The position numbers were made by a program, and so were the translations under genes. From the NCBI RefSeq assembly GCF_003054705.1, contig NZ_QAYX01000023.1, positions 186,001-250,000 on the forward strand: 64,000 bases of DNA. The letters are read 5' to 3'. This document shows positions 1 through 64,000 of the stretch, one piece after another. Origin of the DNA: Opitutus sp. ER46 (lineage in GTDB: Bacteria > Verrucomicrobiota > Verrucomicrobiia > Opitutales > Opitutaceae). The first letter of the stretch is position 1. Each line of letters opens with the position of its first letter. The notes under the pieces are model-generated. The model was not told the origin of the DNA. It searched no databases and saw only the letters and a program-made list of their open reading frames with translations.

Positions 1-16
1 CGTTCGCGTTCTTTAT

Positions 17-142
17 CTCTTCTCGATACTCCTGGAAGCAGGGAAGGCCGTGAGATTCGGCCACAGTTGCGCTGCGGTTACATGTGACAACTCTCCATCC
101 CACCTCGGTGGGAGCACAGCCAGTCGGGAAACCGATGAAGGC
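17..142 (+). promoter_or_regulatory. cobalamin riboswitch aptamer
   Basis: The stretch follows the order of conserved cobalamin-aptamer elements: GGGAA followed by a GGCC...GGCC stem enclosing GTGAGATTC (41-61), the core TTGCGCTGCGGTTA (67-80), a CCCAC/GTGGG hairpin (about 99-113), and a B12-box-like AGCCAGTCGGGAAACC (118-133). The outer strands can pair (TCTTCTCG near 18-25 with CGATGAAGG at 133-141; ACT..TGG with CCAGT). It precedes a TonB-dependent receptor and a complete cobalamin uptake/salvage operon, the classic context. Known family behaviour is repression when adenosylcobalamin binds. Identified by eye; a covariance-model search would settle it. Confidence 0.82.
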
Positions 143-403
143 GGAGGGAAGGTTGCGCCCGGCACGCGGAAAGTCGCACCGCTCGTTGGCACTCGCCATC
201 GGGTCGGCGCGCGTTTCGTGGGTCGTCGGCGCGGAACATGAAGTCCGAACATCTGCCCCGGGAGCCTCACGCGTTTCGAGGTGAACTTTGCGCACCCCGG
301 ACCGCGAAAACTTCATCGCAATAATGAAGCGTGAGAGTTGGCCCGTGCGCGTGTCGTAAACGCGAGCCGGTGTCTGCTCTTGCCTTTGGACTAGCAGACA
401 ACT
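143..403 (+). promoter_or_regulatory. riboswitch leader / expression platform
   Basis: About 260 non-coding nt separate the aptamer from the first start codon. They include a CTTCAT/ATGAAG hairpin (310-329) and a 7-bp hairpin GTCTGCT/AGCAGAC (372-378 with 393-399) that ends four nt before the GTG start. No SD sequence and no U-run terminator is visible. Control by masking of the translation start region is therefore more likely than intrinsic termination, but this is inference. Confidence 0.45.
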
Positions 404-2248
404 GTGAACGACACCTCCTCGTTGCTGGTGCGCTTGGCGCGCCGGCTTCTCTCCACTGCCGTGCTCAGCACGGCCCTGGCTCCTGCGTACGCGCAGACCA
501 AGGCTGATGCCGAAGCGGCGATTCCGCTCGACCGCTATGTGCTGTCGGCCTCCCGCACGCCGCAGGACGCCCGTTACACGCCCAGCGCGGTGACGGTCGT
601 CAGCATGGTCGACCTGCGCACGGCGCAGGTCACGAGCCTCGCCACGGCTCTCAGCATGCAGCCCGGCGTGGTCGTGGCCATGACCGGCGCGCCCGGCGGC
701 CAGGCCAGCGTGCTCATGCGCGGCGCCAACTCCGACCAGACGCTGTTCCTCGTGGATGGTGTGCGCATGAACGACCGCTCTGCGGCCTACCTCAATTTCC
801 TCGGCGGCGCCGACATCGAGGGTATCGACCGCCTCGAGGTCCTGCGCGGCCCGCAAAGCACGCTCTACGGCAGCTCCGCGATGGGCGGGGTGATCCGGAT
901 CGACACCGAGCGCGGCTCCGGTGCGGCGCACGGTTCGCTCGCCGCCACCGCCGGCTCGTTCGGCACGTTCGGCGGCACGGCGGCGGTCAAGGGCGCGGCG
1001 GACGGCCTGCGCTACAGCGCGTCGTTTGGCCGGTTCGTCACCGACAACGACCTCGCAAACAATGACCTCCGCCGCTGGACCGGCGCGACCCGGCTCGAGT
1101 ACGTCGCCAGCCCGGTGCTGCTGGTGGGCGGCACGTTCCGCGCGGTCTCGATCGACCGCGAGGAACCGGGTTCCCGCGTGTTCCCCTCCATCGGCACCAC
1201 CCAGTCGGGCAACACGCTCGGCACGGTGTTCGCTGAGGCGCATGTGGCGGACGAGTTTACCTCCCGCCTGACCCTGGCACTGCATCGCCGCCAGTACACG
1301 TGGCGCAGCGGCAGCTACTACGCGCCGCAGTCAAACCGCCGCGAGATTGTCGACTGGCAGAACACCTGGTCGCCGATCCAGCCGGTCGAGATTGTCGCCG
1401 GCGTGAACGCCGAGAACTCCCGCTTCATCGTCGAGGGCCGCAGCGACGAGGATCGGCTTTCCGCCGGCTACGTCTCGGCCACGGTTCGTCCGACCAGCAG
1501 CGTCACCGTCACGGGCGGCGTGCGCTACGATGACTTCAAGTCGGTCGGCGGTGCCACGACTGGCCGCGTCGGCCTGGCTTGGCTGCCCCGCGCGGGCACA
1601 AAGCTTCACGCGACCTACGGCACTGGCTTCAACGCGCCCGGCACCAGCGACCGCTATGGCGTGCCGAGCTGGGGGCAGATCGCGAACCCGAACCTCGTGC
1701 CGGAGAAGTCGCGCGGCTGGGACGCCGGCATCGAGCAGGAACTCGGGCCCGTGACGGTGGACGTGACCTTTTTCCACAACCGCTTCCGCAACCTCTTCGA
1801 ATGGGAGTATGTGAACTACGTCACGTGGGAGGGCATGACCGTGAACCGCGCGCGCGCCACGACGCAGGGTGTCGAGGTGGCGACGCAGGTCCGACTCTGC
1901 AAGGCGGCCAAGCTGCGGGCGAACTACACGTACCTCGATGCGCAGGATGACAGCTCGGGCGCGCGGCTCACGCGCCGGCCCCGGCACACTGCGGATGCCG
2001 AACTGCAGGTTCGGGTCAGCCAGCCCTGCACGGTCGGCGCCGGGCTCCACGCCGTCGGCGACAATATCAACGGCACGATGCCGTTTGCCGGCTACACGAC
2101 GGCGCGCGCGTTTGTCAGCTACGCGGTCCGCGAGAACCTGCTCCTGAAGCTCCGCGTCGAGAACGCCCTCGATCGCGAGTTCGAGGAAGTTTACGGGTAC
2201 CCGGCCCTGCCGCGCGCGGCGTACGGCACCGTCGAGTGGCGCTTCTGA
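404..2248 (+). CDS. btuB: TonB-dependent outer-membrane receptor, BtuB-like
   Basis: Predicted outer-membrane receptor of 614 aa for vitamin B12 or related corrinoids. Residues 1-30 form a signal peptide (hydrophobic run ending AYA), followed by a TonB-box-like YVLSASRT at about 45-52. A plug domain (about 55-165, with LVDGVRMND and LRGPQSTLYGSSAMGGVI) precedes a beta-barrel ending in a C-terminal Phe. The start is GTG; an in-frame stop at 392 excludes a longer form. Ligand specificity rests on context: cobalamin riboswitch upstream, BtuFCD and cobalamin enzymes downstream. It needs TonB-ExbBD energy, possibly from the cluster at 18.8-20.7 kb. Confidence 0.9.
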   Translation: MNDTSSLLVRLARRLLSTAVLSTALAPAYAQTKADAEAAIPLDRYVLSASRTPQDARYTPSAVTVVSMVDLRTAQVTSLATALSMQPGVVVAMTGAPGGQASVLMRGANSDQTLFLVDGVRMNDRSAAYLNFLGGADIEGIDRLEVLRGPQSTLYGSSAMGGVIRIDTERGSGAAHGSLAATAGSFGTFGGTAAVKGAADGLRYSASFGRFVTDNDLANNDLRRWTGATRLEYVASPVLLVGGTFRAVSIDREEPGSRVFPSIGTTQSGNTLGTVFAEAHVADEFTSRLTLALHRRQYTWRSGSYYAPQSNRREIVDWQNTWSPIQPVEIVAGVNAENSRFIVEGRSDEDRLSAGYVSATVRPTSSVTVTGGVRYDDFKSVGGATTGRVGLAWLPRAGTKLHATYGTGFNAPGTSDRYGVPSWGQIANPNLVPEKSRGWDAGIEQELGPVTVDVTFFHNRFRNLFEWEYVNYVTWEGMTVNRARATTQGVEVATQVRLCKAAKLRANYTYLDAQDDSSGARLTRRPRHTADAELQVRVSQPCTVGAGLHAVGDNINGTMPFAGYTTARAFVSYAVRENLLLKLRVENALDREFEEVYGYPALPRAAYGTVEWRF

Positions 2249-2268
2249 ATCGAGGCACCTTTCTCCCG

Positions 2269-3126
2269 ATGCGCACCGCCCGCCTCTTCGCCCTCCTGCT
2301 GCTCACCGCCATGCTGGCGGCGATCCGCCTTCCGGCGGCGCCGGCGGTGCGCGTCGTTTCGCAGACGGTCGGCGCGGACGAACTCCTGCTGGCGATTGCC
2401 GCGCCGGATCAGATCGCCGCGCTGAGCCACCTGGCGCAGGACCCAATGTTCAGTGCGGTGGCGGAGGAGGCAAAACGCTATCCGCGGCTGGATCGCGGCG
2501 ACGCCGAGACCGTGCTGCGCTACCAGCCCACCCTTGTGCTCGCGGCGAACTACAGCCGCATCGAGCTCGTCGAGCAGGTGCGGCGGGCGGGGGTGAGAGT
2601 GCTGGTGTTCGAAAACCACAACTCGCTCGAGGACGCGTACGCCAACCTGCTCCTCCTCGCCCGTGAGCTTGGGCCCGAGGCGATGGGGCGCGCCGAACGC
2701 ATCATCGCCGACGGCCGGCGCCGCGTAACGGCGCTCGAAGAGAAGCTGCGCGGCGTGCCCCCGGTGCGGGTCATCTCGCCCTCGGTTTACGGGGTGATCC
2801 CCGGGGCGGAGACGACGTTCCAGGACATCTGCGACCATGCCGGGGCGGTGAATCTCGCCGCCACGCTCGGCCACCTGCGCGGCCACGCGGCGCCGCCATC
2901 GGAGCAGATGCTGACGTGGCCGGTGGACAAAGTCGTCGTCGCCGGCACCGCGCGGGAGACGGCGCTCGCGCCGTTCCTCTCGCTGCCGCCGTACAAATCC
3001 ATGGCGGCGGTACGCGCACACCGCGTGGCGCTGATCGAGCCGCACATGATCAGCACGGTGACGCATCACCGCGTGGACGCGTACGAGCGGCTCGCCCGCG
3101 AGTTGCACCCGGAACTGTTCCGATGA
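2269..3126 (+). CDS. btuF: periplasmic corrinoid-binding protein, BtuF-like
   Basis: Substrate-binding protein of a class-III (FecB/BtuF) ABC importer, 285 aa. The N-terminus is a signal peptide (MRTARLFALLLLTAMLAAI). The body shows the two-lobe BtuF/FhuD pattern, for example LVLAANYSRIELVEQVRRAG and VFENHNSLEDAYANLLLLA. ATG 2269 is chosen over an in-frame GTG at 2236 that would overlap the receptor and push the signal peptide inward. Its stop overlaps the permease start (ATGA), indicating translational coupling. Corrinoid rather than siderophore specificity is inferred from the operon. Confidence 0.85.
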   Translation: MRTARLFALLLLTAMLAAIRLPAAPAVRVVSQTVGADELLLAIAAPDQIAALSHLAQDPMFSAVAEEAKRYPRLDRGDAETVLRYQPTLVLAANYSRIELVEQVRRAGVRVLVFENHNSLEDAYANLLLLARELGPEAMGRAERIIADGRRRVTALEEKLRGVPPVRVISPSVYGVIPGAETTFQDICDHAGAVNLAATLGHLRGHAAPPSEQMLTWPVDKVVVAGTARETALAPFLSLPPYKSMAAVRAHRVALIEPHMISTVTHHRVDAYERLARELHPELFR

Positions 3127-4127
3127 GCGCCGCTGCCGCCGCCACCACGAACGCGAAGGACCAGTCAGGCCGGCTGGCCTGGCTGATCGCACTCGCCGCA
3201 CTCATCGTGTTGGCGGCCGTCTCGCTCGGTGTGGGCGACGTGCGGCTCGGGCCCGGCCGCATCCTGGCGGGGTTGATGCACGAGGACGAACTTGCGGCGA
3301 CCGTCATCTGGAGTATCCGGCTGCCGCGATTGCTCGTGGCGATGGCGGTGGGCGCGGGACTCTCGGCCAGCGGCCTGGTGATGCAGGCGTATTTTCGCAA
3401 CAGCCTCGCCAGTCCCGGCCTGCTCGGCGTGAGCAGCGGCGGCGCGGCGGGCGCGGTCGTCGCGATCGGCGCCGGCTGGGCGACGCTGTCGCTCTTTGTC
3501 GTGCCGGTGTGCGCGATCATCGGCTCGTTCGCCGCCACGGCGGCGGTGCTCGTGCTGGCCCGGCGCGGCGCGGGCACCGAGCGACTCCTGCTGGCGGGCA
3601 TCGCGCTGAACGCCCTGCTCGGCGCGGTGACAAGCTACGTGCTCACGAACTTCACGATGACCTACGAGCGCAATGCCCAGATTCTGTTCTGGCTGCTGGG
3701 CGGGCTCGAAGATCGCACCTGGGAGCACGTGGCCATGGCGGCGCCAATCCTGGTCGCCGCGGTGTTCCTGTGGCCGATGGGCCGCGCGATGGACCTCTTC
3801 AGCCTCGGCGCGGCGGAGGCGCAGAGCCTCGGGGTGGACGTCAACGCGCTGAACCGCCGGCTCATTTTCCTTTCGACGATCATGACGGCGCTCGCGACAG
3901 CAACGGCCGGCACCGTGGGCTTTGTCGGGCTGATCGTGCCGCATCTCCTTCGCCTGCTGGTCGGGCCCGAGCATCGACGGCTCGTCCCGTTGTCTCTCAT
4001 CGGCGGCGCGGCCTTCCTGCTCGCCTGCGACCTGATCGGCCGTTCCGCCGGCGGGCTGCGCGTCGGCATCGTCACCGCCCTCGTCGGCGGCCCCTTCTTC
4101 CTCTGGCTCCTTCGCCGCCAACCATGA
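3123..4127 (+). CDS. btuC: FecCD-family ABC permease, BtuC-like
   Basis: Inner-membrane permease, 334 aa with about ten hydrophobic segments, the normal FecCD/BtuC size. Family motifs include IRLPRLLVAMAVGAGLSASG (about 60-80), the GLLGVSSGGAAGA stretch that contributes to the translocation path, and GFVGLIVPHLLRLLVGPEHR near the C-terminus (ATPase coupling region). Translation starts at ATG 3123 inside the btuF stop and ends overlapping the ATPase start, so the three transporter genes are coupled. The first ~20 residues (A/T-rich) are a short cytoplasmic lead before the first membrane segment. Confidence 0.93.
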   Translation: MSAAAAATTNAKDQSGRLAWLIALAALIVLAAVSLGVGDVRLGPGRILAGLMHEDELAATVIWSIRLPRLLVAMAVGAGLSASGLVMQAYFRNSLASPGLLGVSSGGAAGAVVAIGAGWATLSLFVVPVCAIIGSFAATAAVLVLARRGAGTERLLLAGIALNALLGAVTSYVLTNFTMTYERNAQILFWLLGGLEDRTWEHVAMAAPILVAAVFLWPMGRAMDLFSLGAAEAQSLGVDVNALNRRLIFLSTIMTALATATAGTVGFVGLIVPHLLRLLVGPEHRRLVPLSLIGGAAFLLACDLIGRSAGGLRVGIVTALVGGPFFLWLLRRQP

Positions 4128-4837
4128 ACGCCCTCGAACTCAGCCATGTCACGATGCCGGGCCGGCTGGCGGACGTCAGCCTGCAGCTGCCGCTCGGCGA
4201 ACTGGTCGGCGTGGTCGGGCCGAACGGCTCCGGCAAGTCGACGCTGCTGCAACTCGCGGCGGGCGTGCTGCCCGGCACGGGCGAGGTCCGCTGGGGCGAG
4301 CGGCCGCTGCCGGAGATTCCGATGCTCGAGCGCGGGCGGCTGGCGGCGTGGGTGCCGCAGGAGGCAAAGTTCAGCTTCGGCTTCACCGTGCGCTCGGTCG
4401 TGGCGCAAGGTCGGTTCGCGCATGGCGATGACGCCCATGGCGTCGAGGACGTCCTGGCGCGTTTCAATCTTCTGGCGCTGGCGGACCGCCCGGTCGACCG
4501 GCTGTCCGGCGGCGAAAAACATCGCGTGCTCCTGGCGCGCGCGGTGGTGACCGAGGCGCCGCTGCAGTTCTGGGACGAGCCCCTGGCGGCGCTCGACGTG
4601 CGCCACGCGCTCGAAACCGTGGTACTCGCCCGCGAGCTGGCGCAGGCCGGCAAGACGGTGGTGCTCTCGCTGCACGACCTGCGGGCGGCGACGCGCCTCG
4701 ACCGCGTGATCGTGCTGCACGGCGGCCGGCTGCGCGCCAGCGGCAAGCCCGAGGCGGTGCTCACGCCGACGCTGCTCGAGGATGTGTTTGGCGTCCGCAC
4801 GCGCATCGCGCCCGGCCTCGTCGTGGAGCTGCCATGA
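4124..4837 (+). CDS. btuD: ABC transporter ATPase, BtuD-like
   Basis: Cytoplasmic ATPase of the corrinoid importer, 237 aa. Walker A GPNGSGKST is at 32-40, the Q-loop region WVPQEAKFSFGF near 76-87, signature LSGGEKH at 127-133, Walker B ending WDEP at 150-153, and the switch histidine in LSLHDLRAAT. ATG 4124 overlaps the permease stop, and the gene's own end overlaps the cobO start by four bases. The family also serves siderophores and haem; B12 is inferred from the neighbours. Confidence 0.93.
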   Translation: MNALELSHVTMPGRLADVSLQLPLGELVGVVGPNGSGKSTLLQLAAGVLPGTGEVRWGERPLPEIPMLERGRLAAWVPQEAKFSFGFTVRSVVAQGRFAHGDDAHGVEDVLARFNLLALADRPVDRLSGGEKHRVLLARAVVTEAPLQFWDEPLAALDVRHALETVVLARELAQAGKTVVLSLHDLRAATRLDRVIVLHGGRLRASGKPEAVLTPTLLEDVFGVRTRIAPGLVVELP

Positions 4838-5442
4838 ACGACGTCTCCGAGATTTCCGATCCCGCCGCGCACCGGTCGCGCATGGCCGTGGTGAAGGCGG
4901 AGATGGATGCCCGCATGGCGGCGGCGCGGGACCGGCGCGGGCTGGTGATCGTCCACACCGGCGACGGCAAGGGCAAGTCGACCGCCGCGTTCGGGATGGT
5001 GGCGCGGACCGCGGCCCACGGTCGTCGCTGCGCGGTGATCCAGTTCGTCAAGAGCGCGCCGGACGCCGTCGAAAAACTTCTCTGCGGGCCGCACGTCACG
5101 TGGCATGCGGTGGGCGAAGGCTTTACCTGGGACACGCAGGACAAAGCCGCCGACATCGCCCGCTGCCGCGAAGGCTGGCGGCTCGCAGAGCGCTATTTGC
5201 AGGATCCCGGCCTCGGGCTGCTGCTGCTGGATGAGCTGAACATCGCGCTGATGTGCGGCTACCTCGAGCTCGAGGATGTCGTGGCGGCAGTGCAGGCGAA
5301 GCGTCCGGAGCTCCACGTGGTGATCACGGGACGCGGCGCGCCGGCCGAACTCGTCGCGCTGGCGGACCTCGTGACCGAGATGCGGCTGGTAAAGCATCCC
5401 TTCAACGCCGGCGTGAAGGCGCAGGTCGGCATCGAGTTCTAG
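4834..5442 (+). CDS. cobO: cob(I)alamin adenosyltransferase, CobO/BtuR type
   Basis: Transfers the adenosyl group of ATP to the cobalt of cob(I)alamin or corrinoid precursors; 202 aa, cytoplasmic. The P-loop variant GDGKGKST (43-50) of this family is intact. AVIQFVKS, TWDTQDKAAD, LLLLDELNIALMCGYL and VVITGRGAP match the CobA/CobO/BtuR family throughout. The start overlaps the ATPase stop by four bases. The gene supplies the adenosylated form needed by the later enzymes and sensed by the riboswitch. Confidence 0.95.
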   Translation: MNDVSEISDPAAHRSRMAVVKAEMDARMAAARDRRGLVIVHTGDGKGKSTAAFGMVARTAAHGRRCAVIQFVKSAPDAVEKLLCGPHVTWHAVGEGFTWDTQDKAADIARCREGWRLAERYLQDPGLGLLLLDELNIALMCGYLELEDVVAAVQAKRPELHVVITGRGAPAELVALADLVTEMRLVKHPFNAGVKAQVGIEF

Positions 5443-5462
5443 GTGGAGGCACAAACGGAACG

Positions 5463-5528
5463 ATGAGCACGCCCACCCAGCCGAATCACTCTCGCCCGCG
5501 CGGCGATGTCTGCGGAGGTCGCCCATGA
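5463..5528 (+). CDS. possible 21-aa leader ORF coupled to cobQ
   Basis: Between cobO and cobQ an ATG at 5463 opens a 21-codon frame encoding MSTPTQPNHSRPRGDVCGGRP. Its TGA (5526-5528) overlaps the cobQ ATG in the ATGA arrangement used by the other coupled junctions here. A GGAGG lies about 14 nt before it, which is rather far. It could be a coupling peptide or chance; no homology is recognisable. Confidence 0.25.
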   Translation: MSTPTQPNHSRPRGDVCGGRP

Positions 5529-6982
5529 AGGCACTCTCGGTCCTCGGCACCTCTTCGAGTGCGGGCAAGAGCTGGATGGCGACTGCGCTCTGCGCGTGGT
5601 TGCGCCGCCAGGGCGTGCGCGTGGCGCCGTGCAAGACCCAGAACATGTCGAACAACGCCTGGGTGACGCTGGAAGGCGGCGAGATCGGGCGGGCCCAGGC
5701 GGTGCAGGCGGAGGCGTGTGGGCTGCGGCCGACGGCGGAGATGAACCCAATTCTCCTGAAGCCGACGGGGCCGCATGGCTCTCAACTTGTGCTGTGCGGC
5801 CAGGCGCGCGGTCACCTCGAGGCGCAGGCGTATTACCGCGAGATCGACCGACTTTGGCGGGTGGTGGCGGGCGTGCTGGATGGCTGGCGCGACCGTTGCG
5901 ACGTGCTCGTGCTGGAGGGCGCCGGCAGTCCGGTGGAGCTCAATCTGATGTCCCGCGACCTCGCGAACCTGCGTCCGGTCCGGCACCTCGACGGTCGCTG
6001 GGTGCTGGTGGGCGACATCGATCGCGGCGGCATCTACGCGCAATTGGCGGGCACCTGGGCGCTCATGCCGCAGGAAGATCGCGCGCGGGGGCTCGGTGCA
6101 ATCATCAACCGGTTCCGCGGCGACATCGCGCTGTTCCCCGATCCGCAAGCGTGGCTGACGCCGCACGCCCCGGGCTTCAACGTCCTCGGCACCGTGCCGC
6201 TGCGGCCGGACCTGCAGCCGGAGGAGGAGGATGGCCTCAAACCCGGCGATGAAGTGCGCGGGACAGGTGCGCCGATCGCGTGGCTGCGGTTTCCGCACGC
6301 GGCGAACCTCTCGGATTGCCAGCCCTGGTGGGACGACACCGGAGTGAGCACCCGCTGGGTGGCGAACGTCGGTGAACTCGCCGCGGCGCGGGCGATCGTG
6401 CTGCCTGGGACGAAGAACACGGTGGCGGATCTCAACTGGCTGCATGCGACCGGACTCGGTGCCGCGATCGTCGCGGCGGCGGAGCGGGGCGTGCCGGTGA
6501 TCGGGATTTGCGGCGGTTACCAGATACTTGGACGCCGCGTGAGCGATCCGCAGGGCGTGGCGGGCGATGCGGGTGACGTGCCCGGACTCGGGCTCCTGCC
6601 GACCACGACGACTTTTGAGTCCCAGAAGATCGTGCGCCAGGTCACGGCGACCTGTGGCGGCGAGAGCTGGATGGCGTACGAGATCCACATGGGCCGGACG
6701 CAGATCGATGCAGGCGCGATGCCGTTGCAGGAGGTGTGCGATGCGGACGGGAGCGTGCGGCCGGAAGGCGTGCGTTGCGGCAAAGTCTGGGGCACGTATC
6801 TCCACGGCTGGTTCGAGGCGGCGGCGGTGCGCCGTCGCGTGGCGGAGCTGGCCGGCATCACGTCCTATGCGGCGCATCCCGTGCCATGGGCCCAGCGGCG
6901 GCTGGCGATTTACGACGCGATGGCGGAGCACATTGAGCGGCATCTGAACCTGGAGCCGGTGCGCCGGTATCTCGGGCTGTAG
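5525..6982 (+). CDS. cobQ: cobyric acid synthase
   Basis: Glutamine-dependent amidase (CobQ/CbiP) converting adenosylcobyrinic acid a,c-diamide to adenosylcobyric acid, 485 aa. The N-terminal dethiobiotin-synthetase-like domain has the P-loop GTSSSAGKS (8-16) and CKTQNMSNNAW. The C-terminal class-I amidotransferase domain has Cys329 in GICGGYQILG and His427 in GTYLHGWF. A strong GGAGG (5513-5517) lies seven nt before ATG 5525. Its presence without other amidation or ring genes suggests use of an imported incomplete corrinoid, or ring genes elsewhere. Confidence 0.96.
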   Translation: MKALSVLGTSSSAGKSWMATALCAWLRRQGVRVAPCKTQNMSNNAWVTLEGGEIGRAQAVQAEACGLRPTAEMNPILLKPTGPHGSQLVLCGQARGHLEAQAYYREIDRLWRVVAGVLDGWRDRCDVLVLEGAGSPVELNLMSRDLANLRPVRHLDGRWVLVGDIDRGGIYAQLAGTWALMPQEDRARGLGAIINRFRGDIALFPDPQAWLTPHAPGFNVLGTVPLRPDLQPEEEDGLKPGDEVRGTGAPIAWLRFPHAANLSDCQPWWDDTGVSTRWVANVGELAAARAIVLPGTKNTVADLNWLHATGLGAAIVAAAERGVPVIGICGGYQILGRRVSDPQGVAGDAGDVPGLGLLPTTTTFESQKIVRQVTATCGGESWMAYEIHMGRTQIDAGAMPLQEVCDADGSVRPEGVRCGKVWGTYLHGWFEAAAVRRRVAELAGITSYAAHPVPWAQRRLAIYDAMAEHIERHLNLEPVRRYLGL

Positions 6983-6999
6983 CCCGGACGACGATCCCC

Positions 7000-8022
7000 A
7001 TGCTGCACGGCCACGGAGACGATGCCTACCGCTACGGCGTGCCGGTGCGGGCGAATTTCAGCTCCAACGTGCCGCCCGATGCGGAACTCGCCGGGTTGCG
7101 CAAGCACCTGGAGACCGTATTCGAGCGCGTGCGGGCGTATCCGGAAGTCGCGGCGGAAAGCCTGGCGGGGCAACTTGCGGGGCAGCACGGCGTGGCGCCG
7201 GCGCAGGTGGTCGTGACCGCGGGCGCGACGGCGGCGATCTATCTCATCGCCCAGGCGTATCGCGGCGCGGACTCGGCGGTGATCGGGCCGACGTTCTCCG
7301 AGTACGCCGATGCGGCGCGGATGCACGGGCACGACGTGCGGCAGGTCGGACACGCCGAGCTGCAGACGGGGAATTTTGGCGCGGCGGAACTCGTGTGGGT
7401 CTGCAATCCCAACAACCCGACCGGCGAAGTGCTGGCGCGCGAGGCGCTCCTCGAGATCGTGGTGCGGAGCCCCGGCGTCACCTTCGTGCTCGACCTTGCG
7501 TATGCGGCGGACTGCGAGGAGTCACCGGTCGAGGCGAGTGATCTGGCGGCGCATCCCAACCTTATCCTCGTGCATTCGCTGACGAAACGCTTCGGCGTGC
7601 CGGGGCTGCGGCTTGGCTACATCGTGGCGGCGGACCCAGTGGCGCGCCGGCTCGCGGCCCTTTTGCCCCCGTGGTCGGTGGGCGTGCTGGCGCAGGAGGC
7701 CGGGGCGTATCTGTTGCGGCAGCGGGGGCCGGACGCGGCGGACCGCGACGCGCGACTGGTGGAGGCGCGACGCCTCGCGCGGGCGCTGGCGGCGATCCCT
7801 CACGTCCGCGTGCGTCCCTCGGCGACCTCCTTCTTCCTGCTGGAGCTCGGCCGCGGCCGCGCGGCGGAGTTGAAGTCGTATCTGTTGCGCCACCACGGGC
7901 TGCTGGTGCGGGACGCGTCGAATTTTCCGGGTCTGGATGAACGGCACGTGCGCGTGTGTGCGCAGACACTTGAGCAGAACCGCTGGCTGGAGGAAGGAGT
8001 CGCCGCATGGATGCGCTCGTGA
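7000..8022 (+). CDS. cobD: threonine-phosphate decarboxylase / aminotransferase-like CobD
   Basis: PLP fold-type I protein of 340 aa related to HisC. VTAGATAAIYLIAQAY, CNPNNPTGEV, FVLDLAYADC-like and HSLTKRFGVPGLRLGY carry the usual PLP contacts, with Lys196 the likely Schiff-base lysine. In this operon the expected role is making (R)-1-amino-2-propanol phosphate for CbiB; the family is easily confused with histidinol-phosphate aminotransferase, but a true hisC lies at 60 kb. The 3' end overlaps cbiB by 16 nt. Confidence 0.88.
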   Translation: MLHGHGDDAYRYGVPVRANFSSNVPPDAELAGLRKHLETVFERVRAYPEVAAESLAGQLAGQHGVAPAQVVVTAGATAAIYLIAQAYRGADSAVIGPTFSEYADAARMHGHDVRQVGHAELQTGNFGAAELVWVCNPNNPTGEVLAREALLEIVVRSPGVTFVLDLAYAADCEESPVEASDLAAHPNLILVHSLTKRFGVPGLRLGYIVAADPVARRLAALLPPWSVGVLAQEAGAYLLRQRGPDAADRDARLVEARRLARALAAIPHVRVRPSATSFFLLELGRGRAAELKSYLLRHHGLLVRDASNFPGLDERHVRVCAQTLEQNRWLEEGVAAWMRS

Positions 8023-8948
8023 GCGCCGTCGTGCCGTTGGCCGCCGGCTACCTGCTCGACCTCCTGCTGGGCGACCCGGCGTGGCTGCCGCATCCGATCG
8101 TGGGCTTTGGCCGCGCGATCGCGGCGGGCGAGCGGACGTTGAACCGCGGCGGGAGCGCCTGGCGTTTCACGGCCGGGGCGGTGCTGGCGGCCGGGCTGAT
8201 TGTGGCGACCTACGCTGCGGCGCGGGCGCTCGAGGCGGCGGCGGCGCGATGGCATCCGGCGGCAGGGTTGGCGGTTGCGACGGTGGGCGTGTTTTACGCG
8301 CTGGCCAACCGGACGCTCATCGCGGAAGGCCGGGCCGTGTTTGCGGCGTTGGAGCGCGGGGTGGATGCGGGGCGACGGCAGCTGGCCCGTATCGTCGGCC
8401 GCGATACGGCGCGGCTGAGCCCGGCGGAGATCCGCGTGGCGGTCTGCGAGACCATGGCGGAGAACCTGAGCGACGGCGTGGTGGCACCGCTCTGCTGGTA
8501 CGCGGTGGGCGGGATGCCGGCGATGCTGGCGTACAAGATGGTGAACACGCTGGACTCGATGATCGGGCACCACGACTCGCGCTACGAGTGGTTCGGCAAG
8601 GCGGCGGCGCGGATCGACGACGTCGCGAACTTTGGGCCGGCGCGATTGACCGCGCTGCTGTTGGTGGCGGTGGCGCGGAGCGGCCGCGGTTGGCATTTTG
8701 TGCGGCGGTTCGGCCGGGCGCACGAGAGTCCGAACTCGGGCTATCCGGAGGCGGCGCTGGCCGGAATCTTGGACGTGCGCTTCGGCGGGCCGCACACCTA
8801 CGACGGGGAACGGATCGAGCATCCCTGGATCGGCGAGAATCCGCGCGACCTCGGTGCGGGCGAGATCGGTTGCGTGGCGCGGCTCAACCATGCGGTGTGT
8901 CTGGTGGCCGTGGCGCTGGCGGGAGGGGCGCGCGCATGGGCCGGCTGA
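8007..8948 (+). CDS. cbiB: adenosylcobinamide-phosphate synthase
   Basis: Membrane enzyme (CbiB; CobD in Pseudomonas nomenclature) attaching aminopropanol or its phosphate to cobyric acid, 313 aa. Hallmarks are LLDLLLGDPAWLPHPIVGFGRAI near the start, AENLSDGVVAPL, the YKMVNTLDSMIGH segment and the region FGKAAARIDDVANFGPAR. Several hydrophobic segments are visible. ATG 8007 follows a good SD sequence (GGAAGGAG) inside the end of cobD. The last 13 nt overlap cobU. Confidence 0.95.
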   Translation: MDALVSAVVPLAAGYLLDLLLGDPAWLPHPIVGFGRAIAAGERTLNRGGSAWRFTAGAVLAAGLIVATYAAARALEAAAARWHPAAGLAVATVGVFYALANRTLIAEGRAVFAALERGVDAGRRQLARIVGRDTARLSPAEIRVAVCETMAENLSDGVVAPLCWYAVGGMPAMLAYKMVNTLDSMIGHHDSRYEWFGKAAARIDDVANFGPARLTALLLVAVARSGRGWHFVRRFGRAHESPNSGYPEAALAGILDVRFGGPHTYDGERIEHPWIGENPRDLGAGEIGCVARLNHAVCLVAVALAGGARAWAG

Positions 8949-9451
8949 TCTATCTCACCGGCCCGGTGCGCAGCGGAAAGAGCCGTCGCGCCGTGGAACT
9001 CGCGACGGGGTGGGGGCCCGACGTCGTCTTCGTGGCCACATGGCGTCCGGACCCGGCGGACGACGAGATGGCGGAGCGCGTGCACCGGCACCGGGCGGAG
9101 CGGCCGAACTGGCGGACGCTGGAGGCGCCGGTCGATGTGGCCGCGGCGCTGGCGGCTCTGCACCCGCCGCCGAGCGGGGTGGTGCTCGACTGCCTCACGT
9201 TGTGGCTCGGCGACCGCTTTGGGCAGCGCGACGAGCAGGTGCTCACGAGCTGGGAGGAACAGTTGGTGCGATTCCGCGCGAGTCCGTGGCCGGTGGTGAT
9301 TGTTGGAAACGAAATCGGCTGGAGTCCGGTGCCGGAGCAGCTGGCGTTGCGGCGGTTTCGCGACCTGGCGGGGTCGCTCGCGCAGCGCACGGCCGCGGCG
9401 GCGGATGAAGCGTGGCTGATGGTCGCCGGCTGCGGCGTGCGCCTGAAATGA
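8936..9451 (+). CDS. cobU: adenosylcobinamide kinase / GTP transferase
   Basis: Bifunctional CobU/CobP of 171 aa, phosphorylating adenosylcobinamide and adding GMP. The start MGRLIYLTGPVRSGKS contains the P-loop GPVRSGKS (9-16). DEMAERVHRHRAERP with the guanylylated-His region, VVLDCLTLWLGD and VIVGNEIGWSPVPE are family blocks. A typical CobU is about 180 aa, so it is complete. ATG 8936 lies within the cbiB end, and the stop overlaps the cobT start. Confidence 0.93.
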   Translation: MGRLIYLTGPVRSGKSRRAVELATGWGPDVVFVATWRPDPADDEMAERVHRHRAERPNWRTLEAPVDVAAALAALHPPPSGVVLDCLTLWLGDRFGQRDEQVLTSWEEQLVRFRASPWPVVIVGNEIGWSPVPEQLALRRFRDLAGSLAQRTAAAADEAWLMVAGCGVRLK

Positions 9452-10500
9452 ACTTTATGTCCTGGAATCTCCCTGAGGTCCGTCCGTTGTCCCGAGAGCT
9501 CGAGCCCGCGCTGCGGCGCGCGATCGACCAGAAGACGAAGCCGATCGGCTCGTTGGGACGGTTGGAGCCGCTGGCGCTGCAGATCGGGTTGATTCAGCAG
9601 ACCTTGAAGCCGGAGTTCCGGGCGCCGACGGAGCTGATCTTCGCGGGCGACCACGGGTTCGCGGCGGACGGCGTGAGTCCGTTTCCGCCGGAGGTGACGC
9701 CGCAGATGGTGGCGAACTTCCTGGCGGGCGGCGCGGCGATTAGCGTGTTTTCGCGGCAGCATGGGCTGACGCTGAAGGTGGTGGACGCGGGCGTCGCGAC
9801 GGAGCTGCCGGCGCATCCCGACCTGATCGCGATGAAAGTGCGGGCCGGAACGCGGAACGCGCGGCGGGAGCGGGCGCTGACGGCGGGTGAGGTGCTGCAG
9901 TGCCTTGGGCGCGGCGGCGAGGTGATCGCCCGGTGCGCGGAACGCGGGACAAACGTGGTGCTGCTGGGCGAGATGGGCATCGGCAACACCTCGGCGGCGG
10001 CGTTGCTGCACAGCGCGCTGCTCGGGCTGCCGCTGGCGGACTGCGTGGGGCGGGGCGCGGGCCACGACGACGCGGGCCTCGCGCGGAAGCTGACGATCCT
10101 CCAGGAGGTGCGGAAGCGGCACGCGGATGCGACGACGCCGTTGGATGCGCTGGCGGCGTTTGGCGGATGCGAGATTGCGATGCTGGCTGGCGCAATCCTG
10201 GCGGCGGCCGCCCGCCGGATGCTGATCGTGGTGGATGGCTACATCGTGACCTCGGCGGTGCTGGTGGCGGCGAGCCTGCAGCCCGCCGTGCGGGACTATT
10301 GCGTGTTTGCCCACGCGTCGGCCGAGCCGGGTCATGGCCGCGCGTTGCGCGAGCTGGGGGCGGAGCCGCTGATCGACCTCGGGCTGCGGTTGGGCGAAGG
10401 CTCGGGCGCGGCGTTGGCATGGCCGCTGGTGGTGTCGGCCGCGGCGTTCCTGCGGGAAATGGCGACGTTTGAGTCGGCCGGGGTTACGAACCGCGCATGA
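9448..10500 (+). CDS. cobT: nicotinate-nucleotide--dimethylbenzimidazole phosphoribosyltransferase
   Basis: Makes alpha-ribazole phosphate for the lower ligand; 350 aa, the usual CobT size. TKPIGSLGRLEPLALQIG near 31-48, IFAGDHGFAADGVSPFPPEVT, GEMGIGNTSAAALLHSALLG and RLGEGSGAALAWPLV are diagnostic. Glu317 in the last motif coincides with the catalytic Glu of the Salmonella enzyme. ATG 9448 overlaps the cobU stop; a second Met three codons later is also possible. The last four bases overlap cobS. Confidence 0.96.
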   Translation: MNFMSWNLPEVRPLSRELEPALRRAIDQKTKPIGSLGRLEPLALQIGLIQQTLKPEFRAPTELIFAGDHGFAADGVSPFPPEVTPQMVANFLAGGAAISVFSRQHGLTLKVVDAGVATELPAHPDLIAMKVRAGTRNARRERALTAGEVLQCLGRGGEVIARCAERGTNVVLLGEMGIGNTSAAALLHSALLGLPLADCVGRGAGHDDAGLARKLTILQEVRKRHADATTPLDALAAFGGCEIAMLAGAILAAAARRMLIVVDGYIVTSAVLVAASLQPAVRDYCVFAHASAEPGHGRALRELGAEPLIDLGLRLGEGSGAALAWPLVVSAAAFLREMATFESAGVTNRA

Positions 10501-11255
10501 ACGCCCTGGTGCGCGAACTGCGGGCCCTGCGGGGCGCGCTGACCTTTTTCACCCGCCTGCCTGCGCCGGGGGCGGGGGCGGTGGACGGCGAGGATCTGAA
10601 GGCCTCGCCGCGATATTTCGCGCTCGTCGGGGCGGTGGTGGGAGCGGTAGGCGCGCTCGTGTGGTGGCTGGCGGCGCGGGTGCTGCCGGGTGATGTCGCG
10701 GTGCTGTTGTCGATGGCGGCGACGGTGCTGGTGACGGGGGCGTTTCATGAGGACGCGTTTGCGGACGTGTGCGACGGCTTCGGGGGTGGGTACGACCGCG
10801 AGCGCGTGCTCGTGATCATGAAGGACTCGCGGGTGGGGGCGTTCGGCGTGGTGGGCATCGGGCTGATGCTCGGGCTGAAGGCGGTGACGCTGATGCATGT
10901 GCCCGCGGCGCTGATGGTGGGCGTGCTCGTGGCGGCGCACGCGGTGAGCCGGGCGGCGGCGATGTCGCTGATGCTGACGCTGCCGTACGTGCGGGCGGAC
11001 GACACCTCGAAGTCGCGGCCGGTGGCGAATCCGCCGACGGCGGCGTCGGTCGTGGTGGCGGGCTTGTGCGGGCTGGCTCCCTTCGCGCTGTTGCCGGCAC
11101 GGATGGCATGGGCGCTCTTGCCGGTGGTGCTGGCGCGGGTGACCCTGGGGCGCTGGTTTGCGCGGCGGATCGGTGGTTATACGGGCGACTGCCTGGGCGC
11201 GACGCAGCAGGTGGCAGAAGTCATGGTGTACCTCACGGTGGTGGCCCTGGCATGA
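10497..11255 (+). CDS. cobS: adenosylcobinamide-GDP ribazoletransferase
   Basis: Integral-membrane cobalamin synthase CobS, 252 aa, joining adenosylcobinamide-GDP to alpha-ribazole (phosphate). The signature GAFHEDAFADVCDGFGGG with ERVLVIMKDSRVGAFG (about 80-118) is the metal-binding acidic motif. The N-terminal FFTRLPAP and hydrophobic segments throughout agree with the family. Start and stop both overlap neighbours (ATGA), so cobT-cobS-cobC are coupled. Confidence 0.95.
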   Translation: MNALVRELRALRGALTFFTRLPAPGAGAVDGEDLKASPRYFALVGAVVGAVGALVWWLAARVLPGDVAVLLSMAATVLVTGAFHEDAFADVCDGFGGGYDRERVLVIMKDSRVGAFGVVGIGLMLGLKAVTLMHVPAALMVGVLVAAHAVSRAAAMSLMLTLPYVRADDTSKSRPVANPPTAASVVVAGLCGLAPFALLPARMAWALLPVVLARVTLGRWFARRIGGYTGDCLGATQQVAEVMVYLTVVALA

Positions 11256-11845
11256 GCGGCGTGACGCACAAAAGTGGCGCGGACCGCGTGAGCCGCGCGG
11301 GTGGCAGAAGCGTGACACTGATCCGGCACACCCGCGTGGCCGGGCTGGCGGGGCTGTGTTACGGGCGGACGGATGTCGGCGTCGCGGAGACGTTCGCCGA
11401 GGAAGTGGCGGCGGTGCGTGCGGCCCTGGCGGGAGTCGACGGCGCGGAGGGCGGGCGACGGTTGGTCTTCACCAGCCCGAGCCAGCGGTGTCGGCGACTG
11501 GCGGCGGAGTTGGGCGCGGTGGACGTGCGGGTGGACGCGCGGCTGATGGAGTTGGATTTCGGGGCATGGGAGAACCGGGCGTGGGCGGACGTGCCTCGAA
11601 CGGAGATCGACGCATGGGCGCGGGACTACGTGCGCGGAGCGCCGCCCGGAGGGGAGAGCTTTGCGGCGCTGGCGGAACGGGTGGCGGCGTTTCGCGCGGC
11701 GCTGCCCGAGGAGGAGAACGTCGTGGTCGTGACCCACGCCGGCGTGATCCGCGCCTGGCTTTGCGGGGAAGAAGGCCGGCCGCTGGAGCGGGCGTTCGAG
11801 CGGGACGTGATGTTTGGCGAGGTGGTCCGGCTCGGCTGCCGCTGA
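11252..11845 (+). CDS. cobC: alpha-ribazole phosphatase, CobC-like histidine phosphatase
   Basis: Histidine phosphatase superfamily member, 197 aa. The phosphoacceptor motif is LIRHT with His26, followed by the CobC-type block LCYGRTDVGV. LDFGAWENRAWADVP, a PPGGESF block and VVTHAGVIRAW with the second His complete the active site. A roughly 20-residue polar stretch precedes the domain, so a downstream start cannot be excluded. It removes phosphate from alpha-ribazole phosphate or adenosylcobalamin phosphate and is the last operon gene. Confidence 0.9.
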   Translation: MSGVTHKSGADRVSRAGGRSVTLIRHTRVAGLAGLCYGRTDVGVAETFAEEVAAVRAALAGVDGAEGGRRLVFTSPSQRCRRLAAELGAVDVRVDARLMELDFGAWENRAWADVPRTEIDAWARDYVRGAPPGGESFAALAERVAAFRAALPEEENVVVVTHAGVIRAWLCGEEGRPLERAFERDVMFGEVVRLGCR

Positions 11846-11856
11846 GCGCGGCAGCC
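11834..11856 (+). terminator. hairpin at the end of the cobalamin operon
   Basis: GGCTGCCGC (11834-11842) and GCGGCAGCC (11848-11856) form a perfect 9-bp stem around the cobC stop codon. No T-run follows, so it may act as an RNA-end stabiliser or a weak terminator rather than an intrinsic terminator. Confidence 0.35.
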
Positions 11857-11870
11857 GGAAAGGGGTGAAC

Positions 11871-11898
11871 GTAGAAGGCTGAACGCTGAAAGCTGAAG
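11871..11898 (+). repeat. degenerate heptamer repeat (GCTGAAN)
   Basis: Four consecutive 7-nt units: GTAGAAG, GCTGAAC, GCTGAAA, GCTGAAG. The strict period of seven matches other heptamer arrays in this window (23.1, 42.6 and 47.6 kb), although the unit sequence differs. Confidence 0.7.
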
Positions 11899-12008
11899 AA
11901 GCCGACCGGCGGATACTGTGGCGGAGTCTGGACCTCAGTCCCGCGCTACCTGGAAACGAAGTGGAATCACTGAAGGGGGGCGGCGTGGCGGCGATTGCGG
12001 CCGAGCCT

Positions 12009-12059
12009 GAGTATCTGGACATTATTCCGACACGACGGGCGAGTATCTGGACATTATTC
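12009..12059 (+). repeat. 19-bp direct repeat
   Basis: GAGTATCTGGACATTATTC occurs exactly twice, at 12009-12027 and 12041-12059, separated by 13 nt. The composition is AT-richer than the neighbourhood. Multiple short repeats near an end are typical of some transposon families (IS21 type is one possibility), but no transposase is present. Confidence 0.75.
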
Positions 12060-12091
12060 GATAAGTGGCCGAACAAGATCCGGATATAATT

Positions 12092-12129
12092 GTTGCCCTC
12101 GTTCCCTGGGATCGTGGGAGAACGACAAC
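12092..12129 (+). repeat. bulged palindrome downstream of the direct repeat
   Basis: GTTG (12092-12095) plus TCGTTC (12099-12104) pairs with GAACGA plus CAAC (12120-12129), giving a 10-bp stem with a CCC bulge and a further CCC/GGG pairing in the loop. It may belong to the same repeat or mobile remnant as the direct repeat. Confidence 0.55.
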
Positions 12130-12166
12130 CAGTACGACTACGCCGGGGTAACTCGACGCGAGATGG

Positions 12167-14116
12167 CTACGCCAGGGGCGGCATCGGGACGCTGAAGGCG
12201 GCGGCGATGGCGCGGAGAAGCTCGAACTCGCAGATCCGGACCTGGCCGTCGGCTTGGACGACGTGGGCGGCGGCGGCGAGGGTGCGCTGTTTGATGGGCA
12301 GGCTGGCGCCGGCGAGCTTGTCGAGGGCGGCGTCGAACTCGCGGAGCGTGGCGGCGTCGGCCGGGAGAAACGCGAGGCTCGCCTGGATGAGCTTGAGCTG
12401 GGCGGCGCCGACGGCGAACGCCTGGGCGGCGGCGGCCGGGTCCTGGGTCGAGGCGCGGGCGAGGACGGAGAGGACGACGGCGATCTCGCGGGTGACGGCG
12501 TTGAACGAGTAGATCTGGGTGACGGCGTCGGCGGGCTTGCGGCCGAGGGCGAGGGTCTGGGTGAGCAGCCGCTGCATGGCGTACTCGAAGGCGGTGACCT
12601 CGTGATCGGCGTGGACGAGTTCGTCGAGCGTGCCGAGGAACGTGTCGAGATCGGGCGCGGGCGTCTGCCGGAGGGCCGGCAGCGCGATCTGCAGGAGCGG
12701 AAGCCGGTGGGCGTCCTCGACCTGGCGGAGCGCGGGGTCGAGTTCCTCGAGGAGCCGGCGGGCGTCGGGGCCGGCGCGCTGGTCGATGACGGCCAGCTGG
12801 GTGGTGCGGATGGCGGGTTGATCGCTGAGCAGGAGCCCGTAGAGGAGGACGCGTGCCTCGGCGGGGGAGTGGGCGGCGGAGCGGAGGCGTTCCGGGGTGC
12901 GTTCGAGCAGGTCGCGCGCACCGGACAGGTGTTCGGGGGAAAGGGTGCCGATGGCACCGACGGCCGCGAGGGTGTTGGCGGGGGTAAGCGGCGGCGGGAC
13001 GGCGCTGCGGGCCGCGGGGGCGAGCCCGGCGGTGACAAAGGACTCGCGGCCGACGTCGACCACCTTGGGTGGTTCGAAGAACTTGCCGTCGAACGACGCG
13101 TCGATGGCCCGGATACGCTCATCGAGGGGCGGGTGGGTGGCCCAGAGCCCGCCGAAGTTGGAGCGGAACGCCTGGGCGAAGAAGAAGTGGCCGATGGCGG
13201 CGCTGCCGTTGGCCTGGACGCTGGACCCGAGGGCGTAGCCGCCGATCTTCTTCAGGGCGCCGGTGATGCCGGCGGGGTTGCGGGTGAACTGGACGGCGGA
13301 GGCGTCGGCGAGGAATTCGCGCTGGCGGGAGACGGCGGCTTGGATGAGCCGGCCGAAGAAATAGCCCACATAGCCGATGATCAGGAGGGCGAGCCCCAGG
13401 GCGAGGACGACGGCGGCGCCGTTGTTGTTCTTGCCGCGGGATGGCCGGTTGCCGCGCATCGACCAGAGGACGCCCCGGCCGATGACGCCGAGGACGAGGA
13501 TGCCGAAAATGATGGCGGCAATGCGGAGGTTGAGCCGCATGTCGCCGTTGAGAATGTGGCTGAACTCGTGGCCGACCACCCCCTGCAGTTCGTCACGGTT
13601 GAGCTTCTCGAGGGTGCCGCGGGTGACGGCGACCACGGCGTCGGAGGTGGTGAGGCCGGCGGCGAACGCGTTGATGGCCGGCTCCTCGTCGAGGATGTAG
13701 ACGGCGGGAACGGGCACGCCCGAGGCGATGGCCATTTCCTCGACGACGTTGAGGAGCCGCCGCTCGTTGAGGTCGGTGGTGGCGGAATCGATCCGGCGGC
13801 CGCCGACGCTCTCGGCGACGGCGCGGCCGCCGGCGGAGAACTGGGACCACTTGAAGAGCGACCCGAGCCCGACGACGGCGAGCGTGGCAAGGGAGACGCC
13901 GACGAAAAGCTGGGGCTGCCAGAACGAGGCCTGGCGGCTGAAGCTGACCTCGTAACCGCGGGTCGAATACGTGTGCGGGTGGCCGATGGTCTGGCCGAGA
14001 ATGAACCACGTCGCGACGTACATCGCGGCGATGGTGCCGAGGACGGCGAGGATGAAGAGCAGCACGAGCCGGGAGGAGCGCTTCCGGGCGCGGGCCTGGG
14101 CCTCGAAGAAATCCAT
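12167..14116 (-). CDS. M48-family membrane metalloprotease with TerB-like tail
   Basis: Integral-membrane zinc protease of 649 aa. Two N-terminal membrane segments (about 17-40 and 69-88) precede the M48 domain with the zinc motif HEFSH at 183-187 (GVVGHEFSHILNGD) and NAFAAGLTTSDAVVAVTRG. Two more hydrophobic segments follow (about 198-220 and 240-265). The C-terminal ~300 residues are helical and Ala/Leu-rich, ending in a TerB-like motif (VVQADGQVRICEFELLRAIA). HtpX-type enzymes are usually about 290 aa, so the tail is an extra module. The pairing with LemA to the right is common for M48 proteases. A quality-control role is inference. Confidence 0.88.
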   Translation of the reverse strand: MDFFEAQARARKRSSRLVLLFILAVLGTIAAMYVATWFILGQTIGHPHTYSTRGYEVSFSRQASFWQPQLFVGVSLATLAVVGLGSLFKWSQFSAGGRAVAESVGGRRIDSATTDLNERRLLNVVEEMAIASGVPVPAVYILDEEPAINAFAAGLTTSDAVVAVTRGTLEKLNRDELQGVVGHEFSHILNGDMRLNLRIAAIIFGILVLGVIGRGVLWSMRGNRPSRGKNNNGAAVVLALGLALLIIGYVGYFFGRLIQAAVSRQREFLADASAVQFTRNPAGITGALKKIGGYALGSSVQANGSAAIGHFFFAQAFRSNFGGLWATHPPLDERIRAIDASFDGKFFEPPKVVDVGRESFVTAGLAPAARSAVPPPLTPANTLAAVGAIGTLSPEHLSGARDLLERTPERLRSAAHSPAEARVLLYGLLLSDQPAIRTTQLAVIDQRAGPDARRLLEELDPALRQVEDAHRLPLLQIALPALRQTPAPDLDTFLGTLDELVHADHEVTAFEYAMQRLLTQTLALGRKPADAVTQIYSFNAVTREIAVVLSVLARASTQDPAAAAQAFAVGAAQLKLIQASLAFLPADAATLREFDAALDKLAGASLPIKQRTLAAAAHVVQADGQVRICEFELLRAIAAAFSVPMPPLA

Positions 14117-14132
14117 GGCAGAAACGGAAGGA

Positions 14133-14741
14133 CTAGCGGGCGGGGGCGGGCCGCGCGTCGGCGCCGCGGGAGAGATCGGAGATGATGGCGGTGGCGAGCG
14201 CGGGCACGACGTTGCCGGCGTACCCATCGATGAGGGCGAGGTTCTGCCAGTACTTGCGGCCGGCGTCGGTGGCGCTGAACGCGAGGGAGGCGGCGCGGTC
14301 CGCTGGGGGAAGGGCGTCGTAGAACGCGTTGCGACGGCCGTCGATGTCCGCGGGGGCGAGCGTGCCGGCGGCAATGTCGCGTTCGAGGGCGCGCATGTGC
14401 TGGTATTCGCGCCGGCCGATGGCGGTCGCGAGGTAGCCGTTGATCGCCTCCAGTTCCTCCCGGGTGAACCGCGTGGCGATGAAGGTGGCGAGGTGCGTTT
14501 CGAAGTCGGAGACGAGCAACCGGTCGCCGATGACGGAAATGAGGGAGTTCTCGCCGGCGGTGGGGTTGTTACCGCGCATGAACGCAAGGTAAGCGGCGCG
14601 CTCCCGCGGGAAGCGCTGGTCGAGCTCCAGATGCCGGTAGAGCTGGCGGGCCTCCACGGGTGGCGCGTCGGGCTGCGGGGCGGCCGCCGGGGCGGCGGCC
14701 GCAACGTGAAGGCACAGGAGCAGGGGGACGAGCCAACGCAT
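14133..14741 (-). CDS. small secreted protein, DUF2059-like
   Basis: 202 aa with a clear signal peptide (MRWLVPLLLCLHVAAAAPA). The mature part has helical repeats such as FTREELEAINGYLATAIGRREY and FSATDAGRKYWQNLALIDG, reminiscent of DUF2059. No catalytic motif is visible. ATG 14741 is chosen because longer in-frame starts add a basic leader before the signal peptide. It lies 16 nt upstream of the M48 protease gene, so the two are probably cotranscribed. Function unknown. Confidence 0.7.
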   Translation of the reverse strand: MRWLVPLLLCLHVAAAAPAAAPQPDAPPVEARQLYRHLELDQRFPRERAAYLAFMRGNNPTAGENSLISVIGDRLLVSDFETHLATFIATRFTREELEAINGYLATAIGRREYQHMRALERDIAAGTLAPADIDGRRNAFYDALPPADRAASLAFSATDAGRKYWQNLALIDGYAGNVVPALATAIISDLSRGADARPAPAR

Positions 14742-14776
14742 GAGAAAAGGGCGCCGCCGCGGGCGGCGGCGCAGCG

Positions 14777-15187
14777 TCATTTCACCAGCCGGATCGTGAG
14801 CGGATATCGGTAGCACCCGCCATCGGACGCCTTGACCGCCGCGATGATGGCGAGGACGAGGCCGCCGAGGTAGATCGCGACGAGGAGGGGAATGCCGATG
14901 ACGACGAAGACGAGGAGGCCCGCAACGATCGAGTAGAGGAGGAGCGAGATGTGGAAGTTGAGCGCCTCCTTGGCGTTCTCGGCGATGTACGGGGAGTCAT
15001 CCTTCATCGCGAGATACACGATGAGCGGGAGGAGAATGGGCACGCCGAAAAAGGCGGAGACGTGGCTGAGGATGGCCCAGACCTTGTCGTGGCCGCTGGG
15101 GCGGGACACGGGGATGGGTGGGGGCAGCGGCGTGGAGGCGGCGGGCGGCGGGACCGGGGCGGGATTTGGCTGCGGGGCAGAGTCCAT
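14777..15187 (-). CDS. DUF4870-family membrane protein
   Basis: 136 aa. A proline-rich N-terminus (about 1-30) is followed by WAILSHVSAFFGVPILLPLIVYL, KDDSPYIAENAKEALNFHIS and two more hydrophobic segments, the pattern of the DUF4870 (Tic20-like) family. The motif with Asn/Lys/Glu/Ala between helices is typical. It sits between LemA and the secreted protein on the same strand, suggesting one envelope-related operon. Function unknown. Confidence 0.82.
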   Translation of the reverse strand: MDSAPQPNPAPVPPPAASTPLPPPIPVSRPSGHDKVWAILSHVSAFFGVPILLPLIVYLAMKDDSPYIAENAKEALNFHISLLLYSIVAGLLVFVVIGIPLLVAIYLGGLVLAIIAAVKASDGGCYRYPLTIRLVK

Positions 15188-15300
15188 GATACGGGGCGGG
15201 AGTTGGCGGATGAAACGGGCGTGGCGGGGCCGGGGAGGGCCGGCCGGGCCGCGCCGCGCAGGGTGTCACTTGAGTCTGAATACAGAGCGCGGCGGGGCGC

Positions 15301-15906
15301 TCAGGAAAAGCTGACCTTGGGGGCGTTGCGCTCGCTGGGATCCTCGATCTTGAAGAGCTCGGCGGCGGTGAAACCGAACATGCCGGCGAAGACGACGGTC
15401 GGGAAGGTTTCGCGCGCCGTGTTGTAGGTCATGACGCTGTCGTTGTAGGCCTGGCGGGCGAACGCGATCTTGTTCTCGGTCGAGGTGAGCTCTTCGGTGA
15501 GCTGGGCCATGTTCTGGTTGGCCTTCAGGTCGGGGTACTGCTCGGAGACGACCATGAGGCGCGAGAGGGCGCCGGCGAGGCCGGACTCGGCGGTGACGAG
15601 GCTCTTCATCGCGTTGGCGTCGGCCGGATTGGCGGCGGCCGACTGCGACGCGGCATAGGCGATGTTGCGGGCCTTGATGACGTTCTCGAGCGTCTCGCGC
15701 TCGTGTTTCAGGTAGCCCTTGGCGACCTCGACCAGGTTGGGGATGAGGTCGTAGCGGCGCTTGAGCTGGACGTCGATCTGGGCGAAGGCGTTTTTGAACC
15801 GGTTGCGCAGGCCGACGAGGCGGTTGTAGATGCCGGCGATCCAGAGGCCGATCACCAGCGCGAGGGCGAGAAGGACGCCGAGGACGATGAGGGAGGCAGT
15901 CATCAT
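15301..15906 (-). CDS. LemA family protein
   Basis: 201 aa. One N-terminal membrane segment (about 5-25) precedes a helical LemA domain with YNRLVGLRNRFKNAFAQIDVQLKRRYDLIPNLVEVAKGY and the later IAFARQAYNDSVMTYNTARETFP, both hallmarks of the family. Two adjacent ATG codons occur at the start. It is the promoter-proximal gene of the - strand group and diverges from the TPR gene. LemA proteins are often encoded next to M48 proteases, as here; their role is not defined. Confidence 0.92.
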   Translation of the reverse strand: MMTASLIVLGVLLALALVIGLWIAGIYNRLVGLRNRFKNAFAQIDVQLKRRYDLIPNLVEVAKGYLKHERETLENVIKARNIAYAASQSAAANPADANAMKSLVTAESGLAGALSRLMVVSEQYPDLKANQNMAQLTEELTSTENKIAFARQAYNDSVMTYNTARETFPTVVFAGMFGFTAAELFKIEDPSERNAPKVSFS

Positions 15907-16025
15907 GGTGTGGTGGTTTTGCGAAACGAAATTGCGATGGAGTCTGCGGGCTGACGGATGATGCGCGAGTTCGAAGCACTTACAACGCGATTGATTGTTT
16001 CCAGCGCCGTGGGCATGGTGGCGCG

Positions 16026-18773
16026 GTGGTGACTGGTTACCGAAAATACGTGGGCTGGATGGCGGTCCTGGTGGTGGCGGGTGCGGGGCTGGCGGGCGGG
16101 GCGGAAGCGCCGCGGCCAGCGGTGCGCGCGAGTGTCAGCGCGACCCCGTTGAACGCGCCCGTGCCGCTGGCGGGGCCGGGGGCGACCGCGGCCGTTTCGG
16201 CCGGAAATGCCATGGCGTCGCTGGCGGCGGCGCAGCGGGCGCAGGAGCTCGGGTTGGCGTCGATCGCGGTGGCCCTTTACGAGCAACTGGTGGCGCTGCC
16301 CGGGGCGGATCGGGCGGCGTTGAGCCTGCCGCTGGCGTCGGCGCTGCTGGACGCGGGGCGGGCGGCGGAGGCGGAGCGGGTGTTGCAGGCGGCGCCGGGG
16401 GGGCGTGGACCGGAGTGGCGGCTGCGGCTGGGGCTCGCGGCGGCGCAACAGCGGAATTTCGGGCTGGCGGCGGAGCAGGTGAACCAGATCAACGTCGACC
16501 AGCTGACGCGGCCGGACCGGGCGTGGTTCTGGTTCCTGCAGGCAGTGCTGGCGGACACGGCGACGCCGCCGGATAGCACGCGGGCGAACGAAGGGTACAA
16601 CCGGGCGCAGGCCGAGGCGCCGACGGACCTGGCGCGGGCGACATTCCTGGCGGCGGGCCTGCGGGTGAAGCTGCAGTTGCGCAGCTACACGGCGGCCGAG
16701 GTGCAGCAGGCGCGCGACAATTACGAGCGGCTGGCACGCAGCGGGCTGCAGCAGGCGTATTCGTTTGGCGAGACGTACGCGGTGATGCGGACGGCGGCGG
16801 GCGAGCGCAACGAGGCGGTGCGGTTCCTGCAGGAGCTGTTGATGCGGATCCCGGCGACGGAGCGGACGCACAACGACGAAGTACGGCGGCTGCTCGGGCT
16901 GATCGGCGACCGCGCGCGGGGTGGGGCGGGCCGGAACGCGCTGAACCAGTTGCTGGCCACCGGGAGCACGCCGGATTACCAGCGACAGGCGCTACAGTTG
17001 CTGGCGCATGATTCGACGCGGGAGCCGGAGCGCGGATTGTTCCGGCAGGAGGTCGACGCGCTGCTGCGGGCGAAGCCGAAGTCGGCGGTGTACGACAGCC
17101 TCCTGCTGATGCGTGCGAACCTCGCGCTGGAAGACAACGACTATGCCGTCGCCGAGGGCCGGGCGAACGAGTTGAAGGACAGCTACCCCGGGTCGAGCCT
17201 GCGGCCCCATGCGTTCGTGGTTCTGGCAACCTCGGCGTGGGAGCAGCGCCGGTACCGGCTGGCGGCGGACAATGCGCGGCTGGCCCGCGAGGCCCTGGCG
17301 GAGAGTCCGGCGGCGCGGTCGCCGCGCGAGGCGCCGGTGGTGACGCAACAGGTGGCGCAATTGCGCGTGCTCGAGGCGGAGGCGCGGTTTCGGGCCGGCG
17401 ATTTCCGGCTGGCCGGCGACACGTATGCGGCGGCGGTGCAAAATCCACCGGCGGGGATCGCCGTGGGCGAGCTGATGTTCCAGCGCGTGCTGGCGGCGAT
17501 CAAGGCGGACCAGGATGACCCGAAGGCGGACCTGGCGCGGATTGTGGACGAGTTGGTCGCGGATCCGCGTTTTGACGCGCAGAACCGCTGGGAGGCGGAG
17601 TGGAGCCTGGCCCGCGGCCTGAAGATGCAGCGGCGGACGGAAGAGGCGCTGGCGCGGGTCACGGCGTTGCTGGACTCCCCGCAGGCGAACGCCGCGGAGC
17701 TGACGCCGGAGCTGCGGGCGCGCATGACGTGGCTGCAGTCGCGCCTGGCGTTCGAGGCGAACCGGCCTGAGCTGACGCTGCAGCTGGGGGCGAAGCTCGC
17801 GGCGGCGACGGCGGGGCTGCCGCCGGCGCTGCGCACCGAAATGGCGAGCACGGCCGCGCTGTTGAAGGCCGAGGCGGAGTTCCGGCTCGACCGCCGTGAC
17901 GACGCGCTGAAGACGCTCGCGCAGCTGCGCGCCGATTTCCCGGAATCGGACGCGGCGATCTATTCGTATCTGGTGGCGGCGGCGTATTACGCGGACCGCG
18001 ACAAGATCCAGGAGGCGCAGACCGTGTTGCGGGACCTGATCGAGAACCCGCGGTATGCGCAAAGTGATTACGTGCCGTACGCGCTGTTCCAGCAGGCAAT
18101 TCTCTTTGAGCGGCTCGGCCAGCCGAAGGATCTGCGCGAGGCGAACGACCGGATCGAGGCGCTCGTGAAGCGGGACAGCCCGCCGGCGCCGGCGGAGCTG
18201 GTGTTCGCGGCGCGGCTGAAGCAGGGCGACCTCCTGCGCACGCTGAATGAGTTTCCGCAGGCGCAGCTCGCCTACGAGGATCTGGTCAACAACCCGAAGT
18301 ACGTGCAACGGCCCGACGTGATGGTGGCCAAGCTGCGCCTTGCCGAGTGTCACAACGCCCAGTCCTCAACGGACCCCTCGGGTTCGCATGCGGACCTGGC
18401 GCAATCGATGTTCGAGGAGCTGCTATACCGCGTCGCCGCGCCGGCGGAGGTGCGGATCGAGGCCGGCTACAACCTCGGCAAGCTGCTCGAGCGGCGCGGG
18501 CAGTTCGACCGGGCGCGGGACGTGTGGTGGCGGGACGTGATCAAGCCCTTCCTGGTGGATGCCGAGCCCGGGGCGGCGATGCGGGCGACGCAGCCTTATT
18601 GGCTGGCGCGCACGCTGCTCGACTTGGGCGCCCTGCTGGAGCAGCGCGAGCTGACGGACGAGGCGCGGCGCGTGTACGTGTTGTTGCGCGACAGCCGGCT
18701 CGGCTACGCGGAGAGCATCGCGCGCGAGCAGTTGCAGCGGCTGGGCGTGCCGGCGGCGCCGGCGCAACCTTGA
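16026..18773 (+). CDS. large tetratricopeptide-repeat protein, exported
   Basis: 915 aa, Ala/Arg/Leu-rich and almost entirely helical. Many TPR-like units are visible, for example QRAQELGLASIAVALYEQL, LRVLEAEARFRAGDFRLAGD and EFPQAQLAYEDLVNNPKYV. A hydrophobic N-terminus (MAVLVVAGAGLAGG) suggests a signal peptide. The start is uncertain: GTG at 16026 or 16029, or ATG at 16059 directly before the signal. It is followed by exbB, exbD and a TonB-like gene, so a periplasmic scaffold for that complex is likely by inference. Confidence 0.8.
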   Translation: MVTGYRKYVGWMAVLVVAGAGLAGGAEAPRPAVRASVSATPLNAPVPLAGPGATAAVSAGNAMASLAAAQRAQELGLASIAVALYEQLVALPGADRAALSLPLASALLDAGRAAEAERVLQAAPGGRGPEWRLRLGLAAAQQRNFGLAAEQVNQINVDQLTRPDRAWFWFLQAVLADTATPPDSTRANEGYNRAQAEAPTDLARATFLAAGLRVKLQLRSYTAAEVQQARDNYERLARSGLQQAYSFGETYAVMRTAAGERNEAVRFLQELLMRIPATERTHNDEVRRLLGLIGDRARGGAGRNALNQLLATGSTPDYQRQALQLLAHDSTREPERGLFRQEVDALLRAKPKSAVYDSLLLMRANLALEDNDYAVAEGRANELKDSYPGSSLRPHAFVVLATSAWEQRRYRLAADNARLAREALAESPAARSPREAPVVTQQVAQLRVLEAEARFRAGDFRLAGDTYAAAVQNPPAGIAVGELMFQRVLAAIKADQDDPKADLARIVDELVADPRFDAQNRWEAEWSLARGLKMQRRTEEALARVTALLDSPQANAAELTPELRARMTWLQSRLAFEANRPELTLQLGAKLAAATAGLPPALRTEMASTAALLKAEAEFRLDRRDDALKTLAQLRADFPESDAAIYSYLVAAAYYADRDKIQEAQTVLRDLIENPRYAQSDYVPYALFQQAILFERLGQPKDLREANDRIEALVKRDSPPAPAELVFAARLKQGDLLRTLNEFPQAQLAYEDLVNNPKYVQRPDVMVAKLRLAECHNAQSSTDPSGSHADLAQSMFEELLYRVAAPAEVRIEAGYNLGKLLERRGQFDRARDVWWRDVIKPFLVDAEPGAAMRATQPYWLARTLLDLGALLEQRELTDEARRVYVLLRDSRLGYAESIAREQLQRLGVPAAPAQP

Positions 18774-18833
18774 GTTTCCCGGGCGCCTTCGGACTTCCCG
18801 CGGCGCGCCCCAATCGCTATCCCCTCCACTCAC

Positions 18834-19496
18834 ATGGCCGGCATTGACCTCAACCTTTTCGCCCACGGCGGGCCGATGATCTGGGTGCTCCTGGTGCTCG
18901 GGTTTATCGCCCTGATGCTCTTCATCGAGCGCATGCTGTTCCTGCATCGCGGGCAGATCCGGACCAAGGCCTTCCTGGACGGCATCAAGAACATCCTGGG
19001 CAAGCGCCGGTTGATCGAGGCGCTGACGGTCTGCGAGGAGACGCCGGGGCCGGTGGCGGCGGTGGTGAAGGCGGCGTTGCTGCATGCCGACGACGACGCG
19101 GAGACGATGCGTTTCCATGTGCAGGAGGCGGCGATCGTGGAACTGCCGGCGCTCGAACGCCGGGTGCACGCGATCGCGGCGATCGGGCAGGTGGCGCCGC
19201 TGGTGGGCCTGCTGGGCACGGTGCTGGGGTTCGTGACGACGTTCGTGGCCTACCAGAAAGGTGGCAACTACGTGTCGGCCACCGCGCTGTCGGCGGGGCT
19301 GTGGCAGTCGCTGCTGGCGACGGCGGGCGGCCTGATGCTGGCGATCCCGGCGCACCTGGGATATCACTTCCTCTCCGGCCGCGTGCGGGCGATCGTGCGC
19401 GACGTGGAATGGAGTGGTAACGAGATCATGAAGTATCTGCTGACCGAATACCGCGGCGTGTCCCCGGGCGGGGGCGGGGTGGAGAAGGCGAAATGA
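18834..19496 (+). CDS. exbB: MotA/TolQ/ExbB proton-channel protein
   Basis: 220 aa. Three membrane segments: about 14-34 (GPMIWVLLVLGFIALMLFIE), about 116-138 (IGQVAPLVGLLGTVLGFVTTF) and about 150-175 (WQSLLATAGGLMLAIPAHLGYH). The second and third carry the conserved proton-path residues of the family. The cytoplasmic region between the first two contains the helical ALTVCEETPGPVAAVVKAAL. Its last four bases overlap exbD. It could serve TonB- or Tol-type transport; the neighbour with TonB-like features favours TonB. Confidence 0.92.
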   Translation: MAGIDLNLFAHGGPMIWVLLVLGFIALMLFIERMLFLHRGQIRTKAFLDGIKNILGKRRLIEALTVCEETPGPVAAVVKAALLHADDDAETMRFHVQEAAIVELPALERRVHAIAAIGQVAPLVGLLGTVLGFVTTFVAYQKGGNYVSATALSAGLWQSLLATAGGLMLAIPAHLGYHFLSGRVRAIVRDVEWSGNEIMKYLLTEYRGVSPGGGGVEKAK

Positions 19497-19951
19497 TCGC
19501 GCGGCCCCTGAACCTCTCGACCCGGTTGCGGCCGGAGCCCCGCAGCTACGACGTGCTGTTTTACGTGAACGTGGCGCTGCTGGCATTCTACTTCGTGCTC
19601 TTCGGCTCGCGCTTTGTGGTTTCGCCGGGGCTGGGGGTGGGCTTTGCGTTGCCGGAGGTGCCAGGCGCGAATGCCGACCCGCGGCCGACCACGCACGTAA
19701 TCTCGGTGGTGAACGCCGGGCAGATCTTTGTGGGCGACGGCCTGCGGAGCATGGAGCAGCTGCAGGAGTGGCTGACCACCCAGGCGACAACTGAGCGCCG
19801 GCAGACGGGGCGGATGCCCGTGCTGCTGGTGCGCTCGAGCGCGGAGGTGCCGGCGGCAATATTGGCGAGAATCGTGGGCATGGCGCATGGGGCGGGTTTC
19901 CAGGTGACGCTCGCGGCGGAGGATCCGGTGCGGACCGGCGGAGGGAGCTGA
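19493..19951 (+). CDS. exbD: ExbD/TolR-like biopolymer transport protein
   Basis: 152 aa with a short cytoplasmic N-terminus, one membrane segment at about 22-43 (VLFYVNVALLAFYFVLFGSRFV) and a periplasmic ExbD-like domain (ISVVNAGQIFVGDGLRSMEQLQEWL). The conserved membrane Asp of ExbD/TolR is not obvious: the segment starts YDVLFYVNVALL, where Asp at the boundary may serve. Start overlaps the exbB stop; the next gene begins two bases after its end. Confidence 0.78.
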   Translation: MIARPLNLSTRLRPEPRSYDVLFYVNVALLAFYFVLFGSRFVVSPGLGVGFALPEVPGANADPRPTTHVISVVNAGQIFVGDGLRSMEQLQEWLTTQATTERRQTGRMPVLLVRSSAEVPAAILARIVGMAHGAGFQVTLAAEDPVRTGGGS

Positions 19952-19952
19952 C

Positions 19953-20675
19953 ATGTCGCAGTCGGGTACGAAGCGCCGCTGGTTGATCGCGGCCGCGGGG
20001 GCGGCGACGGTCCTGGCGGTCGTGTTGTCGCTGTTTCGCCTACCAGTCGTGGTGGCGCAGCCGCTGCCGAAGCCGGCGCGACCGGCCGTGGTCCTGGCCC
20101 CCGGCCATGCGGACGAACTGGCGATGCGCGATCTGACACCGCTGTTTCTGCCCACGCGCTACAGCGCGGCGGCGAGCCAGTCGGGGGCGCGCGAGCCGGG
20201 CAGCGGGTTTGTCGATCGGGATGCGTTGCGGTTGAAGTTTGCGGAGGATAACCCGGCGCTGCCGCCCCCGCCATCGGTGCCGGTGCCGGCAAACCCGACC
20301 GAGGCGCTCCGCGTGATGCCGGTTCCGCTGGCGTATGGGTTCGGCCGTACCGACGCCGACCTGCCGGCGCAGGCGCCCCGTGGCGCCATGGTCGACGTCT
20401 TTGCGAGCGATGACATAAAGAGCGATGGCCCTGTGCTTTCCGTGCTGGTGCCCGTGGAGGACCGCCCGCCTGGAGTGACGGGAAAGCTACCGGGGTGGCA
20501 GCCCATGGAGTTTCAGGCGGCGATCGAATCTACCGGACTGGTTGGTGCGCTGATTCTGACCCGAGGCTCAGGCGTGCAGGAAGTTGACGCTCACTTTAAG
20601 AATTTTCTCGCCGAGGCATTCCGGCTTGGTGATCGTTTACCCCCTGGCTTCTACCGGATTGTGGTTGGGCCCTAG
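19953..20675 (+). CDS. membrane-anchored TonB-like protein
   Basis: 240 aa with one N-terminal membrane anchor (about 9-28), a Pro/Ala-rich periplasmic linker containing PLPKPARPAVVLAP and NPALPPPPSVPVPANPTEA, and a folded C-terminal region (about 150-240). That layout and the position after exbBD match an energy transducer of the TonB type, but I see no clear YP/TonB signature. Call rests on architecture and context. If correct it may energise the BtuB-like receptor encoded at 404. Confidence 0.55.
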   Translation: MSQSGTKRRWLIAAAGAATVLAVVLSLFRLPVVVAQPLPKPARPAVVLAPGHADELAMRDLTPLFLPTRYSAAASQSGAREPGSGFVDRDALRLKFAEDNPALPPPPSVPVPANPTEALRVMPVPLAYGFGRTDADLPAQAPRGAMVDVFASDDIKSDGPVLSVLVPVEDRPPGVTGKLPGWQPMEFQAAIESTGLVGALILTRGSGVQEVDAHFKNFLAEAFRLGDRLPPGFYRIVVGP

Positions 20676-20768
20676 TTTTTCAGGGTTTGTATGACTTTGC
20701 TGTTGACGGTGGAAAACCGGGGCTGCACGTTCTTCGCTCTTTTTCGTTTTTTGGCACTCCCTTACTCT

Positions 20769-20844
20769 GCCCAGATAGCTCAGTTGGTAGAGCACCCCCT
20801 TGGTAAGGGGGAGGTCGTCGGTTCAAGTCCGATTCTGGGCTCCA
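20769..20844 (+). tRNA. tRNA-Thr(GGT)
   Basis: The acceptor stem is GCCCAGA (20769-20775) with TCTGGGC (20834-20840), discriminator T and an encoded CCA (20842-20844). The D arm AGCTCAGTTGGTAGAGC, the anticodon stem CCCCC/GGGGG with loop TTGGTAA (anticodon GGT), and the T arm with GGTTCAAGTCC are all present. It sits just upstream of tuf, a conserved arrangement. Confidence 0.97.
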
Positions 20845-20930
20845 GGGTACCAAAAACACGTCGGCTCCGGCTTCTCCGACGCTAACTGAGAGGCAATTTT
20901 CCATCCACCCAATCAAACGTCTTAACTCAC

Positions 20931-22121
<1,191 letters not shown>

Positions 22122-22146
22122 GCCCAGAACCCTGTTTCAGTCGACC

Positions 22147-22172
22147 GCCGAGGCCCTTGACGGGGCCTCGGC
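22147..22172 (+). terminator. hairpin after tuf
   Basis: A perfect 10-bp stem, GCCGAGGCCC with GGGCCTCGGC, and a 6-nt loop lies 26 nt after the tuf stop. There is no T-run, so it may be a processing or pausing structure ahead of tRNA-Trp rather than a full terminator. Confidence 0.5.
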
Positions 22173-22197
22173 TGCGTCGTCTAAACCGACTTTCCAC

Positions 22198-22273
22198 AGG
22201 CGTGTAGCTCAATTGGTAGAGTAGCGGTCTCCAAAACCGTCGGTTGGGGGTTCGAGTCCCTCCGCGCCTGCCA
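22198..22273 (+). tRNA. tRNA-Trp(CCA)
   Basis: The acceptor stem AGGCGTG pairs with CGCGCCT (22263-22269), followed by discriminator G and encoded CCA (22271-22273). The anticodon loop CTCCAAA between GCGGT and ACCGT gives anticodon CCA. D arm (TAGCTCAATTGGTAGAG) and T arm (GGTTCGAGTCC-like) are normal. The tuf / tRNA-Trp / secE order is conserved in many bacteria. Confidence 0.97.
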
Positions 22274-22285
22274 AATCTCTGATCC

Positions 22286-22489
22286 ATGAAAAATCCGTTC
22301 AGCCGAGTCCGTATCTTCGCCCGCGAAACCAAAGACGAGTTGCTCAAATGCTCGTGGCCGACGCGCGCGGAACTCCGCGACTCGACGGTCGTCGTGATCG
22401 TCGCCATTGCGATCCTGGGCGTCTTCACGATGGTCAGCGATTTCTCGCTGCTGCAGGTCGTTGATCTCTTCACCTCGTGGGTCAGCTAA
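22286..22489 (+). CDS. secE: preprotein translocase subunit SecE
   Basis: 67 aa, the short single-span form. The cytoplasmic amphipathic helix with the motif ETKDELLKCSWPTRAELRDST precedes one membrane segment (about 36-58, VVIVAIAILGVFTMV). It stabilises SecY. The gene starts 12 nt after tRNA-Trp and just before nusG, the canonical location; rpmG (L33), often found here, is absent. Confidence 0.95.
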   Translation: MKNPFSRVRIFARETKDELLKCSWPTRAELRDSTVVVIVAIAILGVFTMVSDFSLLQVVDLFTSWVS

Positions 22490-22500
22490 CCTCTTCCTCG

Positions 22501-23079
22501 ATGGCCGCCCAAACATCCGCCCCCGCCGGGGCCCAGTGGTTCGCGCTGCACACGCTCTCCGGCCAGGAGGGCAAGGTGAAGCTCTACATCGAGAAGTTCA
22601 AAAAGGCGGAGGAGCTCGACGATTTCATCTTCGAGGTCCTGCTCCCGACCGAGGTCGTCTCGGAGGTGAAGAGCGGCAAGAAGTCGACGAAGGTCCGCAA
22701 GCTCTATCCCGGCTACGTTTTCATCCAGGCGAGGCTGTACGACGAGAATCACAAGCTCATCAACAAGCCCTGGTACTTCCTGAAGGAGACCACGGGTGTG
22801 ATCGGGTTCGTCGGTGGCGATCGTCCGGCCGCCCTGCGGCAGTCCGAAATCGACGAAATCTACGCCCGCATCGAGGCGGCCAGCGGCAAGGAAGTGCCGA
22901 AGGTGCAGTACTCGGTGGGCGAGGAGGTCAAGATCACCGACGGGGCCTTCGCCTCGCTGACGGGCCGGATCGACGAGATCGATCCGGAACGCGGCAAGCT
23001 GAAAATTTCCGTTTCCATTTTCGGCCGGTTCACGCCGGTTGAACTCGAGTACTGGCAAGTCCAGCGCGCCGCCGAGTAA
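22501..23079 (+). CDS. nusG: transcription termination/antitermination factor NusG
   Basis: 192 aa. NGN domain (about 10-120) with QWFALHTLSGQEGKVK and KLYPGYVFIQARL, then a KOW domain with VGEEVKITDGAFASLTGRIDEID (about 138-160). ATG 22501 is chosen over an in-frame start at 22477 inside secE. It binds the elongating polymerase and ribosomal protein S10, both encoded in this window. Confidence 0.97.
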   Translation: MAAQTSAPAGAQWFALHTLSGQEGKVKLYIEKFKKAEELDDFIFEVLLPTEVVSEVKSGKKSTKVRKLYPGYVFIQARLYDENHKLINKPWYFLKETTGVIGFVGGDRPAALRQSEIDEIYARIEAASGKEVPKVQYSVGEEVKITDGAFASLTGRIDEIDPERGKLKISVSIFGRFTPVELEYWQVQRAAE

Positions 23080-23089
23080 TTACACGATA

Positions 23090-23182
23090 TATGATTTACG
23101 ATTTATGATTTCCCGCCGCCTCTCGGAAATTCGAAATCGGAATCACTCGCGCGAAATCCAAATCATAAATCGTTCAATCATA
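23090..23182 (+). repeat. heptamer-built palindrome between nusG and rplK
   Basis: The left arm consists of ATGATTT, ACGATTT, ATGATTT (23091-23111); the right arm of AAATCAT, AAATCGT and TCAATCA-like units (23160-23182). The arms are near-perfect inverted repeats of about 22 nt around a mixed centre. The AT content contrasts with the GC-rich surroundings. It may form a large hairpin in the mRNA ahead of rplK. Confidence 0.85.
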
Positions 23183-23201
23183 ATCCTGATCCGTTTCTAA
23201 C

Positions 23202-23627
23202 ATGGCCAAGAAGATCCAAGGTTACATTCGCCTTCAACTGCCGGCTGGTGCCGCTAACCCGGCTCCCCCGGTGGGTCCCGCGCTCGGTGCGCAGGGCGTG
23301 AACATCATGGCGTTCTGCAAAGAATTTAACGCCAAGACGAAGGACCAAAACGGGATGATTCTGCCCGTGGTCATCACGGTTTACACCGACAAGAGCTTCA
23401 CGTTCATCCTCAAGTCGCCGCCGGCGTCCGTGCTGCTGAAGAAGGCTGCGAATATCGCGAGCGGCTCCGGCAAGCCCAATGTCGACAAGGTCGGCAAGGT
23501 GACGAAGAAGCAGCTGCTGGAAATCTATAACATCAAGAAGGCCGACCTGAATGCCAAGGACCCTGAGGCAGGCATCAAGGTGATCGCCGGCACCGCCCGC
23601 AACATGGGCATCGAGGTCGTCGACTGA
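23202..23627 (+). CDS. rplK: 50S ribosomal protein L11
   Basis: 141 aa, the standard L11 length. [35 protein letters not shown] (about 7-41) is the conserved proline-rich N-domain that forms the GTPase-associated centre, and the C-domain ([22 protein letters not shown]) binds 23S rRNA. It lacks an SD sequence and follows the heptamer palindrome. Confidence 0.98.
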
Positions 23628-23763
23628 CGCCGCCGCGCGCAACTGGGGAAGGGTGGGCAGATTCCACCCTTTCCGAGGTTGCATGCCGGCCCGGTCGTTT
23701 TCGTTTTCGTCCGCAACCATCCCGCGGGAGGCCCACCGGCCGTTCGCACCGCAAGGAGCAAAA

Positions 23764-24462
23764 ATGCCAAAGAAGCACAGCAAACGCTACACCAGCGGCA
23801 TCAAAGTCGCTGATCTCGCCAAGGAATATCCGCTCAAGGAAGCGGTGGAGATCCTGGCCAAGTTCCCGAAAGCCAAGTTCGACGAGACGGTCGAGCTTTC
23901 GTTCCGCCTCGGCGTCGACGCGACGTCCGGCGAGCAGAACGTCCGTGGCACCACACCGCTGCCGAACGGCTCGGGCAAGAAGGTCCGCGTGCTCGTCTTC
24001 ACCGACGATGCCCAGAAGGCGCTGGCTGCCGGCGCTGACTTCGCCGGCCTGCAGGAGATGATGCAGAAGATCAACGGCGGCTGGCTCGACTTCGACGTCG
24101 CGATCGCGACGACCGAGGCCATGAAGCAGGTCCGCACGCTGGCTCGCGTCCTTGGTCCCAAGGGCCTCATGCCGAACCCGAAGGCGGGTACGGTTACCGA
24201 CGACGTGGCTGCGGGCATCAAGGCCGTGAAGGCCGGCCGCGTTGAGTTCAAGATGGACAAGACCGCCAACATTGGCGTCGGCGTGGGCAAGCGCTCCTTC
24301 ACCCCCGCTCAGATCCTGGAGAATGCGCAGACCGTGCTCGAGGCGGTCGGCAAGGCTAAGCCCAATACCTTCAAGGGCGGCCAGTTCATCAAGAGCCTGA
24401 CGCTGTCGTCGAGCATGAGCCCGGCTGTGAAGGTGGCTGCGACCGAATTCAGCAAATACTGA
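23764..24462 (+). CDS. rplA: 50S ribosomal protein L1
   Basis: 232 aa with the L1 blocks KFDETVELSFRLGVD, VRGTTPLPNGSGK and LARVLGPKGLMPNPKAGTVT. ATG 23764 is preceded by AAGGAG. It forms the L1 stalk; in many bacteria it also represses its own operon by binding the rplK leader. It follows rplK after 136 nt. Confidence 0.98.
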   Translation: MPKKHSKRYTSGIKVADLAKEYPLKEAVEILAKFPKAKFDETVELSFRLGVDATSGEQNVRGTTPLPNGSGKKVRVLVFTDDAQKALAAGADFAGLQEMMQKINGGWLDFDVAIATTEAMKQVRTLARVLGPKGLMPNPKAGTVTDDVAAGIKAVKAGRVEFKMDKTANIGVGVGKRSFTPAQILENAQTVLEAVGKAKPNTFKGGQFIKSLTLSSSMSPAVKVAATEFSKY

Positions 24463-24473
24463 GGAGCCCGACC

Positions 24474-24971
24474 ATGAGAGCCGAAAAACAATTCCTGATT
24501 TCCGAAGTCGAGACGCACCTCAAGAAGTCTGACTACGTCATCCTCGCCAACTTCACGAAAGTGACGGTCGCCGATGCGTTCGAGCTGCGCAAGCGGCTCG
24601 CCGCCGAGAAGGCCGAGTTCCACGTCGTGAAGAACAGCTCGCTGCGCGTGGCGGCCAAGGCCCTTGGCCTGCCGTCCGTCGACGAATCCCTGACCGGCCC
24701 GACGGCGATCGTCGTGGGCGGCAAGAATTCGGCCGGCGTCGCGAAGATCCTCAAGAAGTTCTTCGAGGAGAAGCAGAAGCTGGCGATCAAGGTGGGCGTG
24801 ATGGACAAGAAGCTGGTGTCGGCCGCCGACTTGGCGAAAATCGCCGACCTGCCCTCGTTTGAGGCCCTGCGCGCCCAGTTCCTGGGCCTGCTCACCAGCA
24901 ACGCCGCGGCCTTCGTTCGCGTGCTCGATGCCAAGGTCAAGAAGGAGCAGCCCGCTGCTCCTGCCGCCTAA
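24474..24971 (+). CDS. rplJ: 50S ribosomal protein L10
   Basis: 165 aa. The N-terminal domain (SDYVILANFTKVTVADAFELRKRLAAEKAEFHVVKNSSLRVAAK) binds the 23S stalk base, and the C-terminal helix anchors L7/L12 dimers. Preceded by GAGGAG. Only 11 nt separate it from rplA, so the classical long L10 leader is absent. Confidence 0.97.
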   Translation: MRAEKQFLISEVETHLKKSDYVILANFTKVTVADAFELRKRLAAEKAEFHVVKNSSLRVAAKALGLPSVDESLTGPTAIVVGGKNSAGVAKILKKFFEEKQKLAIKVGVMDKKLVSAADLAKIADLPSFEALRAQFLGLLTSNAAAFVRVLDAKVKKEQPAAPAA

Positions 24972-24994
24972 CCCAACCAAATCAACCAACCTTT

Positions 24995-25039
24995 TGCGGG
25001 AGCGACTCTGCTCCGTCCGCGGAAAAGACCGCTCCCGCA
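24995..25039 (+). repeat. REP-like hairpin between rplJ and rplL
   Basis: TGCGGGAGCG (24995-25004) and CGCTCCCGCA (25030-25039) form a perfect 10-bp stem. The GGGAGCG core resembles the GTAGGAGCG start of the palindrome at 53290. A second 6-bp inverted repeat GGCTAG/CTAGCC follows (25055-25060 with 25099-25104). Such spacing could modulate L10:L12 stoichiometry. Confidence 0.7.
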
Positions 25040-25124
25040 GCAATCCAACGAACTGGCTAGGGGATACGTCTCTTAAACGCGTTTCATTCCCGAAACCGCT
25101 AGCCCGCTTCAAGGAGTCGTTATC

Positions 25125-25508
25125 ATGAGCAACATCACCAAGGATCAAGTCATCGAGTGGCTCTCCGGCCAGTCGGTCATCGAACTCGCCGCGCTGGTCA
25201 AGGACCTCGAGGGCAAGTGGGGCGTTTCCGCCGCCGCCGCCGTCGCCGCCGCTCCTGCTGGCGCCGCCGCCGCTGCCGCTCCGGCCGCCGAGGCGCAGAC
25301 GGAGTTCACCGTCGTCCTCAAGGAGGCCGGTGCGAACAAGATCGGCGTCATTAAGGAAGTCCGCGCCATCACTGGCCTGGGCCTCAAGGAAGCCAAGGAC
25401 CTCGTCGAAGGCGCTCCGAAGAACGTCAAGGAGAACGCCCCGAAGGCCGAGGCCGAGGAAATCAAGAAGAAGCTCGAGGCCGCTGGCGCCAAGGTCGAGC
25501 TGAAGTAA
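25125..25508 (+). CDS. rplL: 50S ribosomal protein L7/L12
   Basis: 127 aa. N-terminal dimerisation helix ([26 protein letters not shown]), an Ala-rich hinge (about 40-58), and the C-terminal factor-binding domain with [21 protein letters not shown] and [16 protein letters not shown]. Preceded by AAGGAG. Usual length for the family. Confidence 0.98.
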
Positions 25509-25555
25509 GGCCGCCGCGTTTGGCGCTTTTCCTCGCAAAAGTTCCGATTTCTTCG

Positions 25556-25595
25556 GGACAGGCCGCGTTAGCCCGCGGCCTGTCCTTTGCCTTTT
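25556..25595 (+). terminator. terminator/attenuator between rplL and rpoB
   Basis: GGACAGGCCGCG and CGCGGCCTGTCC form a perfect 12-bp stem with a 6-nt loop, followed by TTTGCCTTTT. The position matches the partial terminator known between rplL and rpoB in other bacteria, which lowers polymerase subunit expression relative to ribosomal proteins. Confidence 0.85.
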
Positions 25596-25696
25596 CTCTT
25601 TTTGTTCTTTCCTTCCCTGCTACCAGCTATCGCGCGGGCACTGAGGGCACTGCCGCCGCGACCTTTTCTGTCTCCTAATTTTCATCGGGAAATCTC

Positions 25697-28600
25697 ATGG
25701 CCGACCGCAACCACTCTGAACGTATTAACTTCGGCAAGCTTCGCGAAGTCATCCAGCCGCCGAATCTGATCGAGATTCAGATCAGTTCGTACCTCGACTT
25801 CCTGCAAAAGGGGATCCCCGAGAAGCAGCGCAAGGCCCAGGGCCTCGAAGCCGTTTTCCGTGAGGTTTTTCCGATTCTCTCGTACGATGAGCGCCTGACG
25901 CTCGAGTACGTGTCGTACACGCTCGGTGACCCGAAAAACACGGAGCTGGAGTGCCTGCGCGAAGGCATCACCTATTCCGTCCCGCTGTACGTGAAGCTCC
26001 GCCTGCGCGAGGAAGACTTCATCAAGGACGAAGACATCTACATGGGCGAAATCCCGATGGTGACCGAGCGCGGCTCCTTCATCATCAACGGCGCCGAGCG
26101 CGTCGTGGTTTCCCAATTGCACCGTTCGCCGGGTATCGCGTTCGAAGTCACCCCGCACCCGAATGGCAAGCCGCTGCACTCGTTCCGCATCATCCCGGAT
26201 CGTGGCACCTGGCTCGAGGTTCAGTTCGATAACAACGACCTCCTCTACGTTTACCTCGATCGCCGCCGTCGTCGCCGCAAGTTCCTCATCACGACTCTCC
26301 TGCGTTCGATCGGCTACAGCTCGGATATCGATATCCTCAATCTCTTCTACGAGATCAAGGACCTGAAGGTCGCCAAGGCTCTGGACATGGAGAATGTCTC
26401 CACGCTCGTCCTTGTCGAAGACGCCATCGATGCCCAGAAGGGCGTCGTCCTTGCCCGTGCGTTCGAGCCGCTGACCAAGGCCATCGTCCGTACCTTCGAG
26501 AAACACGAGATCACCACGCTGCGCGTGATCGACACCTCGATCGACGAGGGCGCGATCATCCGCGCGCTGAAGAAGGATCCGACCCGCAACGAGGAAGAGG
26601 CGCTCAAGGAAATCTACAAGCGCCTCCGCCCCGGTGAACCGCCGACCACGGCGAACGCCAAGGCCCTCCTCAAGCGCCTGTTCTTCGATCCCAAGCGCTA
26701 CGACCTCGGCCGCGTCGGCCGTTACAAGGTCAACCAGAAGCTCGGCCTCAAGACCGACCTCGAGCAGCGCATTCTCGAGAGCCAGGACATCGTCGCCGCC
26801 ACCAAGTACCTCGTCCGCCTGAAGAAGGGCGTGGGCGTGGTCGACGATATCGATCACCTCGGTTCCCGTCGCGTCCGCACCGTGGGCGAACTCCTCGCCA
26901 ACCAGTGCCGCGTCGGCCTGAGCCGCACCGAGCGCCTCGTCCGTGAGCGCATGACGATGTATGACCAGAGCGTCGACTCGATCACGCCGCAGAAGCTGAT
27001 CAACCCGAAGGCGCTCACCACGGTCATCCGCGACTTCTTCGCGCGCAGCCAGCTGTCGCAGTTCATGGACCAGATCAACCCTCTCGCGGAGGTGACGCAC
27101 AAGCGCCGCCTCTCCGCGCTTGGGCCGGGTGGCCTCAACCGTGAGCGCGCCGGCTTCGAAGTGCGTGACGTGCATCCGTCCCACTACGGCCGCATCTGCC
27201 CCATCGAAACGCCTGAAGGTCCGAACATCGGCCTCATCAACTCGCTTTCGACCTACGCCCGCGTGAACGAGTTCGGCTTCATCGAGACGCCGTATCGCGT
27301 TTGCAAGGACGGTCGCGTCACCGACAAGATCGAGTACCTCACGGCTGACCAGGAAGAGGGCAAGATCATCGCGCAGGCGAACGCCGAGCTCGATGACAAG
27401 AGCCACTTCGTGGGCAAGGTCACCTCCCGCCAGGACGGCAACTTCATCGAAGTCCAGCCGACCGACGTGCACCTGATGGACGTCTCCCCGAAGCAGGTCA
27501 TCTCGATCGCCGCGGGAATGATTCCGTTCCTTGAGCACGACGACGCCAACCGCGCACTCATGGGCGCGAACATGCAACGCCAGGGCGTGCCGCTGCTTCA
27601 GGCCGAGGCGCCGTTCGTCGGCACCGGCATCGAAGAGCGCGTCGCCCGCGACTCCAAGATCGTCATGGTGGCCGATGAGGCCGGCGTGGTCGCTTCTGTG
27701 GATGCCAAGCGCGTCGTCATCACCCGCGACGGCGAGATGCCGCGCAACCTGAAGAACGACCCGAAGAACGGCGTCCGCGTCTACGAGCTGCGCAAGTTCA
27801 TGCGCTCGAACGCCGGCACCTGCTTCAACCAGAAGCCGATCGTCAAGCAGGGCCAGAAGATCAAAGCCGGCCAGATCATCGCCGACGGTCCCTCGACCGA
27901 CGGCGGCGAGATGGCTCTCGGCCGCAACGTGCTCGTCGCGTTCATGCCGTGGAACGGCTACAACTTCGAAGACGCCATTCTCATCTCCGAGAAGGTGCTC
28001 AAGGAGGACATCTTCACCTCGATCCACATCCAGGAGTTCGAGGTCACCGCTCGCGACACGAAGCTCGGGCCTGAGGAAATCACGCGCGATATCCCGAATG
28101 TCGGTGAGGAAGCGCTGAAGAACCTCGACCACAATGGCGTGATCCGCGTCGGCGCCGAGGTGAAGCCCGGCGACATCCTCGTCGGCAAGATCACCCCGAA
28201 GTCCGAGACCGAACTCGCCCCCGAAGAGAAGCTGCTCCGCGCCATCTTCGGCGAGAAGGCCGCTGACGTTAAGGATACCTCGCTCATCGTCCCGTCCGGT
28301 GTCACCGGCATCATCATGGACGTGAAGGTTTCCTCCCGGATCGACAACCAGGAGGAGAAGCTTTCGCCGTCCGATCGCCGCCGCCAGGCGAAGCAGATTC
28401 AGGAGGAGTACAAGACGCAGATGGACAAGCTGCGCGAGGGCCTGACCGAGGCCCTGTCGAACATCCTCCTCGGTGAGAAGATCCCGCTCGACGTCATCAA
28501 CGGCGAATCCGGCGAGATCATCATCCCCGCCAACCGCAAGATCACCAAGACGCTCCTGCGCAAGCTCGCAGCCGTCTCGAAGCACGTCCAGATCGACCCG

Positions 28601-29476
28601 TCTCCGGTCCGCATTAAGATCATGGAGATCATCGGCTCGTATCAGACGAAGTTCGACGAGCTCGAGTCCGACCGTGAGCGCAAGCTCAGCACGGTCGAGT
28701 CCGGCGAGGGTGGGGCGGACGGCGCGATCAAGCAGGTCAAGGTCTACATCGCCACCAAGCAGAAGCTCGAGGTCGGCGACAAGATGGCCGGTCGTCACGG
28801 TAACAAGGGCGTGGTCGCCAAGATCGTGCCCGAGGAAGACATGCCCTTCCTGCCCGACGGCACTCCGGTTGAGATCTGCCTTAACCCCTTGGGCGTGCCT
28901 TCCCGCATGAACGTGGGCCAGGTGCTTGAAACCCATCTAGGCTGGGCCTGCAAAAAGCTCGGCTTGAAGGTGGCGACGCCGGTCTTCGACGGCATCCCCG
29001 AGAAGAAGGTCCGCGAGTACCTGAAGGAGGCCAAGCTGCCTTCCTCGGGCAAGAGCGCCCTCTACGACGGTCGCACCGGCGAGAAGATCGATCAGGAGGT
29101 CGTCGTCGGCTACATCTACATGATGAAGCTGAACCACCTCGTGTCGCACAAGATCCATGCGCGCGCGGTCGGTCCGTACTCGCTGGTCACGCAGCAGCCG
29201 CTGGGTGGCAAGGCCCAGTATGGCGGTCAGCGCTTCGGCGAAATGGAAGTGTGGGCGCTCGAGGCCTATGGCGCGGCGCACACGCTCCAGGAACTGCTCA
29301 CCGTCAAGTCCGACGATGTGCAGGGCCGCACGAAGATCTACGAGTCGCTCGTCAAGGGCGACAACACGCTGCAGGCCGGCACGCCCGAATCGTTCAACGT
29401 GCTGATCAAGGAAATCCAGTCGCTCGGCTTGGACATCAAACTCCAGAAGCGCGACGCCTTGAGCTACGGCACCTGA
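25697..29476 (+). CDS. rpoB: DNA-directed RNA polymerase subunit beta
   Basis: 1259 aa, complete. The rifampicin region is [20 protein letters not shown]...LSALGPGG; positions equivalent to E. coli D516, H526 and S531 are unchanged, while the residue matching N518 is Ile. [39 protein letters not shown] and the C-terminal [38 protein letters not shown] are standard. No strong SD sequence precedes ATG 25697. Confidence 0.99.
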
Positions 29477-29572
29477 CCGCATCCCGCCGCGGGTGGCGCC
29501 GGCTTTCCGGCCGGCGCCCCTTGAACCCGCGACGGAACACCCGTTTTCAATCCAATTCAGGGAGACATAAAA

Positions 29573-33721
<4,149 letters not shown>

Positions 33722-33748
33722 ACGGAGTCATCCGAGCACAGTTTCGAA

Positions 33749-33777
33749 GCCGCGGCCCCGAAGGCCGCGGCTTTTTT
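33749..33777 (+). terminator. intrinsic terminator after rpoC
   Basis: GCCGCGGCC (33749-33757), a 5-nt loop, GGCCGCGGC (33763-33771) and six T. It lies 28 nt after the rpoC stop and closes the secE-rpoC unit. Confidence 0.93.
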
Positions 33778-33947
33778 GTCCATTTTTAGAGGATGACCCG
33801 GCCGGTAACGAGAGGAGGCGTGCTAGGTCGCGCTCATGACGGCCGCGAATTGCCACCACTTTACCCTTGTCATCGGTGGGGTGTTTACCCACTTTCTCAG
33901 TCCCTCCCGCCAAAAACCGAATGTAGAGCCTAGCTCCATTCGGTTTT

Positions 33948-33978
33948 ACGCCCGGTCTTCCGACCGGGCGTTTTTTTT
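33948..33978 (+). terminator. strong intrinsic terminator without an evident gene
   Basis: ACGCCCGGTC (33948-33957), loop TTCC, GACCGGGCGT (33962-33971) and a run of eight T (33971-33978). The T-run shows it acts on + strand transcripts. The nearest upstream gene, rpoC, already has its own terminator 170 nt earlier. Confidence 0.92.
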
Positions 33979-34106
33979 GGGGGCAATTCGGGGACGTGGA
34001 TCGTTTGTTCGCGCACCTTGCCCGGGATAGGGGAAGGGCGACACGGTCCCCACGCGCCTCGCAAAAATGCAGCATGCCAAAAAACGAGCTTGAACTCTGG
34101 GACGCT

Positions 34107-34261
34107 CCGACAACGCTCGACCCCCTTTCGTTTTAATACCGCGCGTTGTCGGCTCACACCGATGAACGCTTCCAGTTCGCGAAACCCCTCGCTCGAGGAG
34201 TTTTCGCGAGACGCTCTAGTTTTCGCCAGAAAGTGCTTGCCGAGTTTTGGCTGAAAACTAG
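34107..34261 (+). promoter_or_regulatory. structured rpsL leader with two inverted repeats
   Basis: CCGACAACGC (34107-34116) pairs perfectly with GCGTTGTCGG (34143-34152), and CTAGTTTTC (34216-34224) pairs perfectly with GAAAACTAG (34253-34261). Both lie in the 330 nt before rpsL, which has no SD sequence. Possible roles are operator or ribosomal-protein binding; neither is recognised as a known motif. Confidence 0.45.
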
Positions 34262-34309
34262 CGTTCGCCTCTTTTCGTCAATTTTCACTCCGTCCGTCTC
34301 TTTCTTCGT

Positions 34310-34690
34310 ATGCCGACCATCAACCAACTCGTCCGCAAAGGCCGTCGCAAGATGCGCATCAAGTCCAAGTCTCCGGCGTTGGCGGGCAACCCGTTCCGCC
34401 GCGGGGTGTGCGTTCAGGTCATGACGCGCACGCCGAAGAAGCCGAACTCGGCTATCCGTAAGGTTGCGAAGGTCCGTCTGACGAATGGCAATGAGGTCAT
34501 CTCCTACATTCCGGACGAAGGCCACAACCTCCAGGAGCACTCGATCGTGCTCGTGCGCGGCGGCCGTGTGAAGGATTTGCCCGGCGTTCGCTATCACATT
34601 GTTCGTGGTACCCTTGACGCCACCGGCGTCGAGAAGCGCCGCCGCTCCCGTTCCAAGTACGGCGTCAAGCGCCCGAAGGCCGCCAAGTAA
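34310..34690 (+). CDS. rpsL: 30S ribosomal protein S12
   Basis: 126 aa. [39 protein letters not shown] and [30 protein letters not shown] are the family blocks; the lysines in TPKKPNS and RVKDLPG associated with streptomycin response are wild type. First gene of the str cluster. No SD sequence. Confidence 0.98.
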
Positions 34691-34716
34691 ACTGAGTTCT
34701 TTTCCATCCTTTCGCC

Positions 34717-35190
34717 ATGTCACGTCGTCACAGAGCTGAGAAACGCCACGTTGTCCCGGATATCCGCTACAACAGCCCGTTGGTTGCGCACCTCGTCAAT
34801 GTCATCATGAAGAGCGGCAAGAAGAATCTTGCCCAGCGCATCGTTTACGGCGCGTTCGAGAAGGTTTCCGAGAAGCTCGAGAAGGGCGATCCGGTGGATC
34901 TGATGCTGGGCGCGCTCGAGAACGCCCGCCCGCGCCTGGAAGTGAAGAGCCGCCGTGTTGGTGGTGCGACGTATCAGGTGCCGGTCGAAATCTCGTTTGA
35001 GCGACAGGAATCGCTCGCGCTGCGCTGGATCGTCGACGCGGCCACGAGTCGGAAGGGCGTGCCGATGAAAGACGCGCTCGCGGCTGAGATCATCGACGCC
35101 TACAACAATACGGGGACGGTCGTTAAGAAGAAGGAAGATACCCATAAGATGGCTCAGGCGAACCGCGCCTTTGCCCACCTGCGCTGGTAA
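34717..35190 (+). CDS. rpsG: 30S ribosomal protein S7
   Basis: 157 aa. [44 protein letters not shown] and the later [31 protein letters not shown] match S7. It nucleates 30S head assembly. The 26-nt gap from rpsL lacks an obvious S7-binding structure. No SD sequence. Confidence 0.98.
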
Positions 35191-35211
35191 CCAGTCCAGA
35201 CCCACCTGCTC

Positions 35212-37404
35212 ATGTCTGCTACCGCTGCACCGGCCATCACTGTCGTCACCGACAAGGCCAAGATTTCCCCTGCCAACGCCAAGGACCGTCCGTTCCCGCT
35301 GGAATGGACGCGCAATATTGGCATCGCCGCGCACATCGACGCCGGCAAGACCACGACCACGGAGCGCATTCTTTTCTACTCCGGCGCCGTCCACAAAATG
35401 GGCGAGGTCCACGAGGGCACGACCGTCACCGACTGGATGGAACAGGAGCGCGAACGTGGCATCACGATCACCGCGGCCGCCATCTCTTGCGCCTGGAATG
35501 CTTCTTGTGGCCCGTGGAAGGGCATCAAGCAGCGGATTAACATCATCGACACTCCCGGACACGTGGATTTCACGGCCGAGGTCGAACGTTCCTTGCGCGT
35601 GCTTGACGGTGCCGTCGCCGTGTTCTGCGCAGTCGCTGGCGTGCAGCCCCAATCCGAGACGGTCTGGCGGCAGGCGAACAAGTACCGCGTTCCTCGCGTC
35701 GCGTTCATCAACAAGATGGATCGTACGGGCGCCGACTTTTTCCGCGCGGTCCGCGAGATGCGCGAGAAGCTGAAGGCCAACGCGCACCCGCTGTTCATTC
35801 CGATCGGCAAGGAGGAAAATTTCTCCGGCATGATCGATCTGGTCCAGAATACCGCCTACCTCTTCGACGAGACCTCGGATCCGCTCGGGATGAACCCGGT
35901 GACGTCCGAGATCCCCGCCGAGTACAAGGACCAGACGAAGGAGTACCGCGACAAGCTCATCGAGGCGGTTTCCGACTTCGACGATGTGATCGCGGAAAAG
36001 TATCTCAGCGGCGAGGAGATCACGGTCAACGAGCTGATGCTCGGCATTCGCAAGGCGACCATCTCTCTCCAGTTCACCGGCGTCGTCCCGGGCTCCGCCT
36101 TCAAGAAGAAGGGTGTGCAGCGCCTCCTCGATTGCGTGGTCAACTATCTTCCGAGCCCTGTCGACGTCCCGCCGATGATCGGCCAGGACAGCGATGGCAA
36201 GGAAGTTGCCGCCGTCGTCGACGACAAGAGCAAGCTGGCCGGCCTCGCGTTCAAGCTCTGGACCGACCCGTTCGTCGGCAAGCTGGTGTTCTACCGCGTG
36301 TACACGGGCAAGCTCCTCAAGGGCATGTCGGTCTACAACCCGCGCACCCGCCGCTCCGAGCGCGTCTCGCGCCTCGTCTTGATGCGCGCGATCGACCGTG
36401 AGGAAATCGACGTCGCGTTTTCGGGCGACATTTGCGCGGTGGTCGGCGTCAAGGAGGTCATCACTGGTGACACCCTCTGTGACGAGGACTTCGACATTCG
36501 TCTTGAGCCGCCGTCCTTCCCCGAGCCCGTCATCTCCATGTCCATCGAGCCGAATTCGAAGGGCGACCAGGAGAAGATGTCGACCGCGCTGCAGCGGTTG
36601 GTGGCCGAGGATCCGACGCTGCGCGTCAAGACCGATCCCGACACCGGCCAAACCATTCTCGCCGGCATGGGCGAGCTTCACCTCGACATCATCCGCGACC
36701 GCATGAAGCGCGAGTTCAAGGTTGAGGCGACCGCGGGCAAGCCGCAGATCGCCTACCGTGAAACCGTGACCAAGCTGGCGGAAGGCGAGGGCAAGTTCAT
36801 CCGTCAGTCGGGCGGCAAGGGCCAGTACGGTCACGTGATCGTGAAGCTCGAGCCGAATGAAAAGGGTAAGGGCGTCGAGGTCATCAACGAGATCGTTGGT
36901 GGCGCGATTCCGAAGGAATTCGTCAAGCCCGCCACCGAAGGCATTCTCGAGGGCACGAACAACGGCGTCGTGGCCGGCTATCCGGTTGTCGACGTCAAGG
37001 TTCGCATCATCGACGGCTCCTTCCACGAGGTCGACTCCTCTGAACTCGCGTTCAAGATGGCTGGCATCTTCGCCCTCAAGGAAGCGATGAAGAAGGCGAA
37101 CCCGATCCTCCTCGAACCCATCATGGGCGTCGAGGTGACCACGCCGGAAGATTATCAGGGCGATCTGATGGGAGACATCAATCGTCGTCGTGGCTCGATC
37201 CAGGGCATGGAAAATAAGAACGGCGCCTGCATCATTTCGGCGCACGTTCCGCTTGAGACGTTGTTCGGCTACGTCACGGACATCCGCTCGCTCTCCAAGG
37301 GCCGCGCGTCCGCGTCGATCACGCCGTCGCACTTCGAGCAGGTGCCGAATTCGCTCCTCGCCAAGATCGTCGAAACCTCCTCCAAGGCGCCCGCGCGCAC
37401 CTAA
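35212..37404 (+). CDS. fusA: translation elongation factor G
   Basis: 730-aa translocation GTPase. The P-loop is AHIDAGKT (40-47), followed by the switch region [20 protein letters not shown] and NKMDR. Domain IV contains [15 protein letters not shown] roughly 30-residue N-terminal extension before the G domain is longer than usual ([20 protein letters not shown]...). No other Met fits, so it is probably real. Followed directly by rpsJ; no tuf here. Confidence 0.99.
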
Positions 37405-37424
37405 TCCCTCGTTCTTTTTCCGCC

Positions 37425-37733
37425 ATGAAAGGCCAACGAATTCGCATCAAACTCCAGGGCTTCGACTATCGCGTGATCGATCAGTCGGCTCAGGACATCG
37501 TCGAAACCGCCAAGCGCTCCGGCGCGCGCGTGTCCGGACCGATTCCGCTGCCCACCCGCATCGAGAAGCTTTCCGTCAATCGCTCGCCCCACGTCGACAA
37601 GAAGTCGATGGAGCAGTTCGAGACCCGCACGCACAAGCGGCTCATCGATATCATCGAACCCACCGCGCAGACCGTGGACGAGCTGAAGAAGCTCAACCTG
37701 CCGTCGGGCGTCGACATCACGATCAACGTTTAA
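37425..37733 (+). CDS. rpsJ: 30S ribosomal protein S10
   Basis: 102 aa. [61 protein letters not shown] is the S10/NusE signature. It also joins NusG and NusB in antitermination. Separated from rplC by 186 nt including a hairpin, whereas in most bacteria S10 and L3 are adjacent. No SD sequence. Confidence 0.98.
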
Positions 37734-37744
37734 CCTTCAGAACG

Positions 37745-37773
37745 TGGAGGGACGGCTGCGGCCGCACCCTCCA
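37745..37773 (+). terminator. terminator-like hairpin after rpsJ
   Basis: TGGAGGG (37745-37751) and CCCTCCA (37767-37773) flank a GC-rich loop containing GCGGCCGC, followed by TGCTCTTTTCTCC. The weak T-tract suggests partial termination between the str and S10 groups. Confidence 0.55.
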
Positions 37774-37919
37774 TGCTCTTTTCTCCTCCCTCCTCCTTAT
37801 CTTTCGTACCCGGATTTCGTTCCTCTACAGTTAGCAGTTGCCTGTGTGCCTTCCGGCACCGCCAGGCCTCGCTAAAGTAGGTCCGTTAAACGGAAAACCA
37901 TCCACCTACCGCTTAGCCT

Positions 37920-38609
37920 ATGATCTCCGAAATTTTAGGTCGGAAACTCGGTATGACGCAGGTCTACGATGCACAGAACGTGCTCGTGCCCGTCACCGTG
38001 GTTGAAGCCGGACCCTGTACTGTGGTCCAGGTCAAGACCGTCGAAACCGACGGCTACAACGCCGTTCAGATCGGCTTCTCCTCCAAGAAGGCAAAGAACA
38101 CCTCGAGCGCCGAGCTCGGCCACGCCAAGAAGGCGGGTCTTGAAGCCGCGCCCCGCGTGCTTGCTGAAGTTCGCCTTGCTTCTGCCCCTACGCTCAAAGT
38201 CGGCGATGTCGTGAACGCCTCTGCCTTTACTGAAGGCCAGACGGTTGACGTTCTCGGTGTCACGAAGGGCAAGGGCTTCCAAGGCGTTGTTCGTCGTTTC
38301 CGCGTTGCCGGCGGTCCCGCCGCTCACGGTTCGATGTTCCATCGCCGAATCGGCGCGATCGGTATGCGCCAGACGCCTGGCCGCACCTGGAAGAACCAAG
38401 CCATGCCTGGTCACATGGGCCAGGTCTGCCGCACCGTGCAGAATCTTCAGATCGTGAAGGTCATCGCTGAGAAGAACCTCCTGCTCGTCAAGGGAGCGAT
38501 TCCCGGCGCCAACGGCGACGACGTCATTGTCCGCACCGCCATCAAGGGTCAGCGCACGGCTCCGGCCGCTGCCGCGCCTGAGGCCAAATCGGCCGCCGCG
38601 AAGAAATAA
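37920..38609 (+). CDS. rplC: 50S ribosomal protein L3
   Basis: 229 aa. The start (ILGRKLGMTQVYDAQNVLVPVTVVEAGPC) and central block GKGFQGVVRRF...GPAAHGSMFHRRIGAIGMRQTPGRTWKNQAMPGHMG are typical. The last ~15 residues are Ala/Lys-rich. The upstream spacer (37734-37919) includes a small hairpin GTGCC/GGCAC near 37849-37860. No SD sequence. Confidence 0.98.
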   Translation: MISEILGRKLGMTQVYDAQNVLVPVTVVEAGPCTVVQVKTVETDGYNAVQIGFSSKKAKNTSSAELGHAKKAGLEAAPRVLAEVRLASAPTLKVGDVVNASAFTEGQTVDVLGVTKGKGFQGVVRRFRVAGGPAAHGSMFHRRIGAIGMRQTPGRTWKNQAMPGHMGQVCRTVQNLQIVKVIAEKNLLLVKGAIPGANGDDVIVRTAIKGQRTAPAAAAPEAKSAAAKK

Positions 38610-38627
38610 CCCGGAGAATCAAACGAA

Positions 38628-39260
38628 ATGAAACTCACCGTTTTCTCTCCCGACGGCACGAAGAGCACCGAGAAGGACTTCAACTTTCCGACCTTCGAAG
38701 GCGACAAGGGCCTTCAGGCGGTCAAGGAAGTCATCGTCGCCATCAACGCGAACAACCGCCAAGGCACGGCGTCGACCAAGACCCGTGGCGAGGTCAGCGG
38801 CGGCGGCAAGAAGCCGTGGCGCCAGAAGGGCACCGGCCGCGCTCGCGCCGGTTCGACCCGCTCCCCCCTCTGGGGCGGCGGTGGTGTCGTGTTTGGCCCG
38901 AAGCCCCGGGACTACTCGAAGAAGATCAACGCCAAGGTGAAACAGCTGGCTTTCAGCCGCGCGCTGTTTGATCGCGCAACGGCCGGCGAAATCGCCGTGA
39001 TCGAGGCGTTCGACACAAAGCTGACGAAGACCAAGGCGTTCAACCAGGTCGTGAGCCGTATCGCCCCCAAGGGCCGCGTGCTCCTCGTGGATGCGCCGTT
39101 CGCCGCCGAGGCCGCCCGCGCTTCGCGGAACATCGACCGCGTCTCCCTCCAGGAGGCCGCAACGCTCAACACTCTCGATCTCGCGCAATACGCGAAGATC
39201 GTTGTCAGCACCAAAGCCATCGAGGCCATCCTCGCCCGCGTGAATGGAGGCAAGAACTAA
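38628..39260 (+). CDS. rplD: 50S ribosomal protein L4
   Basis: 210 aa. RQGTASTKTRGEVSGGGKKPWRQKGTGRARAGSTRSPLWGGGGVVFGPKPRDY (about 43-95) is the conserved loop lining the exit tunnel. Preceded by GGAG. In E. coli L4 is the S10-operon autoregulator; no equivalent leader is recognised here. It overlaps rplW by one base. Confidence 0.98.
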   Translation: MKLTVFSPDGTKSTEKDFNFPTFEGDKGLQAVKEVIVAINANNRQGTASTKTRGEVSGGGKKPWRQKGTGRARAGSTRSPLWGGGGVVFGPKPRDYSKKINAKVKQLAFSRALFDRATAGEIAVIEAFDTKLTKTKAFNQVVSRIAPKGRVLLVDAPFAAEAARASRNIDRVSLQEAATLNTLDLAQYAKIVVSTKAIEAILARVNGGKN

Positions 39261-39541
39261 TGCAAGCCGACAAAGTCCTCAGAACCGTCCGTCTCTCCGA
39301 GAAGTCCAACAAGCTTTCCGCTGAGCTGGGCCAGTACACCTTCGAAGTCGACCGCGGCGCTAACAAGCACCAGATCGCCCAGGCGGTGGAAGAGACGTTC
39401 AAAGTGACGGTTCGGCGCGTGAACGTCCAAAACTACCGGGGCAAGAACAAGCGCAGCCGCCAAGGCCGCCCCAGCGTCGGGTCCGACTACAAGAAGGCCA
39501 TCGTGACGCTCAAGGCCGGCGACAAGATCGAGCTCGTCTAA
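39260..39541 (+). CDS. rplW: 50S ribosomal protein L23
   Basis: 93 aa, normal for L23, with the block YTFEVDRGANKHQIAQAVEETFKVTVRRVNVQNYRGKNKR. It forms the exit-site docking platform for trigger factor and SRP. Preceded by GGAGG within the end of rplD, so translation is coupled. Confidence 0.97.
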   Translation: MQADKVLRTVRLSEKSNKLSAELGQYTFEVDRGANKHQIAQAVEETFKVTVRRVNVQNYRGKNKRSRQGRPSVGSDYKKAIVTLKAGDKIELV

Positions 39542-39573
39542 GGCGAGTCCGCCCAACCCGGAGAAACCCATCC

Positions 39574-40443
39574 ATGGCACTCAAAATTTTTCGCCCGCTT
39601 ACGCCCGCCGGTCGTTTCACCTCGCTGAACAAGACCACCGCGGAGCTCACCAACAAGCGTCCGGAGCGCACCCTCCTCGAGAACAAGAACAAGTCGGGCG
39701 GCCGCAACGTCTACGGCCGCGTGACCTCGCGTCACCGGGGCGGCGGCCACAAGCAGCTGTACCGCATCGTGGACTTCCGTCGCGATATTCGCGACATGCC
39801 CGCGAAGGTGCAGGCGCTGGAGTACGATCCGAATCGTTCGGCCAACCTCGCGCTCGTCGCGTACGCCAACGGTGAGAAGCGTTACATCATCGCCCCCCGT
39901 GGCCTGAAGGTTGGCGACAGCATCTTCGCCTCCGACAAGGCGACGACCAACGACTTTAACGTCGGCAACAATTTCCCGCTGGCGATCATCCCGCCGTCGA
40001 CCCGCCTGCACTGCGTCGAGCTCGTTCCCGGTCGTGGCGCTCAGATCGCGCGTTCCGCTGGCGCCGGCCTGGAGCTGGTCGCGGTCGAGAACGGCAAGGC
40101 GACGCTGAAGATGCCGTCCGGCGAGCTTCGGGTTGTCCACCCGAACTGCCGCGCGACCATCGGCGAAGTCGGCAACACCGACCATAACCAGCAGTCGCTG
40201 GGCAAGGCCGGTCGCAAGCGGTGGCTGGGCATTCGCCCGACCGTTCGTGGTATGGCGATGAACCCGGTCGATCATCCCAACGGTGGTGGTCAGGGTAAGT
40301 CCAAGGGTGGTGGTGGCCGTCAGCAGCTCGTCTCCCCGTGGGGCCAGCTCGCGAAGGGCTTCCCGACCCGTCGCCGTTCGAAGCCCTCGAACGCGCAGAT
40401 CATCGTCCACCACAATGGTCGCAAGCCGCGCGGCCAGAAGTAA
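39574..40443 (+). CDS. rplB: 50S ribosomal protein L2
   Basis: 289 aa. RHRGGGHKQLYRIVDFRRD, VELVPGRGAQIARSAGAGLELVA and the peptidyl-transferase-proximal block GMAMNPVDHPNGGGQGKSKGGG are conserved, including the His in DHPNGGG. GGAG lies 10 nt before the start. Confidence 0.98.
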   Translation: MALKIFRPLTPAGRFTSLNKTTAELTNKRPERTLLENKNKSGGRNVYGRVTSRHRGGGHKQLYRIVDFRRDIRDMPAKVQALEYDPNRSANLALVAYANGEKRYIIAPRGLKVGDSIFASDKATTNDFNVGNNFPLAIIPPSTRLHCVELVPGRGAQIARSAGAGLELVAVENGKATLKMPSGELRVVHPNCRATIGEVGNTDHNQQSLGKAGRKRWLGIRPTVRGMAMNPVDHPNGGGQGKSKGGGGRQQLVSPWGQLAKGFPTRRRSKPSNAQIIVHHNGRKPRGQK

Positions 40444-40482
40444 TGGAAGGCCACCCTCACTCTCACCTGCACTCTTACTGAC

Positions 40483-40758
40483 ATGGCACGTTCCATCAAA
40501 AAAGGCTTCTACGTCGACTACCACCTGCTCGAGAAGATCGAGAAATCGGTGAAGGCCGGCAACAAGAAGCCCATCCAGACCTGGTCCCGCCGCTCGACGA
40601 TCACCCCCGACTTCGTCGGCCAGACGTTCAGCGTGCACAATGGCAAGGCGTTCATCGCCGTTTACGTCACCGAGAACATGGTCGGCCATAAGCTGGGCGA
40701 GTTCGCTCCGACCCGCACCTTCAAGGCGCACGGTGGCATGACCCGCAAGGAGATCTAA
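40483..40758 (+). CDS. rpsS: 30S ribosomal protein S19
   Basis: 91 aa. [72 protein letters not shown] is standard S19. The start is preceded by a C/T-rich CACTCT-type run (40456-40478) rather than an SD sequence; a related run precedes rpsD. Confidence 0.97.
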
Positions 40759-40880
40759 GCGTCCGCGCTTCTCTGTCCGTTTCACTTCAGACCTAACCAA
40801 CGAAAACATCGAAAGGGTAGGGCGCGTCCTCCGCGCTGCTATCGCCGGCCGTTCCCCGTGCCGGAATCGCCAACATCACC

Positions 40881-41225
40881 ATGGAAGTTCAAGCCCTCAC
40901 TCGCTACGCGCGCATGTCACCGAAGAAGGTGCGCGAAGTCGCCCGCACGATCCAAGGCCGCAAGGCCTCGGAGGCGGTCGATTATTTGACCCTGATCCCG
41001 CGCAAGTCGGCCCGCCTCATCGCGAAGACGCTGAAGAGCGCGATCGCGAACGCCGAGAACAACAACAACCTCTCGGCTGATTCGCTCACCGTGAAGCTCG
41101 CGTTGATCGAGAACGGACCGGTCCTCAAGCGCTTCAAGGCGGCCGCTCGTGGCTCCGCTGCCCCCCGCCGCAAGAAAATGTCGCACATCCGCATCGTCCT
41201 CACCGACGGCGAAACCAACTCCTGA
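40881..41225 (+). CDS. rplV: 50S ribosomal protein L22
   Basis: 114 aa. [32 protein letters not shown] and the C-terminal [19 protein letters not shown] hairpin, part of the exit-tunnel constriction, are conserved. The 122-nt spacer before it holds two small GC hairpins (for example CCGGC/GCCGG near 40847-40864). No SD sequence. Confidence 0.97.
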
Positions 41226-41233
41226 TCACTTCC

Positions 41234-41866
41234 ATGGGCCAAAAAACCAATCCCGTCGGTTTCCGTCTCGCTGTTCGCCGCAACTGGCAGTCCCGCTGGT
41301 ACGCGAGCAAGAAGGATTTCCCGAAGCTTCTGAACGAGGACCAGGTCATCCGTGAGAAGCTCATGGAGAAGCTGAAGCAGGCCTCGGTGCCGCGCATCTT
41401 TATCGAGCGCGCCTCGAACCGCGTCCGCGTCAAGATCTACACCGCCCGCCCCGGCATCGTCATCGGTCGCAAGGGCCAGGAAGTGGAGAATATCAAGGCC
41501 GAGCTGGCCAAGCTCACCGGCAAGGAGATCCTCCTCGACATCCAGGAGGTCAAGAAGCCCGAGATCGAAGCGCAGCTCGTCGCCGAGAACGTCGCGCTCC
41601 AGCTCGAACGCCGCATTGCGTTCCGTCGCGCGATGAAGAAGGCGGTCGAAATGGCAATGGCGCTCGGCGCCGAGGGCATTCGTATCCAGTGCTCGGGTCG
41701 CCTTGGTGGCGCCGACATTGCTCGTCGTGAATGGCAGCGCAAGGGCCGCGTGCCGCTCCATACTCTGCGCGAGAACATCGATTACGGCTTCTCCGAAGCC
41801 CACACCGTGTACGGCAAGATCGGCGTCAAGTGCTGGATCTGCAAAAAGGAGTCCGACAACAGCTAA
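41234..41866 (+). CDS. rpsC: 30S ribosomal protein S3
   Basis: 210 aa. [23 protein letters not shown] at the start, the KH domain motif [17 protein letters not shown] and [40 protein letters not shown]. It ends soon after the core, so it lacks the long tails of some S3 proteins. No SD sequence. Confidence 0.98.
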
Positions 41867-41933
41867 CACCTACAGCGAACTGCCTCGGGCCCCGGCCTGG
41901 GGCGCGGCGCTGAACGCTTAACGATTTACCAAC

Positions 41934-42356
<423 letters not shown>

Positions 42357-42382
42357 AGTCGAACCCAGCCAACCGAACCGAC

Positions 42383-42589
42383 ATGACTTCAAAAGAAATC
42401 CGCGAACTCTCGGTCACCGAGATCGAGACCAAGCTCCGCGAGACCCGCGAGCAACTCCTCCAGCTCCGCCTGCGCAAGCAGACCGGCCAGGTCGAGAAAA
42501 CCCACGAGCTCCGCACGCTCCGCAAGGACATTGCCCGGCTCGAAAGCATCCGCACCGAAAAGAAAGCGAAAGCTCCGGCCGCCGCCTAA
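42383..42589 (+). CDS. rpmC: 50S ribosomal protein L29
   Basis: 68 aa, two-helix L29: [57 protein letters not shown] short KAKAPAAA tail follows. It is separated from rpsQ by a heptamer palindrome rather than the usual few bases. No SD sequence. Confidence 0.95.
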
Positions 42590-42592
42590 ACG

Positions 42593-42684
42593 ATTTCGGA
42601 TTGGCGATTGCGGAGCGCGAAAAGAAACGCTGCCCGCTGCCGAGCCGATCCGAAGTCCGCAATCCGAAATCCGAAATCCGAAAT
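42593..42684 (+). repeat. heptamer-built palindrome between rpmC and rpsQ
   Basis: The right arm is three exact AATCCGA units (42661-42681) plus AAT; with TCCGC before it, it pairs with the left arm ATTTCGGATTGGCGATTGCGGA cut into its two halves at 42593-42614. The element fills the whole 99-nt spacer up to 5 nt before the rpsQ ATG. Confidence 0.88.
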
Positions 42685-42688
42685 TCCA

Positions 42689-43060
42689 ATGTCCACCGCC
42701 ACTCCAGGCCAGCGCAGCGCGCGCAAAACCGTCGTCGGTGTCGTCTCCAGTCGCTCCGGCGACAAGTCGATCAAAGTCGTCGTCCCTTTCAAGACGCCGC
42801 ATCCCCGTTATCACAAGGTCGTCAACCGCCAGACCGTCCTCCACGTCCATGACGAAAAGAACGAGACCAAGGTCGGTGACCAGGTCGAGATCATGGAAAC
42901 CCGCCCGATGAGCCGGCTGAAGCGCTGGCGCGTGGTCGCGGTTCTGCAGAAGGCCGTCACCGCCGCCGGAGCCATTTCCGAGACCGACGTTGCCGCCGCC
43001 GTGCCGACGAAGACCACCAAGCCGAACGAGGCTCCCGTGCAGCCCGAGTCGAAGGCCTGA
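42689..43060 (+). CDS. rpsQ: 30S ribosomal protein S17 with C-terminal extension
   Basis: 123 aa; the S17 core (ARKTVVGVVSSRSGDKSIKVVVPFKTPHPRYHKVVNRQTVLHVHDEKNETKVGDQVEIMETRPMSRLKRWRVVAVLQKA) ends near residue 85. About 38 further residues form an Ala/Thr/Lys/Pro-rich tail. ATG 42689 immediately follows the heptamer palindrome; in-frame codons upstream encode repeat-derived sequence and are excluded. No SD sequence. Confidence 0.95.
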   Translation: MSTATPGQRSARKTVVGVVSSRSGDKSIKVVVPFKTPHPRYHKVVNRQTVLHVHDEKNETKVGDQVEIMETRPMSRLKRWRVVAVLQKAVTAAGAISETDVAAAVPTKTTKPNEAPVQPESKA

Positions 43061-43096
43061 AACCACTAAACAAAATACCCGCATAGGAGGCCTGCC

Positions 43097-43462
43097 ATGA
43101 TTCAACTGCGCTCCATCCTCGACGTCGCCGACAACACCGGCGCGCGCAAAGCCGCTCTCATTCAGCGTATGGGCCAGCCCACGCCCTACGCTCACGTCGG
43201 TGACATCGTCACCGTCCACATCAAGGAGAGCACGACCGACGCGACCGTCAAAAAGGGCGAGGTCGCGAAAGCCGTCGTCGTCCGCACCAAGGCGCCCATC
43301 CGTCGTGCCGACGGCAGCTACCTGCGCTTCGACAGCAACGCGATCGTCATCATCGACGCGACCAACAATCCCAAGGGTACCCGTATCTTCGGTCCGGTGG
43401 CCCGAGAACTGCGCGCGAAGAACTTCATGAAGATCATCTCGCTCGCTCCGGAAGTCCTCTGA
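43097..43462 (+). CDS. rplN: 50S ribosomal protein L14
   Basis: 121 aa. [26 protein letters not shown] and the C-terminal [26 protein letters not shown] are diagnostic. It has the strongest SD sequence of the cluster (AGGAGG, 7-8 nt before the start). Confidence 0.98.
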
Positions 43463-43485
43463 GACCGACCGATCCCGTCCCAACC

Positions 43486-43758
43486 ATGAAGAAGTTTCAC
43501 ATCAAACGCGGCGACACGGTCGTCGTCATCGCCGGCTCCCAGAAGGGCAAGTCGGGCAAGGTCATCGAGGTGCTCCCCGCCAAGGAGCGCGCCCGCATCG
43601 AGGGTATCGCGATGATCAAGCGCCACGAGAAGAAGTCGGAGAAGAACCCCCAGGGCGCCATCACCGAGCGCGAGGGTTCCGTCCACATCTCGAACCTGAT
43701 GCTCCAGGCTGACTTCGACGCCTCCACGCGCCGGAAGAAGAACGAAGCGAAGGCCTGA
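43486..43758 (+). CDS. rplX: 50S ribosomal protein L24
   Basis: 90 aa with the KOW motif IKRGDTVVVIAGSQKGKSGKVIEVLPAKERARIEGIAMIKRH. Slightly short compared with ~100 aa relatives, but complete. The following 180-nt spacer to rplE is long for this cluster and contains a GGCCA...TGGCC-type imperfect hairpin (about 43799-43827). No SD sequence. Confidence 0.96.
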   Translation: MKKFHIKRGDTVVVIAGSQKGKSGKVIEVLPAKERARIEGIAMIKRHEKKSEKNPQGAITEREGSVHISNLMLQADFDASTRRKKNEAKA

Positions 43759-43938
43759 TTTCGCTGGGGGCGGTTTGATGAAGCGATAAGTAGTTTACGG
43801 CCAGGGTGTTCCGCCTTGGTTGGCCCGTGCGGGTCAATTGCTCCTTGTCACACGCCACTCTGGCCCCTGCAATCTTCCCCTTTTCCCTTTTCATCCATTC
43901 CATCGTCTGCCTGCGGTCGGTAATCGCGGGCCCCATCC

Positions 43939-44511
43939 ATGAGCAAGAAGACTCCCTCCCTGAAGAAGCTTTACGTCGAGCAGGTCGTTCCTGAACTCGT
44001 CAAGAGCCGTGGCTACAAGAACAAGCACGAGGTGCCGAAGCTGGTGAAGATCTCGATCAACACCGGTATCGATGCTGAGGCGGACAAGAACCAGATCGCC
44101 GACGTCCAGCGCGATGTCGCCGCCATCGCCGGCCAGAAACCGGTGCTCGCCAAATCCCGCAAGGCCATTGCCAACTTCAAGCTCAAGCAGGGCCAGGTCG
44201 TGGGCTGCCACGTCACCCTCCGTAGCGATGCGATGTGGGAGTTCCTCTATCGCCTGATCGCCGTCGCGCTGCCGACCATTCGCGACTTCCGCGGCATTCC
44301 TTCGAAGCTCGATGGGCAGGGCAACTACAACCTCGGTGTCACGGATCACTCCATCTTCCCGGAAATCTCGATCGAGAACATCAAGAAGCATATCGGCCTC
44401 GACATTACGATCGTGACGACCGCCAAGTCGGACGATGAGGGCCGCGAACTGCTCCGCCTGCTGGGCATGCCGTTCCGCCGCAGCGAACCCGTCGCGCCGA
44501 AGGCCGCGTAA
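43939..44511 (+). CDS. rplE: 50S ribosomal protein L5
   Basis: 190 aa. [90 protein letters not shown] and [16 protein letters not shown] are conserved. It binds 5S rRNA and the P-site tRNA elbow. No SD sequence; start context CCATCC-ATG. Confidence 0.98.
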
Positions 44512-44531
44512 TCAAACTCACCTTTTCGACA

Positions 44532-44837
44532 ATGCCCAAGACCTCTGCCATCGAGCGCAACAAGAAGCGCATCAAGCTCGCCGCGAAATTTGCCGCCAAG
44601 CGAGCCGAGTTGAAGGCGACCCTCGCCAACCCCGAGACGACCGACACTGACTTCTACGCCGCGCAGAAGAAGCTGCAGAAGCTGCCGCGCAACTCGTCGC
44701 CGGTGCGCATCCGCAACCGCTGCTCGATGAGCGGCCGTCCGCGCGCCTACAACCGCAAGTTCGGCGTCTCTCGTATCCAGTTCCGCGAACTCGCGCTCGC
44801 CGGCAAGATCCCCGGCGTCGTCAAGTCCTCCTGGTAA
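44532..44837 (+). CDS. rpsN: 30S ribosomal protein S14, zinc-free form
   Basis: 101 aa, the long E. coli-like form. [51 protein letters not shown] contains only one Cys, so the CxxC zinc ribbon of the short form is absent. No SD sequence. Confidence 0.97.
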
Positions 44838-44897
44838 AGAATTTGGCCCACGGGGGTCGGATATGACCCGCGCGGCCGTAACTCGAAAGCATCCACC

Positions 44898-45290
44898 ATG
44901 ACCGATCCGATCAGTGATTTCCTCACGCGCCTCCGCAATGCGAGCAAGGCGCGCCTCGACGAGTGCATCGCCCCGCACTCCATGCTGAAAGAGAACGTCG
45001 CCAGCATCCTCAAGACTGAGGGCTACGTCGCCGACTACAGCAACGGCACCGACGCGCAGGGCCACAAGACCCTCGTCGTGAAAATGAAGTACGTCGATGG
45101 CGCCCCCGCCATTACCGGGCTGAAGCGTGTTTCCACGCCTGGCCGTCGCCTGTACTACCGCTACACCGAAATTCCGCGCGTTCTCAACGGCCTCGGCATC
45201 GGCATTCTGTCGACCTCAAAGGGCCTGATGAAGGACGCCGACTGCCGCCGCAACAAGGCGGGCGGCGAACTGATCTGCAACGTCTGGTAA
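44898..45290 (+). CDS. rpsH: 30S ribosomal protein S8
   Basis: 130 aa. DPISDFLTRLRNASKARLDECIAPHSMLKENVASILKTEGYV and the C-terminal GLGIGILSTSKGLMKDADCRRNKAGGELICNVW are S8. In E. coli it represses the spc operon at the rplE start region; no such structure was identified. No clear SD sequence. Confidence 0.97.
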   Translation: MTDPISDFLTRLRNASKARLDECIAPHSMLKENVASILKTEGYVADYSNGTDAQGHKTLVVKMKYVDGAPAITGLKRVSTPGRRLYYRYTEIPRVLNGLGIGILSTSKGLMKDADCRRNKAGGELICNVW

Positions 45291-45299
45291 GGAGCCACC

Positions 45300-45836
45300 A
45301 TGAGTCGTATCGGCAAACAACCCGTTTCCATCCCCGACAAGGTCAAGGTCACCGTCACCGGTGAGACCGTCCTCGTCGAGGGCCCCAAGGGCAAGGTGCA
45401 GAAATCCTTCGCCCCCGTCGTCAAAGTCACCGTGACCGACAAGAAGGTCACCTTCGCTCCCACCGAGGAGTCGCGTTTCGCCAAGGCCATGTACGGCACG
45501 GCCCGTTCCGTGGTCGCCGGCATGGTGAAGGGCGTGACCGAAGGTTACGTCAAGGATCTCGAGATCCAGGGCGTCGGTTTCAAGGCGGCGCTGAAGGGCA
45601 AGCAGCTCGACCTCGCGCTGGGCTACTCGCATCCGATCCTGATGGACATCCCCGAGGGGATCAAAATTACCGTTACCGACGGCACCAAGCTGAAGGTCGA
45701 GGGTGCGGACAAGCAGCTCGTCGGCGCCATTACCGCCGAAATTCGCGGCTACTACCCGCCGGAGCCGTACAAGGGCAAGGGCGTGCGCATCGTCGGCGAA
45801 CGGGTTCGCCGCAAGGAAGGCAAGACCGTCGCCTAA
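45300..45836 (+). CDS. rplF: 50S ribosomal protein L6
   Basis: 178 aa. MSRIGKQPVSIPDKVKVTVTGETVLVEGPKG and the second-repeat signature YYPPEPYKGKGVRIVGERVRRKEGK are conserved. Preceded by AAGGAG. Confidence 0.98.
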   Translation: MSRIGKQPVSIPDKVKVTVTGETVLVEGPKGKVQKSFAPVVKVTVTDKKVTFAPTEESRFAKAMYGTARSVVAGMVKGVTEGYVKDLEIQGVGFKAALKGKQLDLALGYSHPILMDIPEGIKITVTDGTKLKVEGADKQLVGAITAEIRGYYPPEPYKGKGVRIVGERVRRKEGKTVA

Positions 45837-45853
45837 CGCCGGGAGAAACACAC

Positions 45854-46213
45854 ATGAGCATTACCAAATCCCGCCTCCTCCAGAATCGTCGCTGGCGCAT
45901 CCGCAAGAAGGTGAACGGCACTGCCGCTCGCCCGCGCCTCAGCGTCCGCTTCACCGCCAAGCACGTCTATGCCCAGGCCATCGACGACGATGCCGGCAAG
46001 ACGCTCCTGTTCCTCTCGAGTCTCGATCCCGAGCTCCGCGAGCAGAAGCTGAAGGCCAACATCGCGAGCGCCAAGATCCTCGGTGTCGCTTTCGCCACCA
46101 AGGCGAAGGCCGCTGGCATCGAAACGGTGGTGTTCGACCGCAGCGGCGCCCCGTACCACGGCAAAGTCAAAACGTTCGCCGACGCCGCGCGCGAAGGTGG
46201 CCTCAAATTCTAA
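45854..46213 (+). CDS. rplR: 50S ribosomal protein L18
   Basis: 119 aa. RRWRIRKKVNGTAARPRLSVRFTAKHVYAQAIDDDAGKTLLFLSSLD and VVFDRSGAPYHGKVKTFADAAREGGLKF are L18. It binds 5S rRNA with L5. Preceded by GGGAG. Confidence 0.97.
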   Translation: MSITKSRLLQNRRWRIRKKVNGTAARPRLSVRFTAKHVYAQAIDDDAGKTLLFLSSLDPELREQKLKANIASAKILGVAFATKAKAAGIETVVFDRSGAPYHGKVKTFADAAREGGLKF

Positions 46214-46222
46214 TAACCTCGC

Positions 46223-46885
46223 ATGAGCACCGATCCCATTTCCGCTCCGGAAAACACCACGCCCACCGCTCCTGAAGCCGCCGCTCCCGCGCCGGCCCCG
46301 GAAGCGCGTGAACCGCGTGCGCCGCGTGGCCAGGGTGGTTTCCGCGGCCAGGGTGGCCGCGGCCCCGGTGGCAATCGCGGGCCCCGCCGCGACAATCGCG
46401 ACCGCCAGCCTCAGGAAGGCGACGGCCCGCAGATGATTGAGAAGGTCGTCTTCATCAACCGCTGCGCCAAGGTGGTGAAGGGTGGCCGTCGTTTCAGCTT
46501 CGCCGCTCTCGCTGTCGTCGGCGACGGCAAGGGCAAGGTTGGCATCGGCTACGGCAAGGCCAACGAAGTTCCTGACGCGATCAAGAAGGGCACCGCCAAC
46601 GCCCACAAGCACCTCGTCACCGTGAAGCTCAAGGGCGACACGATCCCGCACGACGTGCTCGGTGAGTACGATGGCGGCCGCGTCATGCTGAAGCCGGCGT
46701 CGCCCGGCACCGGCCTCATCGCGGGTGGCGGCGTTCGCGCCGTCCTCGAGGCTGCCGGAGTGAAGAACATCCTCACGAAGTCGATGGGTTCCTCGAACCA
46801 CATCGCCGTCGTGCACGCCACCCTCGAAGGCCTCCGCAAACTGCGGCTCGCCGACGATATCAGCAACGTTCGCAAGAACGCCTGA
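46223..46885 (+). CDS. rpsE: 30S ribosomal protein S5 with RG-rich N-terminal extension
   Basis: 220 aa. The S5 core starts near residue 71 ([50 protein letters not shown]) and runs to the C-terminus. Residues 1-70 are an added disordered segment: Pro/Ala-rich (8-34) then Gly/Arg-rich (35-60). The extension start at ATG 46223 is nine bases after rplR; Met71 would be the start of a conventional S5. No SD sequence. Confidence 0.95.
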
Positions 46886-46887
46886 GC

Positions 46888-46983
46888 CGGCCCTCGAACT
46901 TCGAATCACGATTACCCATCGCCGAGCCGCGCCTCATGGGCGCTTGAGCCCGGCGGTCGGGATCGGGGTTCGAAGTTCGGCCG
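46888..46983 (+). repeat. ~96-nt near-perfect palindrome between rpsE and rplO
   Basis: CGGCC, GAACTTCGAA, GAT and CGCCG blocks of the left arm recur as CGGCG, GATC, TTCGAAGTTC and GGCCG in the right arm. Parts follow a 7-nt period (TTCGAAG, TTCGGCC). The 185-nt spacer is where rpmD (L30) usually lies; no L30 frame is present. Confidence 0.85.
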
Positions 46984-47070
46984 TTCCCAGCAGGTCCAGA
47001 TTCTCCCCATTTTTAATCCGAGTTTCGGCGAGGCCTAGCCTCGCCGGGGCGCCAAAGAGGAAACGAAGCA

Positions 47071-47517
47071 ATGAAGCTCCACGAACTGAAGAACGTCCCC
47101 GGTGCAGTGCACCGCAAGAAGCGCGTTGGCTGCGGCGAAGGCGGCGGCCACGGCAAGACCTCCGGCAAGGGTGGCAAGGGTCAGACCGCCCGTTCCGGCG
47201 GCAGCATCCGCCCTGGCTTTGAAGGCGGCCAGATGCCCCTGTACCGCAAGCTCCCGCACCGCGGCTTCAACAATTTCAATCACCGCGTCTCGTACGCCGT
47301 GGTGAATGTCAGTGATCTGGCCTCTCTCGACGCCAGCGTCACCGAGGTCAACGCTGCCGTGCTCGCCGCCCAGGGCCTGATCCGGGCCGATGAGACCAGC
47401 GTCAAGATCCTTGGCGACGGCGAAATCAGCCGTGTGCTCAAGGTTACGGCCGCCAAGTTTTCCGGCGCCGCCAAGGCCAAGATCGAGAAGGCTGGCGGTC
47501 AGGCTATCGTCGCCTAA
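47071..47517 (+). CDS. rplO: 50S ribosomal protein L15
   Basis: 148 aa. MKLHELKNVPGAVHRKKRVGCGEGGGHGKTSGKGGKGQTARSGGSIRPGFEGGQMPLYRKLPHRGFNN is the conserved Gly-rich N-terminus. Preceded by GAGG. Directly follows rpsE with rpmD missing. Confidence 0.97.
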   Translation: MKLHELKNVPGAVHRKKRVGCGEGGGHGKTSGKGGKGQTARSGGSIRPGFEGGQMPLYRKLPHRGFNNFNHRVSYAVVNVSDLASLDASVTEVNAAVLAAQGLIRADETSVKILGDGEISRVLKVTAAKFSGAAKAKIEKAGGQAIVA

Positions 47518-47528
47518 GAGGCGACGCT

Positions 47529-47623
47529 GTTTCGGTTTTCGTTAGGGACTTGGTTCCGGCGTGATCCCCGCGCCGGACCGGTCCCGGGGCTCGACAATCG
47601 AAAATCGGAAACCCAGAATCGAA
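47529..47623 (+). repeat. heptamer-containing palindrome between rplO and secY
   Basis: Units AATCGAA, AATCGGA, AACCCAG and AATCGAA (47596-47623) keep a strict 7-nt period. CGAAAATCGGAAAC (47599-47612) pairs with GTTTCGGTTTTCG (47529-47541), and an inner stem TCCGGCG/CGCCGGA (47555-47577) closes the centre. Confidence 0.83.
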
Positions 47624-47635
47624 ATTTCTATCCCC

Positions 47636-49141
47636 GTGTTTTCCGCCTTCACGAATTCCCTGAAGATTCCGGAGCTTCGTTCCCGGATATTCTATACGCT
47701 CTCCTTGCTGTTCGTTGCCCGCGTGGCGGCTTATATCCCGCTTCCCGGCATCGACCCGCATCCGCTCCAGCGGTTCTTCGCCGACCAGGCGGCCGGTGGG
47801 GCAGGGGCGCTGATGGGCCTCTACAACATGTTCACCGGTGGCGCCCTGATGAAGGGTGCCATCGCGGCCCTCGGCATCATGCCGTACATCAGCGCTCAGA
47901 TTATCTTCCAGCTGATGACCGCTGTCGTGCCGTCATTGAGCCGGTTGCAGCAGGAAGGCGACGTGGGGCGGCAGAAGCTGACCCAGTACACCCGTTACGC
48001 GACGGTGCTGATCTGCGTGATCCAAGGCGCCCTTCTTCTGCTCGCGCTGGAGAACCCGCAGCAGTTGTTCCCCGGCTATGATGTCGCGACGTACGGCCCG
48101 ATTGTGATCGTTCCGAAGGTCGGCTTCCTCATCACTTCGATCATCTTCATGACCGCCGGCACCATGCTGCTCATGTGGCTCGGCGAACAGATCACCCAGC
48201 GCGGCATCGGCAACGGTGTGTCGCTCCTGATCACGGTCGGCATTCTCGCCGATATCCCCGGTGCCGCCATGCAGACCTATCGGATGTTCTTCCGTCCGGT
48301 GGGCACGGGCAGCGATCTTGGGCTACCTCAGGCGGTTGTCATGATCGCGCTGTTCCTGATCGTCACGGTTGGAATCATCATGGTGGTGCAGGGCCAGAGA
48401 AAGATTCCGGTCCAGTACGCCAAGCGCGTGGTCGGCAACAAGGTCATGGGCGGACAGAGCTCCTTCCTGCCGCTCAAGGTCAACTACTCGGGCGTCATGC
48501 CCGTGATCTTCGCGAGCGCCATCCTCCTTTTTCCGCAGCAGATTCTCTCGTGGGTGGGCGCCTCCTGGCACCTCAAGTTTCTGACCGACTTCTCCAACGA
48601 ACTGCTGCGCGGTAGCGTCTGGTACTACGTTTTCAATGCCGTCCTGATCCTGTTCTTCAGCTATTTCTGGGTTTCGGTGATGTTTAAGCCGATTCAGATC
48701 GCCGACGACCTCAAGAAGTACGGCGGCTACATCCCAGGCGTGCGTCCCGGTGAGCCGACGGCGCAGTTCCTCGATTTCGTGATGACCCGCCTCACGCTCG
48801 CTGGTGCGATCTTCCTCACGATCATCGCCGTCACGCCCGATGTGCTCCTGTTCCAGATGAAGGTTCCAGCGCGTATCGCCTACTTCTTCGGCGGCACCGG
48901 CATGCTCATCACGGTCGGTGTCATTCTCGACACCATGCGCCAGGTGGAAACGTTCCTTCTCCAGCGTCACTATGACGGCTTCCTCCGGAAGGGCCGGATC
49001 CGTTCCCGCAGTGCGAACCCGCAGCAGGCCATGCTCGGCGACGCTCTCAGCCAGGAAGCGGTGATGAAGATCGCGTTGCCCATGTTGGGCCTGCTGCTGC
49101 TCGGCACTGGCATCGCGGCCTATCGTCACTTCCTGAATTAG
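47636..49141 (+). CDS. secY: preprotein translocase subunit SecY
   Basis: 501 aa, ten membrane segments. FTNSLKIPELRSRIFYTLSLLFVARVAAYIPLPGID starts the protein; GIGNGVSLLI, SSFLPLKVNYSGVMPVIFASAIL and PGVRPGEPTAQFLD are SecY motifs. GTG 47636 is chosen because the in-frame extension to 47561 is repeat-derived. No SD sequence. Confidence 0.97.
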   Translation: MFSAFTNSLKIPELRSRIFYTLSLLFVARVAAYIPLPGIDPHPLQRFFADQAAGGAGALMGLYNMFTGGALMKGAIAALGIMPYISAQIIFQLMTAVVPSLSRLQQEGDVGRQKLTQYTRYATVLICVIQGALLLLALENPQQLFPGYDVATYGPIVIVPKVGFLITSIIFMTAGTMLLMWLGEQITQRGIGNGVSLLITVGILADIPGAAMQTYRMFFRPVGTGSDLGLPQAVVMIALFLIVTVGIIMVVQGQRKIPVQYAKRVVGNKVMGGQSSFLPLKVNYSGVMPVIFASAILLFPQQILSWVGASWHLKFLTDFSNELLRGSVWYYVFNAVLILFFSYFWVSVMFKPIQIADDLKKYGGYIPGVRPGEPTAQFLDFVMTRLTLAGAIFLTIIAVTPDVLLFQMKVPARIAYFFGGTGMLITVGVILDTMRQVETFLLQRHYDGFLRKGRIRSRSANPQQAMLGDALSQEAVMKIALPMLGLLLLGTGIAAYRHFLN

Positions 49142-49150
49142 TTCTTTACA

Positions 49151-49612
49151 GTGGCGGCGACGGGTGGCATTTCCGACCCCTTTGCTGGTTTCGGCCCTAT
49201 CGCCAAAGCCAAGTATGTTCTCCTTGGGTCTGCCGGCCAATGGCTGGCCCAAGTTCGTTCTTTGAATCTAGAGCACGTCTCCCCGGTCCACTTGAAAGGG
49301 CTGGGGATTTCGCGCCGCCCGGCTTCGGCCTCGGCGGAGGAAGCGACCACCCTGGCGCTCATGCGCCGCTGGTTCTTCGCGCGCAAACCTGATGCGGGAT
49401 TCGTCCTGACCGATTTCCCGGCTACGCTGCTCCAAGCCAAGGTGTTTGACGAATGGCTCGATGCCCGACACGAGGCGCTTGATGGCGTTCTTACTGCCGG
49501 AGCAGATCTCGATGGAGCCGTCGCTGAACACTATCGTGCGCTCGGTCTGCTCCAGCAGATCGACGCACTCGTGTCTTCCACCGCCAAATCGGCGGAAGGC
49601 TGCCTCGCATGA
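49151..49612 (+). CDS. adenylate-kinase-like protein lacking P-loop and LID
   Basis: 153 aa in the position normally held by adk, between secY and map. Residues 21-35 (KYVLLGSAGQWLAQV) align with the Adk start IILLGAPGAGKGTQ but lack the GxGKGT P-loop. TLALMRRWFFARKPDAGFVLTDFPATLLQA (67-96) matches the Adk segment ending GFLLDGFPRT-, with Ala90 replacing the catalytic Arg. The LID region is absent, and AEHYRALGLLQQIDA resembles the Adk C-terminus. The frame is open and overlaps map by four bases, so it seems expressed rather than dead. Start GTG 49151, no SD sequence. Catalysis is not expected; function unknown. Confidence 0.72.
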   Translation: MAATGGISDPFAGFGPIAKAKYVLLGSAGQWLAQVRSLNLEHVSPVHLKGLGISRRPASASAEEATTLALMRRWFFARKPDAGFVLTDFPATLLQAKVFDEWLDARHEALDGVLTAGADLDGAVAEHYRALGLLQQIDALVSSTAKSAEGCLA

Positions 49613-50391
49613 CTATTCCCGTTAAGAACAAGGAAGGAATCGCCAAAATGCGCGAGGCATGTGCCATCGCCGCGACGGTTCTTGATCAACTCAAGCCCCT
49701 CGTCCGGCCTGGCATCACGACTCAGGACTTGGAAGAAGCGGGCCGCGATCTCATCGCCCGCTTGGGCGCGCGCAGCGCCTGTTACGGTTACCAGCACGGG
49801 TCGCACCGCTATCCCGCGCATACCTGCATCTCGGTGAACGAGGAAGTCGTTCATGGGATTCCGTCCTTCAAGCGCGTCCTCCGCGAGGGCGACATCGTCT
49901 CCCTTGACATCGTCGTCTGGCACGACGGCTACGTAGGCGACAATGCCTACACCGTTCCCGTCGGTGCCGTCTCGCCCGACTTGGATCAACTGCTCCGCGT
50001 CAGCCGCGAAGCCCTCGATCTCGGTATTCGACAGGCCCAGGTGGGCAATCGCGTGAACGACATCGGTCATGCCATCCAGACTTACGTCGAAGCCCACGGA
50101 TTCTCCGTGGTCCGAGACATGGTTGGCCACGGCGTCGGAGTCGCGATGCACGAACCACCAGAGATTCCGAACTTCGGTCGCAAAGGCACCGGAGACCGGA
50201 TCAAGGCGGGCATGACGTTCGCGATCGAACCCATGGTGAACATGGGCGGCTATCGGACCAAGACCTTGTCCGACGGCTGGACGATCGTCACTGCTGACGG
50301 CTCTCCTTCGGCCCACTTTGAGCACACGGTCCTGACCACCGAGCACGGTCCCGAAATTCTCACTGTTCCTCGTCCGCTTCCGGCGCGCTAA
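49609..50391 (+). CDS. map: methionine aminopeptidase, type I
   Basis: 260 aa. Metal ligands occur in DIVVWHDGYVGDNAYTVPVG, VVRDMVGHGVGVAMHEPPEIPNFG and FAIEPMV, ending with a Glu in SPSAHFEHTV. YQHGSHRYPAHTCISVNEEVVHGIP is the substrate-site block. Overlaps the Adk-like gene by four bases. It is followed by rpsM without infA or rpmJ. Confidence 0.97.
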   Translation: MTIPVKNKEGIAKMREACAIAATVLDQLKPLVRPGITTQDLEEAGRDLIARLGARSACYGYQHGSHRYPAHTCISVNEEVVHGIPSFKRVLREGDIVSLDIVVWHDGYVGDNAYTVPVGAVSPDLDQLLRVSREALDLGIRQAQVGNRVNDIGHAIQTYVEAHGFSVVRDMVGHGVGVAMHEPPEIPNFGRKGTGDRIKAGMTFAIEPMVNMGGYRTKTLSDGWTIVTADGSPSAHFEHTVLTTEHGPEILTVPRPLPAR

Positions 50392-50455
50392 CCCGCTCCC
50401 GTTTCCCTCTCCATATCCACAAATTTAACCACCAACTCTTAACTAGACACCATCC

Positions 50456-50842
50456 ATGCCACGTCTCCTCGGCGTAGAAATCCCCGCGAAGAAGAAAGTC
50501 GCGTTCTCCCTCCGATACATCTTCGGTATCGGCCCCCAGCGGGCTGACCAGCTCGTTCAGGAAGCGAGCCTGAACCCCGACATGCGGGCGCAGGATCTCA
50601 CTGAGGAACAGCTCAACAAGATCCTTCACCTGATCACCGAGCACAAGTGGGTGCTCGAGGGCGACCTCCGCCGCGAAATTGCCGGCAATCTGAAGCGCCT
50701 TCAGGCGATCAACTGCTATCGTGGCATCCGCCACCGCCGCGGCCTCCCGGTCCGTGGTCAGCGTACCAGCACCAACGCCCGCACCCGCAAGGGCCCGCGC
50801 AAGACCGTCGGCGTCAGCAAAGCCAAAGAAGCGTCCGCCTAA
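50456..50842 (+). CDS. rpsM: 30S ribosomal protein S13
   Basis: 128 aa. [37 protein letters not shown] and [29 protein letters not shown] are S13. No SD sequence; CCATCC-ATG context. First gene of the alpha-operon portion. Confidence 0.98.
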
Positions 50843-50854
50843 TCCCATTCGCCC

Positions 50855-51502
50855 ATGGCCGAAGAAAAATCCGCTCCGAAGAAAGAAAAGCCCGTCAAGG
50901 CCGCGACCGCTCCCGTCGAGGGTGCCGCAGCTGCTCCTGCTGAAAAGAAGGCCAAGGCTCCGAAGGCCGCTGGCGACAAGGCGGCCAAGCCCGCCGATGG
51001 CGCCGCTCCCGCCGCCGCTGGCGCGCCCGCTGCTCCCGCCGCCGAGCAGAAGCCGGTCGAGATGGTTCATGGTGTCGCCAAGCAGCCCACGGCCGAAGAA
51101 CTCCTGAAGGAGGAGATCGGCGCAATCAAGGTCCGCAAGGCCAAGGGCTCTAAGAACGTCACCTCCGGCGTCGCCAACGTCCTCGCTTCCTTCAACAACA
51201 CGATCGTCTCGATCACCGACCAGAAGGGTCAGGTCATCGCCTGGTCCAGCGCCGGCAAGTGCAACTTCCGCGGTTCGCGCAAGTCCACCGCCTACGCCGC
51301 CCAGGTTGTCGCGCAGGACGCCGCCCGCAACGCGATGGCGCACGGGCTCAAGGATATCGTCATCCGCGTGTCCGGCCCCGGCCTCGGTCGCGACTCCGCG
51401 ATCCGCGCCCTCCAGGCGATCGGTCTCGAAATCACGTCCATCGTCGACGTGACGCCGATTCCGCACAACGGCTGCCGTCCCCGCAAGCGCCGCCGCGTGT
51501 AA
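50855..51502 (+). CDS. rpsK: 30S ribosomal protein S11 with ~90-aa N-terminal extension
   Basis: 215 aa against a usual ~130. The S11 core begins near residue 91 ([35 protein letters not shown]) and ends [10 protein letters not shown]. Residues 1-75 are almost wholly Ala, Lys, Pro and Glu, then [12 protein letters not shown]. Codon use is similar to neighbours, and no stop interrupts the extension. It starts 12 nt after rpsM, so the gap would otherwise be about 280 nt; ATG 50855 is thus well supported. Confidence 0.95.
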
Positions 51503-51526
51503 TCGTGCCTGGGACGAGGGCTCTCG

Positions 51527-51575
51527 GGTCACGTGGCATCTGCCGCGTGATCTCCGCGGGTCCCTCGACCCGCGG
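51527..51575 (+). repeat. two adjacent palindromes between rpsK and rpsD
   Basis: GGTCACGTGGC pairs with GCCGCGTGATC (51527-51552, one wobble or mismatch), followed directly by CCGCGGGT/ACCCGCGG (51554-51575, perfect 8 bp). A hexamer-like run of TCACTT units (about 51586-51609) leads into the rpsD start. Confidence 0.75.
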
Positions 51576-51619
51576 CTTCGCCACCCTCACTTTCACTTTC
51601 ACTCTCACTTTTCAAAGTC

Positions 51620-52231
51620 ATGGCTCGTTATACCGGCCCAACCACTCGCATCAGTCGTCGTTTTGGCCAACACCTCCTCGGCTCGGGCAAAGCGCTCGAG
51701 CGCCGCGGCTATCCCCCGGGGCAGCACGGCCCGAAGATGCGCCGCAAGCTCTCCGAATACGCCGTCGGCCTGAACGAAAAGCAGAAGCTCCGCTATATCT
51801 ACGGCCTGCTTGAACGTCAGTTCCGTCGCGTCTTTGAGAACGCCAAGAAGGAGCGCGGCGTCACCGGCGAGCGCTTCCTCCAGCTCCTGGAGACCCGCCT
51901 CGACAGCACGGTCTATCTCCTCGGCCTCTCCAAGAGCCGCGCCTCCGCCCGGCAGATGGTCAACCACGGCCACATCCGCGTGAATGGCCACAAGGTCGAC
52001 ATCGCCAGCTACAACGTGAAGCCCGGCGACGAGATCGAGGTGAAGAACACCCCGGCTTCCCGCCAGCTCGCCACGCGTAATCTCGAGGAAAACCGGATCC
52101 GCAATGTTCCGGGCTGGCTCTCGATGAACGCCGAGACGTTCAAGGCCACGGTCGTGCGCATGCCGACCCGCGAAGAGATGACGCAGGACGTGAATGAGCA
52201 GCTCATCGTTGAGTTCTATTCGCGCTTCTAA
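51620..52231 (+). CDS. rpsD: 30S ribosomal protein S4
   Basis: 203 aa. RYTGPTTRISRRFGQHL, KLRYIYGLLERQFRRVFENAKK and the S4 domain LGLSKSRASARQMVNHGHIRVNGHKVDIASYNVKPGDEI are complete. The N-terminus lacks a zinc CxxC. No SD sequence. Confidence 0.98.
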   Translation: MARYTGPTTRISRRFGQHLLGSGKALERRGYPPGQHGPKMRRKLSEYAVGLNEKQKLRYIYGLLERQFRRVFENAKKERGVTGERFLQLLETRLDSTVYLLGLSKSRASARQMVNHGHIRVNGHKVDIASYNVKPGDEIEVKNTPASRQLATRNLEENRIRNVPGWLSMNAETFKATVVRMPTREEMTQDVNEQLIVEFYSRF

Positions 52232-52284
52232 ACCCTTCGTCTGGGCCCACCCTTAAAAACCAAAATTCGTCCAACTTCCGCACC

Positions 52285-53286
52285 ATGCCAAAACGTCTCG
52301 GAAAGTTCGAACTGCCCAACAAGCTTACCAAGGTCGAAGAAGGAGCCACGCCGACGTACGCCAAGTTCATCGCGGAGCCTTTCGAAGCCGGCTATGGGCA
52401 CACCATCGGCAACTCCCTCCGTCGTGTGCTGCTGAGTTCGATCGAGGGCGCCGCCATCTCGTCCATCAAGATCGAGGGCGTTAACCACGAGTTCCAGTCG
52501 ATCGATGGCGTTGTCGAGGATGTGACGGACATCGTTCTCAATCTGAAGAAGATCCTCATCGTCTCGCAAAAGCGCGAGCCGATCACCCTTCAGATCAAGG
52601 TCAACAAGCAGGGACCCGTGACGGCGGCCGACATCCAGGCCGACGCCAACATCCAGATCATCAATCCGGACCAGGTCATCTGCACGCTCGACTCCAAGAA
52701 GTCGTTTGACGCCGAGGTCGAAATCAAGACCGGCCGCGGTTACTTCCCCGGCGAGGCGAACAAGAAGGAAGAGCAGGCGATCGGCGTTATCCCGATCGAT
52801 TCGCTCTTCTCTCCCGTGAAGCTCGTCAAATACGCCGTCGAGGCGACTCGCGTCGGCCAGATCACCGATTACGACAAGCTCAACCTCGAGATCTGGACCG
52901 ATGGTCGCATCACGCCGGACGACGCGCTGAAGCAAGCCGCCTCGATCCTCAAACATCACCTCGACGTGTTCGATCGCGTCAGCGAGGAAGCCTACGAGTT
53001 CGAGAATCAGCAGAGTGAGGTCAGCGAGGAGCAGAACAAGCTCCGGAAGCTCCTCAATATGTCGGTCAACGAAATCGAGCTCTCGGTCCGCGCGGCGAAC
53101 TGCCTCAACAACGCGAACATCACCACGGTCGGTGAGCTCGCGATGAAGACCGAGCAGGAGATGCTCAAGTACCGCAACTTCGGCAAGAAGTCGCTCAACG
53201 AGATCAAGGAAAAGCTCGAAGCGCTGGGCCTCTCGCTCGGCATGAAGTTCGACGAGCGCCTCCTCGACACCAAGAAGGAAGTCTAA
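52285..53286 (+). CDS. rpoA: DNA-directed RNA polymerase subunit alpha
   Basis: 333 aa. The N-terminal assembly domain has EPFEAGYGHTIGNSLRRVLLSSIEGAAI; the C-terminal domain (about 265-320) has VNEIELSVRAANCLNNANITTVGELAMKTEQEMLKYRNFGKKSLNEIKEKL, with the Arg used in UP-element contact retained. No SD sequence. Confidence 0.99.
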   Translation: MPKRLGKFELPNKLTKVEEGATPTYAKFIAEPFEAGYGHTIGNSLRRVLLSSIEGAAISSIKIEGVNHEFQSIDGVVEDVTDIVLNLKKILIVSQKREPITLQIKVNKQGPVTAADIQADANIQIINPDQVICTLDSKKSFDAEVEIKTGRGYFPGEANKKEEQAIGVIPIDSLFSPVKLVKYAVEATRVGQITDYDKLNLEIWTDGRITPDDALKQAASILKHHLDVFDRVSEEAYEFENQQSEVSEEQNKLRKLLNMSVNEIELSVRAANCLNNANITTVGELAMKTEQEMLKYRNFGKKSLNEIKEKLEALGLSLGMKFDERLLDTKKEV

Positions 53287-53289
53287 ACC

Positions 53290-53346
53290 GTAGGAGCGCG
53301 TGCCGCGTGACGGGCGCGGGATCGTACGATCCTCGCCCGTTCACGC
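53290..53346 (+). repeat. REP-like palindrome between rpoA and rplQ
   Basis: Begins GTAGGAGCG, the start of REP elements in pseudomonads and other bacteria. CGTGACGGGCG, GGATCGTAC (53306-53330) pairs with GTACGATCC, CGCCCGT and CACG (to 53346); the centre GGATCGTACGATCC is a perfect palindrome. Confidence 0.85.
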
Positions 53347-53457
53347 GCTGCTCGCCTCCGCTTCTGCTCTCTCCATCATTTTCCGGCCTCGCGCCGTCCG
53401 CTGCCGCCCAACGCTGCGACCGGATCGCCGATCGGGACCGCCAACCACCAAACCAAC

Positions 53458-53973
53458 ATGCGTCACAATACACACCGCCACGGAATGGGCGTCACCAAGG
53501 AGCATCGCGCCGCGATGCTCTCCAATATGGCCGCCTCCCTGATCGAGCATGGTCGCATCGAGACCACGCTCGCCAAGGCCAAGGCACTTCGTCCCTTCAT
53601 CGAGAAGGTGATTACCAAGGCCAAGCGTGCCGCGGCCAAGACCGACAAGAAGGACCAGATTCATCTGCGCCGCCTCGCGATGGCCGATATCCGCAACGAG
53701 GATGCCGTCAACAAGCTGTTCAACGAAACCTACAAGGAGTTCGTGAATCGCAGCGGCGGCTACACCCGCATCTACAAGCTCGGTCAGCAGCGCATCAGCG
53801 ATGCCGCTGAGATGGCCCTCATCGAGTTCGTGAAGGCTGACGACCAGGGCTACAAGAAGTCCAAGGGCGCCAAGAAGGCCAAGGGCAAGAAGGCGGCCAA
53901 GGCTCCCAAGGCCGAAGCTGCCGCTCCCGAGGCTGCTCCTGCCGCCGAGGCGCCCAAGTCCGAGACCAAGTAA
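53458..53973 (+). CDS. rplQ: 50S ribosomal protein L17 with C-terminal tail
   Basis: 171 aa against about 120-130. The core is MRHNTHRHGMGVTKEHRAAMLSNMAASLIEHGRIETTLAKAKALRPFIEKVITKAKR to ALIEFV near residue 124. A Lys/Ala-rich tail of about 40 residues follows (KGAKKAKGKKAAKAPKAEA...). No SD sequence. Last gene of the superoperon. Confidence 0.97.
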   Translation: MRHNTHRHGMGVTKEHRAAMLSNMAASLIEHGRIETTLAKAKALRPFIEKVITKAKRAAAKTDKKDQIHLRRLAMADIRNEDAVNKLFNETYKEFVNRSGGYTRIYKLGQQRISDAAEMALIEFVKADDQGYKKSKGAKKAKGKKAAKAPKAEAAAPEAAPAAEAPKSETK

Positions 53974-53997
53974 TCCAGGTCTCGCCCGATACTCTCG

Positions 53998-54029
53998 ACG
54001 CGCCGAAGAATTTCTTCGGCGCGTTTTTT
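53998..54029 (+). terminator. intrinsic terminator after rplQ
   Basis: ACGCGCCGAAG (53998-54008), loop AATTT, CTTCGGCGCGT (54014-54024) and a T-run to 54029. It closes the ribosomal superoperon. Confidence 0.95.
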
Positions 54030-54092
54030 GTCGCCTCATTCCGGGCACGCCAGCGTTGCCCCGGCTTTGCCGCCCTGTTTCAACTCTCTGCG

Positions 54093-54320
54093 ATGTTCGA
54101 TCTCACCATCGGCGCCGTTGTTTACTGCGTGCTCACCGCCGTGGTCTTCCTCGGTTTGTGGCTGTGGTACGACCGTCGCGACCACCGCCGGTTCGAACTC
54201 GAGCGCCGGAAGACAACCTTCCATTGCATTCGCTGCGATGCGCTCTACTCCGCTCCCACCGGTACCGAGCTGTGTCGTTGTCCGCACTGTGGCCACGAGA
54301 ACGGCCGGTTGCGGTTCTAG
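54093..54320 (+). CDS. small membrane protein with zinc ribbon
   Basis: 75 aa. One membrane segment (about 5-26, IGAVVYCVLTAVVFLGLWLWY), a charged linker, then a rubredoxin-like ribbon with Cys45/Cys48 and Cys63/Cys66 (CIRC...CRCPHC). It could be a small metal-binding membrane adaptor. Starts 63 nt after the rplQ terminator. Function unknown. Confidence 0.7.
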   Translation: MFDLTIGAVVYCVLTAVVFLGLWLWYDRRDHRRFELERRKTTFHCIRCDALYSAPTGTELCRCPHCGHENGRLRF

Positions 54321-54587
54321 CTTCTGGCCCTCGTCTCCCGTTCCTGTGGTACGTTGCCCTTGGGCGCTCCGCGTCCGATGGCCGAGGTCTCGGCGGACAG
54401 GGAGTGCAGATCGCTTCCGCTCGGATCGCGCAACACCGTTGGCCACGGCAACTGTTTCCTTCGCCGGCACGATACCCTCGTAGTTGAGCTCGGACGTGCC
54501 TTCACCGTGCGCGTGAGCCGGCGGCAAAGGCCTCCCACCACGGACGCTGGACTTGTGAAACGGACGGGCTGCGGCACGTTGCGCGCG

Positions 54588-54899
54588 ATGGTGGACTACA
54601 TTCGTGAACTCCGAGAAACGATCCGGCGACTGCACCGCTGTGAAGCCTCCCATACGCGGACGGAGTCGGTGTGCGAGGAGGTTGATGGCCGGGTGCTTTG
54701 GAAAGGCAGGGTCGAGGTGTTCGCTTTGCTCGGTCATGATGAAGCGCTGCGCTGTTACGCCTGGGGTGGGGTGGATGAGCAGGGGCGCTGGTCGGTGACG
54801 ACGGTGCTCGCAATTCCACCCGTGCTTTCCGCCTCCACCGCGGTGCTCGCCGCCATTGCCGCGCGCGTTCGTGCTGAACGCGAGGACACCGGCAGCTGA
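54588..54899 (+). CDS. uncharacterised small protein
   Basis: 103 aa from ATG 54588: MVDYIRELRETIRRLHRC..., then a beta-rich region (WKGRVEVFALLGHDEALRCYAWGG) and a hydrophobic ending (VTTVLAIPPVLSASTAVLAAIAARVRAERED). The frame stays open upstream to a TTG at 54354, but that part has no recognisable pattern. The 267-nt gap after 54320 otherwise holds nothing evident. Function unknown. Confidence 0.55.
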   Translation: MVDYIRELRETIRRLHRCEASHTRTESVCEEVDGRVLWKGRVEVFALLGHDEALRCYAWGGVDEQGRWSVTTVLAIPPVLSASTAVLAAIAARVRAEREDTGS

Positions 54900-54952
54900 C
54901 CTGCTCGACGCCCGCGAACTGCCCGTCCGAACGGCTGTCAGTCGGCACCGTC

Positions 54953-55258
54953 ATGAACGCAACCGACCTCCGGGAGCTGGACGGCAGGGTGGTGCTCGTA
55001 ACCTCCGCCGTGGACCAGCGCAACCCACCCACAGGTCTCCGCGGTACGGTCCGTGTCGTCGAGGCTGACGACGCGGGCCGCCCAATCGTTCAGGTGGAGC
55101 TCGAGTTTCCGCAGATGTTCACCACCCGGGCCCGCCACCGCACGGTTACGCTCGGCGCTGAGGAGCTCCAGCAATTGTTCGACTCAGACCACGATGGCGC
55201 CCCGACCGTCGTCACCCTGCGGGAGCCGCTTGATCCAGAGACTCCCGCCGGGGAATAA
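54953..55258 (+). CDS. uncharacterised small protein
   Basis: 101 aa. DGRVVLVTSAVDQRNPPTGLRGTVRVVEADDAGRPIVQVELEFPQMFTTRARHRTVTLGAEELQQLF reads like a small beta-barrel (SH3-like) fold with acidic C-terminus. Placed 53 nt after the preceding small gene, on the same strand. Not recognised; function unknown. Confidence 0.6.
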   Translation: MNATDLRELDGRVVLVTSAVDQRNPPTGLRGTVRVVEADDAGRPIVQVELEFPQMFTTRARHRTVTLGAEELQQLFDSDHDGAPTVVTLREPLDPETPAGE

Positions 55259-55492
55259 GCAGGCGTCGGACTCGGACTCCTTGTGCGGGCGGGATGAAAG
55301 GTGATTCATTTGGCTCCATACCCCCGCGGGCGGCCCCTGCGCTGTCGGCGGAATTCCCGCTTGCGGGGGCGGTGATATCCCTGCTGCGCCCGAGTCCGCC
55401 GTACGCCGAACCAGTGCCGGACTCACGGGGAGGGCGGGACTTGCGTTTCGCCGGGGAATCTGGCCCGCTCATTGTCTCTTTTTTCGCACACC

Positions 55493-55900
55493 ATGTCCCG
55501 CACCCTATTGGTCATAGACGACAACCAATCCGTGCGGGAGTCATTGCGGTTCCTGCTCCTCCGACGGGGGTATCACGTCTTGGCCGCGGCGGATGGACCC
55601 GAGGCGCTGGATCTGGCCGCGCAACACACCGTGGACGGAGCGATGGTGGATGTGAACATGCCCGGAATGAGCGGGATTGAGGTCTGCCGCATCCTGCACG
55701 AACGGGCGGCTGCCGACGGGCGCCGGATCGCGGTATGGATGATGACCGGTGCTCGTTCTCCTGAGGTCTTGCGCCAGGCGCGAGAGGCCGGGGCGCTTGA
55801 GCTTCTCGGCAAGCCGTTCGATATCCCGTCGCTGTACCGACGGATCGAGTGCCAGTTCGCCCCCGCCATCGACGCGAGGGCCACCTGCGCCGCGTCCTGA
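55493..55900 (+). CDS. stand-alone response-regulator receiver protein
   Basis: 135-aa CheY-like receiver. Acidic pair Asp9-Asp10 in LVIDDN, phosphoacceptor Asp53 in MVDVNMPGMSG, the Thr/Gly region MMTGA and Lys107 in LGKPF are all present. No output domain and no adjacent kinase, so the partner must be elsewhere. ATG 55493 is chosen over an in-frame start at 55472. The 234-nt spacer before it contains a GC-rich inverted repeat. Confidence 0.88.
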   Translation: MSRTLLVIDDNQSVRESLRFLLLRRGYHVLAAADGPEALDLAAQHTVDGAMVDVNMPGMSGIEVCRILHERAAADGRRIAVWMMTGARSPEVLRQAREAGALELLGKPFDIPSLYRRIECQFAPAIDARATCAAS

Positions 55901-56097
55901 CGTTTCCAGGAACTTGACCGTTTTGGGAGACGCGCCGCCGCGTGATCGCGGCGGACTTCCGCCGCTCGTTGCACTCACCTCCGGGGCAGCCAAAGGTCGG
56001 AGCCGGCTGGACGTGTCATGCGGGTGGGGCAACCGCCTCAATTGCTACTTGATCCTTGGTGCCTCCCTCGGTTCTCCTCACGGTTTTATCTCCGGTC

Positions 56098-57636
56098 ATG
56101 CCACAAACCATCGCGGTTCTCGATTTCGGTTCGCAGCTCACCCAGGTCATCGCGCGGCGGATCCGCGAGTGTCAGGTTTACTCCAAGATCTTTCATTTTT
56201 CCACGAGCGCGGAGAAGCTGCGCCAGGAGAACGTCGTTGGCATCATTCTCTCCGGTGGTCCCCAGAGCGTCTATTCGCGCAAGGCTCCCCATCCGGATCC
56301 CGCGATCTTCGAACTCGGCGTACCGGTCCTCGGCATCTGCTACGGCGTGCAGTTGATGGGGCACTTTCTTGGCGGCGAAGTTGAGCACAGCAAAGAACGC
56401 GAATACGGCCACGGCCTGCTCACGATCCAGAAGCCGGGACGCCTCTTCGCCGGCCTGCCCAAGAAGGTGCGGGTCTGGAATTCGCATGGCGACAAGCTGA
56501 CCAAGCTGCCGCCCGGTTTCCGGGCTATCGGCACCACCGAGAACTCGCCGTTCGCCGCGATTGAGGATACGAAGCGCAATTTCTACGGCATTCAGTTTCA
56601 CCCGGAGGTGTTTCACACCGAGCGTGGTGTGGATATGATTCGCAACTTCCTGGTCGGCGTGTGCGCCGCGAAACAGGATTGGACGACGCGCGACTTCATC
56701 ACCCACGCCGTCGAGAACATCCGCGCTCAGGTCGGCAAGGGGCGCGTCATCCTTGGCCTTTCGGGCGGCGTCGACTCGTCAGTGGCGGCCGCGCTGCTGC
56801 ACAAGGCGATCGGGAAGCAGCTCACCTGCGTGTTCGTTGACAACGGGCTGCTGCGCAAGAACGAGCGGGAGTACGTTGAGAAACTTTACGGCCGCCACTT
56901 TCGCATCGATCTGCGCGTCGTCGACGCGTCGAGGCTCTTCCTGCGCCGTCTGAAGGGCGTGACGGAGCCCGAGCAGAAGCGGAAGATCATCGGCCGCACG
57001 TTCGTCGAGGTATTCGAGCGTTCACTCAAGTCGATCGGCCACGCCGAGTTCCTCGCGCAAGGCACGCTGTACCCCGATGTGATCGAAAGCGTTTCGATCG
57101 GCAACAACCCGGCCTCGCTCATCAAGACCCATCACAACGTCGGCGGATTGCCGGAACGCATGAAGCTCAAGTTGGTCGAGCCCTTGCGTGAGTTGTTCAA
57201 GGACGAGGTTCGCCAAGTCGGCAGCGTGCTCGGACTCCCGCGCGAGGTGGTCTGGCGCCAGCCGTTCCCTGGTCCGGGCCTCGGGGTCCGGGTCATGGGC
57301 GAGATCACCTCGGCCAACCTGGAGATCCTCCGCAACGCCGATGCCGTGCTGCATGATGAGATGATGCGCTCCGGTCTGTACTACAAAGTCTGGCAGTCGT
57401 TCTGCGTCTTCCTGCCGGTCAAGACGGTCGGTGTCTTTGGTGACGAACGCACGTACGACTACGTGATTGCGCTGCGCGTGGTGGAAAGCACCGACGCCAT
57501 GACCGCCGATTGGGCCAAGCTCCCGCACGATCTTTTGCAGCGCGTCTCGAGCCGGATCACCAACGAGGTTCGGGGCGTTGGCCGCGTCGTCTTCGACATC
57601 AGTTCGAAGCCGCCGGCGACCATCGAGTGGGAGTAG
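56098..57636 (+). CDS. guaA: GMP synthase (glutamine-hydrolysing)
   Basis: 512 aa. GATase domain with Cys81 (GICYGVQLM), His168 and Glu170 (FHPE); ATP pyrophosphatase domain with SGGVDSS at 222-228; C-terminal dimerisation domain ending [20 protein letters not shown] 56098 is chosen because the family N-terminus starts at [14 protein letters not shown]. Converts XMP to GMP. The preceding 197 nt contain a hairpin CCGCCGCG/CGCGGCGG (near 55937-55956). Confidence 0.98.
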
Positions 57637-57678
57637 TCGGCTCCCGCCTCCTTTGCTTCAACCCCTCGTCCAAAACCC

Positions 57679-58437
57679 ATGAGTCCATCCTTCCTTCGGC
57701 TTTGTGGTTTTCTGGTGCTTGCCGTGATGGCCGGGGGTGTGCGTGGCGCCGAACCTGCGATCATTGGCAAGGCGCGCGCGTACCTTGGCCCGGAAGCCGC
57801 CTTGAATAGCGTCCGAACGCTCCACTACATCGGAACCGTCGTTACGACCGACCCTGCCGACCCCAAGAAGGAAACCCGTGCTGCCGTGGAGATCCTGCTC
57901 GAGAAGCCCGACCGGCAGCGAGTTACAATCACAACTGAGGCTGCCATCGAAGCCACCGGGCTCGATGGCTACGACGCCTGGACTCGAACCACTTCGACTG
58001 CCGATCGGTCCAAATGGTCGCAAACCCTTCTTGGAGCCGACCAGATCAAGCGCCTTCGCGCCAACACTTGGGAGCATATGGCATTTTTCCGCGGGCTTGA
58101 GCAGCGGGGCGGGCGCGTCGAAGACTTGGGCACCGCGACCGTGGATGGCATCGCCTGCCGCAAGGTGGCCTTTATTCATCAGCCGAACATCATATTCTAC
58201 AGGTATTTCGATATCGCCGGAGGGCGCGTGGTTTATTCGGAGACCGACGCGGGCGTTACTATCCGCGAACAGGGCGAGATCTATACAAACGGGATCCGTT
58301 TCCCCAAGAGCATCATCACCGTGCAGAAGAATGCCAGCGGTCAGTCGCAGACAGTTGCACTTACGTTTGACCGCGTGATCGTGAACGAACCATTTGCGCC
58401 CGAGGTATTTGCTGTCCCGGCGCTGTTGAGCCGCTGA
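57679..58437 (+). CDS. secreted protein of unknown function
   Basis: 252 aa with a signal peptide (MSPSFLRLCGFLVLAVMAGGVRGA). The mature part is beta-rich with LNSVRTLHYIGTVVTTDPADPKKETRAAVEILLEKPDRQRVTI and DGYDAWTRTT, resembling LolA/LppX-like outer-membrane lipid-carrier folds. No lipobox Cys. Located between guaA and hisD, apparently cotranscribed by position only. Fold guess is weak. Confidence 0.6.
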   Translation: MSPSFLRLCGFLVLAVMAGGVRGAEPAIIGKARAYLGPEAALNSVRTLHYIGTVVTTDPADPKKETRAAVEILLEKPDRQRVTITTEAAIEATGLDGYDAWTRTTSTADRSKWSQTLLGADQIKRLRANTWEHMAFFRGLEQRGGRVEDLGTATVDGIACRKVAFIHQPNIIFYRYFDIAGGRVVYSETDAGVTIREQGEIYTNGIRFPKSIITVQKNASGQSQTVALTFDRVIVNEPFAPEVFAVPALLSR

Positions 58438-58536
58438 GTGATAGATCGCTGCTGGCGGGCGATCGCATTCGACCGCGGGCGCGAAAAATGCCTCGCGGTT
58501 ACCGGGCTCCTTGGTAGATCGACTAACGCCAGCACC

Positions 58537-59838
58537 ATGCGCACGCTCCACCATGCCTCGAAGACTTTCGCGGAGGACTTGGCGACGTTCTGTCGCAGTG
58601 CCCTCGTTCCGCGAGAGATTGCCGATTCCGTTGCCGCCATCCTCGCGGATGTCAGGACGCGTGGCGATGAGGCCGTCTCCTATTACGCGGCGAAGTTCGA
58701 CGGGGCGAAACTGCGCGCCCGCGAATTCCGCGTCAGCGCCAACGATCTCGCTGCCGCGGCCAAGTCGCTCCCGCTGGAGCAAATGCGTGCGCTGATCGCC
58801 GCCCGCGACAACATCCTCAACTACAACCGCCGTGCGATGCCGGAGAACTGGTCGGCCAAGAACAAGCACGGTGCGGTGGTGGGCGAAAAGTTCGATCCAA
58901 TCCGCCGCGTGGGCCTTTATGTGCCCGGCGGTGAGGTCCCGCTGGTCTCCACGGTGCTGATGACCGCTACCCTGGCGAAGGTCGCCGGTTGCCCGGAAAT
59001 CGCGGTTTTCACGCCCTCCAACGCGAACGCCAAGGTCGCACCCGGATTGCTCGCGGCGCTCCATCTGCTCGGAATCGAGGAAGTCTATCGCGTGGGCGGA
59101 GTCCAGGCGATCGGTGCGATGGCCTTCGGCACCACCACCATCAACCCGGTGGACAAGATCTTCGGGCCGGGCAACGCGTACGTCTGCGAGGCCAAGCGGC
59201 AGGTCTTCGGCACCGTCGGCATCGATTCGCTGCCGGGGCCGAGCGAGGTCATGGTCATCGCTGACGAGACCGCCAATGTTTCCTATCTCGCCGCTGACCT
59301 GCTCGCGCAGGCGGAACACGGCTCCGGTCGCGAGAAGATCTACCTCGTCGCCACTTCCGCGGACATCATCGCCGCCGTAAGCGCCGAGATCCGCACCCAG
59401 CTGCAACTGATCACCCGCGCCGAGAAGATCCAGCGCGTTCTGGCGGATGGGTTCCTTGCCATCGAGGTGGGATCGCTCGCGCAGGCCGCGGCGGTGGCGA
59501 ACTACGTCGCCCCGGAACACCTGCAACTCGTCGTGGCCGAGTCCGCCTCCAAGCGGCTGATCTCTGCCATTACCACGGCCGGCGCCATCATGGTTGGCAA
59601 CTATACGCCCACCGCGCTCGGTGACTTTGTTGCCGGCCCCAGTCACGTGCTTCCCACCGCCCGCGCCGGCCGGTTCTTCAGCGGCCTTCGCGTGGCGGAC
59701 TTCATGCGGCGAACCAGCGTGATCCAGTACGACCGCTCCAGCGTGAAAAAGGCCGAGCCCATTGTCGCCGCCTTTGCCGCGATGGAGAAGCTCGATGCCC
59801 ACGGTCGGTCCGTGCGGATTCGAACCACGTCTTCCTGA
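58537..59838 (+). CDS. hisD: histidinol dehydrogenase
   Basis: 433 aa. RRVGLYVPGGEVPLVSTVLMTATLAKVAGCPEIAVFTPS, GVQAIGAMAFGTTTINPVDKIFGPGNAYV, GIDSLPGPSEVMVIAD and LAQAEHGSG are family motifs; LQLVVAESA and GPSHVLPT complete the active site. It performs the last two steps of histidine synthesis. First of hisD-hisC-hisB-hisH. Confidence 0.98.
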   Translation: MRTLHHASKTFAEDLATFCRSALVPREIADSVAAILADVRTRGDEAVSYYAAKFDGAKLRAREFRVSANDLAAAAKSLPLEQMRALIAARDNILNYNRRAMPENWSAKNKHGAVVGEKFDPIRRVGLYVPGGEVPLVSTVLMTATLAKVAGCPEIAVFTPSNANAKVAPGLLAALHLLGIEEVYRVGGVQAIGAMAFGTTTINPVDKIFGPGNAYVCEAKRQVFGTVGIDSLPGPSEVMVIADETANVSYLAADLLAQAEHGSGREKIYLVATSADIIAAVSAEIRTQLQLITRAEKIQRVLADGFLAIEVGSLAQAAAVANYVAPEHLQLVVAESASKRLISAITTAGAIMVGNYTPTALGDFVAGPSHVLPTARAGRFFSGLRVADFMRRTSVIQYDRSSVKKAEPIVAAFAAMEKLDAHGRSVRIRTTSS

Positions 59839-59993
59839 GGGCTGCGCCGCTCCCGCCGGTGGTATGCGCGCCGGCGTCTCTCGCTCCAGCACGGTCCGAC
59901 TGTGCCCCTGCGTCGGCTCGCGCGCTGCCACACACCGGGGTTGCCCTGCCGCCCGGCGTCCGGCTGAGTCAATTCTCCGTGTCCGCTCCGAAC

Positions 59994-61091
59994 ATGTCTG
60001 ACCTTACTTCTCTCGCCCTTCCGCACGTGGCGAAGCTCCACGCCTATACCCCCGGCCTGCAGCCCTCCGAGCCGGGCTGGGTGAAGCTCAACACCAACGA
60101 GTGCCCGTACCCGCCCAGCCCGCGCGTCGCCGCGGCCTTGCAGCGTGAAATCGGCGCGGAGGGCTCCTCGTTGCGGCTCTACCCGAATCCCACCAGCCAA
60201 GCGCTGCGCGGCGTGGTTGCGCGTCACCATGGGCTCGTGCCGGACCATGTCTGCGTGGGCAATGGCTCCGACGACATCCTCAATCTCCTCGTCCGCGCGT
60301 TCGTCAGCGAGGAGGCCGCTCTGGGGTTCACGTTGCCGAGCTATTCGCTGTACCCGGTTCTCGTTGAGATCCAGGACGGGCGCTGTGTCCCGGTTGAGTT
60401 CGATCGTTCGCTGCGTCTCCCCATCGAGCGGATTGTCGCGTCCACGTCCCGCGCCTTTTTCCTGACGTCCCCGAATGCGCCGACGGGCGTCGGTTTCACC
60501 AACGCGGAGATCGAGCGCGTGCTCGCCGGTTATCGCGGGCTGCTCGTGGTCGACGAGGCGTATGCGCCCTTTGCCCGCGAGAACGCCGTGGCCCTGCTGA
60601 GCCGCCACCCCAACCTCGTGATCGTGCGCACGCTTTCCAAGGCGTATGCCCTGGCCGGACTGCGGGTCGGGTACGCGCTGGCGCATCCCGCGGTGATCGA
60701 CGTGCTCGATCGCGTGCGCGACAGCTACAACGTTAACCGGCTCTCCCAGGCCGGTGCCATCGCCGCGCTTGAGGATCAGCCATACTACGAGGGGGTCATT
60801 GCCCGCGTGAAGGCCACGCGTGACGCGTTCGTGTCCGACCTCCTCAACCGGCGCGGCTGGAATACCTACGACTCCCAGGCGAACTTCATTTTCACCGAGC
60901 CGAAGAACGCGCGCGGCGAGACGGGACCGGCCGTGGGGAAGGCGGCCTACGATTTCCTGTACGCGCACAAGGTGCTGGTGAGGTACTTCCCGAGCCACGC
61001 CTTGACCGCTCCCTACCTGCGCATCAGCGTCGGCACGGACGCCGAGATGCGCGTTCTCAGCCAAACCCTCGACGCATGGCAAAAGTCATAA
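59994..61091 (+). CDS. hisC: histidinol-phosphate aminotransferase
   Basis: 365 aa, PLP fold type [16 protein letters not shown] (substrate binding), [30 protein letters not shown] and [15 protein letters not shown] with Lys216 as the Schiff-base lysine. ATG 59994 fits the family N-terminus; the 155-nt gap after hisD is otherwise featureless. It overlaps hisB by 16 nt. Confidence 0.97.
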
Positions 61092-61714
61092 GCAAAACGG
61101 CGCGCCCCACCGGGGCCAGCGTTCCGGCCCGGACGGCCACCATCCGTCGGCAGACCGCCGAGACCGACATTGTCCTGACGCTTGCCCTCGACGGCCACGG
61201 CCAGGGCAAGATCGATACCGGCGTCCCGTTCTTCGACCACATGCTCACGCTCTTCGCGAAGCATGGCTTGTTCGACCTCGATGTGACCTGCAAGGGCGAC
61301 GTCGAGGTGGACTACCATCACTCGGTCGAGGACGTGGGCCTCGTGTTGGGCCAGGCCTTCAAGGAGGCACTTGGCGACAAGATCGGCCTCAAGCGCTACG
61401 GGTTCTTCATTCTCCCGATGGACGAGTCGCTGGCCCGGGTCGTGGTCGACGTGGGCGGGCGCCCCCACCTTGTCTACCGCGCGGAGCCGCCGACCATGTT
61501 CGTGCGCGACTTCAATATCGTCCTCGTGAAGGAATTCTGCCGCGCGTTCAGCAACGCGCTGGGGGCCAATCTTCACGTCGAGGTCGAGTACGGTGAGGAG
61601 CCGCACCACGTCGCTGAGGCGATCTTCAAGTGCTTGGCCCGTGCGCTCGACGTCGCCACGCAGATCGAGCCGCGGGCGGCCGATTTGCTTCCTTCGACAA
61701 AAGGCAAAATCTAG
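61076..61714 (+). CDS. hisB: imidazoleglycerol-phosphate dehydratase
   Basis: 212 aa, monofunctional. [61 protein letters not shown] and [29 protein letters not shown] carry the metal-binding His/Glu sets. The first ~25 residues are an extra basic/Ala-rich lead. No phosphatase domain, so histidinol phosphatase must be encoded elsewhere. Confidence 0.97.
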
Positions 61715-61794
61715 CGATGCGCCGCGGTCGTTGGCGCGCGGTCGGGAGGAGCGATCCTTCCGCCGCGGATTGCTGAACGTCCAGGTACGAGCGA

Positions 61795-62481
61795 ATGAAC
61801 GCCTCCTCCTCCCTCTCGAGCCATCCCGCCGCTATGCCGATCGGCACCGGCCCGCGGATCGCCGTGATCGACACCGGCATCTGCAATTTGCGCAGCGTGA
61901 CCAAGGCGCTTGAGGCCGTGGGCGCGGCCATCGTCGTCGTACAATCGCCGGCGGAGCTCGAGCAGGCACGTCCGGCCGGACTCGTCTTGCCCGGCGTGGG
62001 AGCACTGCGGGACTGCGTGGCCTCGCTACGCGCGAGCCGGCTCGATGGCGCGGTGCGCGAGTGGGTTCGGGCGGACCGGCCGTTCCTCGGCGTTTGCCTC
62101 GGCATGCAGGCGTTGTTCGAGCACTCGGAGGAGGGTGGGGTGAAGGGACTCGGCGTTTTCGCGGGCCAGGTCGTGAGATTCCAGCGCCCGCGTGAGTACA
62201 AGATTCCGCACATGGGCTGGAATACCGTGCGGTTCATGCAGGCTGATTCGCCGTTGGCCGCCGGACTTCCCGCCGCCCCCTCATTCTATTTTGTGCACAG
62301 CTTCCACTGCGTGCCGGCCGACCCGACGCTCGTATTGGCTGAGTGTGACTATGGCGGCGCGTTCTGTGCGGCGATTGGGCGGGGTCGTGTGTTCGCCACC
62401 CAGTTCCACCCGGAGAAGAGCCAGGCGAACGGGCTGCGCGTGTACGGCAATTTTGCCGCCGCCGCGTGCACTCGCGGCTAA
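61795..62481 (+). CDS. hisH: imidazole glycerol phosphate synthase, glutaminase subunit
   Basis: 228 aa. Catalytic Cys101 in GVCLGMQALFEHSEEG, His205 and Glu207 in QFHPEKS; IPHMGWN and YFVHSFHC are HisH motifs. The conserved N-terminus begins at RIAVIDTGICNLRSV, so an in-frame ATG at 61834 (residue 14) is an alternative start. Supplies ammonia to HisF, which is not in the window. Confidence 0.96.
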   Translation: MNASSSLSSHPAAMPIGTGPRIAVIDTGICNLRSVTKALEAVGAAIVVVQSPAELEQARPAGLVLPGVGALRDCVASLRASRLDGAVREWVRADRPFLGVCLGMQALFEHSEEGGVKGLGVFAGQVVRFQRPREYKIPHMGWNTVRFMQADSPLAAGLPAAPSFYFVHSFHCVPADPTLVLAECDYGGAFCAAIGRGRVFATQFHPEKSQANGLRVYGNFAAAACTRG

Positions 62482-62549
62482 TCCCGCCGCCTTGCGGTTC
62501 CCATGTTCTCGCGGCCGCCCCGGCCGCCGCGTGCGCGTTCTGGGCGCGC

Positions 62550-62603
62550 CCTATTAGCGGCCGATCAATATGCCTAACTCCATGTTGATGTTCTTCTAAT
62601 AGG
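62550..62603 (+). promoter_or_regulatory. 54-nt palindrome upstream of citrate synthase
   Basis: CCTATTAG (62550-62557) pairs perfectly with CTAATAGG (62596-62603); inside it, ATCAATATG (62564-62572) pairs with CATGTTGAT (62581-62589, one wobble). The composition is much more AT-rich than the flanks. It lies 60 nt before the gltA ATG. A second perfect palindrome, GTTCCGGAAC (62650-62659), sits just before the start. May be an operator or a 5' UTR structure. Confidence 0.6.
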
Positions 62604-62663
62604 CGATCTGGCGGCATCTTTCCTTTGCAAGTGGCCCCGTTCTGAGTTCGTTCCGGAACTACT

Positions 62664-63968
62664 ATGCCCACGTCCGCTATCCTTAAGGTGGATGACAAGG
62701 AATACCCCTTTCCCGTCATCGAAGGTACTGAGGGGGAGAAGGCCATCGACACGCGAACCCTGCGTGCGACGACCGGTTTGATCAGTTACGACCAAGGCTA
62801 CGGCAACACCGGCTCCTGCGAGAGCCAGATCACCTACCTTGACGGTGATAAAGGCATTCTGCGGCACCGCGGCTATCCCATCGACCAGCTCGCGCAGTAC
62901 AGCGAGTTCGTCGAGACCGCGTACCTGATCATCTACGGCGAGCTGCCGAACCCGAAGCAGCGCAAGGAATTTGGCCAGCTGCTCCGCCGCAACGCGCCCG
63001 TCGAGATGCAGGCGCAGAAGATTCTCGAGGGCTTCCCCACCAACGCGTCCCCGATGGCCATGCTGTCGGCGATGGTGGCCGCGCTGCCGGCCTACCATCC
63101 GGAACTCGCGGCGAACAATTTCGAGAAGGACCTGAAGACCTTCGATCTGGCCGCAGGCATGGCGATCTCGAAGATCCGCACGATGGTGGCGATGATCTAT
63201 CGCTACACCCACGGGCTGCCGTTCGTTTTTCCAAAGCAGGAACTGCCGTTCTGCGACAACTTCCTGCACATGATGTTTTCGGAACCTTACCAGGACTACA
63301 TCCCGGTGCCTGAGGTCTCCAAGGCCCTCAATCTCGTGCTCCTGTTGCACGCCGACCACGAACAGAACTGCTCGACGTCGACGGTACGCATGGTCGCTTC
63401 GAGCCAAGCCAATCTTTTCACGTCGATGTCGGCGGCCATCAGTGCGCTCTCCGGTCCGCTCCACGGCGGCGCGAACGTAGCCGTCATGCAGATGCTGCAG
63501 CAGATCCACGACGATGGCGACGACGGCTCGCGGTTCATTGAGGCCGCCAAGTCGGGCAAGAAGGGCTCGCGTCTGATGGGTTTCGGCCACGCGGTGTACC
63601 GCAACTTCGACCCGCGCGCGAAGATCGTTGGCGCCGCCTGCGACACCCTCCTGAAGCGTCTCGGCATCGATGATCCGCTCCTCGCCATCGCCAAGCACCT
63701 CGAGGAGGCCGCGCTCCGCGACGATTACTTCATCTCCCGCAAGTTGTACCCGAACGTCGACTTCTACTCCGGCATCATCATGCGCGCCATCGGCATTCCG
63801 ATGAGCATGTTCACGACGATGTTCGCGATCGGTCGCGCGCCCGGATACATCGCCAACTGGCACGAAGTCGCTTCCGATCCGAAGGGTCGTATTTACCGCC
63901 CACGTCAGATCTATCAGGGCAAACTCGCGCGCGAGTATGTGCCCATGGCGCTCCGCGGGGAAAAGTAA
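62664..63968 (+). CDS. gltA: citrate synthase
   Basis: 434 aa, the type-II (hexameric) form. Active-site His267 in SGPLHGGAN, His309 in GFGHAVYRNFDPRA and Asp366 in NVDFYSG are present, as are LDGDKGILRHRGYPIDQLA and HADHEQNCSTSTVRMVASS. Condenses oxaloacetate and acetyl-CoA to start the TCA cycle. Monocistronic appearance with its own structured upstream region. Confidence 0.98.
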   Translation: MPTSAILKVDDKEYPFPVIEGTEGEKAIDTRTLRATTGLISYDQGYGNTGSCESQITYLDGDKGILRHRGYPIDQLAQYSEFVETAYLIIYGELPNPKQRKEFGQLLRRNAPVEMQAQKILEGFPTNASPMAMLSAMVAALPAYHPELAANNFEKDLKTFDLAAGMAISKIRTMVAMIYRYTHGLPFVFPKQELPFCDNFLHMMFSEPYQDYIPVPEVSKALNLVLLLHADHEQNCSTSTVRMVASSQANLFTSMSAAISALSGPLHGGANVAVMQMLQQIHDDGDDGSRFIEAAKSGKKGSRLMGFGHAVYRNFDPRAKIVGAACDTLLKRLGIDDPLLAIAKHLEEAALRDDYFISRKLYPNVDFYSGIIMRAIGIPMSMFTTMFAIGRAPGYIANWHEVASDPKGRIYRPRQIYQGKLAREYVPMALRGEK

Positions 63969-64000
63969 CCGCTCCCGGATTTGTCCAGCTGCGCCCGGCC

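Follow-up and report, generated by a model that had tools for sequence, protein, structure and literature searches.

A heptamer-arm element before secY in Opitutus sp. ER46 and its probable place in a dispersed repeat family

Introduction

REP/REPIN and BIME elements are repeats of 20-40 bp that lie between genes singly or as inverted pairs of about 100 nt and carry a tagged palindrome, and cyanobacterial heptameric STRR sequences have a 7-nt period. We know of no transposase for the Rickettsia palindromic elements (RPE). In the accessible parts of their descriptions, RPE are palindromes of ~100-150 bp found between genes and in frame within conserved genes (PMC10969869, PMC2229807). The TAACTGA heptamer repeats of marine Beggiatoaceae are mostly intergenic, lie near start codons and in ribosomal-protein operons, and fall in some ORFs; the accessible text of that report already weighs translation and reading frame of the heptamer and a mobile origin, and states that in most genomes no category of long repeats is commoner than heptanucleotides (PMC4679880 citing Mrazek 2007). 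The available portions of two further papers report Opitutus terrae as highly enriched in GTAG repeats (PMC3733652) and contain nothing bearing on a heptamer family (PMC4210602).

Here we analyze an element directly before secY in a 64,000-nt stretch of the Opitutus sp. ER46 genome (the window), whose unit is AATC followed by two open letters and mostly A (AATCNNA). TAACTGA is the nearest published case that we found. Like it, the AATC family is built of 7-nt units, occurs in ribosomal-protein operons and has some copies in ORFs. TAACTGA, as far as the accessible text describes it, is one fixed unit in direct repeats, with no particular secondary structure predicted and with its ORF copies mostly at the ends (PMC4679880), whereas AATCNNA has two free letters, arms that are often inverted with one polarity, genome-specific usage, and copies between or within domains of conserved proteins. 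In relatives the family resembles RPE in having in-frame copies in conserved protein genes (UvrA, DnaE, SNF2, RND pump and others); RPE are sequence families with their own ORF, whereas the AATC arm is a heptamer array, often single in genes. As with REP/REPIN, AATC arms may stand alone or be joined in inverted pairs some 100 nt long; unlike REP/REPIN, the arm is a heptamer array, shows no RAYT association, and has copies inside genes. The 7-nt period is shared with STRR and long simple sequence repeats, but units in G141, a complete single-contig relative, are not near-identical tandem copies and have a preferred number and order. Among the first-listed titles and abstract openings of a search of mainly open-access literature, we found no description of a degenerate, polar, inverted-arm heptamer family that has genome-specific units and lies at operon junctions and in linkers.

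Results

A 118-nt spacer separates the stop codon of the upstream gene (47515-47517), which we take from its sequence to be rplO, from the GTG of secY (47636-47638). The initial annotation placed heptamer units at 47596-47623, ending 12 nt from the GTG, and the letters confirm this (Table 1); 15/16 AATC letters are kept across the four units. The array also pairs back as claimed, TTTCGGTTTTCG (47530-47541) with CGAAAATCGGAA (47599-47610), at 83% complementarity. The predicted fold is a single long stem enclosing a GC hairpin (-48.8 kcal/mol, z -1.84); because 10/200 shuffles fold as well, the element taken singly is weakly unusual, and its 7-periodicity of 13/18 is under the stricter 14/18 cut used for the junction counts below. 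The gap holds no stem followed by a T-run, that is, no intrinsic terminator or attenuator by this rule. No Rfam covariance model matched 46850-47700, even with the threshold relaxed to E=1, and a gathering-threshold scan of the whole window returned two tRNAs and nothing else.

Table 1. Features of the secY region and the other elements considered in the window
Feature	Position	Strand	Basis or remark
rplO, upstream gene	47071..47517	+	ORF list, translation, neighbour order
Left arm of secY element, TTTCGGTTTTCG	47530..47541	+	inverted repeat
Inner GC-rich hairpin between secY-element arms	47545..47585	+	minimum-free-energy fold
Right arm of secY element: AATCGAA AATCGGA AACCCAG AATCGAA	47596..47623	+	unit reading
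secY, GTG start	47636..49141	+	80 homologous loci
Second AATC-family element, rpmC/rpsQ	42592..42684	+	left arm 42592-42617, right arm 42646-42684
Third AATC-family element	23084..23183	+	units AATCATA, AATCGTA; ORFs 22477-23079 and 23202 onward flank it
Inverted repeat rpsE/rplO	46895..46979	+	arms 46895-46912, 46962-46979; family membership unsure
One-armed heptamer array, other dialect (TGAANGC-like)	11866..11897	+	outside AATC family

By eye, GTAG is absent from 47529-47635, and a CGTC/GACG pair spans the rplO stop (47508-47526). No obvious Shine-Dalgarno sequence was seen upstream of secY in the window and its relatives; an ending such as CCCGTGTTTT or GCTGTGTTTT precedes secY in many species, whatever element is present.

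The initial annotation joined this element with four others of the window in a five-member family. That grouping stands for the elements at 23.1, 42.6 and 47.5 kb, which share the AATCNNA unit, and falls for the other two: the 46.9 kb element, though an inverted repeat, is hardly 7-periodic, and the 11.9 kb array has no inverted partner (best 9/18). The ORFs flanking the 23.1 kb element are presumably nusG-like (22477-23079) and rplK-like (23202 onward), judging from their sequences. A family defined by exact sequence was rejected: AATCGAAAATCG occurs once in the 5.71-Mb genome, so the window copies are not sequence-identical.

We compared periodic arrays in an 864-kb sample of the window's own genome (gaps of at least 25 nt) with one shuffle per gap. 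The expected excess over shuffled intergenic sequence is present: 29 lag-7 arrays against 0 in the shuffles and ∼0.5 expected from coding density. Control lags 5, 9, 10, 11 and 13 gave 1, 3, 3, 1 and 0 arrays; lags 6 and 8 were likewise above chance (37 and 9), as were multiples such as lags 12, 14 and 18. The arrays of other lengths include 6-nt (GAGNAA, AACGAG, GTGARA), 8-nt (AGGGANTG) and 10-nt (GGACACGAAT) units, and several of them form inverted pairs, for example at C22:357054-357351 and at offsets 104810 and 239819 of the C23:186001 piece. A terminator-only reading of all periodic arrays was set aside, since the arrays of the sample lie in 20 co-directional, 13 divergent and 12 convergent gaps. 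Gene calls came from a home-made caller, which mis-called the 42.6-kb region; we therefore trust the label "inside gene" only where Pfam supports it.

A genome scan for the AATC family, also proposed at the outset, recovered the window members and little besides. With at most one mismatch it gave 6 matches, all in the three ribosomal-protein junctions of the window (23.1, 42.6 and 47.6 kb). Two mismatches added 11, with 3 in those junctions and 8 elsewhere, and the reversed-pattern control gave 3 matches in all. If placement were random, the chance that the other two elements share the window would be ∼1e-4 (64 kb/5714 kb squared, the secY element being in it by construction), and this confinement reflects either functional retention or slower decay in a conserved operon. 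We found no near-identical copies of the window elements in the genome, and the three elements are themselves diverged. Diverged copies, restricted here to ribosomal-protein junctions, fit retention for function too, and this counts against a dispersed repeat.

To place the element among its relatives, which are mostly metagenome assemblies, we examined 80 secY loci and 30 loci from 51/57 matching relatives. Of these, 87 rows including the window gave an rplO-secY gap; removal of 6 duplicate rows of the same species left 81 distinct species and their secY tree. The closest relatives of the window are Opitutaceae, as judged from the best secY matches in named genomes, which are first a Verrucomicrobia MAG, then mostly Opitutaceae/Opitutae MAGs. 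Gaps that scored 13/18 at lag 7 and lacked a stem with T-run were assigned to a heptamer class; by eye, L142 was moved into it and L095 to "other". The rplO-secY gaps of the 81 species then comprise 23 with heptamer arms, 17 with a stem and T-run, 10 shorter than 35 nt and 31 others. All 23 hold a 7-periodic inverted-arm element, and their unit types differ. The heptamer label requires 16 changes on the secY tree, at least 13 of them forced by well-supported branches, compared with 20.1 on average for shuffled labels (5/500 shuffles as low). Thus heptamer elements come and go at this junction. The 17 species of the second class (e.g., L053, L058, L092, L115) have a GC stem followed by a T-run in the spc operon directly before secY, as though transcription were attenuated there.

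Lag-7 arrays at the 14/18 cut, which leaves out the window's own gap (13), occur in 17/87 rplO-secY rows (15/81 without duplicates) and in 17/829 gaps of the other twelve operon junctions. Control lags at rplO-secY gave 0 for 5, 8, 9, 10 and 11 and 2 for lag 6; the other junctions gave 3 for lag 8 and 1 for lag 11. At a second junction, the rpmC-rpsQ spacer is 12-32 nt in 48/65 rows, whereas the window, L050, L051 and L055 have there an element of 82-99 nt whose arms are inverted or periodic, and the 80-nt spacer of L065 is also at the lag-7 cut. L051 reaches that cut in 8/13 gaps, with several unit types. A separate string, GGATATGACCCGC, is common to L051 and L072 in the rpsN-rpsH spacer before rpsH.

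Pairs of close relatives give some indication of how fast the secY element changes. L112 and L114 have secY identical at 1446/1488 positions; their heptamer element is identical at 76/100 and their other spacers at 359/380 (a 1-nt gap left out; Fisher p 3.6e-7 for element against spacers). However, the rplO-secY spacer is also faster than most in pairs without heptamers (84/99 in L073/L074, 76/90 in L098/L120), which argues against a pure effect of the element. A second heptamer pair, L057/L059, shows no extra-fast change (element 86/105, rpsE-rplO spacer 75/94).

The secY heptamer gaps span 85-122 nt (L095 left out) and fold well as a class. Over gaps of at least 50 nt, with identical gaps counted once and classes as they stood before the tree-stage reassignment, the mean fold z is -2.92 for heptamer gaps (n=23), -2.7 for terminator gaps (n=18) and -1.08 for others (n=30). 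When the left arms of 22 elements were paired with their own and foreign right arms, the own arm ranked 5.6 on average, where ranks run from 0-21 and 10.5 is the expectation; 4/22 ranked 11 or worse, L122 last of all. These ranks show that the arms belong together, which is compatible with hairpin selection and with common origin alike.

We aligned the units of the right arms to define the family. Once 3 poor arms are set aside, the other 20/23 secY right arms are almost invariant in letters one to four and open in the next two; the fixation of AATC is partly by construction, the arms having been chosen by AATC match. A strict, independent pattern, AATCNNAAATCNNAAATC, is present in 101/288 genomes of the phylum, 52/80 of the family and 17/27 of the genus, and reaches 240 occurrences in G153 (overlapping matches counted). 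The reversed pattern is missing from most genomes with AATCNNAAATCNNAAATC; in some exceptions, G254 and G336 among them, reversed matches outnumber forward ones. Outside the secY set, inverted pairs span 51-189 nt and have GATT on the left and AATC on the right, with the AATC strand outward in 9/9; no inverted pairs were found in the own-genome sample or at the G153 and G060 loci.

Unit usage varies with the genome. Over 181 arrays of 10 genomes (listed genomes with one or two arrays left out), usage gave a chi-square of 370 against a largest permuted value of 247 (0/2000). Within genomes, adjacent units agree in 50/181 cases compared with a permutation mean of 47.4 (637/2000 as many). A 7-genome version gave the same picture: 0/2000 permutations as heterogeneous, neighbours agreeing in 44/140 against 38.6, and 253/280 units stop-free. 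Slippage would make neighbours alike, so agreement at chance level speaks against it.

The clearest view of the arm comes from G141, where 25 arrays from 20 regions, part of those listed, have the majority consensus AATCCAA AATCGAG AATCMAA AATCGAA AATCCC. The arm is ∼34 bp, with five units in 17/25 arrays, four in 5 and three in 3, and occurs singly and as inverted pairs. Unit order is non-random (0/5000 permutations as concentrated). This preferred number and order of units suggests that a 34-bp arm is copied as a whole, and speaks against slippage. Across species, the unit order of the secY arms is weakly conserved (24/3000 permutations as large). G153 and G060 present a different case: their long, uniform AATCGTA arrays, whose unit contains a stop, look slippage-grown, which argues against the generality of arm copying.

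Among 49 arrays drawn from G141 and from family loci (L194 and L216 overlap, so that two arrays of G141 enter twice), the end of an opposite-strand gene lies just 3' in 17/49 and that of a same-strand gene just 5' in 4/49. A corresponding start-codon distance test was discarded, spurious ORFs having spoiled it: 1279/4000 random positions score.

The initial annotation suggested looking for a RAYT-like driver, and no association emerged. We chose 46 genomes by their array content; Y1_Tnp is present in 39 of them, 18/22 array-rich and 21/24 array-poor or array-free. The array-rich G153, G060, G121 and G288 have none, and 8/9 array-free members of the genus of G153, G060 and G121 do. The window's own genome has 13 Y1_Tnp matches, and we found no arrays (period 6, 7, 8 or 10; 15/18 cut) in the flanks of 8 of these 13 genes. 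Our searches found no copying enzyme for the arms, no target-site duplication and no clean empty site, there being no filled/empty pair close enough among the relatives.

Whereas the window's own copies are intergenic, many arrays of relatives fall inside called ORFs. Of 16 listed ORFs, 10 were given to Pfam and 10/10 match: PSCyt2, sulfatase, UvrA, DUF1365, two SASA esterases, flavodoxin/FAD reductase, RND pump, SNF2 helicase and DnaE. The Pfam match covers the array of the RND pump, that of DUF1365 and one of the two arrays of the SNF2 helicase; in the remaining proteins, arrays lie beside or between matched stretches. The AATC strand is the coding strand in 10/10 proteins; UvrA has both arms. 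Any long heptamer repeat is one heptapeptide in all three frames, and 10/16 pairs of free letters leave the AATC strand stop-free. These account for 325/362 listed units; AATCGTA, the dialect of G153 and G060, falls outside this group.

UvrA offers a comparison at one site. All 27/27 genomes of the window's genus match, and 23 give both flanks of one loop; 10 have a short form of it and 13 a longer one. On visual inspection, the loop of G019 holds an AATC hairpin, those of G008 and G006 a heptamer hairpin of another kind, and those of G002, G021 and G018 GC palindromes; the loop of the window's own genome is longer and without a visible array. Again by eye, L282, L284 and L291 have in-frame GC-rich palindromes (such as GGGCGG...CCGCCC) in the UvrA loop, with no heptamer arms there.

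The DnaE sample (30 loci from 45 matching genomes and 7 more) yielded the linker in 36/37 loci. Lag-7 arrays of at least three dialects occur in 8/36 linkers; control lags 5, 8, 10, 11 and 13 gave 0, lag 6 gave 4 and lag 9 gave 3, and the adjacent core (21,600 nt) gave 0 for lag 7, 1 for lag 6 and 10 for lag 9. Linkers measure 144-207 nt with an array and 129-330 nt without, so that length is about equal and sequence seems replaced rather than simply inserted. Three linkers of 306-330 nt, about twice the usual length, have no detectable lag-7 array (L477 from the window's own genome, L475 and L479). Because a single 7-nt step shifts the dnaE frame, arrays would be hard to grow in place there; they probably arrive preformed, though 21-nt steps or compensated changes may also have built them.

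Discussion

We think it rather probable that the secY element is an inverted arm pair of a dispersed short repeat, of REPIN or RPE kind, that has been copied into tolerant spacers and linkers. The junction changes (at least 13), the spread of the unit pattern through 101/288 genomes and the five-unit consensus shared within G141 support the initial description of a repeat that is dispersed, non-autonomous and compatible with polycistronic mRNA. On this reading, copying or template switching would carry whole arms into spacers that tolerate them. Between co-transcribed genes they would be kept because no gene is added by them; within proteins, because every frame gives one and the same heptapeptide and the usual dialects are stop-free. 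Between rplO and secY, the RNA of the element could fold into a hairpin.

A hairpin of that kind might itself be what is selected: the rplO-secY spacer would need a cis-acting RNA structure to lower or buffer secY with respect to the ribosomal proteins, heptamer arms being one way to build it. In favour of this are a terminator-like hairpin with a T-run at the same place in 17/81 species, heptamer gaps that fold better than shuffles (mean z -2.92), own arms that pair better than swapped ones (rank 5.6, scale 0-21), and own-genome matches (at most one mismatch) only at ribosomal-protein junctions. We nevertheless consider it unlikely as the explanation, since 31/81 species have neither hairpin type and 10 have gaps under 35 nt, the same arms are also present in protein linkers, and relatives carry them at many unrelated sites, and the window's gap is without a stem and T-run in a region with no Rfam match. 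Less likely again, in our judgment, is growth in place, by which replication slippage preferring 7 nt, together with fold-back template switching, would renew arrays locally with no movement. The match of arms within a locus, the fast turnover in L112/L114, the excess of 6-, 7- and 8-nt periods in the own genome, the long uniform arrays of G153 and G060 and the prevalence of heptanucleotides among long repeats in the accessible text of the TAACTGA report (PMC4679880 citing Mrazek 2007) are consistent with such growth. It accounts poorly for units in G141 that are position-specific and usually five, for neighbours no more alike than chance within a genome, for a single polarity in 9/9 pairs, and for the recurrence of AATC with two free letters through the phylum; arrays are also present in dnaE, where a 7-nt step would break the frame unless steps were of 21 nt or compensated.

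A REP/REPIN family driven by RAYT has the right size and the right layout of singlets and inverted pairs, and the genome does carry 13 Y1_Tnp matches. The GTAG enrichment of Opitutus terrae, in the available part of its report, also points that way (PMC3733652). Even so, we regard this origin as highly improbable: Y1_Tnp is found in 18/22 array-rich and 21/24 array-poor genomes and is absent from G153, G060, G121 and G288, and no arrays (15/18 cut) flank 8/13 of the genome's own Y1_Tnp genes.

Returning to a dispersed repeat, a stronger version can be offered as a tentative proposal, about which we have more doubt than confidence: the family may be a new class of mobile repeat of Verrucomicrobiota, a 34-bp arm of five 7-nt units that gives the same hydrophilic heptapeptide in every frame, overwrites operon junctions and, in frame, linkers of essential proteins (DnaE, UvrA), and has no transposase of its own. 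If this is true, a frame-neutral repeat family is a solution to living in a gene-dense genome, and it repeatedly rewrites, across the phylum, linkers in housekeeping proteins, the replicative polymerase included. It would also supply a testable reason for the recurrence of 7-nt units, a period not divisible by three giving one peptide in all frames. The rplO-secY junction, with heptamer arms, a terminator-like hairpin or neither, is a natural series for asking what determines the output of SecY in proportion to that of the ribosomal proteins.

Two further observations concern where the units occur. Among the IMG/VR contig matches listed, a set taken without a control, the AATC pattern is present in many contigs, some with 5-8 matches (e.g., L345, L384). 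In G153 (L178, L182, L188) and G060 (L165, L191), AATCGTA/AATCGAA arrays adjoin GC hairpins in composite repeated elements.
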